Below, one piece after another: positions 1 through 64,000 of a stretch of DNA of 64,000 bases. Made by a program: the position numbers and the translations under genes. Every line of letters begins with the position of its first letter. Position 1 is the first letter of the stretch. The stretch lies in contig NZ_RCDA01000001.1 in NCBI RefSeq assembly GCF_003664325.1, forward strand, positions 1,178,001-1,242,000, read 5' to 3'. The notes beneath the pieces are model-generated. The model did no database searches, was not told the origin of the DNA, and saw nothing but the letters and a program-made list of their open reading frames with translations. The DNA is from Alkalispirillum mobile (lineage in GTDB: Bacteria; Pseudomonadota; Gammaproteobacteria; Nitrococcales; Halorhodospiraceae).

Positions 1-1059
1 CACGACCTGCTCACGGTAGGCCTGCGCCTCCTCGCGTTGGCGGGCCGCCTGACCCTCGGCGCGCGGAATCAGTGCGTTCGCATAGGCACGGGCCCGGCTG
101 ATGGTGCGCTGCTGGTCCTCACGGGCGCGAATGGCGTCCGCGAAGGCCGGCTGAACCTCTTCCGGCGGCTGGGCGTCCTGGATGGCCACCCGAACCAGCG
201 TCAGGCCGGCCTGGTAGCGGTCCAAGGCTGTCTGAATGAGCTGCTCGGACTCATCCGCCACCTGGGCACGCCCCTGGGTCAGCACCCACTCCAGCGGAGT
301 GATGGCCGCCCTGGCGGTGTCGTCGGCACCGGCCAGCAGGGACTCCAGCTCTTCCTCAGTGAGCTCGTCGGCGAGTTCGTCGGCAATCTGACCGAATTCC
401 TCGCCCGGACTCACATCAGCATCCTCAGGGGCCTCGGCCTTGCCGACCACCTCGCGCAGGGCGCTCTCGGCCAGCTGCTTGAGGGTGTCGTCCGGCTGAC
501 GGAAGTTGAAAAGGTACTCGGCCGGGTCGCTGATCCGGTACTGGATCGCCACTTTGAGGTTAACGATGTTCTCGTCCCGGGTAAGCATCAGCGCCTCACG
601 GAGCACGGCGCGGGTGCGATCACCCATGGATTCGTAACCGATCTCGATGGTCCGCACCTCGGAGACGTCCACCCGCTCCACGCTGCCGATGGGCCGCGGG
701 AAGTGCCAGTGGGGCCCCGGCTGGGTCACGCCGGTGTTGGCGCCGAAGGTCAGCTCCACGCCGCGTTGGCCCTCGTCGACAATGTAGATGCCGGAGGCCA
801 GCCAGCCGGCCACCACCAGGCCGCCGAGCAGCGCGATGCCCTTGGCACCCGGCCCTTTGAAGTTCTGGCCGGAACCACCGCCGTCACCGGCGCCGCCACC
901 CTTTTTGCTGCCGAACAGCTGGGTGACCTTGTCACGCATCTTGTTGATGGCCTCGTCGAGGTCGGGCGGGCCCTGATTGTCGCCGCCGCCCCCGCCACCG
1001 CGGTTGCCGCCACCACCCCAGGGATCGCGGTTGCCGCCGCCTGGCTCATTCCACGCCAT
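1..1059 (-). CDS. hflK: HflK, membrane SPFH-domain regulator of FtsH protease (3' part cut by window edge)
   Basis: HflK and HflC form the membrane complex that surrounds FtsH and modulates its proteolysis. The N-terminus reads MAWNEPGGGNRDPWG, a Gly/Asn-rich leader that closely follows E. coli HflK. One membrane segment lies near residues 73-93, followed by the SPFH (prohibitin) domain and the conserved stretch around QPPEEVQPAFADAI. No stop codon occurs before base 1, so the gene continues off the window and hflC is expected next. It is the last visible gene of the nnr-to-hflK operon and lies 93 bp after hflX. An acidic insert of about 46 residues (208-253) splits the region after LREVVGK that is continuous in E. 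coli. The identification rests on motif recall and is very secure. Confidence 0.95.
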   Translation of the reverse strand, partial: MAWNEPGGGNRDPWGGGGNRGGGGGGDNQGPPDLDEAINKMRDKVTQLFGSKKGGGAGDGGGSGQNFKGPGAKGIALLGGLVVAGWLASGIYIVDEGQRGVELTFGANTGVTQPGPHWHFPRPIGSVERVDVSEVRTIEIGYESMGDRTRAVLREALMLTRDENIVNLKVAIQYRISDPAEYLFNFRQPDDTLKQLAESALREVVGKAEAPEDADVSPGEEFGQIADELADELTEEELESLLAGADDTARAAITPLEWVLTQGRAQVADESEQLIQTALDRYQAGLTLVRVAIQDAQPPEEVQPAFADAIRAREDQQRTISRARAYANALIPRAEGQAARQREEAQAYREQVV

Positions 1060-1152
1060 GGATGTCTCCGTGGTTAAGGGTTGGATCTAGATGCGCCGGA
1101 AGGCGCAACCGGTGATTGTAATGACGCCGCAGTGAAAACCGCAAGGCGCCCT

Positions 1153-2451
1153 TCAGGATGGACTGTCCGCCGGGTACTCCGGTTCCAGCGGTGTTTCCAG
1201 GCCTTCGTTGCTCTGCAGGCGCTCGAGTTCGCGCCGGGGCAGGTCCACCAGCAGGTCCAGCGAGCCGTCGTCCTGTACCTGCTCGTCCAGCACTTGACCG
1301 AGCTGATAGAACCGGGCCCGCAGGCGCCCCTGGTGTACGGGCAGGTGAACCCGACCCCGCACCCGGCCACTGCCCAGTTCCTCGGCCACCGCGCCGAGCA
1401 GGTCATCCAGCCCCCGGCTCTCGGCCGCGGACACCCAGACGGCCTCCGGCTGGTCTTCCTCGTCGCGCAGGACACCCACCGGGTGCTGGCAGAGGTCCGC
1501 CTTGTTGTAGACCGTGAGCACCGGCACCTCGCCGGCACCGATCTCGGCGAGCACGCCCTGCACCTCGCGGCTGTGGTCGGCGCGGTCCGGGTCGGCGGCG
1601 TCCACCACGTGGAGCAGCAGGTCCGATTCGCCCACCTCTTCCAGGGTGGAGCGGAATGCCGCCACCAGGCCGTGAGGCAGGTCACTGATAAAACCGACGG
1701 TGTCGGCCATGATCACCGGCTGGCCGTCGGGTAACTCGAGGCGGCGCAGGGTGGTGTCCAGCGTGGCAAACAGCCGGTCGTCGGCGTAGATGCCGGAGCC
1801 GGTCAGTGCATTGAACAGGGTGGACTTGCCGGCGTTGGTGTAACCCACCAGCGAGACCACCGGGAACTCCTGCCGGCGCCGCGCCTGGCGCCCCTGGGCG
1901 CGCTGACGCCGCACCTTGTCCAGCTTGCGCTCCAGCTGCTTAATGCGGGTGCCGAGCATCCGGCGGTCCATCTCCAGCTGGGTCTCACCCGGGCCGCGCA
2001 GGCCGATACCGCCCTTCTGCCGCTCCAGGTGGGACCAACCCCGTACCAGTCGGCTGGCGATGTGGCGCAGCTGCGCCAGCTCCACCTGCAGCTTGCCCTC
2101 GTGGGAGCGGGCGCGCTGGGCGAAGATGTCCAGGATGAGCCCGGTGCGGTCCAGTACCCGGCAACGGAACTCGCGCTCGAGGTTACGCTCCTGCGCCGGA
2201 CTGATGGCGTGATCGATCAACACCAACTCGATGCCGTCGGCGGGAATGCGCGCCGCGATCTCTTCCACTTTCCCCCGGCCCAGGAAATACCGTGGGTCGG
2301 GGCTGTGGCGCCGGTGCCGGACGGTATCCACCGTCTCGGCCCCTGCCGACTCGGCCAACGCCTGGAACTCATCCAGGGTATCCCGGGGGTCACCATCCAG
2401 GTCCAGATGGACCAACAGCGCCCGTTCACCGCCTTCGGGGCGATCGAACAA
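1153..2451 (-). CDS. hflX: GTPase HflX
   Basis: HflX is a ribosome-associated GTPase that rescues or splits stalled 70S ribosomes. The order is an N-terminal glycine-rich domain (LGRGKVEEIA; RLVRGWSHLERQKGG), a basic helix near 170-195, then the G domain with P-loop GYTNAGKS (about 203-210), DTVGF (250-254) and NKAD. I chose the TTG at 2451, which gives MFDRPEGGERALLVHL, nearly the E. coli N-terminus, and 432 residues against 426. The ATG in the same frame at 2580 would lie inside hfq and add unrelated sequence. No good ribosome binding site precedes the TTG, so translation may be coupled to hfq, whose stop is 32 bp upstream. Confidence 0.93.
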   Translation of the reverse strand: MFDRPEGGERALLVHLDLDGDPRDTLDEFQALAESAGAETVDTVRHRRHSPDPRYFLGRGKVEEIAARIPADGIELVLIDHAISPAQERNLEREFRCRVLDRTGLILDIFAQRARSHEGKLQVELAQLRHIASRLVRGWSHLERQKGGIGLRGPGETQLEMDRRMLGTRIKQLERKLDKVRRQRAQGRQARRRQEFPVVSLVGYTNAGKSTLFNALTGSGIYADDRLFATLDTTLRRLELPDGQPVIMADTVGFISDLPHGLVAAFRSTLEEVGESDLLLHVVDAADPDRADHSREVQGVLAEIGAGEVPVLTVYNKADLCQHPVGVLRDEEDQPEAVWVSAAESRGLDDLLGAVAEELGSGRVRGRVHLPVHQGRLRARFYQLGQVLDEQVQDDGSLDLLVDLPRRELERLQSNEGLETPLEPEYPADSPS

Positions 2452-2482
2452 GGCCGCCGGGGCCGTGTTTGTGGGGGTGACT

Positions 2483-2749
2483 TCAGATATTGCCGAATTC
2501 CTCGCTGGATTGCTGGGTGTCGGGCACGGCCGGCGGCGCAGTGCGCACGTTACGGGCCGGCACGACAGTGGAGATGGCATGCTTGTAAACCATCTGGTTT
2601 ACATTGTTACGCAGCAGGATCACAAACTGGTCGAACGATTCAATCTGCCCCTGCAGCTTGATCCCGTTGACCAGGTAGATGGATACCGGCACCTTTTCCT
2701 TGCGCAGTGCGTTCAGGAAGGGTTCCTGCAACGATTGCCCCTTGGCCAT
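2483..2749 (-). CDS. hfq: RNA chaperone Hfq
   Basis: Hfq is the hexameric Sm-like chaperone that pairs small RNAs with mRNAs. The 88-residue product begins [18 protein letters not shown] and carries the Sm1 core ([20 protein letters not shown]) and the Sm2 signature YKHAIST near residues 55-61. A short disordered tail ends in EEFGNI. The start is set by TAGGAG six bases upstream of ATG 2749; a longer in-frame reading begins 48 bases upstream without support. It sits between miaA and hflX, the usual gammaproteobacterial order. The 134 bp between miaA and hfq may hold its own promoter, but I saw no convincing hexamer pair. Confidence 0.97.
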
Positions 2750-2883
2750 CAGCTTGACTCCTAAACCTTTCTTGTTGTCCGGGCTTGCGCCGGTCACTCA
2801 AATTCCGCCCAAAAGACGTCGGGCTCGCCCCAAAAAATAGTGCTGTACAAAGTCTATCACAGGGCCTCACAGACGCGACCGCA

Positions 2884-3828
2884 TTACGTTTGGGCCAGAG
2901 TGCGCCGCACCTGCCCCAGCAGCGCCGCCTGCGCCTGCTCCGGCGTCAACCAGGCGGTCACCCCGCGCTCACGGCGCAGCCAGGTGATCTGGCGCTTGGC
3001 GAACTGCCGGGTGGCGACGATACCGCGCTCGCGCAGCATCTCGCGCCCATACCGGCCGTCCAGGTAATCCCAGACCTGCCGGTAACCCACCGAACGCATG
3101 GACGGCAGTTGCGGGTGCAGATCGCCCCGAGCGCGCAGGGCGGCCACCTCGTCGATAAACCCCTGCGCCAGCATCTGATCGAACCGCCGGGCAATACGCC
3201 GGTGGAGGTCCGACCGCGCCTCGGGCATCAGCACCCACTTGGCCACGGGCCAGGGCAACTGTTGTTGCCCCGCCCTTTGTAAGTCAGACAGGGATTGGCC
3301 GGTAAGTTCCCAAACCTCCAACGCCCGTTGGATACGCTGGGCGTCGTTGGGGTGGATGCGCGCCGCCGCCTCGGGGTCGACATCCGCCAGGCGGGCGTGC
3401 AGCGCCCCCCAGCCCCGTGCCCGGGCCGCCGCCTCCAGGCGCCCACGGACCGCCGGGTCGGCCTCGGGTAATTCCGACAGGCCGTGCTCCAGCGCACGGA
3501 AGTAGAGCATGGTCCCGCCGGCCAGCAGTGGCACCCGGCCGGCGGCGTGGATCTCGCGGATGGCGGCGATGGCGTCCGCGCGGAAGCGGGCGGCAGAATA
3601 GGCCTCCGCCGGGTCCAGGATGTCGATAAGCCGGTGCGGGATCTCCGCCAGCAGTTCCGGTGGGGGCTTGGCGGTACCGATATCCATGCCGCGGTAGACC
3701 AGCGCCGAGTCCACGCTGATGATCTCTACCGGCAGGGCGCGCGCCAGCGCCACCGCGCAGTCAGTCTTGCCGGTGGCGGTGGGCCCCATCAGAAAGAGGA
3801 CCGGCAGGGGCTGCTCCTGCGCGCTCAC
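2884..3828 (-). CDS. miaA: tRNA dimethylallyltransferase MiaA
   Basis: MiaA transfers a dimethylallyl group to N6 of A37 in tRNAs reading UNN codons. The 314-residue protein opens with the P-loop GPTATGKT near residues 15-22. It also has [16 protein letters not shown] (substrate-binding DSxxVY), IDILDP and the late [10 protein letters not shown] typical of IPP transferases. The start codon is GTG at 3828, only a few bases after the mutL stop (3832-3834), so the two are translationally adjacent. Order mutL-miaA-hfq is strongly conserved. Nothing unusual is seen. Confidence 0.96.
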
Positions 3829-3831
3829 CGC

Positions 3832-5745
3832 CTACTGCCCCCGCATGAACAGTCGGTCCAGGGCGTCCATGTCCAGCACGGTCCAGGTGGGCCGCCCGTG
3901 GTTGCACTGCCCGCTGTTGGGGGTGGCCTCCATGTCGCGCAGCAGGGCGTCCATCTCCGGCAGGGTCAGCCGGCGGTTGGCACGCACGGAGCCGTGACAG
4001 GCCATGGTGGAGAGCACGTGGTTGAGCGCCTCCTCCACCCGGCGGCTGCGCGATTGCGCCTGCAGGTCCGTGAGCACGTCGCGGACCAGGGACGCCGGCT
4101 CGGCCTGCGCCAGCAGCGCCGGCACCGCGCGAACGAGCACCCGGTCCGGGGCCACCCTGTCCACCTCGAAGCCCAGACGGCGGAACAGATCGCCGGACTG
4201 CTCCACCTGCTCCCCCTCCGCGGGGGCCACGCTCAACCCCTCGGGCACCAGCAATGACTGGCTGGCAACGCCATCGGCCGCCAGCTGCGCCTTCATGCGC
4301 TCGTAGACCACCCGTTCGTGGGCAGCGTGCATGTCCACCAGGACCAGCCCCTGGTCGTTCTGCGCCAGAATGTAGACCCCGTGCACCTGGGCCAGGGCGT
4401 GGCCGAGCGGGGGGCCGTGACGCGCGGTGCCGACGACCCCCGCCGCTTCCCCGTCAGCCACGGGCCCGGACGGCCCGGCAGCAGCCACATCCGCCGGGCC
4501 GGCGGGTGGTTCGCCAGCCCCCTGCCCGGGTTGCCGCTCGCCGTAGAGCATCCGCGCCTCGGCCAGCGGCAACCCCAAGCCGTGCTGACGCGGTGGCGGT
4601 CCGGCGGGCGGCCCACCGGTCGCCGGGGCAGCACCCCGCCCCACCAGCGCCTGGTGCCCCGCCCGGGCATCGGCCTGCCCCGGCGGGGGGCCCGTATCCA
4701 CGGGGCCGGGCGACCCGGCGACGCCTTCCGGTGCACCCGGCGTCACCTGCGCCAGCGCCTCCCGCACCTGCCGGAAGAGAAAGTCGTAGACCAGCCGGCT
4801 GTCCCGGAACCGCACCTCGTGCTTGGTCGGGTGCACGTTCACGTCCACCCGGTCCGGGTCGATGTCCAGGTAGAGCAGGTAGGCCGGGTAGCGGTCGCGG
4901 TACAGCACGTCGGCGTAGGCCCGGCGCAGGGCGTGGCCGGCCATGCGGTCGCGGATCATGCGGCCGTTGACGTAGAAATACTGCAGATCCCCCTGACTGC
5001 GGGAGAAGGTGGGCAGGGCCAGCCAGCCCCGCAGGCTGAGCCCGGCGGCAGCGCACTCCACGTGGATGCACTCCCCCAGGAAGCCCTCGCCCAGCAGCTG
5101 CGCCAGCCGGCGCTCGGCGGCTTCCCGGTCACCGGCCGGCGGCAGGTCGATGACGCTCCGTCCGTTGTGCTGCAGCCGGAAGGCCACATCGAAGCGCCCC
5201 AGCGCCAGGCGGCGCAGGGCCTCCTGGGCGTGGTTGAACTCGGTGCGGTCGGTGCGCAGGAACTTGCGCCGGCCCGGGGTGTTGAAGAAAAGATCGCGCA
5301 CCTCCACGGTGGTCCCGGGCGGGTGCGGCGCCGGCTCGGGGCCGGCGGGCGCACTGTCGCCGTCGGTACGGACACACCAGGCGTGCCCCTCCTCCGGGGG
5401 ACGGGAGGTGAGCCGCAGCCGGGAGACGGCGCCGATACTCGGCAGGGCCTCGCCGCGGAACCCCAGGCTGGCCACCTGCTCCAGTTCGCTGAGCGAGGCG
5501 ATCTTGCTGGTGGCATGGCGCTGCAGGGCCAGGGCCAGCTGCTCGCGGGGGATGCCACTGCCATCGTCGCGCACGCGGATGAGGCGCTTGCCGCCCTGTT
5601 CCAGCTCCACCGCGAGGCTGCGTGCACCGGCGTCCAGACTGTTCTCCACCAGCTCCTTGAGCACGGACGCGGGGCGCTCCACCACCTCGCCGGCGGCGAT
5701 CTGGTTAACGAGCTGCAGGGGTAATTGCTGAATGGGCCTGACCAT
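3832..5745 (-). CDS. mutL: DNA mismatch repair protein MutL
   Basis: MutL couples mismatch recognition by MutS to strand incision and excision. The N-terminal GHKL ATPase is complete: ELVENSLDAG (31-40), DDGSGI (about 60-65), RHATSKI and GFRGEAL (95-101). A Pro/Gly-rich linker of roughly 100 residues (about 340-450) precedes the C-terminal dimerisation domain. That domain contains DMHAAHERVVYE (near 470), ACHGSVRA and CNHGRPT, which match the metal-binding motifs of endonuclease-type MutL (DQHA-x2-E-x4-E, CPHGRP) with substitutions. This suggests a MutH-independent nicking MutL, which is inference. ATG 5745 follows the amiC stop by 5 bp. At 637 residues it is normal length. Confidence 0.97.
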   Translation of the reverse strand: MVRPIQQLPLQLVNQIAAGEVVERPASVLKELVENSLDAGARSLAVELEQGGKRLIRVRDDGSGIPREQLALALQRHATSKIASLSELEQVASLGFRGEALPSIGAVSRLRLTSRPPEEGHAWCVRTDGDSAPAGPEPAPHPPGTTVEVRDLFFNTPGRRKFLRTDRTEFNHAQEALRRLALGRFDVAFRLQHNGRSVIDLPPAGDREAAERRLAQLLGEGFLGECIHVECAAAGLSLRGWLALPTFSRSQGDLQYFYVNGRMIRDRMAGHALRRAYADVLYRDRYPAYLLYLDIDPDRVDVNVHPTKHEVRFRDSRLVYDFLFRQVREALAQVTPGAPEGVAGSPGPVDTGPPPGQADARAGHQALVGRGAAPATGGPPAGPPPRQHGLGLPLAEARMLYGERQPGQGAGEPPAGPADVAAAGPSGPVADGEAAGVVGTARHGPPLGHALAQVHGVYILAQNDQGLVLVDMHAAHERVVYERMKAQLAADGVASQSLLVPEGLSVAPAEGEQVEQSGDLFRRLGFEVDRVAPDRVLVRAVPALLAQAEPASLVRDVLTDLQAQSRSRRVEEALNHVLSTMACHGSVRANRRLTLPEMDALLRDMEATPNSGQCNHGRPTWTVLDMDALDRLFMRGQ

Positions 5746-5750
5746 CGGAC

Positions 5751-7100
5751 CTATGGTATCACCAGCGTCCGCCCCACCACGATGTTGTCGCCGTTCAGGT
5801 CGTTGGCGTCGCGTAGCCGGCTGACGGGGACGTCGTGGCGCTGGGCGATGCCTGACAGGGTGTCGCCACGCTGCACCACGTACTCACCGCCACCGCCCTC
5901 CTCGGATGCCATCCGCAGCTCCGGGAGCATGACATCCTCGGCATAGCGTTCGATGGAGCGGGCCAGCGCCCGCGCCAGGTTCTGCTGGTGCTCCGACTGG
6001 TTGAGGAGGCGCTCCTCCTCGGCGTTGGAGATAAAGCCCAGCTCCACCAGCATGGAGGGCATATCCAGGCTTTTCAGCACCGCGAAGCCCGCCTGCTCCA
6101 CCCGGCCGCGCAGCAGGCGGTTGGTCCGCCCCAGCTCCTCCAGCGCCTTGTCCCCCAGCTCCAGGCTGGACTCCACCGTGGCCGCGCGGGAGAGATCCAC
6201 CAGCACGGAGGCCACCATGTCATCCTTGTCCTTGAGCGAGACCCCTCCGATGAAGTCCGCGGCGTTCTCTCGCTGGGCCAGCATGCGCGCCGCCTCGGAG
6301 GTAGCGCCCTGCTCCGAGAGCACGTAAACCGAGCTGCCGCGTACACTGGGGTTGTCCAGGGCGTCGGCGTGGATGGAGACGAACAGGTCGGCGTTGTTCT
6401 CGCGCGCCCGGCGGGTGCGGTCGCGCAACCCCATGTAGTAATCGCCATCGCGGATCATCAACGGCTTGAGGCCGTCGATGTCCTCCAGCAGGCGGGCCAG
6501 GCGCCGCGAGACCTGCAGGGCGATATCCTTTTCAAACGTGCCCCCCGGCCCGATGGCACCGGGGTCCACCCCGCCGTGGCCGGCGTCGATGGCCACCACC
6601 AGGTCGCGCTGGCGCGCGCCGTTACTCATCGACCGAGTGGGCGCGCTGCGCGAGGCGCTGGAGCGCTCGCTGTCCGCCGAGGCGGTCGACTCGCCCCCGT
6701 CGCCACTCTCATCCCGCCCGTGCGGCTCCAGGTCAACGACCAGCCGGTGCCCGCGGTCACCGCCCGGGGCGACCAGGAAGGAGCGCGGCCGCACCTGGCG
6801 AGAGACATCCAGCACCAGCCGCACACCGTCGTCCCGACTGCCGGTCCGCAGCCGCTGGACGACCCCGGCCTCGGCCAGCGACAGGTCGCCCGCGCTGGCG
6901 CCCGCGATATCGATGACCACCCGGTCCGGGTCCTGGAGGGTAAAGACCTTGTGCTCCACCGCGCCCCCCAGGTCGAAGACCACCCGGGTGGTATCCCCCG
7001 AATCGGAGGTACGCACGCCGCTGATCTCTGTCTGGGCCACGGCGGTGGCCGTCAGACCGAGCAGCAGCAGGAAGAGGATGATCTGCAATCGCAGCGACAT
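5751..7100 (-). CDS. amiC: N-acetylmuramoyl-L-alanine amidase, AmiB/AmiC type with C-terminal LysM
   Basis: This periplasmic zinc amidase cleaves the stem peptide from N-acetylmuramic acid during daughter-cell separation. The order is a signal peptide (1-22, ending AVAQ), an AMIN septal-targeting domain (about 25-125), a Ser/Asp-rich linker (128-165), an Amidase_3 catalytic domain (167-390) with zinc ligands H175, E190 and H244 and catalytic E353, and a LysM domain (407-449). The C-terminal LysM is the AmiB-like arrangement used in many gammaproteobacteria. It lies between tsaE and mutL, as amiB does in E. coli. AmiB would be an equally fair name. Confidence 0.93.
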   Translation of the reverse strand: MSLRLQIILFLLLLGLTATAVAQTEISGVRTSDSGDTTRVVFDLGGAVEHKVFTLQDPDRVVIDIAGASAGDLSLAEAGVVQRLRTGSRDDGVRLVLDVSRQVRPRSFLVAPGGDRGHRLVVDLEPHGRDESGDGGESTASADSERSSASRSAPTRSMSNGARQRDLVVAIDAGHGGVDPGAIGPGGTFEKDIALQVSRRLARLLEDIDGLKPLMIRDGDYYMGLRDRTRRARENNADLFVSIHADALDNPSVRGSSVYVLSEQGATSEAARMLAQRENAADFIGGVSLKDKDDMVASVLVDLSRAATVESSLELGDKALEELGRTNRLLRGRVEQAGFAVLKSLDMPSMLVELGFISNAEEERLLNQSEHQQNLARALARSIERYAEDVMLPELRMASEEGGGGEYVVQRGDTLSGIAQRHDVPVSRLRDANDLNGDNIVVGRTLVIP

Positions 7101-7172
7101 GGGACAGCGCCTGAAAAACGGGACAGTACGCCTTTCAGTAAGACACAGCGCCGCTATTTTTTCAAGGAATTT

Positions 7173-7676
7173 TCAGCCTGACTGGTGAGTTGCGGCCAAC
7201 TCCTTGTAAACCAGATGAAGCCGGCTGAGGTCCACCGCCTCTGGGTCTGGCCCACGCTCCAGGTGGACTTCGCGCCCTGCGCCGGTGTGCTCCAGGGTGA
7301 GCGTGAGCACCGGTTCAGGCAGCACCCCCGCGCCCCGCTCGGGCCACTCCACCAGCACCAGGTCCCCGGGTTGCAGCAGGTCGCGCAGCCCGATGAACTC
7401 CAGCTCCTCCGGATCCGCCAGACGATAGAGGTCCAGGTGGTGTACCCGGCGCTGCCCGGGGGTGTAGGTTTCCACCAGGGTGTAGGTGGGGCTGCGCACC
7501 GCGCCCTCGTGGCCCAGGTGGCGCAGCAGGCCGCGCACCAGGGTGGTCTTGCCGGCCCCCAGCTCACCGCGCAGGCAGACCAGTCCGGCGGGCAGCGCCT
7601 CTGCCAGCGCGGCGCCCAGCGACCGGGTCGCGCCCTCGTCCGGGAGCGTCAACGTCAGGCTGTTGAGCACGCTCAC
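7173..7676 (-). CDS. tsaE: tRNA t6A37 biosynthesis ATPase TsaE
   Basis: TsaE is the small ATPase that cycles the TsaB-TsaD complex, which installs threonylcarbamoyl on A37 of ANN-decoding tRNAs. The 167-residue product has a P-loop GELGAGKT (about 37-44), the conserved SPTYTLVETY and HHLDLYRL, and VLVEWPERG. All are hallmark YjeE/TsaE sequence. The start is GTG at 7676, overlapping the nnr stop as GTGA, so translation is coupled. A 72-bp gap separates it from amiC. No unusual feature. Confidence 0.96.
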   Translation of the reverse strand: MSVLNSLTLTLPDEGATRSLGAALAEALPAGLVCLRGELGAGKTTLVRGLLRHLGHEGAVRSPTYTLVETYTPGQRRVHHLDLYRLADPEELEFIGLRDLLQPGDLVLVEWPERGAGVLPEPVLTLTLEHTGAGREVHLERGPDPEAVDLSRLHLVYKELAATHQSG

Positions 7677-9151
7677 GGGTTGACCTCCGCCCGCAGGGCA
7701 TCCAGCACGTCACCGGCAAGCAGTCCGCGCTGACCGGCCTCCGCAGCGCGGTCGGCGGCCCGCGCATGTACCAGCACGCCGATCTCGGCGGCCTCCGCCG
7801 GGGCAATGCCCTGCGCCAGCAACCCCAGCACCACGCCGGTGAGCACATCCCCCATGCCGCCGCTGGCCATGCCCGGATTGCCGGCGGTGGCCAGGCGCAG
7901 CCCCCCGTCCGGGGCAGCGATGACGCTGCCCGCCCCCTTGAGCACCACCACGGCCTGGTAACGCTCGACCAGCCTGCGGGCGGCGTCCAGCCGGTCGGCC
8001 TGGACCTCGGCGGTGCTGACACCGAGCAGGCGCGCAGCCTCGCCCGGGTGCGGGGTCAGTACCGCGTTGGGACAGGGGCGCGGGGCCCGCGCCAGCAGGT
8101 TGAGGGCATCGGCGTCCAGCACGCAGGGATGATCGGTCTGCATCGCCACGTCCCACAGCGCCTGGCCCCAGGGGTCCTGGCCCAGCCCCGGCCCCAGGGC
8201 CCACGCCGTGGCCCTGTCCAGCAGGGCCACCAGCCCTTCCGGGCCCTCCAGGCCGTGGGCCATGATCTCCGGCCGGGCGGCCAGGATGGCCGAGACGTGG
8301 GCCGGCCGGGTGGCCAGGCTGACCAGCCCCGCCCCGGCGCGACCCGCCGCCTCGCCGGCCATCCGCACGGCGCCACCCATGCCCAGGTCGCCACCGATGA
8401 CCAGGGCGTGACCGAAATTGCCCTTGTGGGCGTGGGCCTGACGCGGAGCCAGGCGCTGCAACCGCAGCGCCTCACGGCAGAGTGCGGCCACCGGCTTCAT
8501 GCCCTGGTAGATCTCCGCCGGCACGCCCAGGTCGTCGAAATGGAGCTGGCCGGCGCAATGGGGCCCGGCCCCGGTGAGCAGCCCGGGCTTGAGGCCGATA
8601 AAGGTCACGGTGCACGCCGCCTCGACCGCCTCGCCCATGACCGCCCCGGTAGCGGCATTGAGCCCGGAAGGCACGTCGATGGCCAGCACGGGCACCTCCG
8701 CCGCCTTGACTGCCCGAAGGGCCTCCAGGTAGCGCCCCTCCACGGGCCGGTCGAGCCCGGTGCCCAGCAGGGCGTCCACTACGACGTCCTCGTCCGCCAG
8801 GCCGGCCGGATTCCAGGCTTCGATCCGGCCGCCCTCCTCCCGGTAACGCTTGGCCACCGTGGCGGCATCGCCCTGGAGCTTGTCCGGGTCCGACAGCGCC
8901 TGCACCGTCACCGTCAGTCCGGCGCGCCGGGCCAGGCGCGCGACCACGTAACCGTCGCCCCCGTTATTCCCGCCACCGCAGAGCACCCGCAGACGGCGGA
9001 CGTGGGGCCAGTGGTTAAGCAGCACCTCCCAGCCTCGCCGGCCGGCACGCTCCATCAACGACAGTCCGGGCAGGCCGTGATCCTGGATGGCCCGGCGGTC
9101 CAATTCCTGGACCTGGACCGGGGTGTAGAGGTATTCCGGGAGTCTTTCCAT
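7673..9151 (-). CDS. nnr: Bifunctional NAD(P)H-hydrate repair enzyme Nnr
   Basis: Nnr repairs hydrated NAD(P)H. The N-terminal YjeF_N domain (about 1-220) epimerises the hydrate; the C-terminal carbohydrate-kinase-like domain (about 230-492) dehydrates the S form with ADP. Visible motifs are GGGNNGGDGYVVARL near residue 60, LTPHPGEAARLLG, and the phosphate-binding GNPGMASGGMGDVLTG near the C-terminus. It is the first gene of the minus-strand operon that runs through tsaE to hflK, and it lies divergent from queG. No clear Shine-Dalgarno sequence precedes ATG 9151. Confidence 0.96.
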   Translation of the reverse strand: MERLPEYLYTPVQVQELDRRAIQDHGLPGLSLMERAGRRGWEVLLNHWPHVRRLRVLCGGGNNGGDGYVVARLARRAGLTVTVQALSDPDKLQGDAATVAKRYREEGGRIEAWNPAGLADEDVVVDALLGTGLDRPVEGRYLEALRAVKAAEVPVLAIDVPSGLNAATGAVMGEAVEAACTVTFIGLKPGLLTGAGPHCAGQLHFDDLGVPAEIYQGMKPVAALCREALRLQRLAPRQAHAHKGNFGHALVIGGDLGMGGAVRMAGEAAGRAGAGLVSLATRPAHVSAILAARPEIMAHGLEGPEGLVALLDRATAWALGPGLGQDPWGQALWDVAMQTDHPCVLDADALNLLARAPRPCPNAVLTPHPGEAARLLGVSTAEVQADRLDAARRLVERYQAVVVLKGAGSVIAAPDGGLRLATAGNPGMASGGMGDVLTGVVLGLLAQGIAPAEAAEIGVLVHARAADRAAEAGQRGLLAGDVLDALRAEVNP

Positions 9152-9188
9152 GCGTACAGTCCACAGCGCGATTGATGTCCTGAAACCT

Positions 9189-9195
9189 TACAATA
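9189..9195. promoter_or_regulatory. Overlapping divergent -10 elements of queG and nnr (candidate)
   Basis: TACAAT at 9189-9194 reads toward queG and its complement TATTGT at 9190-9195 reads toward nnr. Both match the sigma-70 -10 consensus well. The queG start ATG lies about 7 bases after TACAAT, roughly where transcription would begin, so a leaderless queG mRNA is possible. No good -35 hexamer is visible on either side at 16-18 bases. Confidence 0.35.
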
Positions 9196-9200
9196 CACGG

Positions 9201-10274
9201 ATGGATATGACAGCCGACAGCATGCAGGCGCTCGCCGGCCGCATCCGCAGCTGGGCGCGGGAGATGGGCTTCACGGGGGTGGGGATCGCCGACCCCGACC
9301 TGCGCCAGGACGAATACTGGCTGCTGCGCTGGCTCCAGCACGGCTGGCAGGGCACGATGGGCTGGATGGGGCGCCACGGCGTCAAGCGCAGCCGCCCGGC
9401 GCGCCTGCTCCCCGGCACCCGTCGGATCATCTCCGTGCGCCTGAACTACCAGCCCGAAGGGGCCGAGCCCTGGTCCGTTCTGCAGGATGGCCGCAAGGCC
9501 TACGTCGCCCGCTACGCCCTGGGCCGGGACTACCACAAGCTGATGCGCCAGCGGCTGCAACGACTGGCCCGGCGGATCGAGGCCGAGGTGGGGCCGCACG
9601 GCTACCGGGCGTTCGTGGACAGTGCGCCGGTGCTGGAGAAGGCGGTGGGCCGGGAGGCCAACCTGGGCTGGATTGGCAAGCACACCCTGCTCATGGACCG
9701 GGATGCCAGCTCCTGGTTCTTCCTGGGGGAACTGTTCACCGACCTGCCCCTGCCCGCCGACCCGCCCCGCCGGCAGGGCCATTGCGGCAGCTGTCGGGCC
9801 TGTATCGATATCTGCCCCACCCGGGCCATCATCGGCCCCTACCAGCTGGACGCCCGGCGCTGCATCAGCTATCTGACCATCGAGCACGACGGCCCGATCC
9901 CGGAGGCGCTGCGCCCGCTGATAGGCAACCGGGTGTTCGGCTGCGACGACTGCCAGCTGGTCTGCCCCTGGAACAAGTTCGCCCAGCCCACCGCCGAGGC
10001 GGATTTCCAGCCCCGGCACGGCCTGGACCAGACGGACCTGGTAACGCTTTTCGGCTGGACGGAGCAGCAGTTCCTGGACCGGATGGCCGGCTCGGCGATC
10101 CGCCGCCTCGGGCACGAGCGCTGGCTGCGCAACCTGGCCGTTGCGCTGGGGAACGGCCCCGCCAGCGCCGAGGCGGTGGCGGCCCTGGAGGCGCGGCGGG
10201 CGCATCCGTCAGAACTGGTGCGCGAGCATGTGGCCTGGGCCTTGAACCGGCTACGATCCCCGTCCGGCGGCTGA
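9201..10274 (+). CDS. queG: Epoxyqueuosine reductase QueG
   Basis: QueG reduces epoxyqueuosine to queuosine, the last step of Q34 modification in GUN-anticodon tRNAs, using cobalamin and two [4Fe-4S] clusters. The first cluster motif is CGSCRACIDICPTRAI and the second is CDDCQLVCPWN; a C-terminal HEAT-like helical region follows. I place the start at ATG 9201 (MDMTADSMQALAGRIRSW), which aligns with the E. coli N-terminus; further in-frame ATGs at 9207 and 9222 are possible. The ATG at 9150 in this frame is the antisense of the nnr start and is rejected. No Shine-Dalgarno is seen. It is convergent with panD. Confidence 0.94.
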   Translation: MDMTADSMQALAGRIRSWAREMGFTGVGIADPDLRQDEYWLLRWLQHGWQGTMGWMGRHGVKRSRPARLLPGTRRIISVRLNYQPEGAEPWSVLQDGRKAYVARYALGRDYHKLMRQRLQRLARRIEAEVGPHGYRAFVDSAPVLEKAVGREANLGWIGKHTLLMDRDASSWFFLGELFTDLPLPADPPRRQGHCGSCRACIDICPTRAIIGPYQLDARRCISYLTIEHDGPIPEALRPLIGNRVFGCDDCQLVCPWNKFAQPTAEADFQPRHGLDQTDLVTLFGWTEQQFLDRMAGSAIRRLGHERWLRNLAVALGNGPASAEAVAALEARRAHPSELVREHVAWALNRLRSPSGG

Positions 10275-10289
10275 GGCCGGGCCCGGACG

Positions 10290-10330
10290 GCAAAAAGCCG
10301 CCCCCGGCATCACCGGGGACGGCTTTTTGC
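10290..10330. terminator. Bidirectional intrinsic terminator between queG and panD
   Basis: GCAAAAAGCCG (10290-10300) pairs perfectly with CGGCTTTTTGC (10320-10330), with an inner CCCCGG/CCGGGG stem. The A run on one side and T run on the other give a U tract in either direction. Its position between convergent genes supports termination of both. Confidence 0.85.
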
Positions 10331-10363
10331 GGCTGCTGCGACCCGGCGGCCGGGCCGGCAGGA

Positions 10364-10744
10364 TCAGGCCACTTGCAGCGGGATCCCGTTGCGCTGATGG
10401 GTGATCCGGTTGTCACCGTCGCAGTAGACGAGCGCCGGCTCATGCTTGTCCAGATCGGCCTCATCCACGTTGGCGTAGCAGCAGATGATGATGCGATCAC
10501 CGTCGCTGCACAGGTGCGCGGCCGCACCGTTCATGGAGATCATCCGCGAACCCGCCTCGCCCCGGATGGCATAGGTGGTGAAACGCTCACCGTTTGCCAG
10601 GTTGTAGACGTGGATCTGCTCGTACTCGCGGATGCCGGCGGCATCCATGAGGTTGGCATCAATGGCGCAGGAGCCCTCGTAGTCCAGCTCCGTGTCCGTC
10701 ACGCAGGCCTGGTGCAGCTTGCATTTCAGCATGTTCAATTGCAT
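10364..10744 (-). CDS. panD: Aspartate 1-decarboxylase (pyruvoyl enzyme) PanD
   Basis: PanD makes beta-alanine from aspartate for pantothenate synthesis. It self-cleaves between Gly24 and Ser25 in YEGSCAID to generate the pyruvoyl cofactor; both residues are present. The remaining conserved NGAAAHL and the YAIRGE stretch are intact, and 126 residues is the E. coli length. It is the last gene of the panB-panC-panD group, separated from panC by a 124-bp gap with no clear promoter, and it ends at the bidirectional terminator. Processing may require a maturation factor (PanM/PanZ) in gammaproteobacteria; none is in this window. Confidence 0.97.
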   Translation of the reverse strand: MQLNMLKCKLHQACVTDTELDYEGSCAIDANLMDAAGIREYEQIHVYNLANGERFTTYAIRGEAGSRMISMNGAAAHLCSDGDRIIICCYANVDEADLDKHEPALVYCDGDNRITHQRNGIPLQVA

Positions 10745-10868
10745 ACCGAATCACCGTTCTATTGCCGTACAACTCGCCGTTCGGTCCGCGGCCGCGCAAT
10801 GGCACACGCGGCAGGAGTGACGAGGCGTTCATGTGCAACCGCACATTTCAGTCGCGGATTATGCTGAT

Positions 10869-11729
10869 TTATTCAGTCGGGTTCAATTCCAACTCGATAT
10901 TATCGATTAATCGCGCCCGACCCAACCAGGCCGCCCCGGCCAGCACCAGGCGATGATCCCCCGGACCGGCGGGCGTGAGGTCATCGGCACGGCAGATCTC
11001 CAGGTAATCGGGCCTGAAGCCCTGCTCCTCCAGCATGGCCCGTCCCCGCGCTTCCAGCCGGCGGAAATCGGTATCCCCCGCCCGGAGCCGCTTGACCATG
11101 CCCTGCAGGGTGCGCTGCAACGCCGGCGCCTGGTGGCGCTCCGCCTGGGTGAGGTAACCGTTGCGCGAGCTCATGGCCAGGCCGTCGGCCTCGCGCACGG
11201 TGGGCATGCCCAGCACCTCCACCGGGAGGTTCAGGTCCGAGACCACCTGCTCAATCACCCGCAGCTGCTGGTAGTCCTTGCGCCCGAACACCGCCACGTC
11301 CGGCTGCACCAGATTGAACAGCTTGACCACCACGGTGGCCACGCCGGTGAAGTGGCCGGGGCGGCTGGCACCACACAACCGTTCACCCAGCGCCCCCACC
11401 TCCACGCGGGTGGCCTGGCGGGTACCGCCGCGGTACATGTCCTCCACCGGCGGCGCGAACACGGCGTCCACCCCCCGCGCCTCCAGCTTGCTGCAGTCCT
11501 CGGCGAAGGTGCGCGGGTAGCTCTCGTAGTCCTCGCCCGGGCCGAACTGCAACGGGTTGACGAAGATGCTGGTCACCAGCCGGTCGCAGCGCGGCGCCAG
11601 GTGGTCCACCAGCGCCAGGTGCCCCTCGTGCAGGTTGCCCATGGTGGGCACCAGGCCCACGCGCAGGCCGGCGCGGCGCCAGTCGGCCACCTGCGCCTGC
11701 AGGTCGGCGGTGCGCCGCAGGCGTTTCAC
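10869..11729 (-). CDS. panC: Pantothenate synthetase PanC
   Basis: PanC condenses pantoate and beta-alanine with ATP via a pantoyl-adenylate. The 286-residue protein has the HIGH-type motif in PTMGNLHEGHLALV (about 28-41), FVNPLQFGPGEDY, FGRKDYQQL and the KMSKS-like MSSRNGYLT. It starts with GTG at 11729, overlapping the panB stop as GTGA, so the pair is coupled. Its last about 50 bp are notably AT-rich for this genome. Confidence 0.97.
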   Translation of the reverse strand: MKRLRRTADLQAQVADWRRAGLRVGLVPTMGNLHEGHLALVDHLAPRCDRLVTSIFVNPLQFGPGEDYESYPRTFAEDCSKLEARGVDAVFAPPVEDMYRGGTRQATRVEVGALGERLCGASRPGHFTGVATVVVKLFNLVQPDVAVFGRKDYQQLRVIEQVVSDLNLPVEVLGMPTVREADGLAMSSRNGYLTQAERHQAPALQRTLQGMVKRLRAGDTDFRRLEARGRAMLEEQGFRPDYLEICRADDLTPAGPGDHRLVLAGAAWLGRARLIDNIELELNPTE

Positions 11730-12559
11730 GACGCGTCCCCGAAGGAGTGGCTGGCATCGGGGAAGCGGCCCTCGCGCACGGCCGAGACGTACGCCTCGAG
11801 CGCCCCGGGGATGCTCTCTGCTCCCTCCATGAAGTTCCTGGAAAAGCGCGGGATACGGCCCGGCGTGATGCCGAGGATGTCCTGTAGCACCAGGACCTGG
11901 CCGTCACAGTCGGGGCCGGCCCCGATGCCGATCACCGGGATCTCCAGCCCCCCGCTGACCCGCTTGCCCAGCGCGGACGGCACGCACTCCAACACCAGCA
12001 GGTCGGCGCCGGCGTCCTGCAGGGCCTGCGCGTCCGCCAGCATGGCATCGGCCGCGGCGCTGTCCCGGCCCTGGACGCGGTAGCCGCCTAGCTTGTGCAC
12101 CAGCTGCGGCTGCAGGCCCAGGTGGGCGCAGACCGGGATACCGGCCCGGGCCAGGCGCGAGACCAGTTCCGCCTGCTCGCCGGCCCCCTCCAGCTTGATC
12201 ATCTGCGCCCCGCCCGCCTGCATCAGCCGGCCGGCATTGCGCAGGCCGTCCTCGACGGTGGCGTAACTCATGAAGGGCATGTCGGCAACGACCAGGGCGG
12301 CCGTGCGGGCATCCGCCACGCAGCGGGTGTGGTAGACCATGTCATCCACTGTGACCGGCACGGTGGTTTCCCGCCCCTGCATTACCATCCCCAGGGAGTC
12401 GCCCACCAGGATGACGTCCACGCCGGCCCGATCCTCGGCCACGGCGAAGGTATAGTCGTAGGCAGTAAGCGAGACGATCTTCTCGCCGTCGGCCTTCATC
12501 CGTTGCAGCCGTCCGGTGGTGACCGGACGGCGGGTCTGGGACTGATCACCGGAATACAT
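11726..12559 (-). CDS. panB: 3-methyl-2-oxobutanoate hydroxymethyltransferase PanB
   Basis: PanB transfers a hydroxymethyl group from methylene-tetrahydrofolate to alpha-ketoisovalerate, giving ketopantoate. Motifs visible are SLTAYDYTFA, VGDSLGMVMQG (substrate and Mg binding), CAHLGLQPQ, GGYRVQGR and IGIGAGPDCDGQVLV. Length 277 is close to the family's about 264. ATG 12559 gives an N-terminus that aligns to E. coli PanB; a GGGAG lies rather far upstream. It is positioned between folK and panC as in E. coli. Confidence 0.97.
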   Translation of the reverse strand: MYSGDQSQTRRPVTTGRLQRMKADGEKIVSLTAYDYTFAVAEDRAGVDVILVGDSLGMVMQGRETTVPVTVDDMVYHTRCVADARTAALVVADMPFMSYATVEDGLRNAGRLMQAGGAQMIKLEGAGEQAELVSRLARAGIPVCAHLGLQPQLVHKLGGYRVQGRDSAAADAMLADAQALQDAGADLLVLECVPSALGKRVSGGLEIPVIGIGAGPDCDGQVLVLQDILGITPGRIPRFSRNFMEGAESIPGALEAYVSAVREGRFPDASHSFGDAS

Positions 12560-12613
12560 GGCTACAGCTTATCTCCCAACTGGGTGTAACAGGGCCCGCC
12601 CCCGCCCGAGGCT

Positions 12614-13117
12614 TCAGGGCAGAGGCGGCGGCGCGATACGTTGCAGTTGCTCCCCGTCGCAGCCGGCCAGCAGCGCCTTCAGGGACGAGAGGCCGGGCAG
12701 CGGCGGCGCGGCCACCAGTTCGGCCAGAGGATACAGCACGAAGGCGCGCTCCGGCAGCCCGGGGTGGGGCACGGTCAGGCGGGGCTCACGGATGCGCTGA
12801 TCGCCGTAGAGCAGGATGTCCACGTCCAGGGTGCGCTCGCCCCAATGCCGCCCTCGCACCCGGCCGTGGGCCCGCTCCAGGGCCTGCAGGTGGTCGAGCA
12901 GTTCCAGCGGCGCCAGCCGGGTCTCCAGGGCCACCACCGCGTTGACGTAATCGGGCTGGTCGACGGGCCCCATGGGCGGGTTGCGGTACAGCGAGGAACT
13001 GCGCGCCGCACGGCAGCCGGGCAAGCGCGCCAGGGCATCGATGGCGCGCTCCACCTGCCCGCAGGGGCCGTCGAGGTTGCTGCCCAGCCCCAGGTACGCG
13101 GTCACCCACTCGGCCAC
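12614..13117 (-). CDS. folK: 2-amino-4-hydroxy-6-hydroxymethyldihydropteridine pyrophosphokinase FolK
   Basis: FolK pyrophosphorylates the pterin precursor of folate. LGLGSNLDGP at the N-terminus, SSLYRNPPMGPVDQPDYVN and the Mg-binding RTLDVDILLYG are all present. I take the GTG at 13117 because GGGAG sits seven bases upstream and gives MAEWVTAYLGLGSN, matching family length (167 against 159 in E. coli). A longer in-frame reading back to 13192 would overlap pcnB. It lies 37 bp after pcnB and just before panB; PanB uses the folate cofactor. Confidence 0.95.
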   Translation of the reverse strand: MAEWVTAYLGLGSNLDGPCGQVERAIDALARLPGCRAARSSSLYRNPPMGPVDQPDYVNAVVALETRLAPLELLDHLQALERAHGRVRGRHWGERTLDVDILLYGDQRIREPRLTVPHPGLPERAFVLYPLAELVAAPPLPGLSSLKALLAGCDGEQLQRIAPPPLP

Positions 13118-13154
13118 TGCCGTACTCCCGGGGCGGAGACCGCCCCGCGGGGCC

Positions 13155-14522
13155 TCAGCGCCGCCGCCGACGACGGCCGCCACGCCGACCACGCCCCCCG
13201 GGCTGGTTGTTCAGGGCCACCTGGGCGCGCTGCTCCGGGTGCAGCTCCTGGAACTCCGTCCACCACTGGGCCAGCGCCCCGGGCACCTCACCGATGTTGG
13301 CGCGCAGCAGCAGGAAGTCGTAGGCGGCACGAAAACGCGGATGGCCCATGAAACGCAGCGGCCGCTTGCCGGCCCGCTGGTCGAAGCGCGGCTGCAGGGT
13401 CCAGATCTCGCCCATGGGGATACCGAAACGCTTGGGGATGGCCACGCTCTGGCGCTGCCGGCGCTGGATCTCGGCCGACGCCTGCTGCAGCGCAGGCACC
13501 GGCGGCACATCCTCCTCGGCCTGCAGGGCCAGGGAGCGGGACACCACCGCCGGCCAGAGCAGCGCGGCGAACAGGAAGGCCGGGGTGACCGGCTTGCCGT
13601 TCTCGATACGCTCGTCGGTATTCTTCAGCGCCTGGGCGATAAAGCTGAGCACCAGGCCGTGTTCGTCCGCCTCGATCTCGCGCTCGGTCATGGGGAAGAG
13701 CGGCGCGAACAGCCCATGCTGGCGCAGCATCTCGAAGGTTTCCGCCCCCAGGCCGCCCATGAACAGCTTCAGCACCTCCTCGAACAGCCGTGCCGGGGGC
13801 ACCTCCGCGAGCAGGTGCGCCATCTCCGGGATGGGCCGGGCGGTGTCGGGGTGGATGCGGAAGCCGAGCTTGGCCGCGAACCGCACCGCCCGCAGCATCC
13901 GCACCGGATCCTCCCGGTAGCGGGTCTCGGCGTCCCCCATCAGGCGGATGACGCCCTGCTCCAGGTCCTGCAGGCCGCCGGCGTGGTCCACCACCGTGAA
14001 ATCGGCGATGTTGTAGTAGAGGGCGTTGATGGTGAAATCGCGCCGCAGGGCATCCTCTTCCAGGGTCCCGTAGACGTTGTCGCGCACGATGCGGCCGTTC
14101 TCGAAGGCCACCTCGCCGTTGTCGCCATCGCCGCCGTCGAACTCGGCCTCGCTGCCCTCCGCCTCGTCCTCGTCCTCATCCGGGCTGTCCGGATCGTGCA
14201 GGGCGCGGAAGGTGGCAACCTCGATAATTTCGCGTCCGAACTGCACGTGGGCCAGGCGGAATCGGCGGCCGATCAGGCGGCAATTGCGGAACAACTCCCG
14301 GACCTCCTCCGGCCGGGCGTCCGTGGCCACGTCGAAATCCTTGGGTTCGTGCCCCAGGGAGAGGTCGCGCACGCCGCCGCCGACCAGATACGCGCCGTAC
14401 CCGGCGTTCTTCAGCCGGTAGAGCACCTTGAGCGCGTTCTCGCTGATGTCAGCGCGGGAGATGCGATGCCGATCCCGGGGGATGATCGCAGGGTTGTTAG
14501 GGTTGATGGTCTGTTCCGTCAC
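13155..14522 (-). CDS. pcnB: Poly(A) polymerase I PcnB
   Basis: PcnB adds 3' poly(A) tails that mark RNAs for decay. The class II nucleotidyltransferase core is clear: YLVGGGVRDLSLG (about 45-57), KDFDVATDA with the catalytic DxD, RRFRLAHVQFG, DALRRDFTINALYY and TRYREDPVRMLRAVRFAAKLG. The C-terminus ends in a run of Arg (GGRRRRRR), as in basic-tailed homologues. Residues 110-137 form a strongly acidic insert (15 of 28 are D/E) where E. coli has a short neutral loop. The start is GTG at 14522 with no strong ribosome binding site. It heads the pcnB-folk-pan group. Confidence 0.95.
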   Translation of the reverse strand: MTEQTINPNNPAIIPRDRHRISRADISENALKVLYRLKNAGYGAYLVGGGVRDLSLGHEPKDFDVATDARPEEVRELFRNCRLIGRRFRLAHVQFGREIIEVATFRALHDPDSPDEDEDEAEGSEAEFDGGDGDNGEVAFENGRIVRDNVYGTLEEDALRRDFTINALYYNIADFTVVDHAGGLQDLEQGVIRLMGDAETRYREDPVRMLRAVRFAAKLGFRIHPDTARPIPEMAHLLAEVPPARLFEEVLKLFMGGLGAETFEMLRQHGLFAPLFPMTEREIEADEHGLVLSFIAQALKNTDERIENGKPVTPAFLFAALLWPAVVSRSLALQAEEDVPPVPALQQASAEIQRRQRQSVAIPKRFGIPMGEIWTLQPRFDQRAGKRPLRFMGHPRFRAAYDFLLLRANIGEVPGALAQWWTEFQELHPEQRAQVALNNQPGGRGRRGGRRRRRR

Positions 14523-14536
14523 GTAGAAATTGGCAC

Positions 14537-14571
14537 TTGAGACTGCGAAATGGGCGCGTATAATACCACCC
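14537..14571 (+). promoter_or_regulatory. Sigma-70 promoter of tRNA-Glu
   Basis: TTGAGA (14537-14542) and a perfect TATAAT (14559-14564) are spaced by 16 bases. The predicted start is near 14571, 35 bases before the mature tRNA. The C-rich bases after the -10 resemble a stringently controlled discriminator; that reading is inference. Confidence 0.8.
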
Positions 14572-14605
14572 CTGTTCGGCGCTGCCGAGCAGGCAAACCA
14601 GAAAC

Positions 14606-14680
14606 GCTCCCATCGTCTAGCGGTCAGGACGCCGCCCTCTCAAGGCGGAAACCGGGGTTCAATTCCCCGTGGGAGCGCCA
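14606..14680 (+). tRNA. tRNA-Glu (anticodon CUC)
   Basis: The 75-base cloverleaf has acceptor arms GCTCCCA (14606-14612) and TGGGAGC (14670-14676), discriminator G and an encoded CCA (14678-14680). The anticodon stem CCGCC/GGCGG closes the loop CTCTCAA, giving CUC, which reads GAG. The T arm (GGGGTTCAATTCCCC) is regular. E. coli has only UUC tRNA-Glu; a CUC isoacceptor is expected in a GC-rich genome that uses GAG heavily. It lies divergent from pcnB. Confidence 0.96.
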
Positions 14681-14715
14681 TCTCCCCTCTTAATTCAAAG
14701 CACCAGACCCCGCCG

Positions 14716-15267
14716 ATGTCCCAGCACGCCTACCCCGCGAGTCTCACGGTCCGGATCCTGGCGTTCGTTTACGACCTGATGCTGGTGATCGCCATTCTCC
14801 TGATCGGCGGTGCGCTGCCCCTGGTCTTCACCGGCGGCGACGCCATCGAGCCGGGCACGGTGGCCGGCTTTCTCTACCAGCTCTACCTGCTGTTGCTCAC
14901 CGGCGGTTTCTTCGTCTTCTTCTGGGTACGCGGCGGCCAGACCCTGGGCATGAAGACCTGGCGGCTGCGGGTGGTGCACCCCGACGGGCAACTGATCGGC
15001 GTGCGTACGGCGCTGGTGCGCATCCTGCTGCCGGCCATCGGCTGGGCGCTGGTCTTCGCGGGGCTTTACTGGGCCTATTTCTCCGACTGGTCCCAGGTGC
15101 AGAGCCGGGGCTCACAGCACTTCACCCTGTTGCTCGCCAGCCTACCGCTGGTGCTGATGTTCGGCTGGATCCGCGTGGACGAGTGGCGGCGCGGCTGGCA
15201 CGACCGGCTGGCCAACACCCTGGTGGTGCGCGAACCCAAGCGGCCCAAGGCCGACCCGGCGGACTGA
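14716..15267 (+). CDS. RDD family membrane protein
   Basis: This 183-residue inner-membrane protein has the RDD-domain layout: ARG-type start region (LTVRILAFVYDLMLVIAILLIGG), a central segment (YQLYLLLLTGGFFVFFW) and GGQTLGMKTWRLRVV before a last membrane span. It ends in DEWRRGWHDRLANTLVV, the conserved RDD C-terminal signature. The family's exact role is mostly unknown; some members are proposed Na+/H+ antiporters. The start is ATG 14716, because an upstream extension in frame would include the tRNA gene. It is convergent with lptG. Confidence 0.85.
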   Translation: MSQHAYPASLTVRILAFVYDLMLVIAILLIGGALPLVFTGGDAIEPGTVAGFLYQLYLLLLTGGFFVFFWVRGGQTLGMKTWRLRVVHPDGQLIGVRTALVRILLPAIGWALVFAGLYWAYFSDWSQVQSRGSQHFTLLLASLPLVLMFGWIRVDEWRRGWHDRLANTLVVREPKRPKADPAD

Positions 15268-15277
15268 CCGCGCCGGC

Positions 15278-16360
15278 TCAGCGTACCCGCATGATGCCGA
15301 CGATGCCGGCCAGCAGAAAGGCGATGGCCGGCAACAGCGCGCTGGCCGCCGGCGGCAGGCCGAACACCACCCCGGCGTGGTTGAGCATGCGGTTGACCAG
15401 GAAGAAGACCACCCCCACCAGCACGCCGATGAAAATGCGCTGCCCCGCCCCGGTGGAGCGCACGGCGCCGAAGACCAGCGGAATGGTGAGCAACAGCATG
15501 GCCAGGGTGGAGATGGGCGTGGCCACCTTCACCCAGAACGCCAGACGCCACTCGCTGCTGTCCAGCTCGTTGGCCTCCAGGTAATTGATGTAGGTGCGCA
15601 GGTCGGCCATGGAGAGGCTCTCCGGGTCCACGACCACCACGCCGAGCACCGCCGGGGACAGGGCGCTCTCCCACCTCTTGCTCTCACCCAGCTCCGAGGT
15701 GGAGATGCCCTCGTCATGCAGGTGCACCTCGCGCGGCTCACTCAGAGCCCAGTGACCGTTGCGGTAGAACGCCTCGCTGCCGCTCAGCACCCGGCGCAGG
15801 GCCATGGGCTCGCCGGCCCGCTCCTCGAACTCGTAGATGGTCACGTCCTCCAGGTGACCGGCACTGCGCGCCCGCCCCACCTCGATGAACTGGGTGCCGT
15901 CCCGGGCCCAGAGCCCCCCGGCCCCGCTGATGCCCACCTCGCGCGCCATGGCGCTGGCGCGCAGTTCGGTGGCCACACGCTCTGCCGGCGGCACCACCCA
16001 CTCGCCCATGGCCATGGCGATCATGGCCAGGATCAGCCCCCCGGCGGCCACCGCCCGGGCGATCTGCAGCACCGACACCCCGGCGGCGCGCATGACCGTC
16101 AGCTCATTGCGCGAGGCCAGTGCCCCCAACCCCATCAGTGCGCCGATCAGCGTGGCGAAGGGAAAGGCCTCGTAGGCGCGCGCCGGACTGCTGAGCAGCA
16201 CGTACCCCAGTGCGGTAAGCGCGCCGTAGTCGGCGGTACCGATGTCACCGCCCTCGTCGACAAAGGTGAACACCAAATCCAGTGACATGATGACCACCAG
16301 CGCCACCAGGGCGCTGCCCACCACGGTCACGATCAGGTAGCGGTCGAGTAGCCGGATCAT
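15278..16360 (-). CDS. lptG: LPS export ABC transporter permease LptG
   Basis: LptG pairs with LptF and LptB2 to extract lipopolysaccharide from the inner membrane and pass it to LptC. The layout is three N-terminal membrane spans (one near 15-35), a periplasmic beta-jellyroll (about 125-260), and three C-terminal spans (about 275-355). SPARAYEAFPFATLIGALMG and SRNELTVMRAAGVS form the coupling-helix region. ATG 16360 overlaps the lptF stop as ATGA. At 360 residues it is standard length. Confidence 0.95.
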   Translation of the reverse strand: MIRLLDRYLIVTVVGSALVALVVIMSLDLVFTFVDEGGDIGTADYGALTALGYVLLSSPARAYEAFPFATLIGALMGLGALASRNELTVMRAAGVSVLQIARAVAAGGLILAMIAMAMGEWVVPPAERVATELRASAMAREVGISGAGGLWARDGTQFIEVGRARSAGHLEDVTIYEFEERAGEPMALRRVLSGSEAFYRNGHWALSEPREVHLHDEGISTSELGESKRWESALSPAVLGVVVVDPESLSMADLRTYINYLEANELDSSEWRLAFWVKVATPISTLAMLLLTIPLVFGAVRSTGAGQRIFIGVLVGVVFFLVNRMLNHAGVVFGLPPAASALLPAIAFLLAGIVGIMRVR

Positions 16361-17472
16361 GAGGCTTCCCTCCGCCCACCGCGGGAGGGCAGCAGATCAA
16401 AGCGCCAGAGCAGCCCCACGACCCCGGCCAGTAGGACTGCCCCGTGCAACCACCACAAGCCCAGCGCGGCGGGGACCTGCCCCCCCTCCAGCCAGTCCTG
16501 GCCCACGGTCAGCAGCTGAAAATAGCCCACGTAGACCAGCACCGCCGAGAGCAGCCGCCCGTAACGGCCGTCCCGCGGTGCGCTCTTGCTCAGGGGGACC
16601 GCCAGCAAGGCCAGTAACAGGGTCATCACCGGCATGGCCAGGCGCCACTGCACCTCGGCCCGGTCAGCGGCGGTATCCGACCCCCACAACTCGGCCAGGG
16701 GCTGAGCGTTGCGCCGCGCGCGGATATCGATATCCTCCGGCCGCTCCTCCACCAGGACCCCGTGGCGCTGGAAGCGGGTCACCCGCCAGTCCGCGCGGTC
16801 GGGCTCGCCGTCGTAGCGCCAGCCATCCAGCAGCACCAGGTAGCGGTCCCCGGTGATCGGGTCCTCCTCCTGGATGCCGCGGCGAGCGGCGAGGATCACC
16901 CGGTCGTCGTTGTTCTGCGAGCGGATGAATACATCCTCCATCTCGCGCTGGTCCTCGCTCAGCCGCTCCAGGTAGAGGGTACCCTCGGTGGCGCCCCGCG
17001 CCTGGAGGAAGCGCCCGGCCTGGAGGGCGGCGAACTCCATATCCGCCTCCGCCTCGGCCTGCACCACTTCCGCCTTGTGCGCCGCGGCGGGCCCCCAGTA
17101 GAGGGAGAGCATGCCCACCAGCGCGGCCAGCGGCACCGCCAGCCAGAGCAGTGCACGGAACTGGCGCCAGGGGCCGATGCCGCAGGCGGACATCACCGCC
17201 ATCTCGCTGTCGCGGTACAAGCGGCCAAAGGCGAGGACAATGCCCAGGAAAAAGCTCGCCGGCAGGATCAGCCCGAGGTAGCGCACCGTCTGCAGCCCCA
17301 GCAGGGTCAGGATGACTCCCGCCGGCAGTTCGCCACCGGCGGCGTCACCCAGGTAACGGATCAGCCGGTTGGTGGCCAGCACCGCAAACAGCACCAACAG
17401 CACCGCCAGCCAGGCGAACAACACCTCGCGTACCAGGTAGCGGTCGACGATGGGGATACGGATTGGCGACAA
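16357..17472 (-). CDS. lptF: LPS export ABC transporter permease LptF
   Basis: LptF is the second permease of the LptB2FG exporter. The N-terminus IPIVDRYLVREVLFAWLAV and the coupling segment YRDSEMAVMSACGIGPWRQ are characteristic, with six membrane spans around a periplasmic jellyroll. The start appears to be TTG at 17472, with AGAGG about nine bases upstream; no ATG or GTG is available near the N-terminus. It is divergent from pepA, as in many Gammaproteobacteria, with a 160-bp intergenic region. Confidence 0.94.
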   Translation of the reverse strand: MSPIRIPIVDRYLVREVLFAWLAVLLVLFAVLATNRLIRYLGDAAGGELPAGVILTLLGLQTVRYLGLILPASFFLGIVLAFGRLYRDSEMAVMSACGIGPWRQFRALLWLAVPLAALVGMLSLYWGPAAAHKAEVVQAEAEADMEFAALQAGRFLQARGATEGTLYLERLSEDQREMEDVFIRSQNNDDRVILAARRGIQEEDPITGDRYLVLLDGWRYDGEPDRADWRVTRFQRHGVLVEERPEDIDIRARRNAQPLAELWGSDTAADRAEVQWRLAMPVMTLLLALLAVPLSKSAPRDGRYGRLLSAVLVYVGYFQLLTVGQDWLEGGQVPAALGLWWLHGAVLLAGVVGLLWRFDLLPSRGGRREAS

Positions 17473-17632
17473 ACCGGGGGCCTCTACGGCTGCAAAGCGA
17501 ACGGTGCGCAGATTAGACTACTCGACGGCAGACACGGTGACTAACACTTCGAAGCAAGGCGCCGAAGCTTAACCGAGGGCCGCCCGCCCTGGCGAGCCGC
17601 GGCGCCCTTCCAGGCCCACAAGGGAGCGATCC

Positions 17633-19126
17633 ATGGATTACACCATCAAGAACAAGAGCGCCGAGAGCATCAGCAGTCCCTGCATTGTGGTGGGCGTCTT
17701 TGAACGCCGGCGCCTGACCCCCGCCGCCGCCCAGCTGGACGAGGCCAGCGGCGGCGCCGTGACCGCCGCACTGAAACGGGGCGACACCGAGGCCAAGCCC
17801 GGCCAGACCCGCCTGCTCACCGGTCTGGACACCGTCAAGGCCCCGCGGGTTCTGCTGGTGGGCCTGGGCAAGGAGAGCGAGCTCGACGAGCGCAATTACC
17901 GCAAGGCGGTCGCCGCGGCGGCCCAGGCAGTGCAGGACTGCGCCGCCGGCGAGGCCGCCTTCTACCTGCACGAGGTGAAGGTCAAGGCCCGTGACCTGGC
18001 CTGGCGGGTGCAGCAGCTGGCCATCGGCGTGGTCGGCGCCCTCTACCGCTTCGACGAGCTGAAGAGCGAGGCGGAGACGCCGAAAAAGCCGCTCAAGAAA
18101 CTGACCCTGGGCGTCACCGACAAGGACCAGGCCAAGGCGGCCGAGACCGCCCTGGCCCAAGGCATGGCCGTGGGCCAGGGCATGAGCCTGGCGCGCGATC
18201 TGGGGAACCGGCCCGGCAACGTCTGCACCCCGACCTATCTGGCCGACCAGGCGAAGGCGCTGGGCAAGCGCCACGACAAGCTGAAGGTGCAGAGCCTCGA
18301 CCGCAAGGAGATGAAAAAGCTGGGCATGGGCGCCCTGCTGGCGGTGGCGCGGGGCAGCCAGGAGGAGCCGCGGCTGATCGCCATGGAGTGGCATGGCGGC
18401 AAGAAGGACGAGCAGCCCTACGTGCTGGTGGGCAAGGGCATCACCTTCGACACCGGCGGCATCTCGCTGAAACCCGGCGCGGGCATGGACGAGATGAAGT
18501 TCGACATGTGCGGCGCGGCCAGCGTGTTCGGCACCCTGCAGGCGGTGGCCGAGATGAACCTGCCGATCAACGTGGTGGGCGTGGTCCCGGCCAGTGACAA
18601 CATGCCCGACGGCAAGGCCGTCCGCCCCGGCGATATCGTCAAGACGATGTCCGGGCAGACGGTGGAGATCCTCAACACCGACGCCGAGGGGCGGCTGGTG
18701 CTGTGTGACGCCCTGACCTGGTCAGAGCAGTTCAAGCCGCAGGAGATCGTCGACATCGCCACCCTCACCGGTGCCTGCATCATCGGCCTGGGCCACCACC
18801 GCAGTGCGGTGCTGGGCAACCACCCACCGCTGGTCCAGGCCCTGCGCGAGGCCGGTGAGACCAGCGGCGACCCCTGCTGGGAACTGCCCCTGGACCCGGA
18901 GTACGACGAGCAACTGAAGAGCAACTTCGCCGACATGGCCAACATCGGTGGCCGCCCGGCGGGCACCATCACCGCCGCCAGCTTCCTGGCCCGCTTTACC
19001 AAGGCGTACCAGTGGGCCCACCTGGATATCGCCGGCACCGCCTGGCTCAGCGGCGACCAGAAGGGCGCTACCGGCCGCCCCGTGCCGCTGCTGACCCGCT
19101 ACCTGATGGACCGGGCCGGGGTCTGA
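17633..19126 (+). CDS. pepA: Leucyl aminopeptidase PepA (M17)
   Basis: PepA is a hexameric, two-metal aminopeptidase; in E. coli it also binds DNA in Xer recombination and carAB control. The metal-binding signature VGKGITFDTGGISLKP (about 264-279) and the family motif NTDAEGRLVL are intact. At 497 residues it has normal length with the usual N-terminal domain. ATG 17633 follows GGGAGCGATCC. It precedes holC by two bases; pepA-holC-valS is the E. coli order, here interrupted by a GNAT gene. Confidence 0.97.
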   Translation: MDYTIKNKSAESISSPCIVVGVFERRRLTPAAAQLDEASGGAVTAALKRGDTEAKPGQTRLLTGLDTVKAPRVLLVGLGKESELDERNYRKAVAAAAQAVQDCAAGEAAFYLHEVKVKARDLAWRVQQLAIGVVGALYRFDELKSEAETPKKPLKKLTLGVTDKDQAKAAETALAQGMAVGQGMSLARDLGNRPGNVCTPTYLADQAKALGKRHDKLKVQSLDRKEMKKLGMGALLAVARGSQEEPRLIAMEWHGGKKDEQPYVLVGKGITFDTGGISLKPGAGMDEMKFDMCGAASVFGTLQAVAEMNLPINVVGVVPASDNMPDGKAVRPGDIVKTMSGQTVEILNTDAEGRLVLCDALTWSEQFKPQEIVDIATLTGACIIGLGHHRSAVLGNHPPLVQALREAGETSGDPCWELPLDPEYDEQLKSNFADMANIGGRPAGTITAASFLARFTKAYQWAHLDIAGTAWLSGDQKGATGRPVPLLTRYLMDRAGV

Positions 19127-19128
19127 AG

Positions 19129-19572
19129 GTGAGCGACTCCACGAACCCCGTCGTGCGCTTCTACGTACTGAACCGGGCCCATGACCCGGTTCAGCGGGAA
19201 CGTTTCGCCTGCGGGCTCGTCGCCAAGGGCCTGGCCCACGGTGTGGGGCATATCCATATCCAGGTGGGCGGTGCACAGCAGGCCGAGCGCCTGGACACCC
19301 TGTTGTGGACCTTCCGCAAGGAGAGCTTCATCCCCCACGCACTGCAGGCGCAGGCCGAGGGCGAGGCGGTGGTCATCGGCGACCGGCCGGAGGCCCTCTC
19401 CGAGGACGCATTGCTGATCAACCTCGGCCCGGAGGTGCCACCGGCATGGCAGGCCTTCCGGCGGGTCTTTGAGGTCGTGGTGCAGGCCCGTGAGGTCCTG
19501 GAACAGACCCGCGCGCATTTCCGGCATTACCACCAGGCCGGCGTGACGCCCGAGAAATATGACGTGGACTAG
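19129..19572 (+). CDS. holC: DNA polymerase III chi subunit HolC
   Basis: HolC links the clamp loader to single-stranded-DNA-binding protein. The 147-residue product matches the E. coli length. It contains VRFYVLNRAHDPVQRERFACGLV, VVIGDRPEALSEDALLINLG, and the C-terminal RAHFRHYHQAG, which match the chi fold. The GTG start at 19129 lies just after the pepA stop, suggesting coupled translation. The reading that continues upstream inside pepA is not used. Confidence 0.9.
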   Translation: MSDSTNPVVRFYVLNRAHDPVQRERFACGLVAKGLAHGVGHIHIQVGGAQQAERLDTLLWTFRKESFIPHALQAQAEGEAVVIGDRPEALSEDALLINLGPEVPPAWQAFRRVFEVVVQAREVLEQTRAHFRHYHQAGVTPEKYDVD

Positions 19573-19657
19573 CGCCGAGGGGCTGATGCGGGATGGGCTA
19601 AGCTTACCCCTATCAGGCTCATGGCCGTAAACCCTGCACCGCAGACATTGCATACTG

Positions 19658-20194
19658 ATGACGGACACTGACAACACACTGCCACGCGCTGTCGTCGAGG
19701 CCAAAGATGGCCGACGCTACACGCTGCGCCCCATCCAGCCGAGCGACGCCCCGTCGCTGATGCGCGGTTATCAGGCCCTGTCGCCGCAGGAACGCTGGTT
19801 CCGCATGCTGCACGCCGTGCCGGAATTGAGCGAGGCGGCGGCGGAGGCCTTCTGCACGCCCGACCTGACGCGCGATTTCTGCCTGGTACTGGAGGGGCAG
19901 GATGAATTGGCCGGGGAGATACTCGGCGGCGCCCGGATCACCGGCGAGCACAACGGCCGGGACTGCGAGTTCTCCGTTTCCCTGCGCCCCGAGGTGCGCG
20001 GCCTGGGCCTGGCCCAGCAGGCCCTGCGCATGGCCCTGCAGCTCGCCGCCGCTGCCGGTTATCAACGGGCGTACGGCACCATCTCCCGGGACAACCGCGG
20101 CATGATCAACCTGGCCGTGCTGCTGGGCTTCAACATCCGCCAGGACCCGGACGACCCCGCCTGCGTCATCGCGGAAAAGACGCTGACGCCCTAG
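19658..20194 (+). CDS. GNAT-family N-acetyltransferase
   Basis: The 178-residue protein has a single GNAT fold: YTLRPIQPSDAPSLM at the N-terminus, then SVSLRPEVRGLGLAQQAL, the acetyl-CoA binding loop, and GTISRDNRGMINLAVLLGF. It resembles the C-terminal acetyltransferase domain of Pat/YfiQ-type lysine acetyltransferases (the YALSPQERWFRM-like region), but the substrate cannot be inferred. It sits between holC and valS, where E. coli has no gene. No strong ribosome binding site precedes ATG 19658. Confidence 0.8.
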   Translation: MTDTDNTLPRAVVEAKDGRRYTLRPIQPSDAPSLMRGYQALSPQERWFRMLHAVPELSEAAAEAFCTPDLTRDFCLVLEGQDELAGEILGGARITGEHNGRDCEFSVSLRPEVRGLGLAQQALRMALQLAAAAGYQRAYGTISRDNRGMINLAVLLGFNIRQDPDDPACVIAEKTLTP

Positions 20195-20359
20195 ACATCA
20201 CCTGCAACCCGCCGGCTTCACCGTTTGCCGCGCGCACGAGCACCCCGGCCTGCCGGAAACCCGGCGCCGGGGCGGCGGTGTTGCCCTGCTTTTCGCCGGA
20301 AACTGCGGTAAGATAACGAGTTTTCCACGCCCCCAAGCCAATCGGATCAGACCGGATAC

Positions 20360-23113
20360 ATGGAAAAGACCTACCAGCCGCAAGCCATCGAAGACAAGTG
20401 GTACGCCTACTGGGAAGAGCACGGGCACTTCGCACCCGCCGGCGAGGGCGAGCCCTACTGCATCATGATCCCGCCACCCAACGTGACGGGCACCCTGCAC
20501 ATGGGCCACGCCTTCCAGGACACCATCATGGACGCGCTGATCCGCTATCAGCGCATGTGCGGCCGTGACACGCTCTGGCAGCCGGGCACCGACCACGCCG
20601 GCATCGCCACCCAGATGGTGGTCGAGCGCCAGCTGGAGGCCGAGGGCAAGTCCCGCTTCGACCTGGGGCGGGAGAAATTCCTGGAGCGGGTCTGGCAGTG
20701 GAAGGCCGAATCCGGCGGCACCATCACCCGGCAGTTGCGGCGCATGGGGGCGTCGGTGGACTGGTCCCGCGAGCGCTTCACCATGGACGAGGGCCTGTCC
20801 CACGCCGTGCGCGAGGTCTTCGTGCGGCTCTACGAGGACGGCCTGATCTACCGGGGCAAGCGGCTGGTCAACTGGGACCCGGTGCTGCACACCGCCGTCT
20901 CCGACCTGGAGGTGGCCAGCAAGGAGGAGCAGGGGCACATCTGGCACATGCGCTACCCTCTCTCCGACGCGTCGGACCACGTGGTGGTGGCCACCACGCG
21001 CCCGGAGACCATGCTGGGTGATACCGCCGTGGCCGTGCACCCGGAGGACGAACGCTTCCGCCACCTGGTGGGCAAGACGCTGGACCTGCCGCTGACCGGG
21101 CGCCAGATCCCGATCATCGCCGACGACTACGTGGACCCGGAATTCGGCTCCGGCTGCGTCAAGATCACCCCGGCCCACGACTTCAATGACTACGCCATCG
21201 GTGAGCGCCACGATCTGCCCAAGATCAACATCCTGACACCGGATGCCGCCATCAACGAGCACGCCCCCAAGGCCTACCAGGGGCTGGACCGCTTCGAGGC
21301 GCGCGAGCGCGTCGTTGCCGACCTGGAAGCCCAGGGCCTGCTCGAGAAGGTGGAGAAGCACACCCTGATGGTGCCACGGGGCGACCGCAGCGGCGCCGTG
21401 CTGGAGCCCTTCCTCACCGACCAGTGGTTCGTGCGCGCCGAACCGCTGGCCAAGCCGGCCATCGAGGCGGTGGAGGACGGCCGCATCCGCTTCATCCCGG
21501 GCAACTGGGACCGCACCTACTACGAGTGGATGCACAACATCCAGGACTGGTGCATCAGCCGTCAGATCTGGTGGGGCCACCGCATCCCCGCCTGGTACGA
21601 CGCCGAAGGCCACGTCTACGTGGGCCGCACCGAAGAGGAGGTGCGCGCGCGCCACAACCTGGGCCACGTGCCGCTGCACCAGGACGAGGACGTGCTGGAC
21701 ACCTGGTTCAGCTCCGCGCTCTGGCCCTTCTCCACCCTGGGCTGGCCCGACAACACCGAGGCCCTGCGCACCTTCTACCCCACCTCGGTGCTGGTGACCG
21801 GCTTCGACATCATCTTCTTCTGGGTGGCCCGGATGATCATGATGGGCATGTACTTCATGGGGGACGTGCCCTTCCGCGAGATCTACATCCACGGCCTGGT
21901 GCGCGACCCGGACGGCCAGAAGATGTCCAAGTCCAAGGGCAACGTCCTGGATCCGCTGGATATCATCGACGGCATCGAGCTGGACGACCTGGTGGCCAAG
22001 CGCACCAGCGGGCTCATGCAGCCGCAGATGGCCCGGAAGATCGAAAAGACCACGCGCCGGCAATTCCCGGACGGCATCCCCGCCCACGGCACCGATGCGC
22101 TGCGCTTCACCTTCGCCTCATTGGCCACCACCGGCCGCGACGTGGTCTTCGACCTGGGCCGGGCCGAGGGCTACCGCAACTTCTGTAACAAGATCTGGAA
22201 CGCGGCCCGCTACGTGCTGATGAACACCGAGGGCCAGGACACCGGCCTGACCGCGGAGAACATCAAGCTCTCGGTGGCGGACCGCTGGATCATCTCGCAG
22301 CTGCAGCGCACCGAGCTGCGGGTGCGCGAGGCGCTGGACGGCTACCGGCTCGATCTCGCCGCCCAGGCCATTCATGAGTTCATCTGGGACGAGTACTGCG
22401 ACTGGTACCTGGAGCTGTCCAAGCCGGTGCTCACCCAGTCGGACGACGAGGCGCTGCTGCGCGGCACCCGGCGCACCCTGGTACGCGTGCTGGAGGCCGC
22501 CCTGCGGCTCACCCACCCGATCATGCCCTTCATCACCGAGGCCGTCTGGCAGCAGATCGCGCCGCTGGCGGGCAAGCAGGGTGACAGCATCATGACCCAG
22601 CCCTACCCGGTGGCGGAGGCCGGCCTGGTAGACAACGCCGCCGAGGCGGATATCGCCTGGATCAAGCAGTTCGTGCTGGGCGTGCGCCGGATCCGCGGCG
22701 AGATGGACCTGTCCCCGGCGAAACCCCTGCCGGTACTGCTGCAGAACACCACCCCGGAGGACCGGGCCCGGCTGGAGAACTACCAGGCCTTCCTCAAGAC
22801 CCTGGCACGGCTCGAGTCCATCGAGGAGGTGGGCGGCGAGGCGCCGGAGTCGGCCATCGCGCTGGTGGGCGATATGCAGGTCCTGGTGCCGATGGCCGGC
22901 CTGATCGACAAGGAGGCCGAGCTGGCCCGCCTGGACAAGGCGCGCCAGCGGCTGCAGAAGGAGGTGCAGCGGCTGGAGGGCAAGCTGGCCAACGAGAACT
23001 TCGTCAGCAAGGCGCCCGAGGCCGTGGTGGAGAAGGAGCGGGCCAAGCTCACCGAGCAGCGCAGTGCACTGGAGAAGATAGAGGCCCAGCGCGAGAAGAT
23101 CGCCCGGGTCTGA
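20360..23113 (+). CDS. valS: Valyl-tRNA synthetase
   Basis: ValS charges tRNA-Val. The class I signature HMGH lies at 47-50 in [12 protein letters not shown] and KMSKS near 523 in [10 protein letters not shown]. The CP1 editing domain that removes mischarged threonine contains [18 protein letters not shown]. An anticodon-binding domain follows, and a C-terminal coiled coil (about 850-915) is present. At 917 residues it is normal for bacterial ValS. A possible -10 (TAAGAT, 20309-20314) lies in the 165-bp gap upstream, without a good -35. Confidence 0.98.
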
Positions 23114-23138
23114 CCGGGCCGGCCCCGGGCGGGCGGCG

Positions 23139-23345
23139 CTAACCGCCGGCCTGGGCCAGAACCACCCGCACGATCAGCACCAGGACCAGGATGAACAGCA
23201 GGGTGAAGACCACCCCGGCGACAATAAAAACGCCGGGGCGCCCCTGCGCGAAGTCCCGCCGGCGAGCCGCTTCCGACTGCACCCCGAAGGCGGCCGCCAG
23301 GGTACTCAGCAGCACCTGCCACCAGCTGAGTTGATCACGCCCCAC
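23139..23345 (-). CDS. DUF2970 small membrane protein
   Basis: The 68-residue product reads WWQVLLSTLAAAFGVQSEAARRRDFAQG, followed by one membrane span (about 42-64). This is the DUF2970 pattern common in Gamma- and Betaproteobacteria; its function is unknown. An ATG at 23351 directly abuts AGGAGG, so it cannot be served by it. The GTG at 23345 is six bases downstream of the same AGGAGG and is the better start. It overlaps the 3' end of rimI by 11 bp and ends the leuA-udg-rimI group; convergent with valS. Confidence 0.8.
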   Translation of the reverse strand: MGRDQLSWWQVLLSTLAAAFGVQSEAARRRDFAQGRPGVFIVAGVVFTLLFILVLVLIVRVVLAQAGG

Positions 23346-23820
23346 GGCCATCCTCCTCGATCAGCCGCGCGAGCACCAAGGCGTCCTCCCGCCCGCCGGC
23401 GGCCGGGTAGTAGCCCCGCCGGCGGCCTACCTGCTCGAAGCCGACACTGCGGTAAAGCGCCTGCGCCGCCTTGTTGCTCGGCCGCACCTCCAGGAACAGC
23501 TCCTGCACCTCGTGGGCCGGCGCCTCCTGGATCACCCGGTCGATCAGGGCGCGCCCCACGCCCTCTCGGCGCCTGTCGGGGCTGACACAAAGGTTGAGGA
23601 TGTGCCCCTCGCCGGCGGCCGCCGCCACCAGCACGAAACCGACGATATGCCCGCTGCACACGCACACCCACCCCGGGTAACCGGCACGCAGGCAATCGCG
23701 GAAGATACCGTAGGTCCAGGGCCAGGAGTAGGCGCGCTGCTCCACCTGGAGCACCTCGGGCAGATCCGCCTCAATCATGTCCCGGATCCGTCCGGGTTGC
23801 GGGGCTACAACGGCTACCAT
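23335..23820 (-). CDS. rimI: Ribosomal protein alanine N-acetyltransferase RimI
   Basis: RimI acetylates the N-terminal alanine of ribosomal protein S18. The GNAT fold includes VEQRAYSWPWTYGIFRDCL, the acetyl-CoA loop LCVSPDRRREGVGRAL, and EVRPSNKAAQALYRSVGFEQVGRRRGYY, the RimI-specific signature. The start ATG 23820 follows CGGAGG. It lies between udg and DUF2970 rather than next to tsaB, its frequent partner. Confidence 0.92.
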   Translation of the reverse strand: MVAVVAPQPGRIRDMIEADLPEVLQVEQRAYSWPWTYGIFRDCLRAGYPGWVCVCSGHIVGFVLVAAAAGEGHILNLCVSPDRRREGVGRALIDRVIQEAPAHEVQELFLEVRPSNKAAQALYRSVGFEQVGRRRGYYPAAGGREDALVLARLIEEDGRGA

Positions 23821-23849
23821 GGGCGCCTCCGGTGGGCCGGGGGACGAGG

Positions 23850-24692
23850 CTATTCCGCCAGGATGCGGCGGATGTACTTGAGATCCGCCCAGGCCCTCGC
23901 CTTGTCCGCGGGATTACGCAACAGATACGCAGGATGATAGGTGGCGAGCAAGGGGACATCCACCGGTGCATAACGGTGAAGCTGCCCGCGCAGGCGCCCG
24001 AGCGGAGTGGTGACCCCCAGCAGGTGGTGCGCCGGCACACGCCCCAGGGCGACGATGAGTCGGGGCTGGAGCAGCGAGAGCTGCCGCTGCAGGTAGGGCT
24101 GGCAGGCGGCGGCCTCATCCGCCTTCGGGTCGCGGTTGCGCGGCGGCCGGCACTTGACCACGTTACAGATATAGACCCCGTGGTGGCGGTCCAGGCCGAT
24201 AGCCGCCAGCATCCGGTCCAGCAGCTGACCCGCCTGGCCCACGAACGGTTCGCCGCGCCGGTCCTCTTCCACCCCGGGGCCCTCGCCCACCAGCACCAGG
24301 TCCGCCTGCCGGTCACCCACACCGAAGACCGTACGAGTCCGCCCCTCGCACAGCCCGCAGAGCCGGCAGTCGGCCACCCGAGCCTCAAGGGCGTCCCAGT
24401 CCAGGCCGTCGAGACCGGATTCGACCGGCGCCCGGGCCGGGGCCGGCGGTTGTTCCGTACCCGGCGACTGGCCCTGGTCCGGCGCTGACGCCGGCCCGCC
24501 TTGTGGCTGCACCACCGGCTCAAGCACCGGCTCTGGGGGCGGCTCCGCCTCCCCCGACGCCTGCGCCGCTTCTGCCGGAACCGGCCGCCGGACCGGCGCC
24601 GCCACCGCCGCGGGCCGCGGCCGATAGCAGGTCACGCCCAGCTGCTGCAGGCGCACACGCTGACGGGCCTGGCGAGCGGCCTCCTCGTCCAT
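23850..24692 (-). CDS. Family 4 uracil-DNA glycosylase (Fe-S, phage SPO1 polymerase-like)
   Basis: This enzyme excises uracil from DNA. The catalytic region starts near residue 100 with the [4Fe-4S] cysteines in CRLCGLC; the other pair lies in NVVKCRPP and AAACQPYL. The water-activating motif is GEGPGVEEDRRGEPFVG, and HPAYLLR closes the active site. Residues 25-95 are a low-complexity Pro/Ala/Glu linker after a short N-terminal helix, a layout seen in several proteobacterial homologues. It is separated from the leuA stop by three bases and is probably cotranscribed. Confidence 0.93.
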   Translation of the reverse strand: MDEEAARQARQRVRLQQLGVTCYRPRPAAVAAPVRRPVPAEAAQASGEAEPPPEPVLEPVVQPQGGPASAPDQGQSPGTEQPPAPARAPVESGLDGLDWDALEARVADCRLCGLCEGRTRTVFGVGDRQADLVLVGEGPGVEEDRRGEPFVGQAGQLLDRMLAAIGLDRHHGVYICNVVKCRPPRNRDPKADEAAACQPYLQRQLSLLQPRLIVALGRVPAHHLLGVTTPLGRLRGQLHRYAPVDVPLLATYHPAYLLRNPADKARAWADLKYIRRILAE

Positions 24693-24695
24693 GGC

Positions 24696-26249
24696 TTATA
24701 CGTCCGCCGCCTGCGGGTGGCGCCGCAACTCACCCTGGTCGATCTTGTTCAGGGCGTTCAGGTAGGCCTTGGCCGAGGCGATCACGATATCGGTGTCCGA
24801 GCCCTGGCCGTTGACGATTCGCCCGCCGCGCTCCAGGCGCACGGTCACCTCGCCCTGGGAGTCGGTGCCGGTGGTAATGTTGCTCACCGAGTAGAGCAGC
24901 AGCTCGGTGTCGGAGGCGCCGATCAACTCCTCTATGGCCTTGAAGGCCGCATCCACCGGGCCGCTCCCCGGACACACGGCGCGCCGCTCCCGGCCGTCCA
25001 CCATCAGGGTGACGGTGGCCTCGGGCGTTTCACCGGTCTCGGAGCAGACATGCAGGGCCACCAGGCGGTAGCGCTCGTTCTCCAACGCCATGTTGGCTTC
25101 GGTGACCAATGCCTGCAGGTCCTCGTCGAATATCTCGTGCTTCTTGTCCGCCAGACCCTTGAAGCGCTGGAAGGCCTCGTTGAGCTGCTCCTCAGAGTCG
25201 AACTCGATGCCCAGATCCTTGAGCCGGGCCCGAAAGGCGTTGCGCCCGGAGTGCTTGCCCAGCACCATCCGGTTGGTGTGCCAGCCCACGTCCTCGGCGC
25301 GCATGATCTCGTAGGTCTCGCGGTGCTTGAGCACCCCGTCCTGGTGGATACCCGACTCGTGGGCAAAGGCGTTGGCCCCGACGATGGCCTTGTTGGGCTG
25401 GGGCTGAAAGCCGGTGATATTGGCCACCAGGCGGCTGGCGGGCACGATCTCCCTCGCCTCGATGCGCGTGTCGCAGGGGAAGTAGTCCTGCCGGGTACGC
25501 ACCGCCATGACCAGCTCCTCCAGCGCGGCGTTGCCGGCACGCTCGCCGAGCCCGTTGATGGTGCACTCCACCTGCCGCGCGCCGTTCATCACCGCTGCCA
25601 GGGAGTTGGCCACCGCCACCCCCAGGTCGTTGTGGCAGTGCACCGAGAAAACCGCCTTGTCGGAGTTGGGGACGTTCTCGCGCAACCGCTTGATCAGCGC
25701 GCCGAACTGCTCCGGCAGGTTGTACCCCACCGTGTCCGGGATGTTCACCGTGCCGGCGCCGGCATCGATCACCGCCTCGATGATCCGGCAGAGGAACTCG
25801 GGGTCGGAACGGCCCGCGTCCTCCGGCGAGAATTCCACGTCATCGCAGAGCGAGCGGGCCAGCTTCACCGCCTTCACCGCCTCCGCCACCACCTCGTCGG
25901 GCGTCATCCGGAGCTTCTTTTCCATGTGGATGGGCGAGGTGGCGATGAAGGTGTGGATACGGCCGGCCTCGGCCTCCTGCAGCGCCTCGCCGGCGCGCCG
26001 GATATCGTCCTCCCGGGCACGGGCCAGTCCGCAGATCCGGCTGTCCTTCACGGCGCGGGCCACCGCGCTCACCGATTCGAAATCACCGACGCTGGCCGCC
26101 GGGAACCCCGCCTCGATCACGTCCACCTTCAGCCGCTCCAGCGCCCGGGCGATGCGCACCTTTTCCTCGCGGGTCATGGAGGCGCCGGGACTCTGCTCAC
26201 CGTCGCGCAGGGTCGTATCGAAGATAATGAGATGTTCTTTGTCGCTCAT
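24696..26249 (-). CDS. leuA: 2-isopropylmalate synthase LeuA
   Basis: LeuA condenses alpha-ketoisovalerate with acetyl-CoA, the committed step of leucine synthesis. The N-terminal TIM barrel opens with [16 protein letters not shown] and contains [26 protein letters not shown] (metal-binding HxH) and [13 protein letters not shown]. The C-terminal third is the LeuA regulatory (leucine feedback) domain. At 517 residues it matches the E. coli-type enzyme (523). The start ATG 26249 gives the canonical N-terminus; the in-frame extension to 26432 runs through the leader region. A leucine-rich leader peptide and a terminator-like hairpin lie upstream. Confidence 0.97.
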
Positions 26250-26289
26250 GATGACTCTCCCGGGAGGCCGGCCGTGCGTGCCGCCTACC

Positions 26290-26323
26290 TTAAACGAATA
26301 CCATCCCGCTGCCGAGGCGCGGG
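26290..26323 (-). terminator. Terminator-like hairpin between leucine leader and leuA (candidate attenuator)
   Basis: On the minus strand CCCGCGC-CUCG-GC-A-GCGGG folds into a 7-bp GC stem with one bulged A and a tetraloop (26323 to 26305). A tail follows in which 6 of the first 13 bases are U (AUGGUAUUCGUUU). The 3' arm repeats the hexamer GGCAGC that also follows the leader peptide, so alternative pairing is possible. The weak U tract keeps confidence moderate. Confidence 0.4.
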
Positions 26324-26367
26324 CCTGGGGGAATTCAGGGCTGTGGGATCGGGTCGGATAGGCTGCC

Positions 26368-26457
26368 TTACGGCAGCAGCAGTCGCAGACTGGTGAAGGT
26401 GAGCAGCGGGCGACCGGACAGGGACGACGCACGACGCCGGGAGGCGCCGGTAGGCAT
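26368..26457 (-). CDS. leuL: Candidate leucine-rich leader peptide upstream of leuA
   Basis: A 29-codon reading frame begins at ATG 26457 and ends with codons for LRLLLP and TAA at 26368. Six or more residues are leucine: one at 13, a pair at 18-19, one at 24 and three in a row at 26-28, mostly CTG. A perfect hairpin GCTGCC-GTAA-GGCAGC (26362-26377) spans the last codons and the stop. Position, size and the Leu run just before the stop are what an amino-acid attenuation leader looks like. Against it, the Shine-Dalgarno sequence is weak (AAGGG lies too far upstream), and I cannot run a conservation test. The name is by analogy to enterobacterial leuL. Confidence 0.5.
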
Positions 26458-26542
26458 TGCGTCGCTGGATAACCCTTGGAAGATCATTCGGTGTAGAGCA
26501 CTCTGCCCGTGATGATTAAAACGCGTGTCGGTATAACCGGAT

Positions 26543-26579
26543 GAACTTGACTATAAACGCCTCTCCAGTGAGCTGGCAA
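26543..26579 (-). promoter_or_regulatory. Promoter of the leader-leuA transcript (candidate)
   Basis: Reading the minus strand, TTGCCA (26579-26574) and TATAGT (26555-26550) each match the sigma-70 consensus at five of six positions with an 18-base spacer. The predicted start near 26543 leaves an 86-base leader before the candidate peptide. The remaining DNA up to 26710, toward the divergent M48 gene, shows no further gene. Confidence 0.6.
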
Positions 26580-26710
26580 CCCCGGTGGCCGGGCCGTTGA
26601 TGACTTTTTCCAATCGCCCCCATTGACCGCGCCCCGCGTCGTTTGCCCGCCGCCACGGGTAGCGCGTATTGCGCTTGCGCGGAGCGGCGCCAATCGGAGA
26701 TAAGGGGACG

Positions 26711-27670
26711 ATGGACCCGACACACCTTGCACAGCGCAAGCTGCAAAACCTGCTGGGCGCCGTCCTGCTGCTCACCGGCCTGACCCTGTTGCTGGGGCTG
26801 ATGGGCTGGTTACTGGCCGGCGGCGTCGGCCTGGTCTGGGCCATGGCACTGGCCGTGGTGACCAGCCTGGTGGCGCGCAGCCTGCCGGCGCGCCTGCTAC
26901 TCGCCCGCTCCGGCGCCTCCCCGCTGCCGCCCGGAGCGGCCCCGGACCTTTACCGGCTGCTGGCGGCGCTCTACCGACGGGCCGGCCTGCGCCATGACCC
27001 GACACTCTACTACCTGCCCTCACCGGCCCTGAACGCCTTTGCGGTGGGCCACCGGGATGACGGCGGCATCGCGGTGAGCGGTGGCCTGCTGCGCACGCTC
27101 ACACTGCGGGAGCTGGCCGGGGTACTGGCCCACGAGGTGAGCCACCTGCGCCACAACGACACCACTGTAATGGCCATGGCCGATGCCATGGCGCGCCTGA
27201 CCTTCTGGGCCGCGGTGCTGGGCCAGCTGACGCTGCTCATACTGCTGCCCTGGTGGATGGCGGGGGATCTGGCGCTGCCCTGGTTGCTGTTCCTGGCCAT
27301 CCTGATCGCGCCCAGCGCCGCCACGCTGCTCCAGCTGGCGCTGTCACGCAACCGCGAGTACGCCGCGGACATCGAGGCCGCCAGCCTGACCGGTGACCCC
27401 CAGGGCCTGGTCTCGGCCCTGGTGAAGCTGGAACGCTACAACGGCGGCTGGCTGCGCAGCCTGTTCGGCCGCCGCCCCCGGCTGGCCCCACCCTGGTTAC
27501 GCACCCACCCGCCCACGGAGGTGCGTATCGAACGGCTGCACAGGCTGGAAAAGCAGGCAACGCCCGATACGGCATTACACGGGCTACCGAGCGAGCCGGT
27601 GGCCCTCAGGATGAAGGCCCCGCCGCGCGCCCGGCGACGGTACTGGCTGGTCCGGCGGCGCTGGCCCTGA
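26711..27670 (+). CDS. M48-family (HtpX-like) membrane zinc metalloprotease
   Basis: The 319-residue protein has two N-terminal membrane spans (about 17-55), then a peptidase domain with the zinc motif HEVSH in VLAHEVSHLRHND (near 148-160). Two more spans follow (about 170-215), and the third zinc ligand lies in SRNREYAADIEAA. This is the HtpX layout, but the sequence diverges from E. coli HtpX, so a general M48B name is safer. HtpX-type proteases act in membrane-protein quality control. ATG 26711 is preceded by AAGGGG. It is convergent with pssA. Confidence 0.88.
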   Translation: MDPTHLAQRKLQNLLGAVLLLTGLTLLLGLMGWLLAGGVGLVWAMALAVVTSLVARSLPARLLLARSGASPLPPGAAPDLYRLLAALYRRAGLRHDPTLYYLPSPALNAFAVGHRDDGGIAVSGGLLRTLTLRELAGVLAHEVSHLRHNDTTVMAMADAMARLTFWAAVLGQLTLLILLPWWMAGDLALPWLLFLAILIAPSAATLLQLALSRNREYAADIEAASLTGDPQGLVSALVKLERYNGGWLRSLFGRRPRLAPPWLRTHPPTEVRIERLHRLEKQATPDTALHGLPSEPVALRMKAPPRARRRYWLVRRRWP

Positions 27671-27694
27671 TGCAGTCGAGCCGCCGTGGCCCCA

Positions 27695-28450
27695 TCAGCC
27701 GGCGCGACCACCACGCAACCGTCGACGCCGCTGGTTCCACGTCATCACCGGCCCGGAGACCAGGTAGGCGAGAAAGCCGACAAACAGCACCGTGGGCGGG
27801 TGGATGAGCAGAAAGGCCAGCCCGAGCAGCACCACCACCATGGTGAAAAAGGGCACCCGGTAGCGGAAGTCCACCTCCTTGAAGCTGTAGTAGCGCATCC
27901 GGCTGACCATCAGCAGCCCGGCGGCCAGCACAACCACGCTGGCAGTGATCAGTGCGCTGCTCTCGCTGACCCCCAGGTGATCCCCCACCCAGATCAGGCC
28001 CGCGACCACCCCCGCAGCGGCGGGACTGGGCAGCCCCTGGAAGTAGCGCTTGTCCGCCACGCCCACCTGGGTGTTGAACCGGGCCAGGCGCAGCGCCGCA
28101 CAGGCCGCGTAGATGAAGGCGATCAGCAGGCCCAGCTTGGCGAAAGGCCCGGGCAGCACCGCGGTGCCCGACAGCGCCCAGAGCCAAGCCACCAGTGCCG
28201 GCCCCACCCCGAAGCTGACCATATCGGCAATGCTGTCGTACTGGACGCCGAAGTCACTCTGGGTGTTGGTCATACGGGCGACGCGGCCATCGAGACCATC
28301 GAAGACCATGGCGATGAAGATCGCCAGGGCGGCGTTCCGGAAATCGCCGTTGAAGGCGGAGATGATGGCAAAGAAGCCGAAGAACAGGCAGCCGGTGGTC
28401 AGCAGGTTGGGCAGAAGGTAGATACCGCGGCGGCGCTTGGTCGCATCCAT
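27695..28450 (-). CDS. pssA: CDP-diacylglycerol-serine O-phosphatidyltransferase PssA (membrane type II)
   Basis: This integral enzyme makes phosphatidylserine, the precursor of phosphatidylethanolamine. The CDP-alcohol phosphotransferase motif D-G-x2-A-R-x8-G-x3-D-x3-D is complete in FDGLDGRVARMTNTQ through QYDSIAD (about 50-77). About eight membrane spans follow, and a basic RRRRLRGGR tail ends the protein. The N-terminus RRGIYLLPNLLTTGCLF is typical of this subfamily, unlike the peripheral E. coli PssA. It is divergent from the small gene at 28586; ilvC lies further upstream but is not adjacent. Confidence 0.94.
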   Translation of the reverse strand: MDATKRRRGIYLLPNLLTTGCLFFGFFAIISAFNGDFRNAALAIFIAMVFDGLDGRVARMTNTQSDFGVQYDSIADMVSFGVGPALVAWLWALSGTAVLPGPFAKLGLLIAFIYAACAALRLARFNTQVGVADKRYFQGLPSPAAAGVVAGLIWVGDHLGVSESSALITASVVVLAAGLLMVSRMRYYSFKEVDFRYRVPFFTMVVVLLGLAFLLIHPPTVLFVGFLAYLVSGPVMTWNQRRRRLRGGRAG

Positions 28451-28585
28451 TGGGGTTCGCTTTACTGGCTGTCGGGATCAGTAGCCTAGTGTAACCTCTG
28501 AAGCCGGATCGGACCGACCCCCGGGCGAGACCCGCCGTGTGGTCCATCGCAACGTTGGCAGACAACAGGCAGACAGGGTAGGCAC

Positions 28586-28792
28586 ATGCACTGGAAACGG
28601 ATACTCGGGCTCGTCATTCTTACCGCGGCCGCCGTGGTGCTCTATTTCGGCTGGGGCATGGCCCAGACGCCGGAGGAGCAGGCCCAGTGGGAAGCGACCG
28701 GCAACTTCACCGATCAGACGGCCATGGTGCTGTTGAGCGGCGGCGTGGGCGCTTTCGTGGGACTGATGCTGCTGATCTTCGGCAAGCGGTAA
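28586..28792 (+). CDS. Small two-span membrane protein, DUF3185-like
   Basis: The 68-residue product has a hydrophobic N-terminal span (about 5-25), a short polar loop (PEEQAQWEATGNFTDQTA) and a second span (about 47-65) ending FGKR. The layout and the DxT-[A/S]M-VLLSGG-like middle recall DUF3185 proteins, whose function is unknown. GGGTAGGCAC precedes ATG 28586. It is a single-gene unit: divergent from pssA and followed immediately by a strong terminator. Confidence 0.7.
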   Translation: MHWKRILGLVILTAAAVVLYFGWGMAQTPEEQAQWEATGNFTDQTAMVLLSGGVGAFVGLMLLIFGKR

Positions 28793-28797
28793 CAACG

Positions 28798-28832
28798 AAA
28801 AGGCCCCGGAGTGCAGCACCCCGGGGCCTTTT
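28798..28832. terminator. Bidirectional intrinsic terminator
   Basis: AAAAGGCCCCGG (28798-28809) pairs with CCGGGGCCTTTT (28821-28832) across an 11-base loop. A and T runs flank the stem on the two sides, so it can stop both the DUF3185-like gene on the plus strand and the phasin gene on the minus strand. Confidence 0.85.
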
Positions 28833-28873
28833 CCGGCCAGTGACGGGCGCGGAGCACCCGCAGTGGTCAGTCC

Positions 28874-29236
28874 TTACTTGGACTGGGCCACCTTGCCGAA
28901 CTCACGGGCGCTGTCCTGGGCCAGCTTCTGGGCGTTCTGCGCCAGTTCCTGGTTCAGGGCCACGACCTTCTCGGCTTCACCCTTGGCGCGCTGACCGATC
29001 TCTTCGGCAAGCTTGCGCTGACCTTCCACGTAGCTCTGGAAGTCCTTCTGGTCTTTGATGTCCAGCGCAGCGCGGGCCTGCTTCAGGGCCGTCTCGGTGT
29101 TGGCCTTGGCAGCCTCGAACTGGATGTTGACCAGCTTCTCAAAGTAGTCCAGGCCCAGGCCGGCGTAGGCGCGGGCCGGGTCCACGAAGAACTTGCTGGC
29201 TTGATCGCTGAATTGCTGGATAGTCTCGTTGCTCAT
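28874..29236 (-). CDS. phaP: Phasin family protein (polyhydroxyalkanoate granule coat)
   Basis: Phasins coat intracellular polyhydroxyalkanoate granules and control their number and size. The 120-residue helical product starts MSNETIQQFSDQASKFFVDPARAYAGLGLDYFEKLVNIQFEA. The amphipathic heptads and the FEKLVNIQFEAAKANTE pattern are typical of the Phasin_2 family. ATG 29236 is preceded by AAGGTG; the reading that continues upstream is not needed. No PHA synthase or thiolase gene is in the window, so the rest of the pathway must be elsewhere. The gene stands alone with its own promoter. Confidence 0.85.
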   Translation of the reverse strand: MSNETIQQFSDQASKFFVDPARAYAGLGLDYFEKLVNIQFEAAKANTETALKQARAALDIKDQKDFQSYVEGQRKLAEEIGQRAKGEAEKVVALNQELAQNAQKLAQDSAREFGKVAQSK

Positions 29237-29303
29237 GTGCGTCACCTTAAAGATACTCTGCAATTGGGGTTCAGGATCGGAAGCAACCTCGTCCTGATGC
29301 AGT

Positions 29304-29334
29304 GCACAATAGCAAAGCATTTGGTGCGCCGCAA
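29304..29334 (-). promoter_or_regulatory. Promoter of the phasin gene (candidate), with TGCA-rich site
   Basis: On the minus strand TTGCGG (29334-29329) and TATTGT (29311-29306) are spaced by 17 bases. The -10 runs into TGTGCACTGCA, a doubled TGCA. PhaR-type repressors of phasin genes recognise TGC/GCA-rich sites, so an operator here is plausible but unproven. Confidence 0.45.
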
Positions 29335-29442
29335 CATGATTTTCAAAGATGGGGTAGACCTTTCTCGAATATCCCCCACACCGATCTGAATGGAACGCCG
29401 TAACACGCCAGGTGACTGATCAATCAGTCATATTTTTGCCGG

Positions 29443-29922
29443 TCACTCCGCCCCTTCGTCGGTGTCGGTAACCCGCACCACTTCGGCGGTGATCCCCCGG
29501 AAACGCACCACCCGCACCCGTTCGCCCGGGGCCAGGGGCCGGTCCGGCTCCGCTGAACTGGGCTCAAGCCGGGTAGGGAAGAAATCACCCAGCACGTGGA
29601 TCCCCAACCGGTCGCCCCATTGCTGCACCGCGTAGATCTCCCCGCTTACCCGCGTATCCTGCCCGGCCGCGCCACTGCGCCGACCGCTCATCCGGCGCAT
29701 GAACCAGAGCACCACCGGGAACAGGAGCAGTCCGGCCACCCCCGCTACCGCCAGTTGCCCGGTCAGCTCAAGCCCCAGCAGCGCGGCCGCCATGCCCGCC
29801 AAGGCCATCAGCCCGAGCAGCAGCAACACGCCACTGGTACCACCGGCCAGGAAAAGGTCGGCCAGTATCAGCGCCAGCCCGGCGACCAGCCACACCACCC
29901 AGGGATCAAAATGCTCGCTCAT
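29443..29922 (-). CDS. NfeD-like membrane protein (short form)
   Basis: The 159-residue protein has three or four membrane spans (about 8-85) followed by a C-terminal OB-fold domain (about 100-155: SGEIYAVQQWGDRLGIH, GERVRVVRFRGITAEVVRV). This is the short NfeD type that usually partners a stomatin/SPFH protein (QmcA or slipin). No such partner gene is adjacent here. ATG 29922 follows AAGGAGA. The exact role, membrane microdomain organisation, is inferred only from family context. Confidence 0.75.
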   Translation of the reverse strand: MSEHFDPWVVWLVAGLALILADLFLAGGTSGVLLLLGLMALAGMAAALLGLELTGQLAVAGVAGLLLFPVVLWFMRRMSGRRSGAAGQDTRVSGEIYAVQQWGDRLGIHVLGDFFPTRLEPSSAEPDRPLAPGERVRVVRFRGITAEVVRVTDTDEGAE

Positions 29923-30052
29923 GCCCTGTCTCTCCTTGAGTCCATGCCAGGGTCCCATCGTTTGCCACAGCATCCCGTGTCATGTGGGGCCTGGCAAGCC
30001 CAGGGGCGGCCCGAAACCCCGGCCCACCGCCAATGAACGGGTCGGAACGCAC

Positions 30053-30086
30053 GGAGGCCGGGCCCCCCAAGGGGAACCCGGCCTCC
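30053..30086 (-). terminator. Strong hairpin downstream of ilvC
   Basis: GGAGGCCGGG (30053-30062) pairs perfectly with CCCGGCCTCC (30077-30086), with further CCCC/GGGG pairing in the loop. There is no U tract, so it may act as a Rho-assisted terminator or an mRNA-stabilising hairpin at the 3' end of ilvC. Confidence 0.55.
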
Positions 30087-30130
30087 GAGAACGGCCCGCC
30101 CCGTCCAGGGCGAGCGTCAGGCTGCAGGAC

Positions 30131-31201
<1,071 letters not shown>

Positions 31202-31696
31202 TCAGACCCGCAGGTGCTTCTCGCCGCGGGCGATGCCGATGACACCGGAACGCACCACCTCCAGGATGGCGCTGTGGCCCAGCACATCCAGGAAGGCGTC
31301 CAGCTTGTCGCTGGGCCCGGTGAGTTCGATGGTGTAGATGCGATCGGTCACGTCGAGGATGCGCCCGCGGAAGATGTCGGTCAGGCGCTTGAACTCCTCG
31401 CGCTGCTCCGCACCGGCGGCGGCCACCTTGATGAGCATCATTTCCCGCTCGATGTGCCGCCCCTCGGTCATGTCCATGACCTTGACCACGTCCAGCAGCT
31501 TGTTCAGCTGCTTGATGATCTGCTCGATGATGCGGTCATCACCGATGGTCACCAGCGTCATGCGCGACAGGGTGGGGTCGTCGGTGGGGGCTACGGTGAG
31601 GCATTCGATGTTGTAGCCCCGTGCCGTGAACAGCCCGGCGATGCGCGAAAGCGCGCCGAACTCGTTCTCCACCAATATGGAAATGATATGCCGCAT
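31202..31696 (-). CDS. ilvN: Acetolactate synthase small (regulatory) subunit IlvN/IlvH
   Basis: This 164-residue regulatory subunit carries an N-terminal ACT domain (MRHIISILVENEFGALSRIAGLF, valine binding) and a C-terminal ALS_ss_C domain ending with ARGEKHLRV. Length and sequence are those of E. coli IlvH (163). ATG 31696 is preceded by AAGGGACC. The catalytic subunit gene ilvI/ilvB, normally directly upstream, is absent here; an MgtC-type gene lies divergent instead. ilvN and ilvC form the visible operon. Confidence 0.96.
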   Translation of the reverse strand: MRHIISILVENEFGALSRIAGLFTARGYNIECLTVAPTDDPTLSRMTLVTIGDDRIIEQIIKQLNKLLDVVKVMDMTEGRHIEREMMLIKVAAAGAEQREEFKRLTDIFRGRILDVTDRIYTIELTGPSDKLDAFLDVLGHSAILEVVRSGVIGIARGEKHLRV

Positions 31697-31796
31697 GGTC
31701 CGCTGGTCCCTTCTGGATCTGCCCCGGAGTGGCGACAAGCGCCCGGGCCACCGGGCTGAGCCGCACCGAGGCTTGGAATAAAGCGCTCGCAGGAAA

Positions 31797-31832
31797 GGGA
31801 GCAAAACTACTCGGGATGGGGCAAAGCGTCAA
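31797..31832 (-). promoter_or_regulatory. Promoter of ilvN-ilvC (candidate)
   Basis: On the minus strand TTGACG (31832-31827) and TAGTTT (31809-31804) are 17 bases apart. The -35 is near perfect and the -10 is poor. A start near 31797 would give a 5' untranslated region of about 100 bases; I found no leader peptide with branched-chain codons in it. Confidence 0.45.
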
Positions 31833-31900
31833 GGTGGCGCGCTGCCGCTGTTACCAGCCCCTGACAACCGCTAAGGTGACCACAGGGGGGCGGACACCTT

Positions 31901-33181
31901 ATGGAAGAACTCACCGAGCAGTTCATCGCCGGCAACGAGACCATCCTGCAGTTGGCCGTGGCACTGCTACTGGGCGCACTGATCGGCCTGGAGCGCGGCT
32001 GGGAATCGCGGGCGCTGGAGGCTGGCCGTCGGGTGGCGGGCATCCGCACCTACGCCCTGGTGGGCCTGCTCGGCGGGCTTTCGGCGGTACTCTCCGAGCA
32101 CCTCACCCCCTGGGCCTTCCCGGTCATGCTGATCGGTCTCGCCGCCCTGGTGCTGGTCGCGTACCGCACCCAGGCGGAGCACGCGGGCAACGTCAGCATC
32201 ACCGGCACGGTCGGCCTGCTCCTCACCTTCGCCTTCGGCGCCATTGCCGTGGCCGTGGACCTGGTGATCGCCACCGCGGGTGCGGTGATCACCGCCGTGA
32301 TCCTGGACAACAAGCAGGAGATTCACGGGCTGATCAACCGGCTGCACGCCCACGAGCTGGACGCGGCCTTCAAGCTGCTGCTGATCTCGGTGGTGGTCCT
32401 CCCGCTGCTGCCGGACGAGGGCATGGGCCCCGGCGGGGCCATCAACCCCTACGAAATCTGGTGGCTGGTGGTGCTGATCGCCTCGGTCTCCTTCGTGGGC
32501 TACTTCGCGGTGCGGGTGGGGGGCACCGAGAAGGGGATACTGTTCACCAGCCTGTTCGCGGGCCTGAGCTCCTCCACCGCCCTCACCCTGCACTTCTCCC
32601 GGCAGTCGCGCCACGCCCCCGGGCTCAGCCCCCTGCTGGCCGCCGGCATCCTGATCGCCTGCGGCACCATGTTCCCGCGCATCCTGCTCTATGGGCTGAT
32701 CATCAACCCGGCGCTCATTCCGCCGCTGGTGCTGCCGGTGATCGTCATGGCCAGCCTGCTCTATCTGCCCGCGCTGCTCATCTGGTATCGGCAGCGCCAG
32801 TCGCGGGAGGTGACGCAGCCCAAGCTCAAGCAGAATCCGCTGGATCTCAAGTCGGCGCTGGTGTTCGGGGCACTGCTCACCGCCATCATGTTCCTGGGCG
32901 AGTGGCTGCGCGACTGGCTGGGCGATGCCGGCATCTACCTGCTGGCCGCGTCGTCCGGCTTGGCGGACGTGGACGCCATCACCCTGTCGCTCACGCGCAT
33001 GTCGAATGTCTCTATCAGCCTGGACACGGCGGTGCTGGGCATCGTCATCGCCGCCTCGGTGAACAACCTCATCAAGGGCGCACTGGCCGGGGTGATCGGC
33101 ACCGGGGCGCTGGGCAAGCGGGTCACCGGCCCGATGCTGCTGTCCTTGGCCGCCGGACTGACCGTCGCCTGGTGGCAATAG
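31901..33181 (+). CDS. MgtC/SapB-type membrane protein with DUF4010 domain
   Basis: The 426-residue inner-membrane protein begins with an MgtC/SapB domain (about 15-150: ALLLGALIGLERGWE, RRVAGIRTYALVGLLGG). A DUF4010 domain with about seven spans fills the rest (about 175-425: LFAGLSSSTALTLHFSRQS, VNNLIKGALAGVIG). MgtC-fold proteins are linked to Mg2+ homeostasis; what the DUF4010 fusion does is unknown. The start ATG 31901 lies after GGACACCTT and lacks a strong ribosome binding site. It is divergent from ilvN. Confidence 0.87.
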   Translation: MEELTEQFIAGNETILQLAVALLLGALIGLERGWESRALEAGRRVAGIRTYALVGLLGGLSAVLSEHLTPWAFPVMLIGLAALVLVAYRTQAEHAGNVSITGTVGLLLTFAFGAIAVAVDLVIATAGAVITAVILDNKQEIHGLINRLHAHELDAAFKLLLISVVVLPLLPDEGMGPGGAINPYEIWWLVVLIASVSFVGYFAVRVGGTEKGILFTSLFAGLSSSTALTLHFSRQSRHAPGLSPLLAAGILIACGTMFPRILLYGLIINPALIPPLVLPVIVMASLLYLPALLIWYRQRQSREVTQPKLKQNPLDLKSALVFGALLTAIMFLGEWLRDWLGDAGIYLLAASSGLADVDAITLSLTRMSNVSISLDTAVLGIVIAASVNNLIKGALAGVIGTGALGKRVTGPMLLSLAAGLTVAWWQ

Positions 33182-33352
33182 CTCTGCCCGGGGATCAACG
33201 ACCCGCAGTGGAAAACCTGCTAATCTTTGGCGTATTGAACCTTTGCGCATTGCGGTTCTCGGCGGTACTGCCGGCGAGTCCCGCGGGCCCACTGCGGGCA
33301 CGCGCAACCCTCTTTCCCGTTGAACAAAGCCAGCCCAATCAAAACCAGAATC

Positions 33353-33691
33353 ATGCCAAGGGACAGCAGCCGTTACGTCATCCGCGCCAGCGTCAAGGAG
33401 TTCTCCCTGCCGCCCATCCACGATGGCCTGGTCTTGGGGTGCGAATCGCCCATCGGCCACATGGCCGTGGCTAAGGCGCTGGACCTGCTCACCATCACAC
33501 CATACGAACACCTGGAAATTGAGGATGAAGTCATCGGCGATGTCCTGGTACGCAGTGCGGTGCTGCGCAAGCTCAGTCGCGACCAGATCCGGGATTTCGT
33601 TCTCAGTCGAGTCAAGCCCCTGATGGGCCCGGAGGAGATCGTCCATCTGGAGATGGAGATCGAGGTCCAGATTGACTCGGAGGCAAGATGA
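33353..33691 (+). CDS. Unrecognised 112-residue protein coupled to the GGDEF-EAL gene
   Basis: I do not recognise this protein. It is soluble, mixed alpha/beta, with IHDGLVLGCESPIGHMAVAKALDLL, a hydrophobic middle and an acidic C-terminal half (EDEVIGDVLVRSAVLRKL; EEIVHLEMEIEVQ). Its stop overlaps the start of the next gene as ATGA, so the two are almost certainly translated together. That makes a regulatory or sensory role beside the cyclic-di-GMP protein likely. I chose ATG 33353; a TTG at 33320 in frame would add 11 residues. Neither has a clear ribosome binding site. Confidence 0.65.
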   Translation: MPRDSSRYVIRASVKEFSLPPIHDGLVLGCESPIGHMAVAKALDLLTITPYEHLEIEDEVIGDVLVRSAVLRKLSRDQIRDFVLSRVKPLMGPEEIVHLEMEIEVQIDSEAR

Positions 33692-35769
33692 ACGGGGAGC
33701 TACGGGCTTCGGACCTGCTCTGCGGTCATTGGATCGAGGTGGCCACCATTCAGCGTTACCGCGACGTGGTGCGCGACAGCAAGGAACCGGTGCGTGCCTT
33801 TGTCGTGCTCGACGAGTCGGGCCGCTTCATGGGGTTGGTGGAGGAGCGCCAGGCCGCCCTCTTCCCCGGCCGGATCTTCGCCGACCTGCTGGTCAAACGC
33901 CCCCCGAAACCCCTCAGCGCAGAGGCCCCGGTAAAGGAAGTGCTGGATGCACTGGACCACGCGCACACCCTGCACCTGCCGGTGGTGGATGCGCAGGGCG
34001 AGTGCATCGGCGTCACCTCCCATACCTGCCTCTTTTCGGTTCTGTTGGCCCGCGAACAGAAACTCCGCGAGGAGCGCGAGGCCCTGATCGCGCAACTGCA
34101 GGACGAACTCCACGCCCACGAGATCGCCAGTGCGGTGTTCAACGCCACCTCCGAGGGCATCATGGTGACGGATGCCGAGCAGCGGATCATCTCCGTCAAC
34201 CGCGCCTTCACGCAGACCACCGGCTATGCCCCCCGGGAGGCCCTCGGCCACACCCCCAGCCTGCTCTCCTCCGGGCGGCATGGCGCCGAGTATTACGGGA
34301 ATATGTGGCAGCAACTGCAGGCGCACGGGCGCTGGGAGGGGGAGATCTGGAACCGGCGAAAAAACGGCGACGTCTACCCGGAGTGGCTGCACGTGGATGC
34401 CATCCGGGACGAGACAGGTCGCATCACCAATTTCGTCGGGGTCTTCTCCGATATCACCAAACACAAGGAGCTGCGCGATCGGCTGCATATACTGGCCAAC
34501 TACGACAGCCTGACCGGACTGCCCAACCGGGCTCTCTTCCTTGAGCGCCTCAGGCGGATCACCGCACTGGCTGGACACCGCAAATTCTCGTTTTCACTGC
34601 TTTGCCTGGGCCTGGACCGGTTCCGGGAGATCAACGACACCTATGGCCACAACAGCGGTGATCAGGTCCTGGTGGAGATCGGCAAGCGACTGCAGGGCTG
34701 TCTGCGAGAGAGCGACGACCTGGCGCGCCTCGAGGGCGATGAGTTTGTCATCCTCTCAGAAGGTGGCGAGGTCAACATTCACACCCTTGCCCAGCGCCTG
34801 CTGCACGCCCTGGAACGCCCCATTCCCGTGGACCAGGAATCGTTCTTTGTCTCCGCCAGCCTCGGCATCTGTCATTACCCGGACGATGGCGCAGACGCGG
34901 ATACCCTGTTGGCCAGTGCCCACTCGGCCCTCTTTCAGGCGAAGACCGCCGGCAAGGGCGGCTTCAGCCTTTACTCACCTGATGCCCATGAACGCGCCCG
35001 GCAAAGGGTACGTCGGGTTGCGGACCTTCGCGAGGCGCTGGAAAACGACAGGCTCGAACTGGCCTGGCAACCCCAGGTCAGCCTGGAGGATGGCCGGGTA
35101 ACCGGCCTTGAGGCCCTGGCCCGTTGGCCGCGCGATGACGGGCAGCCGATCAGTCCCGCCGAGTTCATCCCCCTTGCCGAGCAGTCGGGGCTGATCCTTC
35201 ATCTGGGGCGATGGGTGATAGACACTGCGATCTCGGAAGCAAGGACCCTGCTGCAGACCTGGCCGGCATTGCAACATGCCCGCTTCGCCCTCAACCTCTC
35301 TCCCTGCCAGCTGGATGAATCCCTGCCGGCAATGCTCACCGAACGTCTCGCCAGGGCCGGTTTGCCGAGCGACTGCCTGGAGGTGGAGATCACCGAATCC
35401 GCACTCTTTACCGACCAGGCGGGGGTAACCGAGACGCTGAATGCCATCGGGTCGGCAGGAATCCGTTTGGCGGTAGACGACTTCGGCACCGGCTACTCCA
35501 ACATCGCCCGGCTCAAGCTCCTGCCCATTCACCGGCTCAAGCTGGACCGATCCTTCATCGCCGACCTGGAGCACGATCCCGGCGACCGCGAACTGGTCCG
35601 GGCGCTGCTCGCCATGGCCCGGGCGCTGGACCTGGATGTGATTGCCGAGGGCGTCGAGACCCGGACCCAGGCCGATTTTCTGGCACGCAACGGGTGCCCG
35701 CACGCCCAGGGCTACCTGTATGCCCGCCCGCAACCTCTGGCCCCGCTCAAGAGCTGGCTGCGCGGGTAG
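33688..35769 (+). CDS. CBS-PAS-GGDEF-EAL cyclic-di-GMP signalling protein
   Basis: The 693-residue cytoplasmic protein has, in order: a CBS-like region (about 15-125), a PAS domain (about 140-255: [24 protein letters not shown]), a GGDEF domain (about 265-430) and an EAL domain (about 445-690). The GGDEF active site reads EGDEF (near 349-353), so the first Gly is lost. The EAL site looks complete: [34 protein letters not shown] and AEGVET. I infer a c-di-GMP phosphodiesterase regulated by PAS/CBS input; residual cyclase activity is possible. The upstream 112-residue gene is translationally coupled. Confidence 0.9.
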
Positions 35770-35854
35770 GGCCGGTCGGGCACCGGGTTCGTCCCCGCCC
35801 CGGGCTGTTGTATCCTTCCGGGCCAGGTTTTCAATCAAGAAGGAAAAGACGCCG

Positions 35855-37561
35855 ATGCGAGCCAGCCTGTTTCCGCTCTCCACCAGCAAGGAGACCCCCG
35901 CCGACGCCGAGATCGTCAGCCACCAGCTCATGCTGCGCGCCGGGATGATCCGCAAACTGGCGGCCGGCCTGTACACCTGGACGCCGCTGGGGCTGCGGGT
36001 GCTGCGCAAGGTGGAGCAGATCGTGCGTGAGGAGATGGACCGCGCCGGCGCCCATGAGCTGCTGATGCCGGCGGTACAGCCATCGGAGCTCTGGCAGGAG
36101 TCCACCCGCTGGGACAAGTACGGCCCGGAGCTGCTGCGCCTGCAGGACCGGCATGAGCGCGACTTCTGCTTCGGCCCCACCCACGAGGAGGTCATCACCG
36201 ACTACGTGCGCCGCGAGGTGAAGAGCTACCGCCAGCTGCCGCTCAACCTCTACCAGATCCAGACCAAGTTCCGCGACGAGATCCGCCCCCGCTTCGGGGT
36301 GATGCGCGCCCGCGAGTTCCTGATGAAGGACGCCTACTCCTTCCACCTGGACGACGACTGCCTGGGGCGCACCTACCAGGTCATGTACGACGCCTACAGC
36401 CGGATCTTCGAGCGCACCGGGCTGGTGTTCCGCGCGGTGGCGGCCGACTCGGGCAACATCGGCGGCAGCGTCTCCCACGAGTTCCACGTCCTCGCCGAGT
36501 CGGGCGAGGACGCGGTGGCCTTCTCCACGGAGGGCGACTACGCCGCCAACGTGGAGCTGGCCGAGGCTCCGGCCCCCGCCGGCGGCACTCCGGCCCCCGG
36601 CGAGGACATGCGCCTGGTGGACACCCCCGGCGCCCGCACCATCGACGACCTGGTCAAGGACTACGGGCTGCCCATCGAGAAAACCATCAAGACCCTGGTG
36701 GTGCACGGCGCCGAGGGCGGGCTGGTGGCATTGATCGTGCGCGGTGATCACACCCTGAACGACGTCAAGGCCACTGCCCTGCCCCAAGTGGCCGAGCCGC
36801 TGGTGATGGCCGACGAACCGGCGATCCGCGACGCCATCGGTGCCGGCCCCGGTTCACTGGGCCCGGTCAACCTCCCGATCCCCTGCGTGGTGGACCGAAG
36901 CGTGGCGGTGATGAGCGACTTTGCCGCCGGTGCCAACAGCGATGACAAGCACTACTTCGGGATCAACTGGGGCCGCGACGTGGCGCTGCCCGAGGTGGCC
37001 GACCTGCGCGAGGTGGTGGCCGGCGACCCCAGCCCGGACGGCAAGGGCACGCTGGAGATCGCCCGCGGCATTGAGGTGGGCCATATCTTCCAGCTGGGCC
37101 GCGAGTACAGCGAGAAGATGAAGGCCACCGTGCTGAACGAGGACGGCGACGCTCAGACCGTGACCATGGGCTGCTACGGCATCGGCGTCTCCCGCGTGGT
37201 GGCCGCCGCCATCGAGCAGAACCACGACGACAACGGCATCATCTGGCCCGAGCCGATCGCCCCCTTCCAGGTCGCCCTGGTGCCCATCGGCATGAACCGC
37301 TCCGAGGCGGTGGCCGAGCAGGCGGGAAAACTCTACGCCGAGCTGCTAGATGCAGGGGTGGAGGTCTTCTTCGACGACCGCGATGCCCGCCCCGGGGTCA
37401 AGTTCGCCGACGTGGAGCTGATCGGCATCCCCCACCGGGTGGTGATTGGCGACCGCGGGCTGAAGAACGGCGTGCTGGAGTACCGCGGGCGGCGGGACAG
37501 CGAGAGTACCGAGGTGCCGCTGGCCGAGGTGCATGGGTTCCTGCAGGCGCGGTTAGGTTAA
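35855..37561 (+). CDS. proS: Prolyl-tRNA synthetase (bacterial type with editing domain)
   Basis: ProS charges tRNA-Pro. Class II motifs are visible: motif 2 in [25 protein letters not shown] and motif 3 in [13 protein letters not shown]. The INS editing domain that hydrolyses Ala-tRNA-Pro lies between them (about 225-400). The 568-residue length matches E. coli (572). ATG 35855 is chosen for its canonical start [19 protein letters not shown] and the AAGGA upstream; a longer reading would overlap the EAL gene. It is probably followed by the transglycosylase gene in the same unit. Confidence 0.97.
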
Positions 37562-37588
37562 CCGTCGCACACGAGCGGCAGGATAACC

Positions 37589-38230
37589 ATGCAAGCGCAG
37601 CCCGGTCCCGACCACGCGGCCGCCCGCCGGAGCGCGGCGCCCCAGTACTGGCGCCGGGCCGCGGGCCTCGCCGCCCTGCTGTTCCTGCTGTTCAGCGCCG
37701 CCCTGCCGGCCGGTGAACCGAGTCAGGGCCAAGCGCCGGACCCGGCCCTGCGCGAGGCGCTGCGCGAGGCCATGGACAGCAACGAGAGCTTCGACAACCG
37801 CCACGCCGCCCAGGTCTGGCTGGTGGCCATGTCGCAGCAGCTCGACCGACAGGTGCCCGATCCGGACAAACGCATGCGCATCCTGCGCAAGGTGCACGCG
37901 GAGGCCAGCCGCGCCGGGCTGGACCCGCAGCTGGTGCTGGCGGTCATCCACGTGGAGAGCAACTTCAACCGCTTCGCCGTCTCCACCGCCGGGGCGCGGG
38001 GCATCATGCAGATCATGCCCTTCTGGCTGGACGAGATCGGCGAGGCGGGCGACAACCTCTTCGACCTGCGGACCAACCTGCGCTTCGGCACCACCATCCT
38101 GGCCCACTACCTGGACATCGAGAACGGCGACACGACCCGCGCGCTGGCCCGCTACAACGGCAGCCTGGGCCAGACCTGGTACCCGGAGCGGGTCTACCGG
38201 GCGCTGAACCGCCACTACCGGTTTGACTGA
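37589..38230 (+). CDS. Lytic transglycosylase (SLT domain), periplasmic
   Basis: The 213-residue protein has a signal peptide (about 22-42, with Arg pair before the hydrophobic core) and an SLT catalytic domain (about 103-205). The catalytic Glu is E123 in HVESNFN; AVSTAGARGIMQIMPFW and ALARYNGSLGQTWYPERVY are conserved family-1 motifs. It cleaves peptidoglycan between MurNAc and GlcNAc. The small size is that of MltE/EtgA-like or PA-type SLT proteins rather than Slt70. It starts 27 bp after proS. Confidence 0.9.
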   Translation: MQAQPGPDHAAARRSAAPQYWRRAAGLAALLFLLFSAALPAGEPSQGQAPDPALREALREAMDSNESFDNRHAAQVWLVAMSQQLDRQVPDPDKRMRILRKVHAEASRAGLDPQLVLAVIHVESNFNRFAVSTAGARGIMQIMPFWLDEIGEAGDNLFDLRTNLRFGTTILAHYLDIENGDTTRALARYNGSLGQTWYPERVYRALNRHYRFD

Positions 38231-38240
38231 GCCGGGCGCT

Positions 38241-38903
38241 TTACGACGTGGCCGGCTGCCAGATAACGGCCCCATCCTCGTCCAGTTCCGGGTAGGGGCG
38301 CCCCTCGTTGCGGCAACGCTCGGCGATCCGCGGGTGCAGCCACTCTACCAGGGTGCGGCGGATCTCCGCCTCCGGTAGCCGAGGCTGCTCGTAGAGACCG
38401 GCGGCCAGTCGCTGGCGCTGGGCCTCGAACAGGATCACCGCCGCCGCCACCGAGACGTTCAGCGAGGCGCCCAGCCCGAACATGGGGATGATCACGTGCC
38501 CATCCGCCAGTTCGGCCCCCTCGGCACTCACCCCCTCCTTCTCCGCGCCCAGCAGCAGGCAGCAGGGTTGCGTGAAGTCCACCGCCCGGTAGTCCACCGC
38601 AACCTCCGAGAGGTGGGCGGCGTAAACTTTCATCCCTGCACCTTGCACGGTGCGGATGGCAGCAGGCAGGTCAGTGTGGGTCTGCACGTCCACCCACTGG
38701 CCGGTACCGGAGGAGGCGGCGCGGTGTACCGTGAAGTCCTGGTGCCGCGAGACCGCGTGCGCCCGGGGCACGCCCACCGCATCGCAGGTGCGCAGGATGG
38801 CGGAGAGGTTGTGCGGCTTGTGGACCTGGTCCAGCAGGACCTGCAGGTCGGGCTGGCGGTGCTCCAGGGTCTGGCGCATACGGTGCAGGCGTCGTGCGGT
38901 CAT
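38241..38903 (-). CDS. trmH: tRNA (guanosine(18)-2'-O)-methyltransferase TrmH
   Basis: TrmH (SpoU family) methylates the ribose of G18 in tRNA. The 220-residue product has motif 1 in VHKPHNLSAILRTCDAVGV, motif 2 CCLLLGAEKEGVS and motif 3 IPMFGLGASLNVSVAAAVILFEAQRQR, which form the SPOUT knot. I chose ATG 38903 with CGGAG upstream; an ATG six codons upstream is possible but has no ribosome binding site. The C-terminal extension is like E. coli TrmH. It is divergent from the SDR gene. Confidence 0.94.
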   Translation of the reverse strand: MTARRLHRMRQTLEHRQPDLQVLLDQVHKPHNLSAILRTCDAVGVPRAHAVSRHQDFTVHRAASSGTGQWVDVQTHTDLPAAIRTVQGAGMKVYAAHLSEVAVDYRAVDFTQPCCLLLGAEKEGVSAEGAELADGHVIIPMFGLGASLNVSVAAAVILFEAQRQRLAAGLYEQPRLPEAEIRRTLVEWLHPRIAERCRNEGRPYPELDEDGAVIWQPATS

Positions 38904-38920
38904 GACTCCGGTTTGATCCA

Positions 38921-38956
38921 TTGCATGTTTTGGGGGACGCTACTATACACCCATTG
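38921..38956 (+). promoter_or_regulatory. Promoter of the SDR gene (candidate)
   Basis: TTGCAT (38921-38926) and TATACA (38944-38949) are separated by 17 bases, matching sigma-70 at 4 and 5 of 6 positions. The predicted start near 38956 leaves about 47 bases before the ATG. Confidence 0.55.
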
Positions 38957-39002
38957 CCCGCCGGGCCGCTTGTGGCGGGCGTTTTCGGAAAGCGAGAGCA
39001 CC

Positions 39003-39854
39003 ATGGCAAGCCAGGAACACGTACTGATCGCCGGTTGTGGGCGGCTGGGCATCGCCCTGGGCCAGGCCCTGGCCGATGCCGGCCACCGGGTCACCGGCCT
39101 GCGGCGCCATCCCGAGGCCATTCCCGCCCCGCTGACGCCGCTGGCCGCGGACCTCCACCAACCGGACAGCCTGCTGCAACTGCCGGGGGACGTGGACCTG
39201 ATCTACTGCATCCTGACGCCGGATGACTACAGCGATGCCGGCTACTGGCGCACCTACCACGACGGCATGATCGGCCTGCTGCACGGCCTGCAGCGTGCGG
39301 GGGCAACACCAAGGCGCCTGATCTTCGTCTCCAGCACCTCCGTCTACGGCCGGGACGACGGCCGCTGGGTCGACGAATGGACCGAAGCGGAGCCGGCCAC
39401 CCAGCGGGCGGAGGCCCTGTTGGCGGCGGAACAACTGGCCTTTCAGAGCGACAGCGAAGCGACCGTGGTGCGCTTTTCCGGCATCTACGGTCCGGGCCGG
39501 GAACACCTGGTGGAGGCCGTCCGCCAGGGTAAGCCCTGCCGGCCCCATCACTGGACCAACCGGATCCATGAGGAGGACTGCGTGCGGGTGCTGACCCACC
39601 TGGCGCTGCCCGAGGTGGAACCGACCCTGTACATCGGCACCGACTGCGAGCCGGTGCAGCACTGCGTGGTGGCGGACTGGCTGGCGGACCGGCTGGGCGT
39701 GCCCTACCCGCCGCGCGACGAGAACGAAACGGCGGTCACCGGCAAACGGCTGAGCAACAGCTTTCTGCTGGCCTCCGGCTTCCGCTTCATGTACCCGGAT
39801 TTCCGCAGCGGCTACGGTTTTGTACGCCGGTGCCGGGACCAGCCCCCCTCCTGA
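39003..39854 (+). CDS. NAD(P)-dependent epimerase/dehydratase-like SDR (YeeZ-type)
   Basis: The 283-residue cytosolic protein is an atypical short-chain dehydrogenase. The nucleotide-binding motif is IAGCGRLGIALG (about 8-19), and the YxxxK region is replaced by FVSSTSVYGRDDGRWVDE with a conserved SSTSVYG. VVRFSGIYGPGRE and NRIHEEDC follow. This matches YeeZ/YbjT-like proteins of unknown substrate. It is monocistronic with its own promoter and convergent with tamB, whose stop lies 17 bp away. Confidence 0.85.
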   Translation: MASQEHVLIAGCGRLGIALGQALADAGHRVTGLRRHPEAIPAPLTPLAADLHQPDSLLQLPGDVDLIYCILTPDDYSDAGYWRTYHDGMIGLLHGLQRAGATPRRLIFVSSTSVYGRDDGRWVDEWTEAEPATQRAEALLAAEQLAFQSDSEATVVRFSGIYGPGREHLVEAVRQGKPCRPHHWTNRIHEEDCVRVLTHLALPEVEPTLYIGTDCEPVQHCVVADWLADRLGVPYPPRDENETAVTGKRLSNSFLLASGFRFMYPDFRSGYGFVRRCRDQPPS

Positions 39855-39871
39855 TCCCGCTCGGGCCCGGG

Positions 39872-42800
39872 CTATTCCCCGTTGTCGGTGGCCGGCTCCG
39901 GTGGCGCGGCCTCCCCGCCCCGGCCACCGAACTCGAACCGGTACATCAGGTCCAGGGCGTTCTCGACGCCACTGACCGCCTCCAGGAACAGCTGTCGGGC
40001 CAGCTGGTAGCGTAGGGTCAGTGTGTTGTCGGGGCTGAACACCCCCACGCCGTAGCTGATGTAGAGCCGCGGGTTCAGGTAGCCGCCGACCACCACCTGG
40101 GTCTCGTCGCCCTCGCCCACGGCCTCCACCTCCACGTCCTCCACGCCCAGCGCCTCGCCGACCCCACCGATGATGCCGGAGGCGCCACTGACGCCAAGCC
40201 CCAGGGCCGCGGAGGCCATCATCGCCTCGGCGCCGTCGCCTTCAGCGCTCAGCGGACGGCCCCGGATCAGGTAGGAGAGGGCCTCGTCATCGGGCATGGC
40301 CGGCTCGGCGAACAGGCGGGCGCGTGGATCATCGGCGCGCCCCTCGACGCGGATGCCGGCCACCACGTCGTAGCGACTCACATTGCGCACCGCTTCGATA
40401 TCCAGCTCCGGCTGATCCACCGGCCCTGCAAACAGCAGGGTGCCGCGACGGATCCGCAGGTTCTGGCCGTAGGCGCGGTAGCGGCCGTCGACGATGCGGA
40501 TCTCGCCCACCCCCTCCGGCACGTCGTCGCGCAGGCGGACCCGCATATTGCCTTCCAGGCGCCCGGTCAGTCCGAAGGCGGACAGCGCCAGTTCGTCCGC
40601 GCCCAGGCGCAGTTCGATATCCACGTCCAGGTCCCAGCCCTCCAGGGCCTGTTCATCGGTGACCGGCATCTCTTCGGTGCGGCGCACCACGACCACGTCA
40701 CGGGAGAGACCAACGGCCTGTTCCGGCAGGTCCTGGATATCGATCATGCCCCGGGGCACATCGACGCGACCGCGCAGCAACACGTGGTTGGGCCGCACCA
40801 CGGCGCGCAGGGCCGGGGAGACCGCCAGGTCCAGCCCTGGCGGCAGGAAGACCTCCAGGGCGTCACCGTCCAGGTTGGCCATGACGCGCCACTCGTCGCC
40901 GCCCCAGAGCACCCGCCCGTGCAGCTGCCCGCGGCCGTCGCCGGCGCGGAACTCGCCCCGATAGTCGGCCCGGCTGCCGGCCACGTCCACGTCGAGCCGG
41001 AGATCGCTGAGGGTGACTGGCAGGTCCGGCCCGTCCACCAGCCCGTCCGCCAGGGTGACCTGGCCGGTAACCTGGGGATCCTCCCAATGCCCCCCGATCT
41101 CGGCGCGGGCAGCGATCACCCCCTCGAGGCGGCTCAGGTCGGGGGCAAAGGGCCGGGCCATGGAGAGATCCAGATCCTCCAGCACCAATTCGCCGTCCAG
41201 CTCGCGGGCCTCCGGCCGCGGGTCGGTGGTGACGCGCAGGCGGGCGCCGCCGAGCTCCGGGGTGGTGAAATCGACCGCCAGGGTGGCTTCGGTCTCGCGG
41301 TAGTCCAGCTGTGCGGTCAAGGCGTCGTAACGAAGCTCCTCGAAGTCCTCCTCCTCGTCCTCCTCGTCGAGGCGCAGCCGCAGCAGGCCGTCCTCGCTGG
41401 ACAGGGCGAGCTGGGCGGTGAGCGCATCGCCCCAGGCCACCTGCCCCTCCGCATCGAGCCCCGCGACCAGCGCCAGGTCCTCCGGCAGCCAGGGCCTGAG
41501 CCCCGCCTGCAGGTCGTAATCACTGAGGCTGAAGGCCAGTTCACCGTCGGCGCCCAGCGCCGCGGGTTCGTCGATGCAGAGGCGGCCCTGCTCATTGACC
41601 GTCCAGCAATGGGCGGCGAGCCGCAGACGGCCCGCCTCGGCGTCCCAGGCCAGGTCAAGGGGCTGCTCGAGGTTGAGGCGGTGGCCGTAACGCCGGGCCA
41701 TGGCCAGGGCGTGGGCCAGCTCCCCCTCCCAGTCGCCGGTCTCGCGGTCGAAGGCACCGGTGAGGGCGAGGTCCAGCTCGAGCCCGCCGCGGCCATCCGC
41801 CAGCAGGTCGAGCCGGTGCGCCGCCTCGCGGCCGGTGATCTCCAGTGCCACGTCGTTCAGGTGCTCGGGCCCGGCCGACAGGTCGGACAGGCGCAGGGCC
41901 AGCCGGCTGTCCTCCTGCCCCAGGGCGGGCACGCGGGCGGTCAACTCCAATGCCCCCAGCCCCACGCCCCCGGGGCCGGACAGGGTATCGCCGCTGAGCT
42001 CCGCCTCCAGGTCGGGCCGGTCGCGCTCGCCGCGCAACTGGAAACGCCCCGCGAGGGCGCCGGCCAGGTCCGGCACGCCCAGCGCCGACAGGTCGGGCAG
42101 GCTGATCTCGCCGTCCAGGTCCCAGCGGTCGGTGAGAGCCCCGGCCACCGTGAGCCCCGCCTGCCCGTCCACCCGGAGGTTGATGTCGTCGAAGTGCAGG
42201 TGGCCGGCCGGGTCCATTCCGGCCGCCCCATCGAGCGCCAGGGTGTAGTCCTGCACCAGGGCCTCAATGCCGGGGATCCGCACGCGAAGGTCCGGCCCGG
42301 CCTCGGTGAGCTGCCCCTGGCTCTCGACCCGGCCCGAGACCTGCTCCGGCGCCCCCTCCCAGAAGCTCCCCGGGTTCAGGTCTCGCAGCGCGAGGTCGAT
42401 ATCCCACTGCAGCACCCCGGACCAGTCGACGGCGCCGGAGAGTTCCGCGGTGCCCTCCAGCGCCTCCAGGGTCAGGGCCTCCAGCCGCGCCCAGGTGAGA
42501 TCGCCGTGGGCGTCCAGCCTCAGCAGCCCGGCCGGAAGCTCGGGGCCGGCCACTTCGCTGCGCAGGCTGGCCTGCCACCCGGACAGGTCGCCGGTCAGGT
42601 TCAGCGCCCCGTCGCGGCTGCGGTAACCCCCCGGATCGTCCAGCGGCCAGCCCAGGTGCGGCCAGCGCAGCGTCAGCTCGAAGGGCAATTGCTCATCCAA
42701 GGGGGTCAGGCGGGCATCCAATGCCAGTGCCTGGTGGCCGGTGACCGCCTCCAGGGCGAGCTGCAGCTCCTGTTTGAGCGCACCCTCCATCCTGAGGCTG

Positions 42801-43735
42801 AATTCCGGGGCGCCGGGCAGGACCAGTGGCAGGCTGTCGGCAAGCGCCTCGCCGGCCACCACGTCCAGATCCAGGGCCACGTCCCAGTCGCCCCCCAACG
42901 CCAGCTGCCCGCGGCTGCGCAGCTCCCCGTAGGGGTGAGAGAGGTCCAGGCGGGCCAGCCCCAGGGATTGACCTTCAAGACTGGCCGTAAGGTCCACATC
43001 GGGCAGGGGCATCGGCTGATCTTCGCCGGGAAGCCACAGGGCGCTGTCGCGCATACGGAGGGTCTGGAGGTGCACATCCAGCGGCAGTTGCAGGTCGGGC
43101 AGTTCCGGCGGCTGATATTGGAAGTCGGCCATCGGCGCGGCCTCTCCGGCGTCGGCCGCGTCCTCCTCGTCCGCCGGCTCGGGCAGGCGGACCCGGAGCC
43201 CCCGCGTTTCCGTCCGCTCCAGGTTGAGCACATCGCCGCTCAAGTCCCCCTCCAGGTTGAGGAAGTCGAGCGCGATGTCGTGCTCTGCCACCTGCACCCG
43301 AGCACCGCGGAGTTCCAGCCGCTCCACCTGGATGGCCAGGGGCAGGTCGAGCCGCTCCATGGGGGTATCGGGCGCGCCCTCCTCCGGGTCCGGGGCGTCG
43401 CCGGGGTCGCCCTCGGGGATGAGGGCCTCCAGGTCATGGACCTGGGCCTGAAGACAAAAGGCCCGCCGCGTCAGGCAGCCCATATCCCAGCCGGTGACCA
43501 CGCGCCCGGTCTCCACCCGCAGTTCGCCGTCCTGCCAGCGGGCGAATGAGAGCTCCAGGCCGCTCCAGAGGCTGCCACCGGTCACCTCAAGCTCCAGTTC
43601 GGGCACAAACCGTTGGGCCAGGTCCGCCGCGGCCCGGGCGCCGGAGGGGGTGCCCACCAGCCAGGTGAGCGTCCCGGCAAGCAGAGACACCAGGACCAGC
43701 AACCCGAGCAGGGTGAGCCGCACTACCCGCATCAT
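39872..43735 (-). CDS. tamB: Translocation and assembly module TamB (AsmA-like/DUF490)
   Basis: TamB is a long periplasmic beta-taco protein, anchored in the inner membrane, that with TamA moves proteins or phospholipids to the outer membrane. The 1287-residue product has a single N-terminal membrane span (about 5-27), over 1000 residues of repetitive beta strands, and the C-terminal DUF490 domain with VNVHP-like RGTLLFAGPVDQPELDIEAVRNV and the conserved end LMYRFEFGG. It is very acidic, as expected of a periplasmic protein in a halophile. ATGA overlap links it to tamA upstream. Confidence 0.95.
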   Translation of the reverse strand: MMRVVRLTLLGLLVLVSLLAGTLTWLVGTPSGARAAADLAQRFVPELELEVTGGSLWSGLELSFARWQDGELRVETGRVVTGWDMGCLTRRAFCLQAQVHDLEALIPEGDPGDAPDPEEGAPDTPMERLDLPLAIQVERLELRGARVQVAEHDIALDFLNLEGDLSGDVLNLERTETRGLRVRLPEPADEEDAADAGEAAPMADFQYQPPELPDLQLPLDVHLQTLRMRDSALWLPGEDQPMPLPDVDLTASLEGQSLGLARLDLSHPYGELRSRGQLALGGDWDVALDLDVVAGEALADSLPLVLPGAPEFSLRMEGALKQELQLALEAVTGHQALALDARLTPLDEQLPFELTLRWPHLGWPLDDPGGYRSRDGALNLTGDLSGWQASLRSEVAGPELPAGLLRLDAHGDLTWARLEALTLEALEGTAELSGAVDWSGVLQWDIDLALRDLNPGSFWEGAPEQVSGRVESQGQLTEAGPDLRVRIPGIEALVQDYTLALDGAAGMDPAGHLHFDDINLRVDGQAGLTVAGALTDRWDLDGEISLPDLSALGVPDLAGALAGRFQLRGERDRPDLEAELSGDTLSGPGGVGLGALELTARVPALGQEDSRLALRLSDLSAGPEHLNDVALEITGREAAHRLDLLADGRGGLELDLALTGAFDRETGDWEGELAHALAMARRYGHRLNLEQPLDLAWDAEAGRLRLAAHCWTVNEQGRLCIDEPAALGADGELAFSLSDYDLQAGLRPWLPEDLALVAGLDAEGQVAWGDALTAQLALSSEDGLLRLRLDEEDEEEDFEELRYDALTAQLDYRETEATLAVDFTTPELGGARLRVTTDPRPEARELDGELVLEDLDLSMARPFAPDLSRLEGVIAARAEIGGHWEDPQVTGQVTLADGLVDGPDLPVTLSDLRLDVDVAGSRADYRGEFRAGDGRGQLHGRVLWGGDEWRVMANLDGDALEVFLPPGLDLAVSPALRAVVRPNHVLLRGRVDVPRGMIDIQDLPEQAVGLSRDVVVVRRTEEMPVTDEQALEGWDLDVDIELRLGADELALSAFGLTGRLEGNMRVRLRDDVPEGVGEIRIVDGRYRAYGQNLRIRRGTLLFAGPVDQPELDIEAVRNVSRYDVVAGIRVEGRADDPRARLFAEPAMPDDEALSYLIRGRPLSAEGDGAEAMMASAALGLGVSGASGIIGGVGEALGVEDVEVEAVGEGDETQVVVGGYLNPRLYISYGVGVFSPDNTLTLRYQLARQLFLEAVSGVENALDLMYRFEFGGRGGEAAPPEPATDNGE

Positions 43736-45483
43736 ATCTCCGGCCCCATGGAGAAATGCAGCCGCCAGGGGTTACCCGACTTGCTCAGTGCCGAGGCGAA
43801 GTCCAGCCGGATGGGGCCCACCGGCGAGATCCAGCGGATACCGAAACCGGCGCCCACCTGCGGGTCCGGGTCATCCCAGTCATCGAAGGCGTTACCGGCG
43901 TCGGTGAAGGCGGCCAGGCGCCAGTTGGGCCGGAAGGTGTAACCGTACTCCGCGCTGGCCACCGCCAGGTATTTACCGCCGATCACGTCGCCCTCGTCAT
44001 CCTCCGGGGCCAGGGTCTGGTAGCGATAACCACGCACGCTCTGGTCGCCGCCAGCAAAGAACCGCAGCGTCGGCGGCACCTTCTCGAACTCGCTGGAGGT
44101 CAGCCCGCCCAGGTCGGCACGCAGGAGGACGCGGTGGTTATCGGCAAAGCTGCGCAGCAGCCGCGCCCCGGTGCGCACCCGGAAGACGTCGATATCGGAA
44201 CCCATCCACTCATCCGTGCCCTCGACGCTGAACAGCAGCCGGTCACCCCAATGGGGGTCGGCGCCACCGCGGGCGCGGTTCCGCGACCAGCTGCCCCCGG
44301 GCAGGTAGAGCGTGGTGGTGCGGGTCTCGTCGGAGATGGTGAACCGCTCCCGGTCCCACCGGATGCCCAGATTCTGCTGCCAGCCGCTCTCAAAGCGGTG
44401 CTGGTGCTGCACCGACAGGGTGTAGAGTTCGCTCTCGGTGTCCTCGATGTCCTCGTACTGGAAGCCCCCCTGCAGGACCAGCTGGGTGCGCAGTGGGTCC
44501 CGCAGCGGAATGCCGTAGCGGGTGGAGATGTTCTGGCGCTTCTCGGACAGTTCCGTGTCCACCGACAGGGTATGCCCACGCCGGTTGACCCACGGGCGGG
44601 ACCAGCCGGCACGGATCCGCGGCCCGACGTCCGTGGAATAGCCCACACCGGTGCGCACCTGGTGGGGCCGCTCGGCGGTCAACTCCACCTGCACCGGGAC
44701 ACGCAGCGTTTCATCGGCCTCGCGCGGCTCGGGGCGGACAGACACCTGGGCGAAATAGCCGCTGTTCAGCAGAGCACGGTTCAACTCGCTCACGTGGCGC
44801 GATTCGTAGGGGTCCCCCGGCTCGAAATGCACCAGCCGCTCCAGGAACCAGGGCGCCAGCGCGGTTTCGGAGAACTGCACATCACCCATGCTGTAGCGGC
44901 GACCGCTGTCGAAATGAAGGATGACGGTGGCCTCGCCGGCCTCCACGTCCACCTCCACCCGCCGCTGGGTGTAGCGGGCGTCGAAATAGCCCCGGTCGAG
45001 GGCCAGGGTCTGCAACTGGCGGCGGGCGGTCTCGTAACGGTCATGGCGCAACACCGCCCCGGGCTGGACCGGCAACCGCGCCTGAATGCCGTCGAAGGCG
45101 CTGTCCTCCGCGGCCTCCCCGTCGATGCGGAGGTCCACCAGCGCGATACGCACCGGCTCGCCGGCATCGATGCGCAGGATGAAACGGGGCCCGTTGTCGG
45201 TCTCCTCGCGCTCCACGTCGATCTCCGGCTCGTAGTAACCCAGTGCCTGCAGCGCTTGCCCGGCCCGCTCCGGCAACTGGCGCTGGTAGGCCCGCAGCGC
45301 CCTGCGGCTGTCCCCCGCAGGCTCGCCGATCCAGGCCTCGACGTTGTCGCGCAATTGACCGCTGACCCCTTCCACCTGCACCTCCACCGCCCAGGCGGCC
45401 TGCAGGGCAGGCAGGAACAACAGCACCAGCACGCCCACGGGAACGAGGCAGCGGCGGGCAATTGGGTGCAAACGGGTTCTCAC
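43732..45483 (-). CDS. tamA: Outer-membrane translocation protein TamA (Omp85 family)
   Basis: TamA is an Omp85 barrel with three POTRA domains. The 583-residue protein has an N-terminal signal region (about 8-30, LVPVGVLVLLFLPALQAAWA), POTRA domains to about 270, and a 16-strand barrel. The barrel holds the RGYR motif in SVRGYRYQTLAPEDDEGDVIGGKYL and ends FDFASALSKSGN through HFSMGPEI. The first codon at 45483 gives MRTRLHPIARRCLVP. It overlaps tamB by 4 bp (ATGA) and is divergent from the GNAT-nitrilase gene. Confidence 0.95.
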   Translation of the reverse strand: MRTRLHPIARRCLVPVGVLVLLFLPALQAAWAVEVQVEGVSGQLRDNVEAWIGEPAGDSRRALRAYQRQLPERAGQALQALGYYEPEIDVEREETDNGPRFILRIDAGEPVRIALVDLRIDGEAAEDSAFDGIQARLPVQPGAVLRHDRYETARRQLQTLALDRGYFDARYTQRRVEVDVEAGEATVILHFDSGRRYSMGDVQFSETALAPWFLERLVHFEPGDPYESRHVSELNRALLNSGYFAQVSVRPEPREADETLRVPVQVELTAERPHQVRTGVGYSTDVGPRIRAGWSRPWVNRRGHTLSVDTELSEKRQNISTRYGIPLRDPLRTQLVLQGGFQYEDIEDTESELYTLSVQHQHRFESGWQQNLGIRWDRERFTISDETRTTTLYLPGGSWSRNRARGGADPHWGDRLLFSVEGTDEWMGSDIDVFRVRTGARLLRSFADNHRVLLRADLGGLTSSEFEKVPPTLRFFAGGDQSVRGYRYQTLAPEDDEGDVIGGKYLAVASAEYGYTFRPNWRLAAFTDAGNAFDDWDDPDPQVGAGFGIRWISPVGPIRLDFASALSKSGNPWRLHFSMGPEI

Positions 45484-45664
45484 GGGAAGAGGCGGGCTCC
45501 CTGTCGGGGTATCCGGGCCGGGCCGGAAACATTACCGCATTTGTAGCAACCGACACAGCACCCGCGCAAGGCGCGCCTGGCCGCCTGGCTCGCCATCGGG
45601 CTGGCCCCGCGCGGAAGATCGCCTATACAATCGCTGCATCGCGCCCGCTTCCGGAATCCGCCCT

Positions 45665-47233
45665 ATGAGCGAACAGGACAACGCCCCGACCAGCTCCGAC
45701 CTCGAGGAACATCGGCTACGCCTCCGCAACCTCACCCTGGAGGACTACCCGGACATCAAGCACATCATGGACCATGTCTACCCCGGGGCCATGGGGGGCG
45801 CCTGGTCGCGGGAGCAGTTCGCGGCGCAGATCAACCGCTTCCCCGAGGGCCAGATCTGCGTGGAGGACAACGGCCGGGTGGTGGCCGCCGCCCTGACGCT
45901 GATCGTGGACTACAGCCGCTTCGGTGATCGCCATACCTACGAGGAGATCACCGGCAACGGTTTCTTCACCACCCACGACCCCAAGGGCGACGTGCTTTAC
46001 GGAGTGGACGTCTTCGTCGATCCGGAGTACCGGGCCATGCGCCTTGGCCGGCGGCTGTATGACGCCCGCAAGGAGCTCTGCCGGCAACTCAACCTGCGCG
46101 CCATCGTCGCCGGCGGCCGGATCCCCGGCTACCGCAAGCACGCCGACGAGATGACCCCGGAGCACTACATCGAGCTGGTCAAGCAGAGCGAGATCCACGA
46201 CCCCATCCTCTCGTTCCAGCTCGCCAACGACTTCCACGTGCGCCGGGTGATCACCGACTACATGCCGGAGGACCGGGAGTCCCACGCCTACGCCACCCTG
46301 GTGCAGTGGAACAACATCTTCTATGAGGCGGATGAAACCCCGCTGATCGCCACCCGCAGCAAGGTGGTGCGGGTGGGCGCCGTGCAGTGGCAGATGCGCA
46401 CGGTCAGCTCGCTGGAGGACCTGATGGGCCAGGTGGAGTTCTTCGTGGACGCAGTGGCCGGCTACAACGCCGACTTTGCCCTGTTCCCGGAGTTCTTCAA
46501 CGCCCCGCTGCTGGCGCAGTTCAACCAGGACAACCCGGCCGAGGCCATCCGCGGCATGGCGCAGTACACCGACGACATCTGCGAGGCCATGTCCCGGTTG
46601 GCGGTGTCCTACAATATCAATATCGTCGCCGGCTCCATGCCGGTCTACCGGGACCAGGTGCTCTACAACGTCTCGTTCCTGTGCCGGCGCGATGGCACCA
46701 TCGACCACCAGTACAAGCTGCACATCACGCCGGATGAGCGAAGCTACTGGGGTGTACGGGGCGGCGACAGCCTGAAGGTGTTCGACACCGACGCCGGTCG
46801 GGTGGGGGTGCTGATCTGCTACGACTCGGAATTCCCCGAGCTGGCGCGCATCCTCTCCCAGCAGGGGGTGGAGATCCTGTTCGTGCCCTACTGGGTGGAC
46901 ACCAAGACCGGTTACCTGCGTGTGCGCCGCTGTGCGCAAGCACGTGCCATAGAGAATGAATGCTATACAGTGATTACCGGCAGTGTCGGTAACCTGCCGG
47001 ATATCGAGAACATCGACATCCAGTACTCCCAGTCGGCCGTCTTCTCGCCGGCCGACTTCGCCTTTCCGCACGATGCCATCGTGGCGGAATCCACCCCCAA
47101 CACGGAAATGACGTTGATCGTCGACCTGGACCTGGAAAAGCTCACCGAACTGCGTAACGAGGGTTCCGTGCGCAATTACCGAGACCGGCGGCTGGACCTT
47201 TACCGCATCCAGTGGCTCGGCCGCCAGGATTGA
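45665..47233 (+). CDS. GNAT acetyltransferase fused to carbon-nitrogen hydrolase
   Basis: The 522-residue protein joins an N-terminal GNAT domain (about 15-215; GVDVFVDPEYRAMRLGRRLY is the acetyl-CoA loop) to a nitrilase-superfamily domain (about 225-515). The nitrilase catalytic triad is present: Glu near 276 (FPEFF), Lys near 350 (YKLHI) and Cys near 385 (ICYDSEFP). The superfamily hydrolyses nitriles, amides or carbamoyl groups; the true substrate is unknown. Such fusions occur elsewhere (for example YhcX-like proteins). It heads a plus-strand set with the PA2779/PA2778-type pair. Confidence 0.9.
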   Translation: MSEQDNAPTSSDLEEHRLRLRNLTLEDYPDIKHIMDHVYPGAMGGAWSREQFAAQINRFPEGQICVEDNGRVVAAALTLIVDYSRFGDRHTYEEITGNGFFTTHDPKGDVLYGVDVFVDPEYRAMRLGRRLYDARKELCRQLNLRAIVAGGRIPGYRKHADEMTPEHYIELVKQSEIHDPILSFQLANDFHVRRVITDYMPEDRESHAYATLVQWNNIFYEADETPLIATRSKVVRVGAVQWQMRTVSSLEDLMGQVEFFVDAVAGYNADFALFPEFFNAPLLAQFNQDNPAEAIRGMAQYTDDICEAMSRLAVSYNINIVAGSMPVYRDQVLYNVSFLCRRDGTIDHQYKLHITPDERSYWGVRGGDSLKVFDTDAGRVGVLICYDSEFPELARILSQQGVEILFVPYWVDTKTGYLRVRRCAQARAIENECYTVITGSVGNLPDIENIDIQYSQSAVFSPADFAFPHDAIVAESTPNTEMTLIVDLDLEKLTELRNEGSVRNYRDRRLDLYRIQWLGRQD

Positions 47234-47259
47234 CCCCAAAGCCATCAAGGAGTGACGCC

Positions 47260-47685
47260 ATGAGCCTGATCCACCCCGAAGTCCGCCGCTTCACTGCCCT
47301 GCTCCTCGCCGCGCTGATGCTCTTCAGCATGGCCGCGCCCATCGCCGCCCAGATGGACCACCCCGGCATGGTGGGCACCGAGACCCTGGTGGATGAGATG
47401 CGCGTGGAGCAGCAGCGCGCCGAAGTACAGGCCTTCCTGGCCCGTGATGATGTCCGCGACCGGTTGGTGCAATGGGGCGTGGACCCCTCCGAGGCGGAGC
47501 AGCGGGTGGATCTGCTGACCGATCAGGAGGTAGCCGAGATGCATGAGCGCATCGAGGAGATGCCCGCCGGAGCCGGCGTGGGGAGCGTCGTGGGCGCTGC
47601 GGTCCTGATCTTCCTCGTGCTGCTGATCACTGACATCCTCGGCTTCACCGACGTCTACCCGTTCGTCACCCGCACGGCGCAGTAA
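47260..47685 (+). CDS. PA2779-type membrane protein
   Basis: The 141-residue protein has a signal-like N-terminus (about 8-31, ending AAPIAAQM), a charged helical middle (VEQQRAEVQAFLARDDVRDRLVQWG) and one C-terminal span (about 105-125: GVGSVVGAAVLIFLVLLITDILG). This matches the PA2779 family, of unknown function, that is always found beside a PA2778-type cysteine peptidase. Its stop overlaps the next start by one base (TAATG). AAGGAG lies 9 bases before ATG 47260. Confidence 0.8.
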   Translation: MSLIHPEVRRFTALLLAALMLFSMAAPIAAQMDHPGMVGTETLVDEMRVEQQRAEVQAFLARDDVRDRLVQWGVDPSEAEQRVDLLTDQEVAEMHERIEEMPAGAGVGSVVGAAVLIFLVLLITDILGFTDVYPFVTRTAQ

Positions 47686-48632
47686 TGCTCTGGCGGAGTG
47701 GTGCGATATTGATCAGCCTGCTGGTGCTGGCCGGTTGCGCCAGCACCAGCAGTCTTCGCGACGGCATGCCGGAGGAGCCGCCCGCGGTAGAGGAGATCGC
47801 CGGGGTGCCATTTCACCCGGACGAGACACTCTATTGCGGCCCGGCCTCCCTGGCCACGGTGCTCGGCTGGAGCGGTGTCGACACCACCCCGGAGGAATTG
47901 ATCCCGTCACTGCATGTCCCGGAGCGCAGCGGCAGCCTGCAAAGCGAGCTGGTGGCCCAGGCCCGCCACCAGGGGCGACTGGCCTACGTGCTGCGCCCGC
48001 GCACCGAGGCGGTGCTGGCAGAACTGGAGGCGGGCCACCCGGTCGTGGTCCTGCAGAACCTGGGGCTGGCCATCGCGCCCCGATGGCATTACGCGGTGCT
48101 GGTGGGGCTCGACCCGGAGACCGACGAGTTCATCCTGCGCTCCGGTCCCCACGAACGGCACCGCACCGCGGTAAACACCTTCCTGCGCACCTGGAACCGC
48201 GGGGAGCGCTGGGCGCTGGTCGTGGTGGAGCCCGGGCGCGTCCCGGCCAGTGCCGACCCGGGACGCTACATGGAGGCGGCCCACGCCCTGGAGGCCACCG
48301 GCCAGCAGGAGGCGGCCGAGCAGGCCTGGCAGGCCGGCATCAGCCGCTGGCCTCTGAGCCCCCAGATGGCGGTGGCGCTGGCCAACCTGCACTTCTCCCG
48401 GGGCGAGCTGGAGGAAGCGGAGACCCACCTGAAGCAGGCCCTGGACCGGGGTGCGGCATCCGGTGCCGTCTACAACAACCTGGCCTGGATACTCGCCGAG
48501 CAGGGCCAATGGTCCTCCGCACTGGACATGGCGGAACGGGCGGTGGCCAAGGGCGGCCCGCACCGGAACCAGTTCCAGCAGACGCTGGACACGCTGCGGG
48601 AACAGGCCGGTGACCGCGCCGCCAACGACTGA
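47685..48632 (+). CDS. PA2778-type lipoprotein C39-like cysteine peptidase with TPR repeats
   Basis: The 315-residue protein has a lipobox LVLAGC (lipidated Cys18) and a papain-like C39 fold with catalytic Cys51 in ETLYCGPASLATVL and His135 in RWHYAVLVG. A TPR region follows (about 195-310: EATGQQEAAEQAWQAGISRWP, NLHFSRGELEEAETHLKQAL, NNLAWILAEQGQW). The substrate is unknown; bacterial C39 peptidases often process GG-type leaders. It is cotranscribed with the PA2779-type gene, so the two likely act together in the periplasm. Confidence 0.85.
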   Translation: MLWRSGAILISLLVLAGCASTSSLRDGMPEEPPAVEEIAGVPFHPDETLYCGPASLATVLGWSGVDTTPEELIPSLHVPERSGSLQSELVAQARHQGRLAYVLRPRTEAVLAELEAGHPVVVLQNLGLAIAPRWHYAVLVGLDPETDEFILRSGPHERHRTAVNTFLRTWNRGERWALVVVEPGRVPASADPGRYMEAAHALEATGQQEAAEQAWQAGISRWPLSPQMAVALANLHFSRGELEEAETHLKQALDRGAASGAVYNNLAWILAEQGQWSSALDMAERAVAKGGPHRNQFQQTLDTLREQAGDRAAND

Positions 48633-48652
48633 CCGTCAATCCGCCGGCCGCG

Positions 48653-49384
48653 CTAACCCAGCCAGACCAGCAGTGCCGCCAACGCCAGCATCAGGCTCAC
48701 CAGGCCGGTCAGCCGGAACCGCAGACGCTGGTACCAGTCGGGCAGCTGCAAGCGGGCGGCAACCCTGCGCTCGTACCCCCACCAACCGAGGAAGCCGGCC
48801 AGCAGGAGCGGCATCCCCGCCCAGGGTAGGAGCAGCAGTGATAGCCAGCCCACCAGCGCGGGCACGACGCTGGCGATGTAGTCGGCCGCGCCCCCGGTCG
48901 CCTGCCCCCGGGCCAATGCCACGCCCCAGTGCGTGGCACCCAGGAAACTGAGAATCACCGCCCCGTAGGCCATGGTCCAGAGGGAGAAGAACTGCCCGGT
49001 CGGGGAGTGCGCCGAGGCGAACAGCAGCACCAGCACGCCGAAGGCAAAGGGCAGGAGGCCGGCATAACCGAGGCGCTTGACCCAGGTTTGCGCCTCCGCC
49101 CCCATGCCGGCCGCCGCACCCTGGGCCAGGTAATCCTGCATGCCCCCAACGAACTGCCCGTCCACGAACACCTGGGGCAGGGTCTCCCGCCCCGTCATGG
49201 CCTGCAGCGTGTGGAAGCGCTCGCGCATGGCCGCATCACCCATACCCATCCGGACCTCCCGGTAGGCGTGTCCGCGCGCCTGCGCCGCCTCCCTCAGCAG
49301 CTCGGTCTCGGTCAAACCGGAGCAAAACACCACGACCCCGTGGTCATCGATCTCCTGTTGAATGGCTTCTTCGTGCGTTGTCAC
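48653..49384 (-). CDS. Glutaredoxin-like domain fused to DUF3429 membrane domain
   Basis: Residues 1-90 fold like a glutaredoxin: GVVVFCSGL beta strand, then the GSH-binding TLPQVFVDGQFVGGMQDYL with cis-Pro. The CPYC or CGFS active site is missing (LTET lies in its place); a lone Cys sits at 21. Residues 95-243 are a DUF3429 domain with four or five membrane spans. GTG 49384 is used because GGGAGG is five bases upstream. The joined layout suggests a redox-fold module tethered to the membrane without normal thiol chemistry, which is inference. Convergent with the PA2778 gene. Confidence 0.82.
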   Translation of the reverse strand: MTTHEEAIQQEIDDHGVVVFCSGLTETELLREAAQARGHAYREVRMGMGDAAMRERFHTLQAMTGRETLPQVFVDGQFVGGMQDYLAQGAAAGMGAEAQTWVKRLGYAGLLPFAFGVLVLLFASAHSPTGQFFSLWTMAYGAVILSFLGATHWGVALARGQATGGAADYIASVVPALVGWLSLLLLPWAGMPLLLAGFLGWWGYERRVAARLQLPDWYQRLRFRLTGLVSLMLALAALLVWLG

Positions 49385-49497
49385 TGCCCCTCCCAGGGCC
49401 CCTAGGGCCGCTTGCCGGTCACTGGAACAGCTTAGGGGGCTCACCCCGGTGCGACAATGGGCAGACGCCACGGACCCCGCGCCCGCAGGTCACACCG

Positions 49498-49527
49498 CTG
49501 GCGTCTGGCTACGCCCTTGGTAGAATA
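49498..49527 (+). promoter_or_regulatory. Promoter of sufT (candidate)
   Basis: CTGGCG (49498-49503) and TAGAAT (49521-49526) are spaced by 17 bases. The -10 is good and the -35 poor. The sufT start follows 42 bases downstream with TAGGAGG as ribosome binding site. Confidence 0.4.
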
Positions 49528-49568
49528 CGGCAATTGCTGAGCCAAACACTTGGGTTTAGGAGGCGTTC

Positions 49569-50120
49569 ATGTACAGCCCCAGGGGCGAACCGGTGGTGTT
49601 CGAACGCGACTGCGAGGCAGTCGTCATCCCGGCCGGCGAGTCCGGCACCATCCCCAAAGGCGCCGAGGGCGTGCTGACCCAGGCGCTGGGCGGCAGCTTC
49701 ACGGTCTACATCCAGGGGCACCTGTTCCGGCTGGATGGCAAGGACGCCGACGCCATTGGCAAGGAGCCGCCACAACCCCCGGAACTCCCCCCCAATGCCA
49801 CCGACGAGGACGTGGAGAAACTGATCTGGGAGCAGATGGATACCTGCTACGACCCCGAGATCCCGATCAGCATCGTGGAACTGGGCCTGATCTACGGCTG
49901 CGACATTGCCAAGGACGATGATGGCCAGCGGCGGGTGGACATCCGCATGACCCTGACCGCACCCGGTTGCGGCATGGGCGATATCCTGGCCGACGACGTT
50001 CGTGTCAAGGTGGGGATGATTCCGACGGTCAAGGACGTCAACGTGGAACTGGTCTTCGACCCACCCTGGAACCAGAGCATGATGTCCGAGGCGGCACGGC
50101 TGCAGACCGGCCTGATCTAA
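49569..50120 (+). CDS. sufT: Fe-S cluster maturation factor SufT
   Basis: SufT is an auxiliary protein for maturation of iron-sulfur enzymes. The 183-residue product has an N-terminal beta domain (VTQALGGSFTVYIQGHLFRLDG) and a MIP18/DUF59 domain (about 80-180) with DPEIPISIVELGLIYGC, the reactive TAPGCGM and VELVFDPPWN. It lacks an adjacent sufBCDS cluster, so it acts at a distance or with another assembly system. ATG 49569 has TAGGAGG upstream. A hairpin follows the stop. Confidence 0.92.
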   Translation: MYSPRGEPVVFERDCEAVVIPAGESGTIPKGAEGVLTQALGGSFTVYIQGHLFRLDGKDADAIGKEPPQPPELPPNATDEDVEKLIWEQMDTCYDPEIPISIVELGLIYGCDIAKDDDGQRRVDIRMTLTAPGCGMGDILADDVRVKVGMIPTVKDVNVELVFDPPWNQSMMSEAARLQTGLI

Positions 50121-50126
50121 CCTTCC

Positions 50127-50149
50127 GGCGGGCGCCCTTGTCGCCCGCC
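50127..50149 (+). terminator. Hairpin downstream of sufT
   Basis: GGCGGGCG (50127-50134) pairs with CGCCCGCC (50142-50149) across a 7-base loop. The following bases AAACCCTTTATTAA give only a weak U tract, so this is a probable but not textbook intrinsic terminator. Confidence 0.6.
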
Positions 50150-50503
50150 AAACCCTTTATTAATCAACCAGTTCCCTTAGCCCTTGACGGGTACATCAGG
50201 TATAACCAAGGGACCTGCAGGGAACCATAAAAACCTTGAATCATTTTCGGTGCTTGCACCCATTGCCCCAAGGCGGTGCGTGGTCATACCATACGGCCAA
50301 CGTTGAGGGGCAGGCATCATCCCGCTGACACCCCGCGCTCCAGGCAGCCCTCCGGCGCCGGACATCAACACCAGACAGCTGGCCCGGTGACCACCGGGCA
50401 ACACGCCCGCCAAGGGCGTCGTGAAACGGATATTCGGAGCAGGTTTTTGAATCGACGGGTGCGGCGATCGTCGCGATGACGATACGCCTTCAGGAGGTGC
50501 GGT
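50150..50503. other. Intergenic region with no gene seen
   Basis: About 350 bases hold no coding frame that fits this genome's composition. A perfect dyad GGTGC-TT-GCACC (50249-50260) and a possible promoter TTGCCC (50263-50268)/TACCAT (50287-50292) with 18-base spacing lie about 200 bases before the next gene. The dyad sits just upstream of the -35, where an activator could bind. No RNA gene was recognised. Confidence 0.35.
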
Positions 50504-50803
50504 ATGGCTGAAATGGTACGTGATCTGGATCGGGTGACAGCAACCTGCGAGCAGCTCACCGAGATGACCGAGGCAGAGCGTCAGGCCTGGATGCAGCAGG
50601 CCATGGCCGAGCAGCGGGCCATGGTGTTGCGTGCGGCGCTGCAGGGGCTTGGGCGCAAGCTCTCCGCCATGCTGGGCCGTCGTGGCCAGGTGCTTCCGGT
50701 AGAGGAGCAGCCGCGCCCCGATCAGTACGACGAGCACACCCTGCACGCGGTAAACGCCCACGCCGAGGCGAGCAACGAGGCCCGGGATCGCCGCGTGGCC
50801 TGA
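50504..50803 (+). CDS. Unrecognised 99-residue helical protein
   Basis: I do not recognise this protein. A clear AGGAGG lies 8 bases before ATG 50504 and a strong terminator follows, so it is probably a real, single-gene transcript. The sequence is amphipathic and helical (LTEMTEAERQAWMQQAMAEQRAMVLRAAL), Met- and Gln-rich, with a basic middle (GLGRKLSAMLGRRG) and a charged C-terminus. No signal peptide or membrane span is present. A small nucleoid- or stress-related helical protein is possible but unsupported. Confidence 0.75.
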   Translation: MAEMVRDLDRVTATCEQLTEMTEAERQAWMQQAMAEQRAMVLRAALQGLGRKLSAMLGRRGQVLPVEEQPRPDQYDEHTLHAVNAHAEASNEARDRRVA

Positions 50804-50836
50804 TCCCGAAGCACGGCAACAGGCCCGCGCGTATCG

Positions 50837-50873
50837 GCGGCCACCCCGGGGACGGGGTGGCCGCTTTTCGTTT
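50837..50873 (+). terminator. Intrinsic terminator after the 99-residue gene
   Basis: GCGGCCACCCC (50837-50847) pairs with GGGGTGGCCGC (50854-50864), an 11-bp perfect stem with a 6-base loop. It is followed by TTTTCGTTT, giving a U tract on the plus strand. Confidence 0.88.
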
Positions 50874-51044
50874 GCCCCACCCCACGCCGATGCTGCAGAT
50901 CGGAAAACAGCCCGCTGCCCCTTGCAAGCCACCCCCCATGACATAGATTTGCAGTAAGCCAGCAGTTGCCGGTCATGCGGGGACGCGGCCGGGTTTTTGT
51001 CAGCCCGCACCGCGCTCCGGTCGTTGTCGCCAGGGGAGATCACC

Positions 51045-51704
51045 ATGAGCCATGTCCGCCGTCCTGTCGTCGCAGGCCTGTTCTACCCGGGGCATCCGGA
51101 GGTTCTGCGTCGCTCACTCGATGCCTTGCTGCAGGCCCGACCACTGCTGGGCAGCCCGCCACGGGCCATGGTGCTGCCACCGCGCAGCCAGGCCCGGGCG
51201 GGCGAGGCCATTGCAAGCGCGTGCACCCTGTTGCAGGGCTGTGCGTCGCAACTGCGGCGGGTCTACCTGGTGGCCGAGAGCCCCTACACCGGCCATGACG
51301 ACGCACCTCATTTCGATGGTCACGGCCACTTTCAAACCCCGCTGGGCCGCCTGGCGGTTGATCAGCAGCGGGTTGCAGAGCTGGTGGACGAGTTGGGCGG
51401 CTTCACGGACGACAAAGCCCATGACCTGGAACACCGTCTGGAGGCCCCGCTGCCCTACTTGCAGCGCACCCTGCACCGGTTCCGCCTAGTGCCAGCGCTG
51501 CTGCCCGTGGGCGCAGCCCGCGCCGCCACCCGCCTGCTGCAGGGCGCGCTGAACGATGACGAGGGCCTGCTGATCGTGGTGGATCAACCGGAAAGCACAT
51601 TGGCCCGGCGTTTGGAGGCCGAGGCAGCGACGCGCCGGTTGACCTGCCAACCCGTGACCGAGGCGGAGCACGGTCGCCCTCTGGCGCTGAGCTTCTATCC
51701 CTGA
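51045..51704 (+). CDS. Degenerate Memo-family protein
   Basis: The 219-residue protein matches the MEMO1/Memo family at several places: RRPVVAGLFYPGHPEVLRRSLDALL at the start, FQTPLGRLAVDQQRV, EHRLEAPLPYLQ and LVPALLPVG. Two metal-binding His motifs of Memo are lost: PHAGY reads PPRSQ, and GPSHH reads AESPYT. Only the EH of EHxLE remains. Normal Memo proteins are about 270 residues, so the C-terminus is also shorter. A non-catalytic relative is my inference. The start ATG 51045 has GGGGAG upstream. Confidence 0.7.
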   Translation: MSHVRRPVVAGLFYPGHPEVLRRSLDALLQARPLLGSPPRAMVLPPRSQARAGEAIASACTLLQGCASQLRRVYLVAESPYTGHDDAPHFDGHGHFQTPLGRLAVDQQRVAELVDELGGFTDDKAHDLEHRLEAPLPYLQRTLHRFRLVPALLPVGAARAATRLLQGALNDDEGLLIVVDQPESTLARRLEAEAATRRLTCQPVTEAEHGRPLALSFYP

Positions 51705-51828
51705 CCGCCCCGATGCCGCTGCGGGCGAGCGGGCGCCACCAATTGGTGCCCGGGCCCCGGCTTTCCTGAAAGCACGGGGCTTGGCACAATCCGGACAGTC
51801 ATCCCGCAGATCACGAGGGCGTCTCGCC

Positions 51829-52485
51829 ATGCAAGCAGGTGGTTTCACCGAACCGGGCCCCGGCCGTTCCCACAATGAAGACCATTTCGGCTACGACCTG
51901 CCCGCCGGGGTGGCCGTACTGGCCGACGGCGCCAGTAACCGCCCCCATGGCGAGGTGGCTGCAGGGCTCGCGGTGGACACCATCCTGGCCATCACCCGCA
52001 ATCACCATGGCGCCGATCACACGTGGCTGGAGTCCGGCGGTGAGCCCCGCAAGCTTGCTCAGCTGGCCAACCAGGCGCTCCTGGCGCACACGGAGCGCAA
52101 TCGGCGCCATCGGGGCATGGGCAGCACCCTGGCCTTGCTCACCGTCGCACCGGCGTCGGTCAGTCTGGCCCTGGTGGGGGACTCGCCGGTCTACCGGTTG
52201 CGGGACGGCGAATTGCTCTGCCTGGGCTCGGGGCGAGGGGCTTACGAAGCGCTGGGGGAGCGCCCCCGCGTGCGCCCGGAGTTGCACGACCTGGACCGGG
52301 CAAGCGGGGATCTGTTCCTGCTGTGCTCCGATGGGGTCTCCTCTGCGGTGGATAGCGCCACGCTGAAGACCTTGCTGCAGGGCGCTGCGGACGACCTGAC
52401 CGACACCGCCCGGCATATCGTCATGCAGGCACGCGAGGCGGGTGGCGAGGGGGATGCCTCGGCCCTGCTGGTCCGGCTGCGCTGA
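51829..52485 (+). CDS. PP2C-type (PPM) serine/threonine phosphatase
   Basis: The 218-residue protein carries PPM metal-binding motifs: GRSHNEDHFG near 14-23, VLADGAS near 32, MGSTLALL, LVGDSPVYRL, LLCSDGVSSAV and a C-terminal GDASALLVRL (DN of the classic motif reads DA). It would remove phosphate from Ser/Thr residues or from anti-sigma-type partners. No kinase or anti-anti-sigma gene is adjacent. GAGGG lies upstream of ATG 51829. It follows the Memo-like gene by 124 bp. Confidence 0.85.
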   Translation: MQAGGFTEPGPGRSHNEDHFGYDLPAGVAVLADGASNRPHGEVAAGLAVDTILAITRNHHGADHTWLESGGEPRKLAQLANQALLAHTERNRRHRGMGSTLALLTVAPASVSLALVGDSPVYRLRDGELLCLGSGRGAYEALGERPRVRPELHDLDRASGDLFLLCSDGVSSAVDSATLKTLLQGAADDLTDTARHIVMQAREAGGEGDASALLVRLR

Positions 52486-52525
52486 GCTCCCGGCTGCCAC
52501 GGGCGGCCGCACCACCGCCGGCCGG

Positions 52526-52870
52526 CTAACGCCGGCGCGGGGTATGCAAAGGCCCCTCCTGCTCGGCGTAAAATGCCGCCAGATCCCGGATTTCCGAATC
52601 ACTCAGCTCGGCCGCGATGCCGTTCATGATCGGGTTGGCGATGTCTGTATCCCGGTAACGCCGCAGCATCCGGGCGAGGTAGTCCGCATGCTGGCCCGCG
52701 ATCTTGGGATACTGCGGATCGGGGCTGTTGCCATCCTCACCGTGGCAGGCAATGCAGGCCGCAGACAAATCCTCGCCCCGCACCGGGTCACCCCGCTCGA
52801 TGGCCGCTGCCGGCAGCGCCATCGCGAACCCCATGCCCATGATCACCCAGACACTGAAACCCTTCATCAT
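52526..52870 (-). CDS. Mono-haem cytochrome c, c4-domain type (second of pair)
   Basis: The 114-residue exported cytochrome has a signal peptide (about 4-24, ending PAAA), the haem site CIACH (39-43) and a distal Met in NPIMNGIAAELSDSEIRDLAAFYA. IAGQHADYLARMLRRYRD is the c4-domain signature. ATG 52870 and a second ATG three bases on are both possible; AGGGGG is upstream. Its start overlaps the stop of the upstream cytochrome gene. It probably carries electrons in the periplasm; the partner oxidase or reductase is not in the window. Confidence 0.87.
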   Translation of the reverse strand: MMKGFSVWVIMGMGFAMALPAAAIERGDPVRGEDLSAACIACHGEDGNSPDPQYPKIAGQHADYLARMLRRYRDTDIANPIMNGIAAELSDSEIRDLAAFYAEQEGPLHTPRRR

Positions 52871-53208
52871 CAACGCCCCCTGGAAGACGGCTCACTGGCC
52901 GCGAAATAAGCCGCAATATCCTCGATATCCTCTTCACTCAGGCTGCGCGCCTGGGCGTTCATGGTGGGGTGATCGCGGACGCCCTCACGGAACGCCATGA
53001 GGGCATCGACCAGGTACTCGGCATGCTGTCCCCCCAGCTTGGGGACGTGGTAGCTGGGGTACACGTTGCGTTGCCCGACCACGCCGTGGCAGCCCATGCA
53101 GGTATCGGCTTTAAGCTGGCCGGCCACCGGGTCACCAGCCTGCGCCGGCCCCAAGAACAAGGCGGCGGCCAGGGTAACCCCGGCAGCCGTGGATCGGATG
53201 ATGGGCAT
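52870..53208 (-). CDS. Mono-haem cytochrome c, c4-domain type (first of pair)
   Basis: The 112-residue protein has a signal peptide (about 1-24, ending AQA), haem site CMGCH (37-41), LGGQHAEYLVDALMAFREG and a distal Met in HPTMNAQARSLSEEDIEDIAAYFA. ATG 53208 is preceded by GGGGGAG. Cytochrome c4 is normally one di-haem protein made of two such domains; here the halves are two coupled genes. The 5' leader contains a long purine tract (about 53258-53286, minus strand). Confidence 0.88.
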   Translation of the reverse strand: MPIIRSTAAGVTLAAALFLGPAQAGDPVAGQLKADTCMGCHGVVGQRNVYPSYHVPKLGGQHAEYLVDALMAFREGVRDHPTMNAQARSLSEEDIEDIAAYFAASEPSSRGR

Positions 53209-53303
53209 AGATCTCCCCCTTTGTGCTGGATGGGCTGGTGGGCCCCACGACCCCCAAAACCCTTTCTTTTTTCTCTTTCTTCTGTTTAGCACAGATAGGG
53301 GAA

Positions 53304-53330
53304 ATTGCCCGATTACCCTACTCGGGCAAT
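53304..53330 (-). terminator. Hairpin terminator downstream of acyP
   Basis: ATTGCCCGA (53304-53312) pairs with TCGGGCAAT (53322-53330) across 9 bases. On the minus strand it is followed by TTTCCCC, a short U tract, directly after the acyP stop. Confidence 0.65.
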
Positions 53331-53335
53331 ACGGC

Positions 53336-53601
53336 TCAGAGGGTGCGAAACCCTTCCGTCGGCTGCTCCGTGTCGGGCGCGGCCTCCACCCCGGTGACCT
53401 GGGCGTTGGGCGGGCCCTCTTCCAGCCAGGCGGCGAGTTCATCCAGGGCATCCGTTGGCCCATGGGCGAGCACCTCCACCCGCCCGTCCACCAGGTTGCG
53501 AGCGTAGCCGCTAAGCCCCAACTGCTCGGCATGGCGCTTGGTGCTGGAGCGGAAGAAGACTCCCTGCACAGTACCGGACACAAAGAAACGTCTGCTCTCG
53601 T

Positions 53602-53605
<4 letters not shown>
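53336..53605 (-). CDS. acyP: Acylphosphatase
   Basis: Acylphosphatase hydrolyses acyl phosphates such as carbamoyl phosphate. The 89-residue product has the P-loop [16 protein letters not shown] with catalytic Arg19, and Asn37 in [17 protein letters not shown]. The start overlaps the yihY stop as ATGA. Size and motifs leave little doubt. Confidence 0.95.
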
Positions 53606-55662
<2,057 letters not shown>

Positions 55663-55663
<1 letters not shown>

Positions 55664-56079
55664 TGCTGAAATCGCCGCGCACCCTGCACCGGCTCGCCGT
55701 TGTCAGCTACCTGAGCCTGCTGGTGCTGCTGCTGGCCTGGCTGATCTGGTTGTCGCCACCGCCGGAGGCCTTGATCTCCGTGGCGGTCATCGCGCTGGTC
55801 GGGCCCCTGTTGCTGCCGCTGCGGGGGCTACTCCATGCCCGGCGCTACACCATGGCCTGGAGCACCATGCTGATCCTGGTCTACTTCGTCCACGGGGCGG
55901 CCAGTGCCGCCACACCGGGGATCAATCGCTGGCTCGGACTGGCGGAGGTGGCGCTGGTGGTGGTCTATTTCACAACGGCCATCCTGTACATCCGAGCTAC
56001 CGGCAGCAAGGCGCACGGCCGGCGCCGACGCGGGGAGAAACAGGTCGCCGTGCCGGACAGCGAGAAGGACAGCGGCTGA
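55663..56079 (+). CDS. DUF2069 membrane protein
   Basis: The 138-residue protein has four membrane spans (about 12-30, 38-55, 68-85, 95-112) with GLLHARRYTMAWSTMLILVYFVHG, a hallmark of the DUF2069 family, and a basic tail (KAHGRRRRGEKQ). Function is unknown. Its start overlaps the wrbA stop by one base (TGATG); wrbA-DUF2069-hda is a common neighbourhood. Convergent with hda. Confidence 0.87.
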
Positions 56080-56817
56080 TTACCCCTCGCCGGCGCCCAG
56101 CACCTGGCGCACAAAGGGGATGGTCAGCCGGCGCTGCGCGGCCAGCGAGGCACCGTCCAGCCGGTCCAGCAGTTCGAAGAGCCCGCCCAGGTCCCGCGGA
56201 AAGCGGGAGAGCAGAAACCGGCCCGTGTCCTCCGGCAACTCCAGCCCACGCGCGGCGGCACGCGCCTGCAGGCCCTGCAGCTTGCCTTCGTCGTCCAGCG
56301 GCTCCAGGCGCAGGGTGAGCCCCCACTGCAGGCGGGAGGCGAGATCGGGCAGGATCAACGACAGGTCGGCGGGTCGGCAGTCCGCGCTCAGCAGCATGTG
56401 CCCGCCACTGGCCCGGGTGCGGTTGAACAGGTAGAAGAAGTTCTCCTCCCAGTCCGGCTCACCGGCGAGCACCTGCAGGTCATCCAGCGCCAGCAGTTCC
56501 ATGCTTTCCATGCCCGCCAGCACCGAGGCCGGCGGCATTCCCTGGAACTCGCGCAGCGGCAGGTAGGCCGCCTTGAACCCCCGCTCACCGGCATCCCGGC
56601 AAGCCGCCTGCAACAGGTGGCTCTTGCCCACGGGGCCATTGCCGTAAAGGAAGAGCAACCGTTCGCCAAAGCCCATGGCGGCCCGCCTCACGGCATCCAG
56701 TGCCTGCTGATTGGCGCCGACGACGAAGGAGTCCAGGCTGGCGATATCGGTCCAGCGGATGTCCAGCGCCATCTGTTGCGCAGGCGGGGTCGGCTTGTTC
56801 TCGGAGTCTGTTACCAT
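56080..56817 (-). CDS. hda: DnaA regulatory inactivator Hda
   Basis: Hda binds the beta clamp and triggers ATP hydrolysis by DnaA after initiation. The 245-residue AAA+ protein has an N-terminal clamp-binding segment QQMALDI (14-20), a Walker A GNGPVGKS (about 58-65), Walker B-like LLALDDLQVL and sensor 1 LLSADCRPADL. Unlike DnaA it lacks the DNA-binding domain. It starts at ATG 56817, divergent from the DUF481 gene. Confidence 0.95.
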   Translation of the reverse strand: MVTDSENKPTPPAQQMALDIRWTDIASLDSFVVGANQQALDAVRRAAMGFGERLLFLYGNGPVGKSHLLQAACRDAGERGFKAAYLPLREFQGMPPASVLAGMESMELLALDDLQVLAGEPDWEENFFYLFNRTRASGGHMLLSADCRPADLSLILPDLASRLQWGLTLRLEPLDDEGKLQGLQARAAARGLELPEDTGRFLLSRFPRDLGGLFELLDRLDGASLAAQRRLTIPFVRQVLGAGEG

Positions 56818-56922
56818 GTCGCGCCTGTTCCGGAGGAGGCCCGCATTGCACCCCTAGACCCGTGGGGTGTCAAGAGCCGGTCAGCTCATTCACGCTCCAG
56901 GCAAGGCCCGTTCCAGATCCTT

Positions 56923-57696
56923 ATGCGGCACCCCAGACCCTCCCAGAAACTCGCCCCGGTACTCCTCGCCGCCCTGTTCGTGCCGTGGACGGCTGCCCAG
57001 TCACTGCCCGGCGCACCCAGCCCGCCCGATGCCCAGGAGAACGACGACTGGAACCATGAGGGGCGCATCTCGGCCGGGCTGAGCGTGACCCGGGGCAATA
57101 CCCGCACCGAATCGGGCCAGTTGGCGCTGGATCACCGCAGCCGCTCGCCGCGCAACCGGGTGCTGGCCAGTGCCGAGGGTAACCGGGCCAGAGATGACGG
57201 GGAGTTGAGTGTCTACAACCTGCGCGGCTCCTTGCGCCATGACTACTTCCTGACCCGCCGCCTGTACTTGAACAGCAGCGCGAGTCTGCTGCGGGACGAG
57301 TTCCGGGATATCCGCCTGCGCCGCACCGTCGGCTTCGGCCCCGGCGTCCAGCTGCTGGACACCGAGCGGGTGCAGCTCTCCGCCGAAACCGGCCTGTCCT
57401 ACATCCACGAGACGCGGTACGTGCAGGACACGCAGCGTGAGCCGGCCTGGCGCTGGGCCATGGACTACCAGCAGGAGTTGGAAAGCGGCGTCACGCTGTT
57501 CCACCGCCAGGAGGGCCTGGTGGTGCTGGATGAGCCCAAGGACTGGGTGTGGAGCAGCCGCACGGGGCTGCGCTTTCCGGTCATCGGCGACCTGGCCGGG
57601 AGCATCCAGTACCAGTACGACTACGACAACCAGCCCGCCGAGGACCGGAAAGCCTACGACAGCGCGCTGCTGCTGAACGTGAACTGGACCTGGTAG
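56923..57696 (+). CDS. DUF481 outer-membrane beta-barrel protein (YdiY-like)
   Basis: The 257-residue protein begins with a signal peptide (about 8-27, ending AAQ). It has the DUF481 core in GRISAGLSVTRGNTRTESGQLALDH and alternating strands ending in NVNWTW, an outer-membrane C-terminal pattern. Function is unknown; the E. coli relative YdiY is acid-induced. ATG 56923 is in frame with a longer reading that overlaps hda; no strong ribosome binding site is seen. It is convergent with the DUF2066 gene. Confidence 0.85.
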   Translation: MRHPRPSQKLAPVLLAALFVPWTAAQSLPGAPSPPDAQENDDWNHEGRISAGLSVTRGNTRTESGQLALDHRSRSPRNRVLASAEGNRARDDGELSVYNLRGSLRHDYFLTRRLYLNSSASLLRDEFRDIRLRRTVGFGPGVQLLDTERVQLSAETGLSYIHETRYVQDTQREPAWRWAMDYQQELESGVTLFHRQEGLVVLDEPKDWVWSSRTGLRFPVIGDLAGSIQYQYDYDNQPAEDRKAYDSALLLNVNWTW

Positions 57697-57702
57697 CCGC
57701 CG

Positions 57703-57718
57703 CCCCCGCCCGCGGGGG
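57703..57718. terminator. Small hairpin between convergent DUF481 and DUF2066 genes (candidate)
   Basis: CCCCCG (57703-57708) pairs with CGGGGG (57713-57718) across a four-base loop. There is no U tract in either direction, so termination would need help from Rho or simple convergence. Confidence 0.35.
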
Positions 57719-57723
57719 TATCG

Positions 57724-58755
57724 CTAACGCCGCCAGCGGAAGCGCGGCGGCGCCTCCTCTCCCGTCTCGCCCTCGGCCTGCGGCTCCAGGCTGCGGGACC
57801 CTTCCAGGGCCGAGAGCGCACGCTCGGGCGACACGGCCAGGTCAAGCTCCAGGGCCAACGCATCGCCGCGGGTGCCCGCCAGCCGCGCCTCGCGCACTTC
57901 GGGCAGCCCCTGCAGGTACTCCAGCACGGCGGCATAGGCCGAGAGGCTGTCGATGGCCACGCGGATATCGAGACTGGCCTGCGCCTCGCCCGCCAGCACG
58001 ACGCCGCGCGCCTGGGCCAGGGTGGTCACCGCCCACTGCATGGCCTGCTGCACCAGTTCCTCACGGCTATCGGCCTGGCCGCGATCCTGGCCCGTGGACC
58101 GGCCGTCCAGCAGCAGCCACCGCCCTTCCCAGTCCCCGCCGCTGCGCTCCCGCAGGGCCAGGGTGACGACCGGCTGAGCGCCGTAGCGCTGGCTGGCCTC
58201 GGCGATGCGGTCGGTGAAGCCGGCCCAGATGTGGCTGTACTCCAGGTTGCGCCGGTCCTCCAGGTCCAACAGGGGCAGCAGGGGCGTCAGCCCCACCGCG
58301 GCCGCCTCGGCACGGACCCGCTCGGCCAGCGTGTCCCCGCTGCCCTCGGCCATCAGGTTGCGGCTGCCGTCCACCTCCTCACCGGCCCAGACGATCACCC
58401 GGGCCCCCTCACCCAGCCACACCTCGCCGGTGTAATCGGCCAGGGCCGCCTGGAGGGCCTCCGGGTCAAAGCGCGCCTGCAACCGCAGGTCCTCGCCCGC
58501 CTCGCCACGCCAGGCATACCCGGCCAACAACTGCTCCGGGGCCAGCATCAGGTCGGCCAGCGCCTCCGCCTCCGCGGGGTCGGCGGTACCGGTCATGCGC
58601 TGCAGCTGGCGGGCGAGTGCCGCCTTCAGCGCCAGCCCGCGGTCCTCGTCACTGCGGGTCTCGGCGGAGACCTCCACGGTGTAGAAGGGCGCGGCGCCGG
58701 CGGGCAACGCCATCAGCGCAATCAGCAACAGCGGGGTCAGGTACACCAGTCGCAT
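57724..58755 (-). CDS. DUF2066 exported protein
   Basis: The 343-residue protein has a signal peptide (about 1-22, ending AGAA) and the DUF2066 domain (about 25-270: FYTVEVSAETRSDEDRGLALKAALARQL, LQARFDPEALQAAL). Function is unknown. It sits divergent from purM, as in many Gammaproteobacteria where hda, DUF2066 and purMN cluster. Confidence 0.88.
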   Translation of the reverse strand: MRLVYLTPLLLIALMALPAGAAPFYTVEVSAETRSDEDRGLALKAALARQLQRMTGTADPAEAEALADLMLAPEQLLAGYAWRGEAGEDLRLQARFDPEALQAALADYTGEVWLGEGARVIVWAGEEVDGSRNLMAEGSGDTLAERVRAEAAAVGLTPLLPLLDLEDRRNLEYSHIWAGFTDRIAEASQRYGAQPVVTLALRERSGGDWEGRWLLLDGRSTGQDRGQADSREELVQQAMQWAVTTLAQARGVVLAGEAQASLDIRVAIDSLSAYAAVLEYLQGLPEVREARLAGTRGDALALELDLAVSPERALSALEGSRSLEPQAEGETGEEAPPRFRWRR

Positions 58756-58859
58756 AAGGTATTGTCTCCAGGCTGTCGGAGGCGCCGGGCTATATTTCGG
58801 CCCACCGGATCGCTACCATATCGGGTTCATTTGACTATCTAGCCCCGGGGGAGTTGCAA

Positions 58860-59903
58860 GTGGGTCCGGATCAGGAAGGCCTCACCTATAAGGCTGCCGG
58901 CGTGGACATCGACGCCGGCAACGAACTGGTCGATCGCATCCGCGACGACGTCAAGCGTACCATGCGGCCCGGCGTGTTGGGCGGGCTGGGCGGCTTCGGC
59001 GGGCTGTTCGAGGTGCCGGTGGACCGCTACCGCCGCCCGGTGCTGGTCTCCGGCACCGACGGCGTGGGCACCAAGCTCAAGCTGGCCATCGAGACCGGCC
59101 GCCACGACGGCATCGGCATCGACCTGGTGGCCATGTGCGCCAACGACGTGCTGGTCACCGGGGCCGAGCCGCTCTACTTCCTCGACTACTACGCCACCGG
59201 GCAATTGGACGTGGAGGTGGCGGCCGCGGTCATCCGCGGCATCGCCGAGGGGTGCCACCAGGCCGGCGCGGCGCTGATCGGTGGCGAGACCGCCGAGATG
59301 CCCGGCATGTACGCCGAGGGGCACTACGACCTGGCCGGTTTCTGCGTGGGCGTGGTGGAGAAAGACGAGATCATCGACGGCAGCCGCGTGGCGGCCGGCG
59401 ATGCGCTGATCGCCCTGGGCGCCTCCGGCCCCCACTCCAATGGCTACTCGCTGATCCGCAAGGTGCTCGAGCGCGCCCCCGACGGGGCCGCCACCGAGGT
59501 GGACGGCCAGCCGGTGGCCGATCTGCTGATGGCCCCCACGCGCATCTACGCCAAACCGGTACTGGACCTGGTGCGCAACCTACCGGTGCACGCCATGGCC
59601 CACATCACCGGGGGCGGCCTGCCCGAGAACCTGCCCCGCGTGCTGCCCGAGGGCCTGGGCGCGCAACTGCAGCCCTGGGACTGGCCGGCGGTATTCCGCT
59701 GGCTGCAACAGACCGGCGGGGTCGCCGAGGACGAGATGCTCCGTACCTTCAACTGCGGGGTGGGCATGGTGTTGGTGGTGCCGGCCGCGGAGGCGGATGC
59801 TGCCGTGCAACGCCTGCTGCAGACCGGGGAACAGGCCTGGCGCATCGGCGAGATCGTCACTGCGGACGCTGACGCGCCGCGGGTGCGGGTGGCACAGGCA
59901 TGA
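58860..59903 (+). CDS. purM: Phosphoribosylformylglycinamidine cyclo-ligase PurM
   Basis: PurM closes the imidazole ring to give aminoimidazole ribotide, step 5 of purine synthesis. [31 protein letters not shown] and [11 protein letters not shown] are conserved. GGGGGAG lies six bases before GTG 58860, which sets the start; a TTG two codons upstream abuts the site and is rejected. The N-terminus [18 protein letters not shown] then matches E. coli. It is coupled to purN through an ATGA overlap. Confidence 0.97.
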
Positions 59904-60583
59904 GCGGTGGCGATGGACGTCAGCCGCTGCCGGTCGTGGTACTGATCTCCGGGAGCGGCAGTAACCTGCAGACCTTTATCGACGGCCAGGCCAGCGGCGA
60001 GTTGCCCATTGAGATCAAGGCGGTGATCAGCAACAAGGCCGATGCCTTCGGCCTGGAGCGCGCCCGGAAGGCGGGCATCCCGGCACGGGTGCTGTCGCAT
60101 CGCGATTTCGAGGACCGCGCCGGGTACGACCGCGCGCTGGCCGAGCTGATCGACGGCTATGCCCCCGGCCTGCTGGTGCTGGCCGGCTTCATGCGCATCC
60201 TCTCCGATGCCTTCGTGGCCCACTACGAGGGCCGGCTGATCAACATCCACCCCTCTCTCCTGCCCGACTTCCGCGGGCTGCATACCCATGAACGCGCGCT
60301 CGAATCAGGTGTCCAAGTTCACGGCTGCAGCGTGCACTTCGTGATCCCCGAACTGGATGCTGGACCGCTGATCGTGCAGGCGGAGGTGCCCGTCCAACCC
60401 GAGGATACCCCGGAGACCCTGGCCAAGCGGGTACAGGTGCAGGAGCACCGCATCTACCCGCTGGCGGTGCGCTGGCTGGCCGAGGGCCGCGTCTGCATGC
60501 GCGACGGCCGCACCTGGATGGACGGCCAGCCACTGGAGCAGACACCGCGGATCACCGCCGAGACCCGAACCGAAACCCTGTAG
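59900..60583 (+). CDS. purN: Phosphoribosylglycinamide formyltransferase PurN
   Basis: PurN transfers a formyl group from 10-formyl-THF to GAR, step 3 of purine synthesis. Catalytic N115 and H117 lie in INIHPSLLP and D153 in ELDAGP. The phosphate-binding loop is SGSGSNLQT. At 227 residues it is slightly longer than the 212 of E. coli because of the C-terminal tail. The pair purM-purN matches E. coli. A terminator follows. Confidence 0.97.
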
Positions 60584-60608
60584 GGGCGCTGCTGCGCGCC
60601 CCTTGTTT
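60583..60608 (+). terminator. Intrinsic terminator after purN
   Basis: GGGGCGC (60583-60589) pairs with GCGCCCC (60596-60602) across six bases, followed by TTGTTT. It overlaps the purN stop codon and lies just upstream of the next gene's ribosome binding site. Confidence 0.65.
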
Positions 60609-60623
60609 GCCGAGGAGGGACCG

Positions 60624-61358
60624 ATGCCCGTGCGCCGAATCCTGTTGACCATCACCCTGGCGGCACTCTTCGCCCCGTGGCACACCGCGCTTCCCGGTGA
60701 ACAGGACGCGGCGGCCACCGACCTCCCTCCCTTTGCCGCGCAGTACCGGGTGCACATGGGCGCCTTCACCATCGGCGAGGGCTGGTTCCGCTTCGAACGC
60801 CCGGAGGCGGACCGTTACCGCTACGAGGTCACCACAACGCCGCGGGGGATCGTCCGCATGGCCTACCGGGACGAGACCCGGGAAGTCAGTGAAGGCTGGG
60901 TGGGGGAAAACGGCTTCCGGCCGGAGCGCTACGAGTACGAGCGCACGGGCCGTCGGGACGAACAGGAGACCCTGCTCTTCGACTGGGATGCGGGTATCGC
61001 CCGGGATGCGGACAGTGACTGGGAAATAGACCTGTCCGACGGCATCAAGGACCGCGTGGTCACCACGCTGGCGCTAATGCAGGACCTGGCGCGGGGCCGC
61101 TCCGGCGACCTGAGCTACCGCGTGGCCGATGACGGCGATATCGACGAGTACACTTTCCGCCTGACCGGGGAGGAGACCGTGGAAACCCCGGTGGGCACCT
61201 ACGAAGCCATCAAGTACGTGCGGTTGCGCGAAGGCAGCAGCCGGGAAACCCGGGTCTGGTCAGCGCCGGAGCTGCACTACCTGCCGGTGCGGGTGGAGCA
61301 CGTGGAGTCCGATGGCACCACCTTCCGCATGACCCTGGACCACTTCGAGGGGTTCTAG
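60624..61358 (+). CDS. DUF3108 exported protein
   Basis: The 244-residue protein has a signal peptide (about 1-25) and a lipocalin-like DUF3108 domain (FAAQYRVHMGAFTIGEGWFRFE, PVGTYEAIKYVRLREGS, and YLPVRVEHVESDGTTFRMTLDHFEGF at the C-terminus). Function is unknown, though purN-DUF3108 adjacency is common in Gammaproteobacteria. GAGGAGGG is the ribosome binding site of ATG 60624. It is convergent with the GlcG-like gene. Confidence 0.85.
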   Translation: MPVRRILLTITLAALFAPWHTALPGEQDAAATDLPPFAAQYRVHMGAFTIGEGWFRFERPEADRYRYEVTTTPRGIVRMAYRDETREVSEGWVGENGFRPERYEYERTGRRDEQETLLFDWDAGIARDADSDWEIDLSDGIKDRVVTTLALMQDLARGRSGDLSYRVADDGDIDEYTFRLTGEETVETPVGTYEAIKYVRLREGSSRETRVWSAPELHYLPVRVEHVESDGTTFRMTLDHFEGF

Positions 61359-61406
61359 CCCGACGCCGCGACGGCGCCGGGCCGGAGAACCCAGGGCACC
61401 GACGGA

Positions 61407-61871
61407 TCAGGCCGCCGGGTCGATCCCCGCCTTCAGGCCAGCCGCTTCGATGCCGGCCACGGCCGCCTTCTCGTCCTCCGGAGAGGCATCACCGCTGACA
61501 CCCACCGCACCGATGATCTGGTCCTGATCGTCAAGCACCAGCACACCACCGGGCACCGGCACGGCCTGGCCACCCGAGGCCGTGGCCACGGCGGCCAGGA
61601 AGGCATCACGCCCCTGGTTGCGAGCACCAACGGTGCCGCTGCTGATCCCGATACCGAGCGCCGCCCCGGCCTTGCCGCGGGCCACTTCAAAACGCACGTT
61701 GCCGGAGCCATCCTCACGCTCCGCCGCGACCAGATGGCCGCCGGCATCCAGCGCCACCACCGTCAGCGGTTGCAGCCCCAGGTCCCGGCCCTTCGCCAGG
61801 GCACCGGCAATGATCTTGCGGGCCTGCTCCAGGGGCAGGCTGACTTTCAAGCGATATACATCTGCAGGCAT
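61407..61871 (-). CDS. GlcG/HbpS family protein (haem-degrading/binding fold)
   Basis: The 154-residue protein has the GlcG/HbpS domain: SLPLEQARKIIAGAL, PLTVVALDAGGHLVAAERED, RGKAGAALGIGIS and GGVLVLDDQDQIIGAVGVSGDASPEDEKAA. Family members bind haem or cobalamin or accompany glycolate and diol-use operons. No such operon is nearby, so the role is unknown. ATG 61871 has GAGGAGAG upstream; a longer reading to 61913 is not needed. It is a single-gene unit. Confidence 0.82.
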   Translation of the reverse strand: MPADVYRLKVSLPLEQARKIIAGALAKGRDLGLQPLTVVALDAGGHLVAAEREDGSGNVRFEVARGKAGAALGIGISSGTVGARNQGRDAFLAAVATASGGQAVPVPGGVLVLDDQDQIIGAVGVSGDASPEDEKAAVAGIEAAGLKAGIDPAA

Positions 61872-61989
61872 TGATCTCTCCTCGCTTTGTATTGCGGCCT
61901 GAGTGACTAACACGGTGAATCAACCGACCGGGCACGACTGCCAATGGTCAGCTGGTCAAACCATGAAAGCATAGCAGTCCGTAGCCTGC

Positions 61990-62556
61990 TCAGTCACCGG
62001 CCCCACCCTCACCCGATTCGTCCCGCAGCGGCCATTCCCCGAGCAATCGATAGGCCCCCGGGCGGCCGGCATCTCCGGACTCCACCAGCACAAACCGCTG
62101 CACCCTCCACTCCGGCAGCGCCACCGCCCGCGCCCTCGGGGGGTGCGTCTTGCGCCGCAACGTCACGTGAGGGCGAAATTGGCGCCGCTCCGCGGCCACC
62201 CCGCATTCGGCCAGGACCTGATTCAGCTGCCGGGCCAGTTCCATCAGCGCCTCCGGGATCGCCTGCACCTCCGGACCCACGTGCGCCACGCCGGCCCGGC
62301 GGAACCCGGCGAGTCGCTGCAACTGCAGCCGGAAAGTTGGCACACGCACCTCGTCCGCTTGCGCCTTGAGACAGGTCAACTGCTCCGGGGTGACCAGACC
62401 GGCGAATGCCAAAGTCAGGTGCAGATGCCCCTTCGGGACTGCGCGCCCGCCGCGCAGTTCCAACGCCAGCCGATGCAACGCGCAGCGCAGCGCAGGTTCG
62501 GGCCAGAGTGCGAAGAACACCCGGTGGCGCGTCGATTCCTGTCCTTCCCCGCTCAT
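61990..62556 (-). CDS. thpR: RNA 2',3'-cyclic phosphodiesterase ThpR (LigT)
   Basis: ThpR (2H phosphoesterase) opens 2',3'-cyclic phosphates on tRNA halves. Both HxTx motifs are present: HLTLAF (about 46-51) and HVTLRR (about 130-135). At 188 residues length is normal. ATG 62556 is preceded by AGGAGGG; a TTG immediately upstream is in frame but less likely. It is divergent from the thioredoxin fusion gene. Confidence 0.9.
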   Translation of the reverse strand: MSGEGQESTRHRVFFALWPEPALRCALHRLALELRGGRAVPKGHLHLTLAFAGLVTPEQLTCLKAQADEVRVPTFRLQLQRLAGFRRAGVAHVGPEVQAIPEALMELARQLNQVLAECGVAAERRQFRPHVTLRRKTHPPRARAVALPEWRVQRFVLVESGDAGRPGAYRLLGEWPLRDESGEGGAGD

Positions 62557-62654
62557 CAACCCTCCTGAATACCCGTCCGTGGAACCGTCTGGTCGTGGAC
62601 CACTCTGTTAAGGTACGCCCGGTGCGGGCCTGCCGACACCGCAATCGTAAAGCT

Positions 62655-63482
62655 ATGGACGCTGCTACCGAGATGATGTCACTCAACCTGGGCCCGCTGG
62701 CCCTGCCGCTGGATCGCCTGCCTCTGCTCGCCGCCCTGGTGGTGGCCCTGCTCCTGAGCTGGTTGATTGGTCGCCGCCAGGGCGGCAATGCCGACGGCCC
62801 CTTGTTGCTGACCGGGCTGACCGGCCTGCTGGCGGGGCGGCTGGGGTTTGTCCTGCAGTACCGGGACGACTACCTGGCCGCCCCCATGAGCATCATCAAC
62901 GTCACCGACGGCGGCTTCGCACCGCTGGCCGCAATCGCCGCCATGCTGGCACTGGGGGCGCTGCTCGCCTGGCGGCGCCCGCTGCAGCGCTGGGCGTTGA
63001 CGGGTGCCCTGGCGGGCGGCCTCGCCACCTGGGGCGTCGGCATCGCGGCCATACACACCCTCAGCCCAGAGCCCCCGACCCTGCCCGATGCCCACGTACA
63101 GACCCTGGCCGGCGATGTCCGGCCGCTTGGGGACTGGCGAGGTGAACCCGTGGTGATCAACCTCTGGGCCAGTTGGTGTCCGCCCTGCCGCCGGGAAATG
63201 CCGGTACTCAGCGACGTCCAGCAGGAACGGGATGATGTCACCATCCTGTTGGTCAACCAGGGCGAGGACCCGGCCACCATTCAGGCCTTTCTGAACGAGC
63301 TGGACGCGCCGCTGGAGCACATCCTGCTCGACCCCCGCTCCGGGCTCTCTGGACACTACGGCTCCGGTGCCCTGCCGACCACCCTGTTCATTGATGCAGA
63401 GGGGCGCGTGGTCGACAGCCACCTCGGGGAGCTGAGCCGCGCGCGGCTCTCCCGGGGCATAGAGGCCATCGTGGCCGACTGA
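62655..63482 (+). CDS. Lgt-like membrane domain fused to TlpA-type thioredoxin
   Basis: The 275-residue protein begins with a membrane domain of four spans (about 15-135). The stretch GLLAGRLGFVLQYRDDYLAAPMSIINVTDGG resembles the start of prolipoprotein diacylglyceryl transferase. A periplasmic TlpA/ResA thioredoxin domain follows (about 145-275) with active site WCPPC and the cis-Pro ALPTTLFIDAEGRV. Lgt catalytic Arg motifs are absent, so the first part probably only anchors. The fusion type occurs in some Pseudomonas-like bacteria. Start ATG 62655 has no strong ribosome binding site. Confidence 0.85.
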   Translation: MDAATEMMSLNLGPLALPLDRLPLLAALVVALLLSWLIGRRQGGNADGPLLLTGLTGLLAGRLGFVLQYRDDYLAAPMSIINVTDGGFAPLAAIAAMLALGALLAWRRPLQRWALTGALAGGLATWGVGIAAIHTLSPEPPTLPDAHVQTLAGDVRPLGDWRGEPVVINLWASWCPPCRREMPVLSDVQQERDDVTILLVNQGEDPATIQAFLNELDAPLEHILLDPRSGLSGHYGSGALPTTLFIDAEGRVVDSHLGELSRARLSRGIEAIVAD

Positions 63483-63607
63483 GCCCCTGAAAGCAGGGGC
63501 AGAAGCAGCTACCCTAGAGCCAGAGGGTTGTTACTACAGCAGCCCGGCCATGAACGGCCATCATCAGAAAACGACTCAGCCAACGATACGCCAAAGGAGA
63601 TGCACTC

Positions 63608-64000
63608 ATGATGCGCTATGCATTGCCCGCCGCTGCCCTGCTCGCCCTGCCCGCCATGGCCTGGGCCGACCGTCCCAACGTGGAGCCGGGGCTGTGGGAA
63701 TACACCAACACCACGGTGATGGAAGGCGAGATGGACATGCCGGACCACACCGAGACCACGCAGGAGTGCATTACCGAAGACGACTTGGACGCGGGCATCC
63801 AACTCCACGACGAGGATGGCTGTGAGGTCGTGGATGAATCCATCAGCAGCGATGAGGTGAGCTACCGGCTGAGCTGCGCCGACCCTCAGGGCGGCACCAT
63901 GGAGATGGACATGAACATGCAGCTGATGGGGGATCGCATGGAGGGCAAGATGACCGGCGACTTCGAGACCCCGATGGGTGACATGCGCATGAACATGGAG
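63608..64000 (+). CDS. DUF3617 exported protein (3' part cut by window edge)
   Basis: The reading frame is open to the window end, 131 codons so far. It begins MMRYALPAAALLALPAMAWA (signal peptide, cleavage after AWA), then NVEPGLWEYTNTTVMEGEMDMP and QECITEDDL, the DUF3617 core. It is unusually Met- and Asp-rich in the second half (MEMDMNMQLMGDRMEGKMTGD). AAGGAGA lies seven bases before ATG 63608. Function of DUF3617 proteins is unknown. Confidence 0.85.
   Translation, partial: MMRYALPAAALLALPAMAWADRPNVEPGLWEYTNTTVMEGEMDMPDHTETTQECITEDDLDAGIQLHDEDGCEVVDESISSDEVSYRLSCADPQGGTMEMDMNMQLMGDRMEGKMTGDFETPMGDMRMNME

Follow-up and report, generated by a model that had tools for sequence, protein, structure and literature searches.

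The leuA gene of Alkalispirillum mobile is preceded by a short frame that ends in a cluster of Leu codons, and the stop codon of this frame lies in the loop of a perfect hairpin. Judged by its sequence, the site belongs to a widespread family of leucine leader peptides that is absent from Rfam. The leader probably switches leuA on when leucine is scarce, without the usual built-in terminator. To the fuller reading, in which a leader-peptide attenuator of a type found in non-enteric Gammaproteobacteria responds to leucine and has a Rho-dependent read-out, we give an even chance; the leucine response, its direction and Rho as the terminating agent are presumed in it. The original prediction was of an attenuator at this place. 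A leucine leader peptide does stand before leuA, organised unlike leuL, and the terminator/antiterminator part of that prediction found no support.

The window, i.e., the whole stretch of 64,000 nucleotides that was analysed (contig NZ_RCDA01000001.1), contains the following elements around the leader.

24696..26249, minus strand: leuA, 2-isopropylmalate synthase (Pfam PF00682, PF08502 and PF22617; HMGL-like and LeuA_dimer)
26255..26261, minus strand: Shine-Dalgarno-like GGGAGAG of leuA, read from the sequence
26305..26323, minus strand: second GC hairpin with a bulged A, CCCGCGC-CTCG-GC-A-GCGGG, not supported as a terminator
26314..26358, minus strand: C-rich, G-poor stretch directly after the stop hairpin, candidate Rho loading region (chosen by composition; the role of Rho is presumed)
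26362..26377, minus strand: stop-codon hairpin P1, GCTGCC-GTAA-GGCAGC, with TAA in the loop (class consensus CTGCC-NTAR-GGCAG; the sole genome match of the covariance model R1)
26368..26457, minus strand: leader peptide frame of 29 codons plus TAA, recognised by sequence and class-wide occurrence
26374..26388, minus strand: Leu codon cluster CTG CGA CTG CTG CTG, codons 24-28; a Leu cluster abutting the stop is the class hallmark
26550..26579, minus strand: promoter TTGCCA-18-TATAGT, the sole promoter-like site in 26200-26750

The start codon of leuA is the ATG at 26249 on the minus strand. The predicted promoter is present, with the boxes TTGCCA at 26579-26574 and TATAGT at 26555-26550 and a spacer of 18, and it is the one promoter-like site found in 26200-26750, where 0.2 were expected. 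The promoter upstream of the leader frame is conserved in the family as TTGCCN or a near variant, a spacer of 17-18 and TATAGT or TATATT, and a transcription start upstream of the frame is therefore supported. The leader frame runs from ATG 26457 to TAA 26370-26368 and is open too from an in-frame ATG at 26487 (39 aa); no recognisable Shine-Dalgarno sequence was found at either ATG. Its seven Leu codons are at positions 13, 18, 19, 24, 26, 27 and 28, exactly as predicted, and the three consecutive ones (26-28) are followed by a final Pro and the stop. A signal from rare Leu codons was rejected for the window, because the Leu codons used, CTG and CTC, are common in the A. mobile genome. The predicted hairpin over the end of the frame is there as well: P1 consists of the arms GCTGCC (26377-26372) and GGCAGC (26367-26362) around the loop GTAA, and forms a perfect 6-bp stem with a local stability of -11.8 kcal/mol. 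The combination is beyond chance. When the window upstream region was shuffled with its dinucleotides preserved, at least four Leu in the last seven codons together with a stop hairpin this strong were obtained in 0 of 3000 shuffles, and a looser threshold was reached in 3 of 3000. Folding of the leader RNA, proposed as a check of the prediction, gave no excess stability of the leader as a whole over shuffled sequences (z -0.54). On the other side of the leader, a divergent M48-family peptidase gene (PF01435; 26711-27670, plus strand) lies between leuA and a CDP-alcohol phosphatidyltransferase gene (27695-28450); a pssA-like frame stands directly upstream of the leuA leader in many relatives.

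To place the window leader among its relatives, leuA upstream regions were gathered from the family, order and class of the window, which gave 207 distinct gammaproteobacterial regions. At the looser threshold, 72 of the 207 have a Leu-rich frame together with a hairpin at its stop; the reverse complement gave 2, and five sets of shuffles gave 1-3. The leaders of many relatives finish in LLRLLP, RLLLP, LLLLLP or similar before the stop, with P1 around it. To avoid selecting on the hairpin, 117 leaders were picked by Leu content and position only. Among the leaders ending in TAA or TAG, P1 occurred as CTGCC-NTAR-GGCAG in 27 of 82 (0-3 in slid registers), whereas 19 of 34 TGA leaders carry it shifted by one register, as TGCCC-TGAN-GGGCA (slid registers, 0-3). 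The window P1 is identical to the former consensus, the commonest form in the class. In other leaders the arms differ yet still pair (TGCGCC/GGCGCA, TGCGCT/AGCGCA and GCCGC/GCGGC), and in L073, L050, L139 and L198 the hairpin was retained while the stop was shifted just beyond it. Because the arms vary with their pairing preserved and the hairpin persists when the stop has moved, the hairpin itself, beyond the stop alone, is conserved. A TnaC-like Pro-stop signature was considered and rejected, since P1 persists where the last residue is not Pro; Pro ahead of the stop is common and not required (L073, L050 and L139 end otherwise). The 17 AT-rich leaders of the class use CTN for Leu (mostly CTG, CTC and CTA), whereas their own leuA genes favour TTA and TTG.

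About 46 of the 117 selected leaders carry a second element, NCCUGGCGAGGN...ACGC, 11-29 nt past the stop, and it fits a small H-type pseudoknot with the pattern NCC[U/C]-GGCG-[A/G]GGN and then ACGC after a short link that is often rich in A. Covariation is strong at the fourth stem pair, which is paired in 86 percent as against 43 percent when the partners were shuffled (the permutation tests across leaders take no account of kinship among the sequences), and CG, GC, UA, AU and GU were all seen at this pair. The loop triplet pairs as GCG with CGC in most leaders, as ACG with CGU in L074, L198 and L227, and as GCG with CGU in four. The element, CCUGGCGAGG...ACGC, sits between the leader stop and leuA, for example in L027, L056, L074 and L198. 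This pseudoknot type is absent from Rfam, and the window leader has no pseudoknot of the kind seen in these relatives.

A covariance model, R1, was built from 33 pseudoknot-bearing relatives with the window excluded, and whole genomes were searched with it. The 2.95 Mb genome of the window yielded a single match at E ≤0.01, located at 26339-26384, with an E of 0.003; this is a modest score, and it was counted against the leader-attenuator reading. The class sample gave about 57 strong matches (E < 1e-7), and 29 of the best 30 of these lie directly before leuA. Outside the class, in the phylum sample, none better than about 1e-4 appeared among the matches listed. Weaker matches away from leuA (L259-L264) look like chance. 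In genome G126 the P1-pseudoknot leader occurs a second time, in a strong copy (L257, about 1501-1556) that has no leuA directly downstream. A search of Rfam with the window and 20 relatives returned nothing relevant, and the class is absent from Rfam 15. No published description of the class was found in a partial literature search, so its novelty is stated tentatively; terminator-less leaders would escape a survey of premature terminators such as that of PMC2965389.

Nearer to the window, conservation takes a different form. The genus is represented by one genome, and the window frame is known from that genome alone. The original prediction looked to relatives for conservation of the small frame, and the answer was divided: the Leu cluster is missing from the closest relatives in the family, which carry a different leader instead, some having exchanged or lost the leader, whereas distant Gammaproteobacteria keep the Leu-rich frame with its cluster. 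What is conserved at the family level is therefore the promoter, the position and the stop hairpin; the Leu cluster is not included. In the sister genus (probably Halorhodospira-like), the leader starts about 9-11 nt past the -10 box and is thus nearly leaderless. Its leaders (L005-L010 and L012; frames lying some 110-230 nt before leuA) encode an invariant 13-residue core, WLRCSGAGGVRLL. Seven sequences of this core showed 89 synonymous pairwise codon differences and 0 replacement differences, with flanks that diverge freely; judged from its codons, the core is under purifying selection. It occurs in 7 genomes, all of the sister genus, and in 0 of 369 sampled genomes of the class. A hairpin of 6-8 bp at the stop closes most sister-genus leaders as well, and L008 shows a compensatory change in it, although such a hairpin is only mildly improbable in sequence this GC-rich. 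The W...GVR pattern of the core may be loosely likened to SecM. In another genus of the order, the leuA leaders L145-L147 have a conserved LLLTHCSGA core, and that of L145 ends in RRLP before the stop, with a stop-proximal imperfect repeat, CTGCCGTAAGGTAAGGCAG.

How such a leader would act on leuA can be read in several ways. Classical attenuation of the leuL type, with P1 as the 1:2 hairpin, the hairpin at 26323-26305 as an intrinsic terminator and the GGCAGC copies as alternative partners, is highly improbable. P1 does look like a 1:2 protector hairpin whose loop holds the stop, and the recurrence of GGCAGC noticed in the original prediction is real, with a copy at 26313-26308, but the mutually exclusive pairing built on it is not conserved: no conserved second partner of the P1 3' arm was found, as this arm pairs downstream with a lower probability than shuffled sequence does (0.54 vs 0.62), and an alternative 2:3 pairing was rejected for the same reason. 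The second GC hairpin with its bulge also exists at 26323-26305, but it is no stabler than shuffled sequence (z -0.8), and it has no counterpart. The U-leaning tail ascribed to it turned out to be ATGGTATTCGTTT, which is not a U-tract. The terminator scan, which E. coli leuL passes, found no terminator-like site on the minus strand of the window leader, and in the class 1 of 117 relatives had an intrinsic terminator at 6 of 8 T. On all these grounds an intrinsic terminator was rejected for the window. Furthermore, the Rfam Leu_leader covariance model did not match the window, either at its gathering score or with E relaxed to 5; from this and the lack of a terminator, the window leader does not belong to the Leu_leader family of enterobacteria. 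The two share a short Leu-rich peptide before leuA and presumed ribosome stalling at Leu codons. In E. coli leuL, however, a CTA run lies in the middle of the frame, well away from the stop, and the frame is followed by a strong terminator, AACCCGCGCCATTGCGCGGGTTTTTTT, whereas in the window the Leu cluster lies up against a stop held within P1, with no terminator behind it. Leu-rich leaders before leuA have been described in Shewanella, with a terminator and an antiterminator stem (PMC2659441), and in C. jejuni, with the Leu codons at the C-terminal end as in the window (PMC3847290); the parts of these two accounts that we consulted report no class of stop-spanning hairpins and no pseudoknot.

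The same sensor could instead have a translational read-out, in which the unoccupied run of Leu codons pairs with the Shine-Dalgarno region of leuA and hides it. Such a read-out has been put forward for the LEU element of Actinobacteria (PMC1262725), which stands before leuA with a Leu leader peptide, a pseudoknot, pairing of the Leu run with the Shine-Dalgarno sequence and no clear terminator, and which is, compared by description only, the nearest published analogue of the class. The likeness extends to some pairing of this sort in the class and to the pseudoknot of the pseudoknot-bearing relatives, whereas the window has neither the pairing nor their pseudoknot type. Over 92 leaders, the Leu run paired with its own Shine-Dalgarno sequence at -14.4 kcal/mol and with shuffled ones at -12.4, and the own sequence outdid GC-matched foreign ones by 1.0 ± 0.35 kcal/mol; L028 (CTACTCC/GGAGTAG) and L082 (11 bp) are striking single cases. 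The class effect is nonetheless modest, with statistics that ignore kinship, and in the window the Leu run pairs with GGGAGAG more weakly than with shuffled sequence (-12.0 vs -14.2 kcal/mol). Counted in favour of a translational read-out was that the Shine-Dalgarno sequence of the window leuA is paired with 26484-26478 at a probability of about 0.77 in the full fold. We consider a read-out through its hiding by the Leu run unlikely. It is less probable still that the leader is a degenerate relic, which the genome inherited and which has ceased to regulate leuA. Such a relic would agree with a frame that lacks a ribosome-binding site, with a window that has neither a pseudoknot nor pairing of the Leu run with the Shine-Dalgarno sequence, and with same-family relatives that swapped or lost their leader, but the perfect stop hairpin beside seven intact Leu codons, unmatched in the 3000 shuffles, speaks against decay, and the conserved promoter argues for maintenance.

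Rho-dependent attenuation is favoured for the window because it has no intrinsic terminator, a C-rich stretch follows the leader and the genome of A. mobile encodes rho. C exceeds G by 16 over the 45 nt that begin 12 nt past the window stop, which is among the highest values in the class. The skew of C over G past the stop has a class mean of 0.15 and is positive in 84 percent, as compared with 0.02 in leuA upstream regions without such a leader. C-richness predicts Rho action poorly. Also counted against the attenuator reading were the lack of a visible ribosome-binding site, the loss of the Leu cluster in the closest relatives and the use of common Leu codons. In the proposed mechanism, the transcript would start near 26543 and encode a short peptide with Leu codons directly before the stop, which sits in the loop of P1. 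With charged tRNA-Leu plentiful, the ribosome would reach the stop and depart, P1 would close, and the C-rich RNA behind it would be exposed to Rho, so that transcription would end before leuA. Under leucine shortage, the ribosome would stall on the terminal Leu codons, hold P1 open and cover the front of the C-rich stretch, and the polymerase would reach leuA. This scheme is akin to tnaC-type leaders with a Rho read-out in its short frame, its C-rich RNA, its lack of an intrinsic terminator and a ribosome that, halted close to the stop, would protect the Rho site. In tnaC-type leaders the nascent peptide senses free tryptophan; the signal in the window would differ from this, being presumably a lack of charged tRNA-Leu.

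Attenuation of the leucine operon is textbook biology from enteric bacteria. The present data suggest that much of the remaining Gammaproteobacteria controls leuA by a different leader, in which Leu codons abut a hairpin-borne stop, often with a pseudoknot and without an intrinsic terminator. A further reading, which we hold to be somewhat less likely than not, is that of an undescribed class of gammaproteobacterial leuA leaders, composed of a terminal Leu cluster and P1, joined in about 40 percent by a small H-type pseudoknot that covaries, which would control leuA without terminator/antiterminator switching. The window would be a pared-down member of it, and in the sister genus the sensor would have become the conserved nascent peptide WLRCSGAGGVRLL, whose sequence may make the ribosome stall. 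Regulation by a leader peptide without a terminator thus becomes a directly testable question in culturable organisms.
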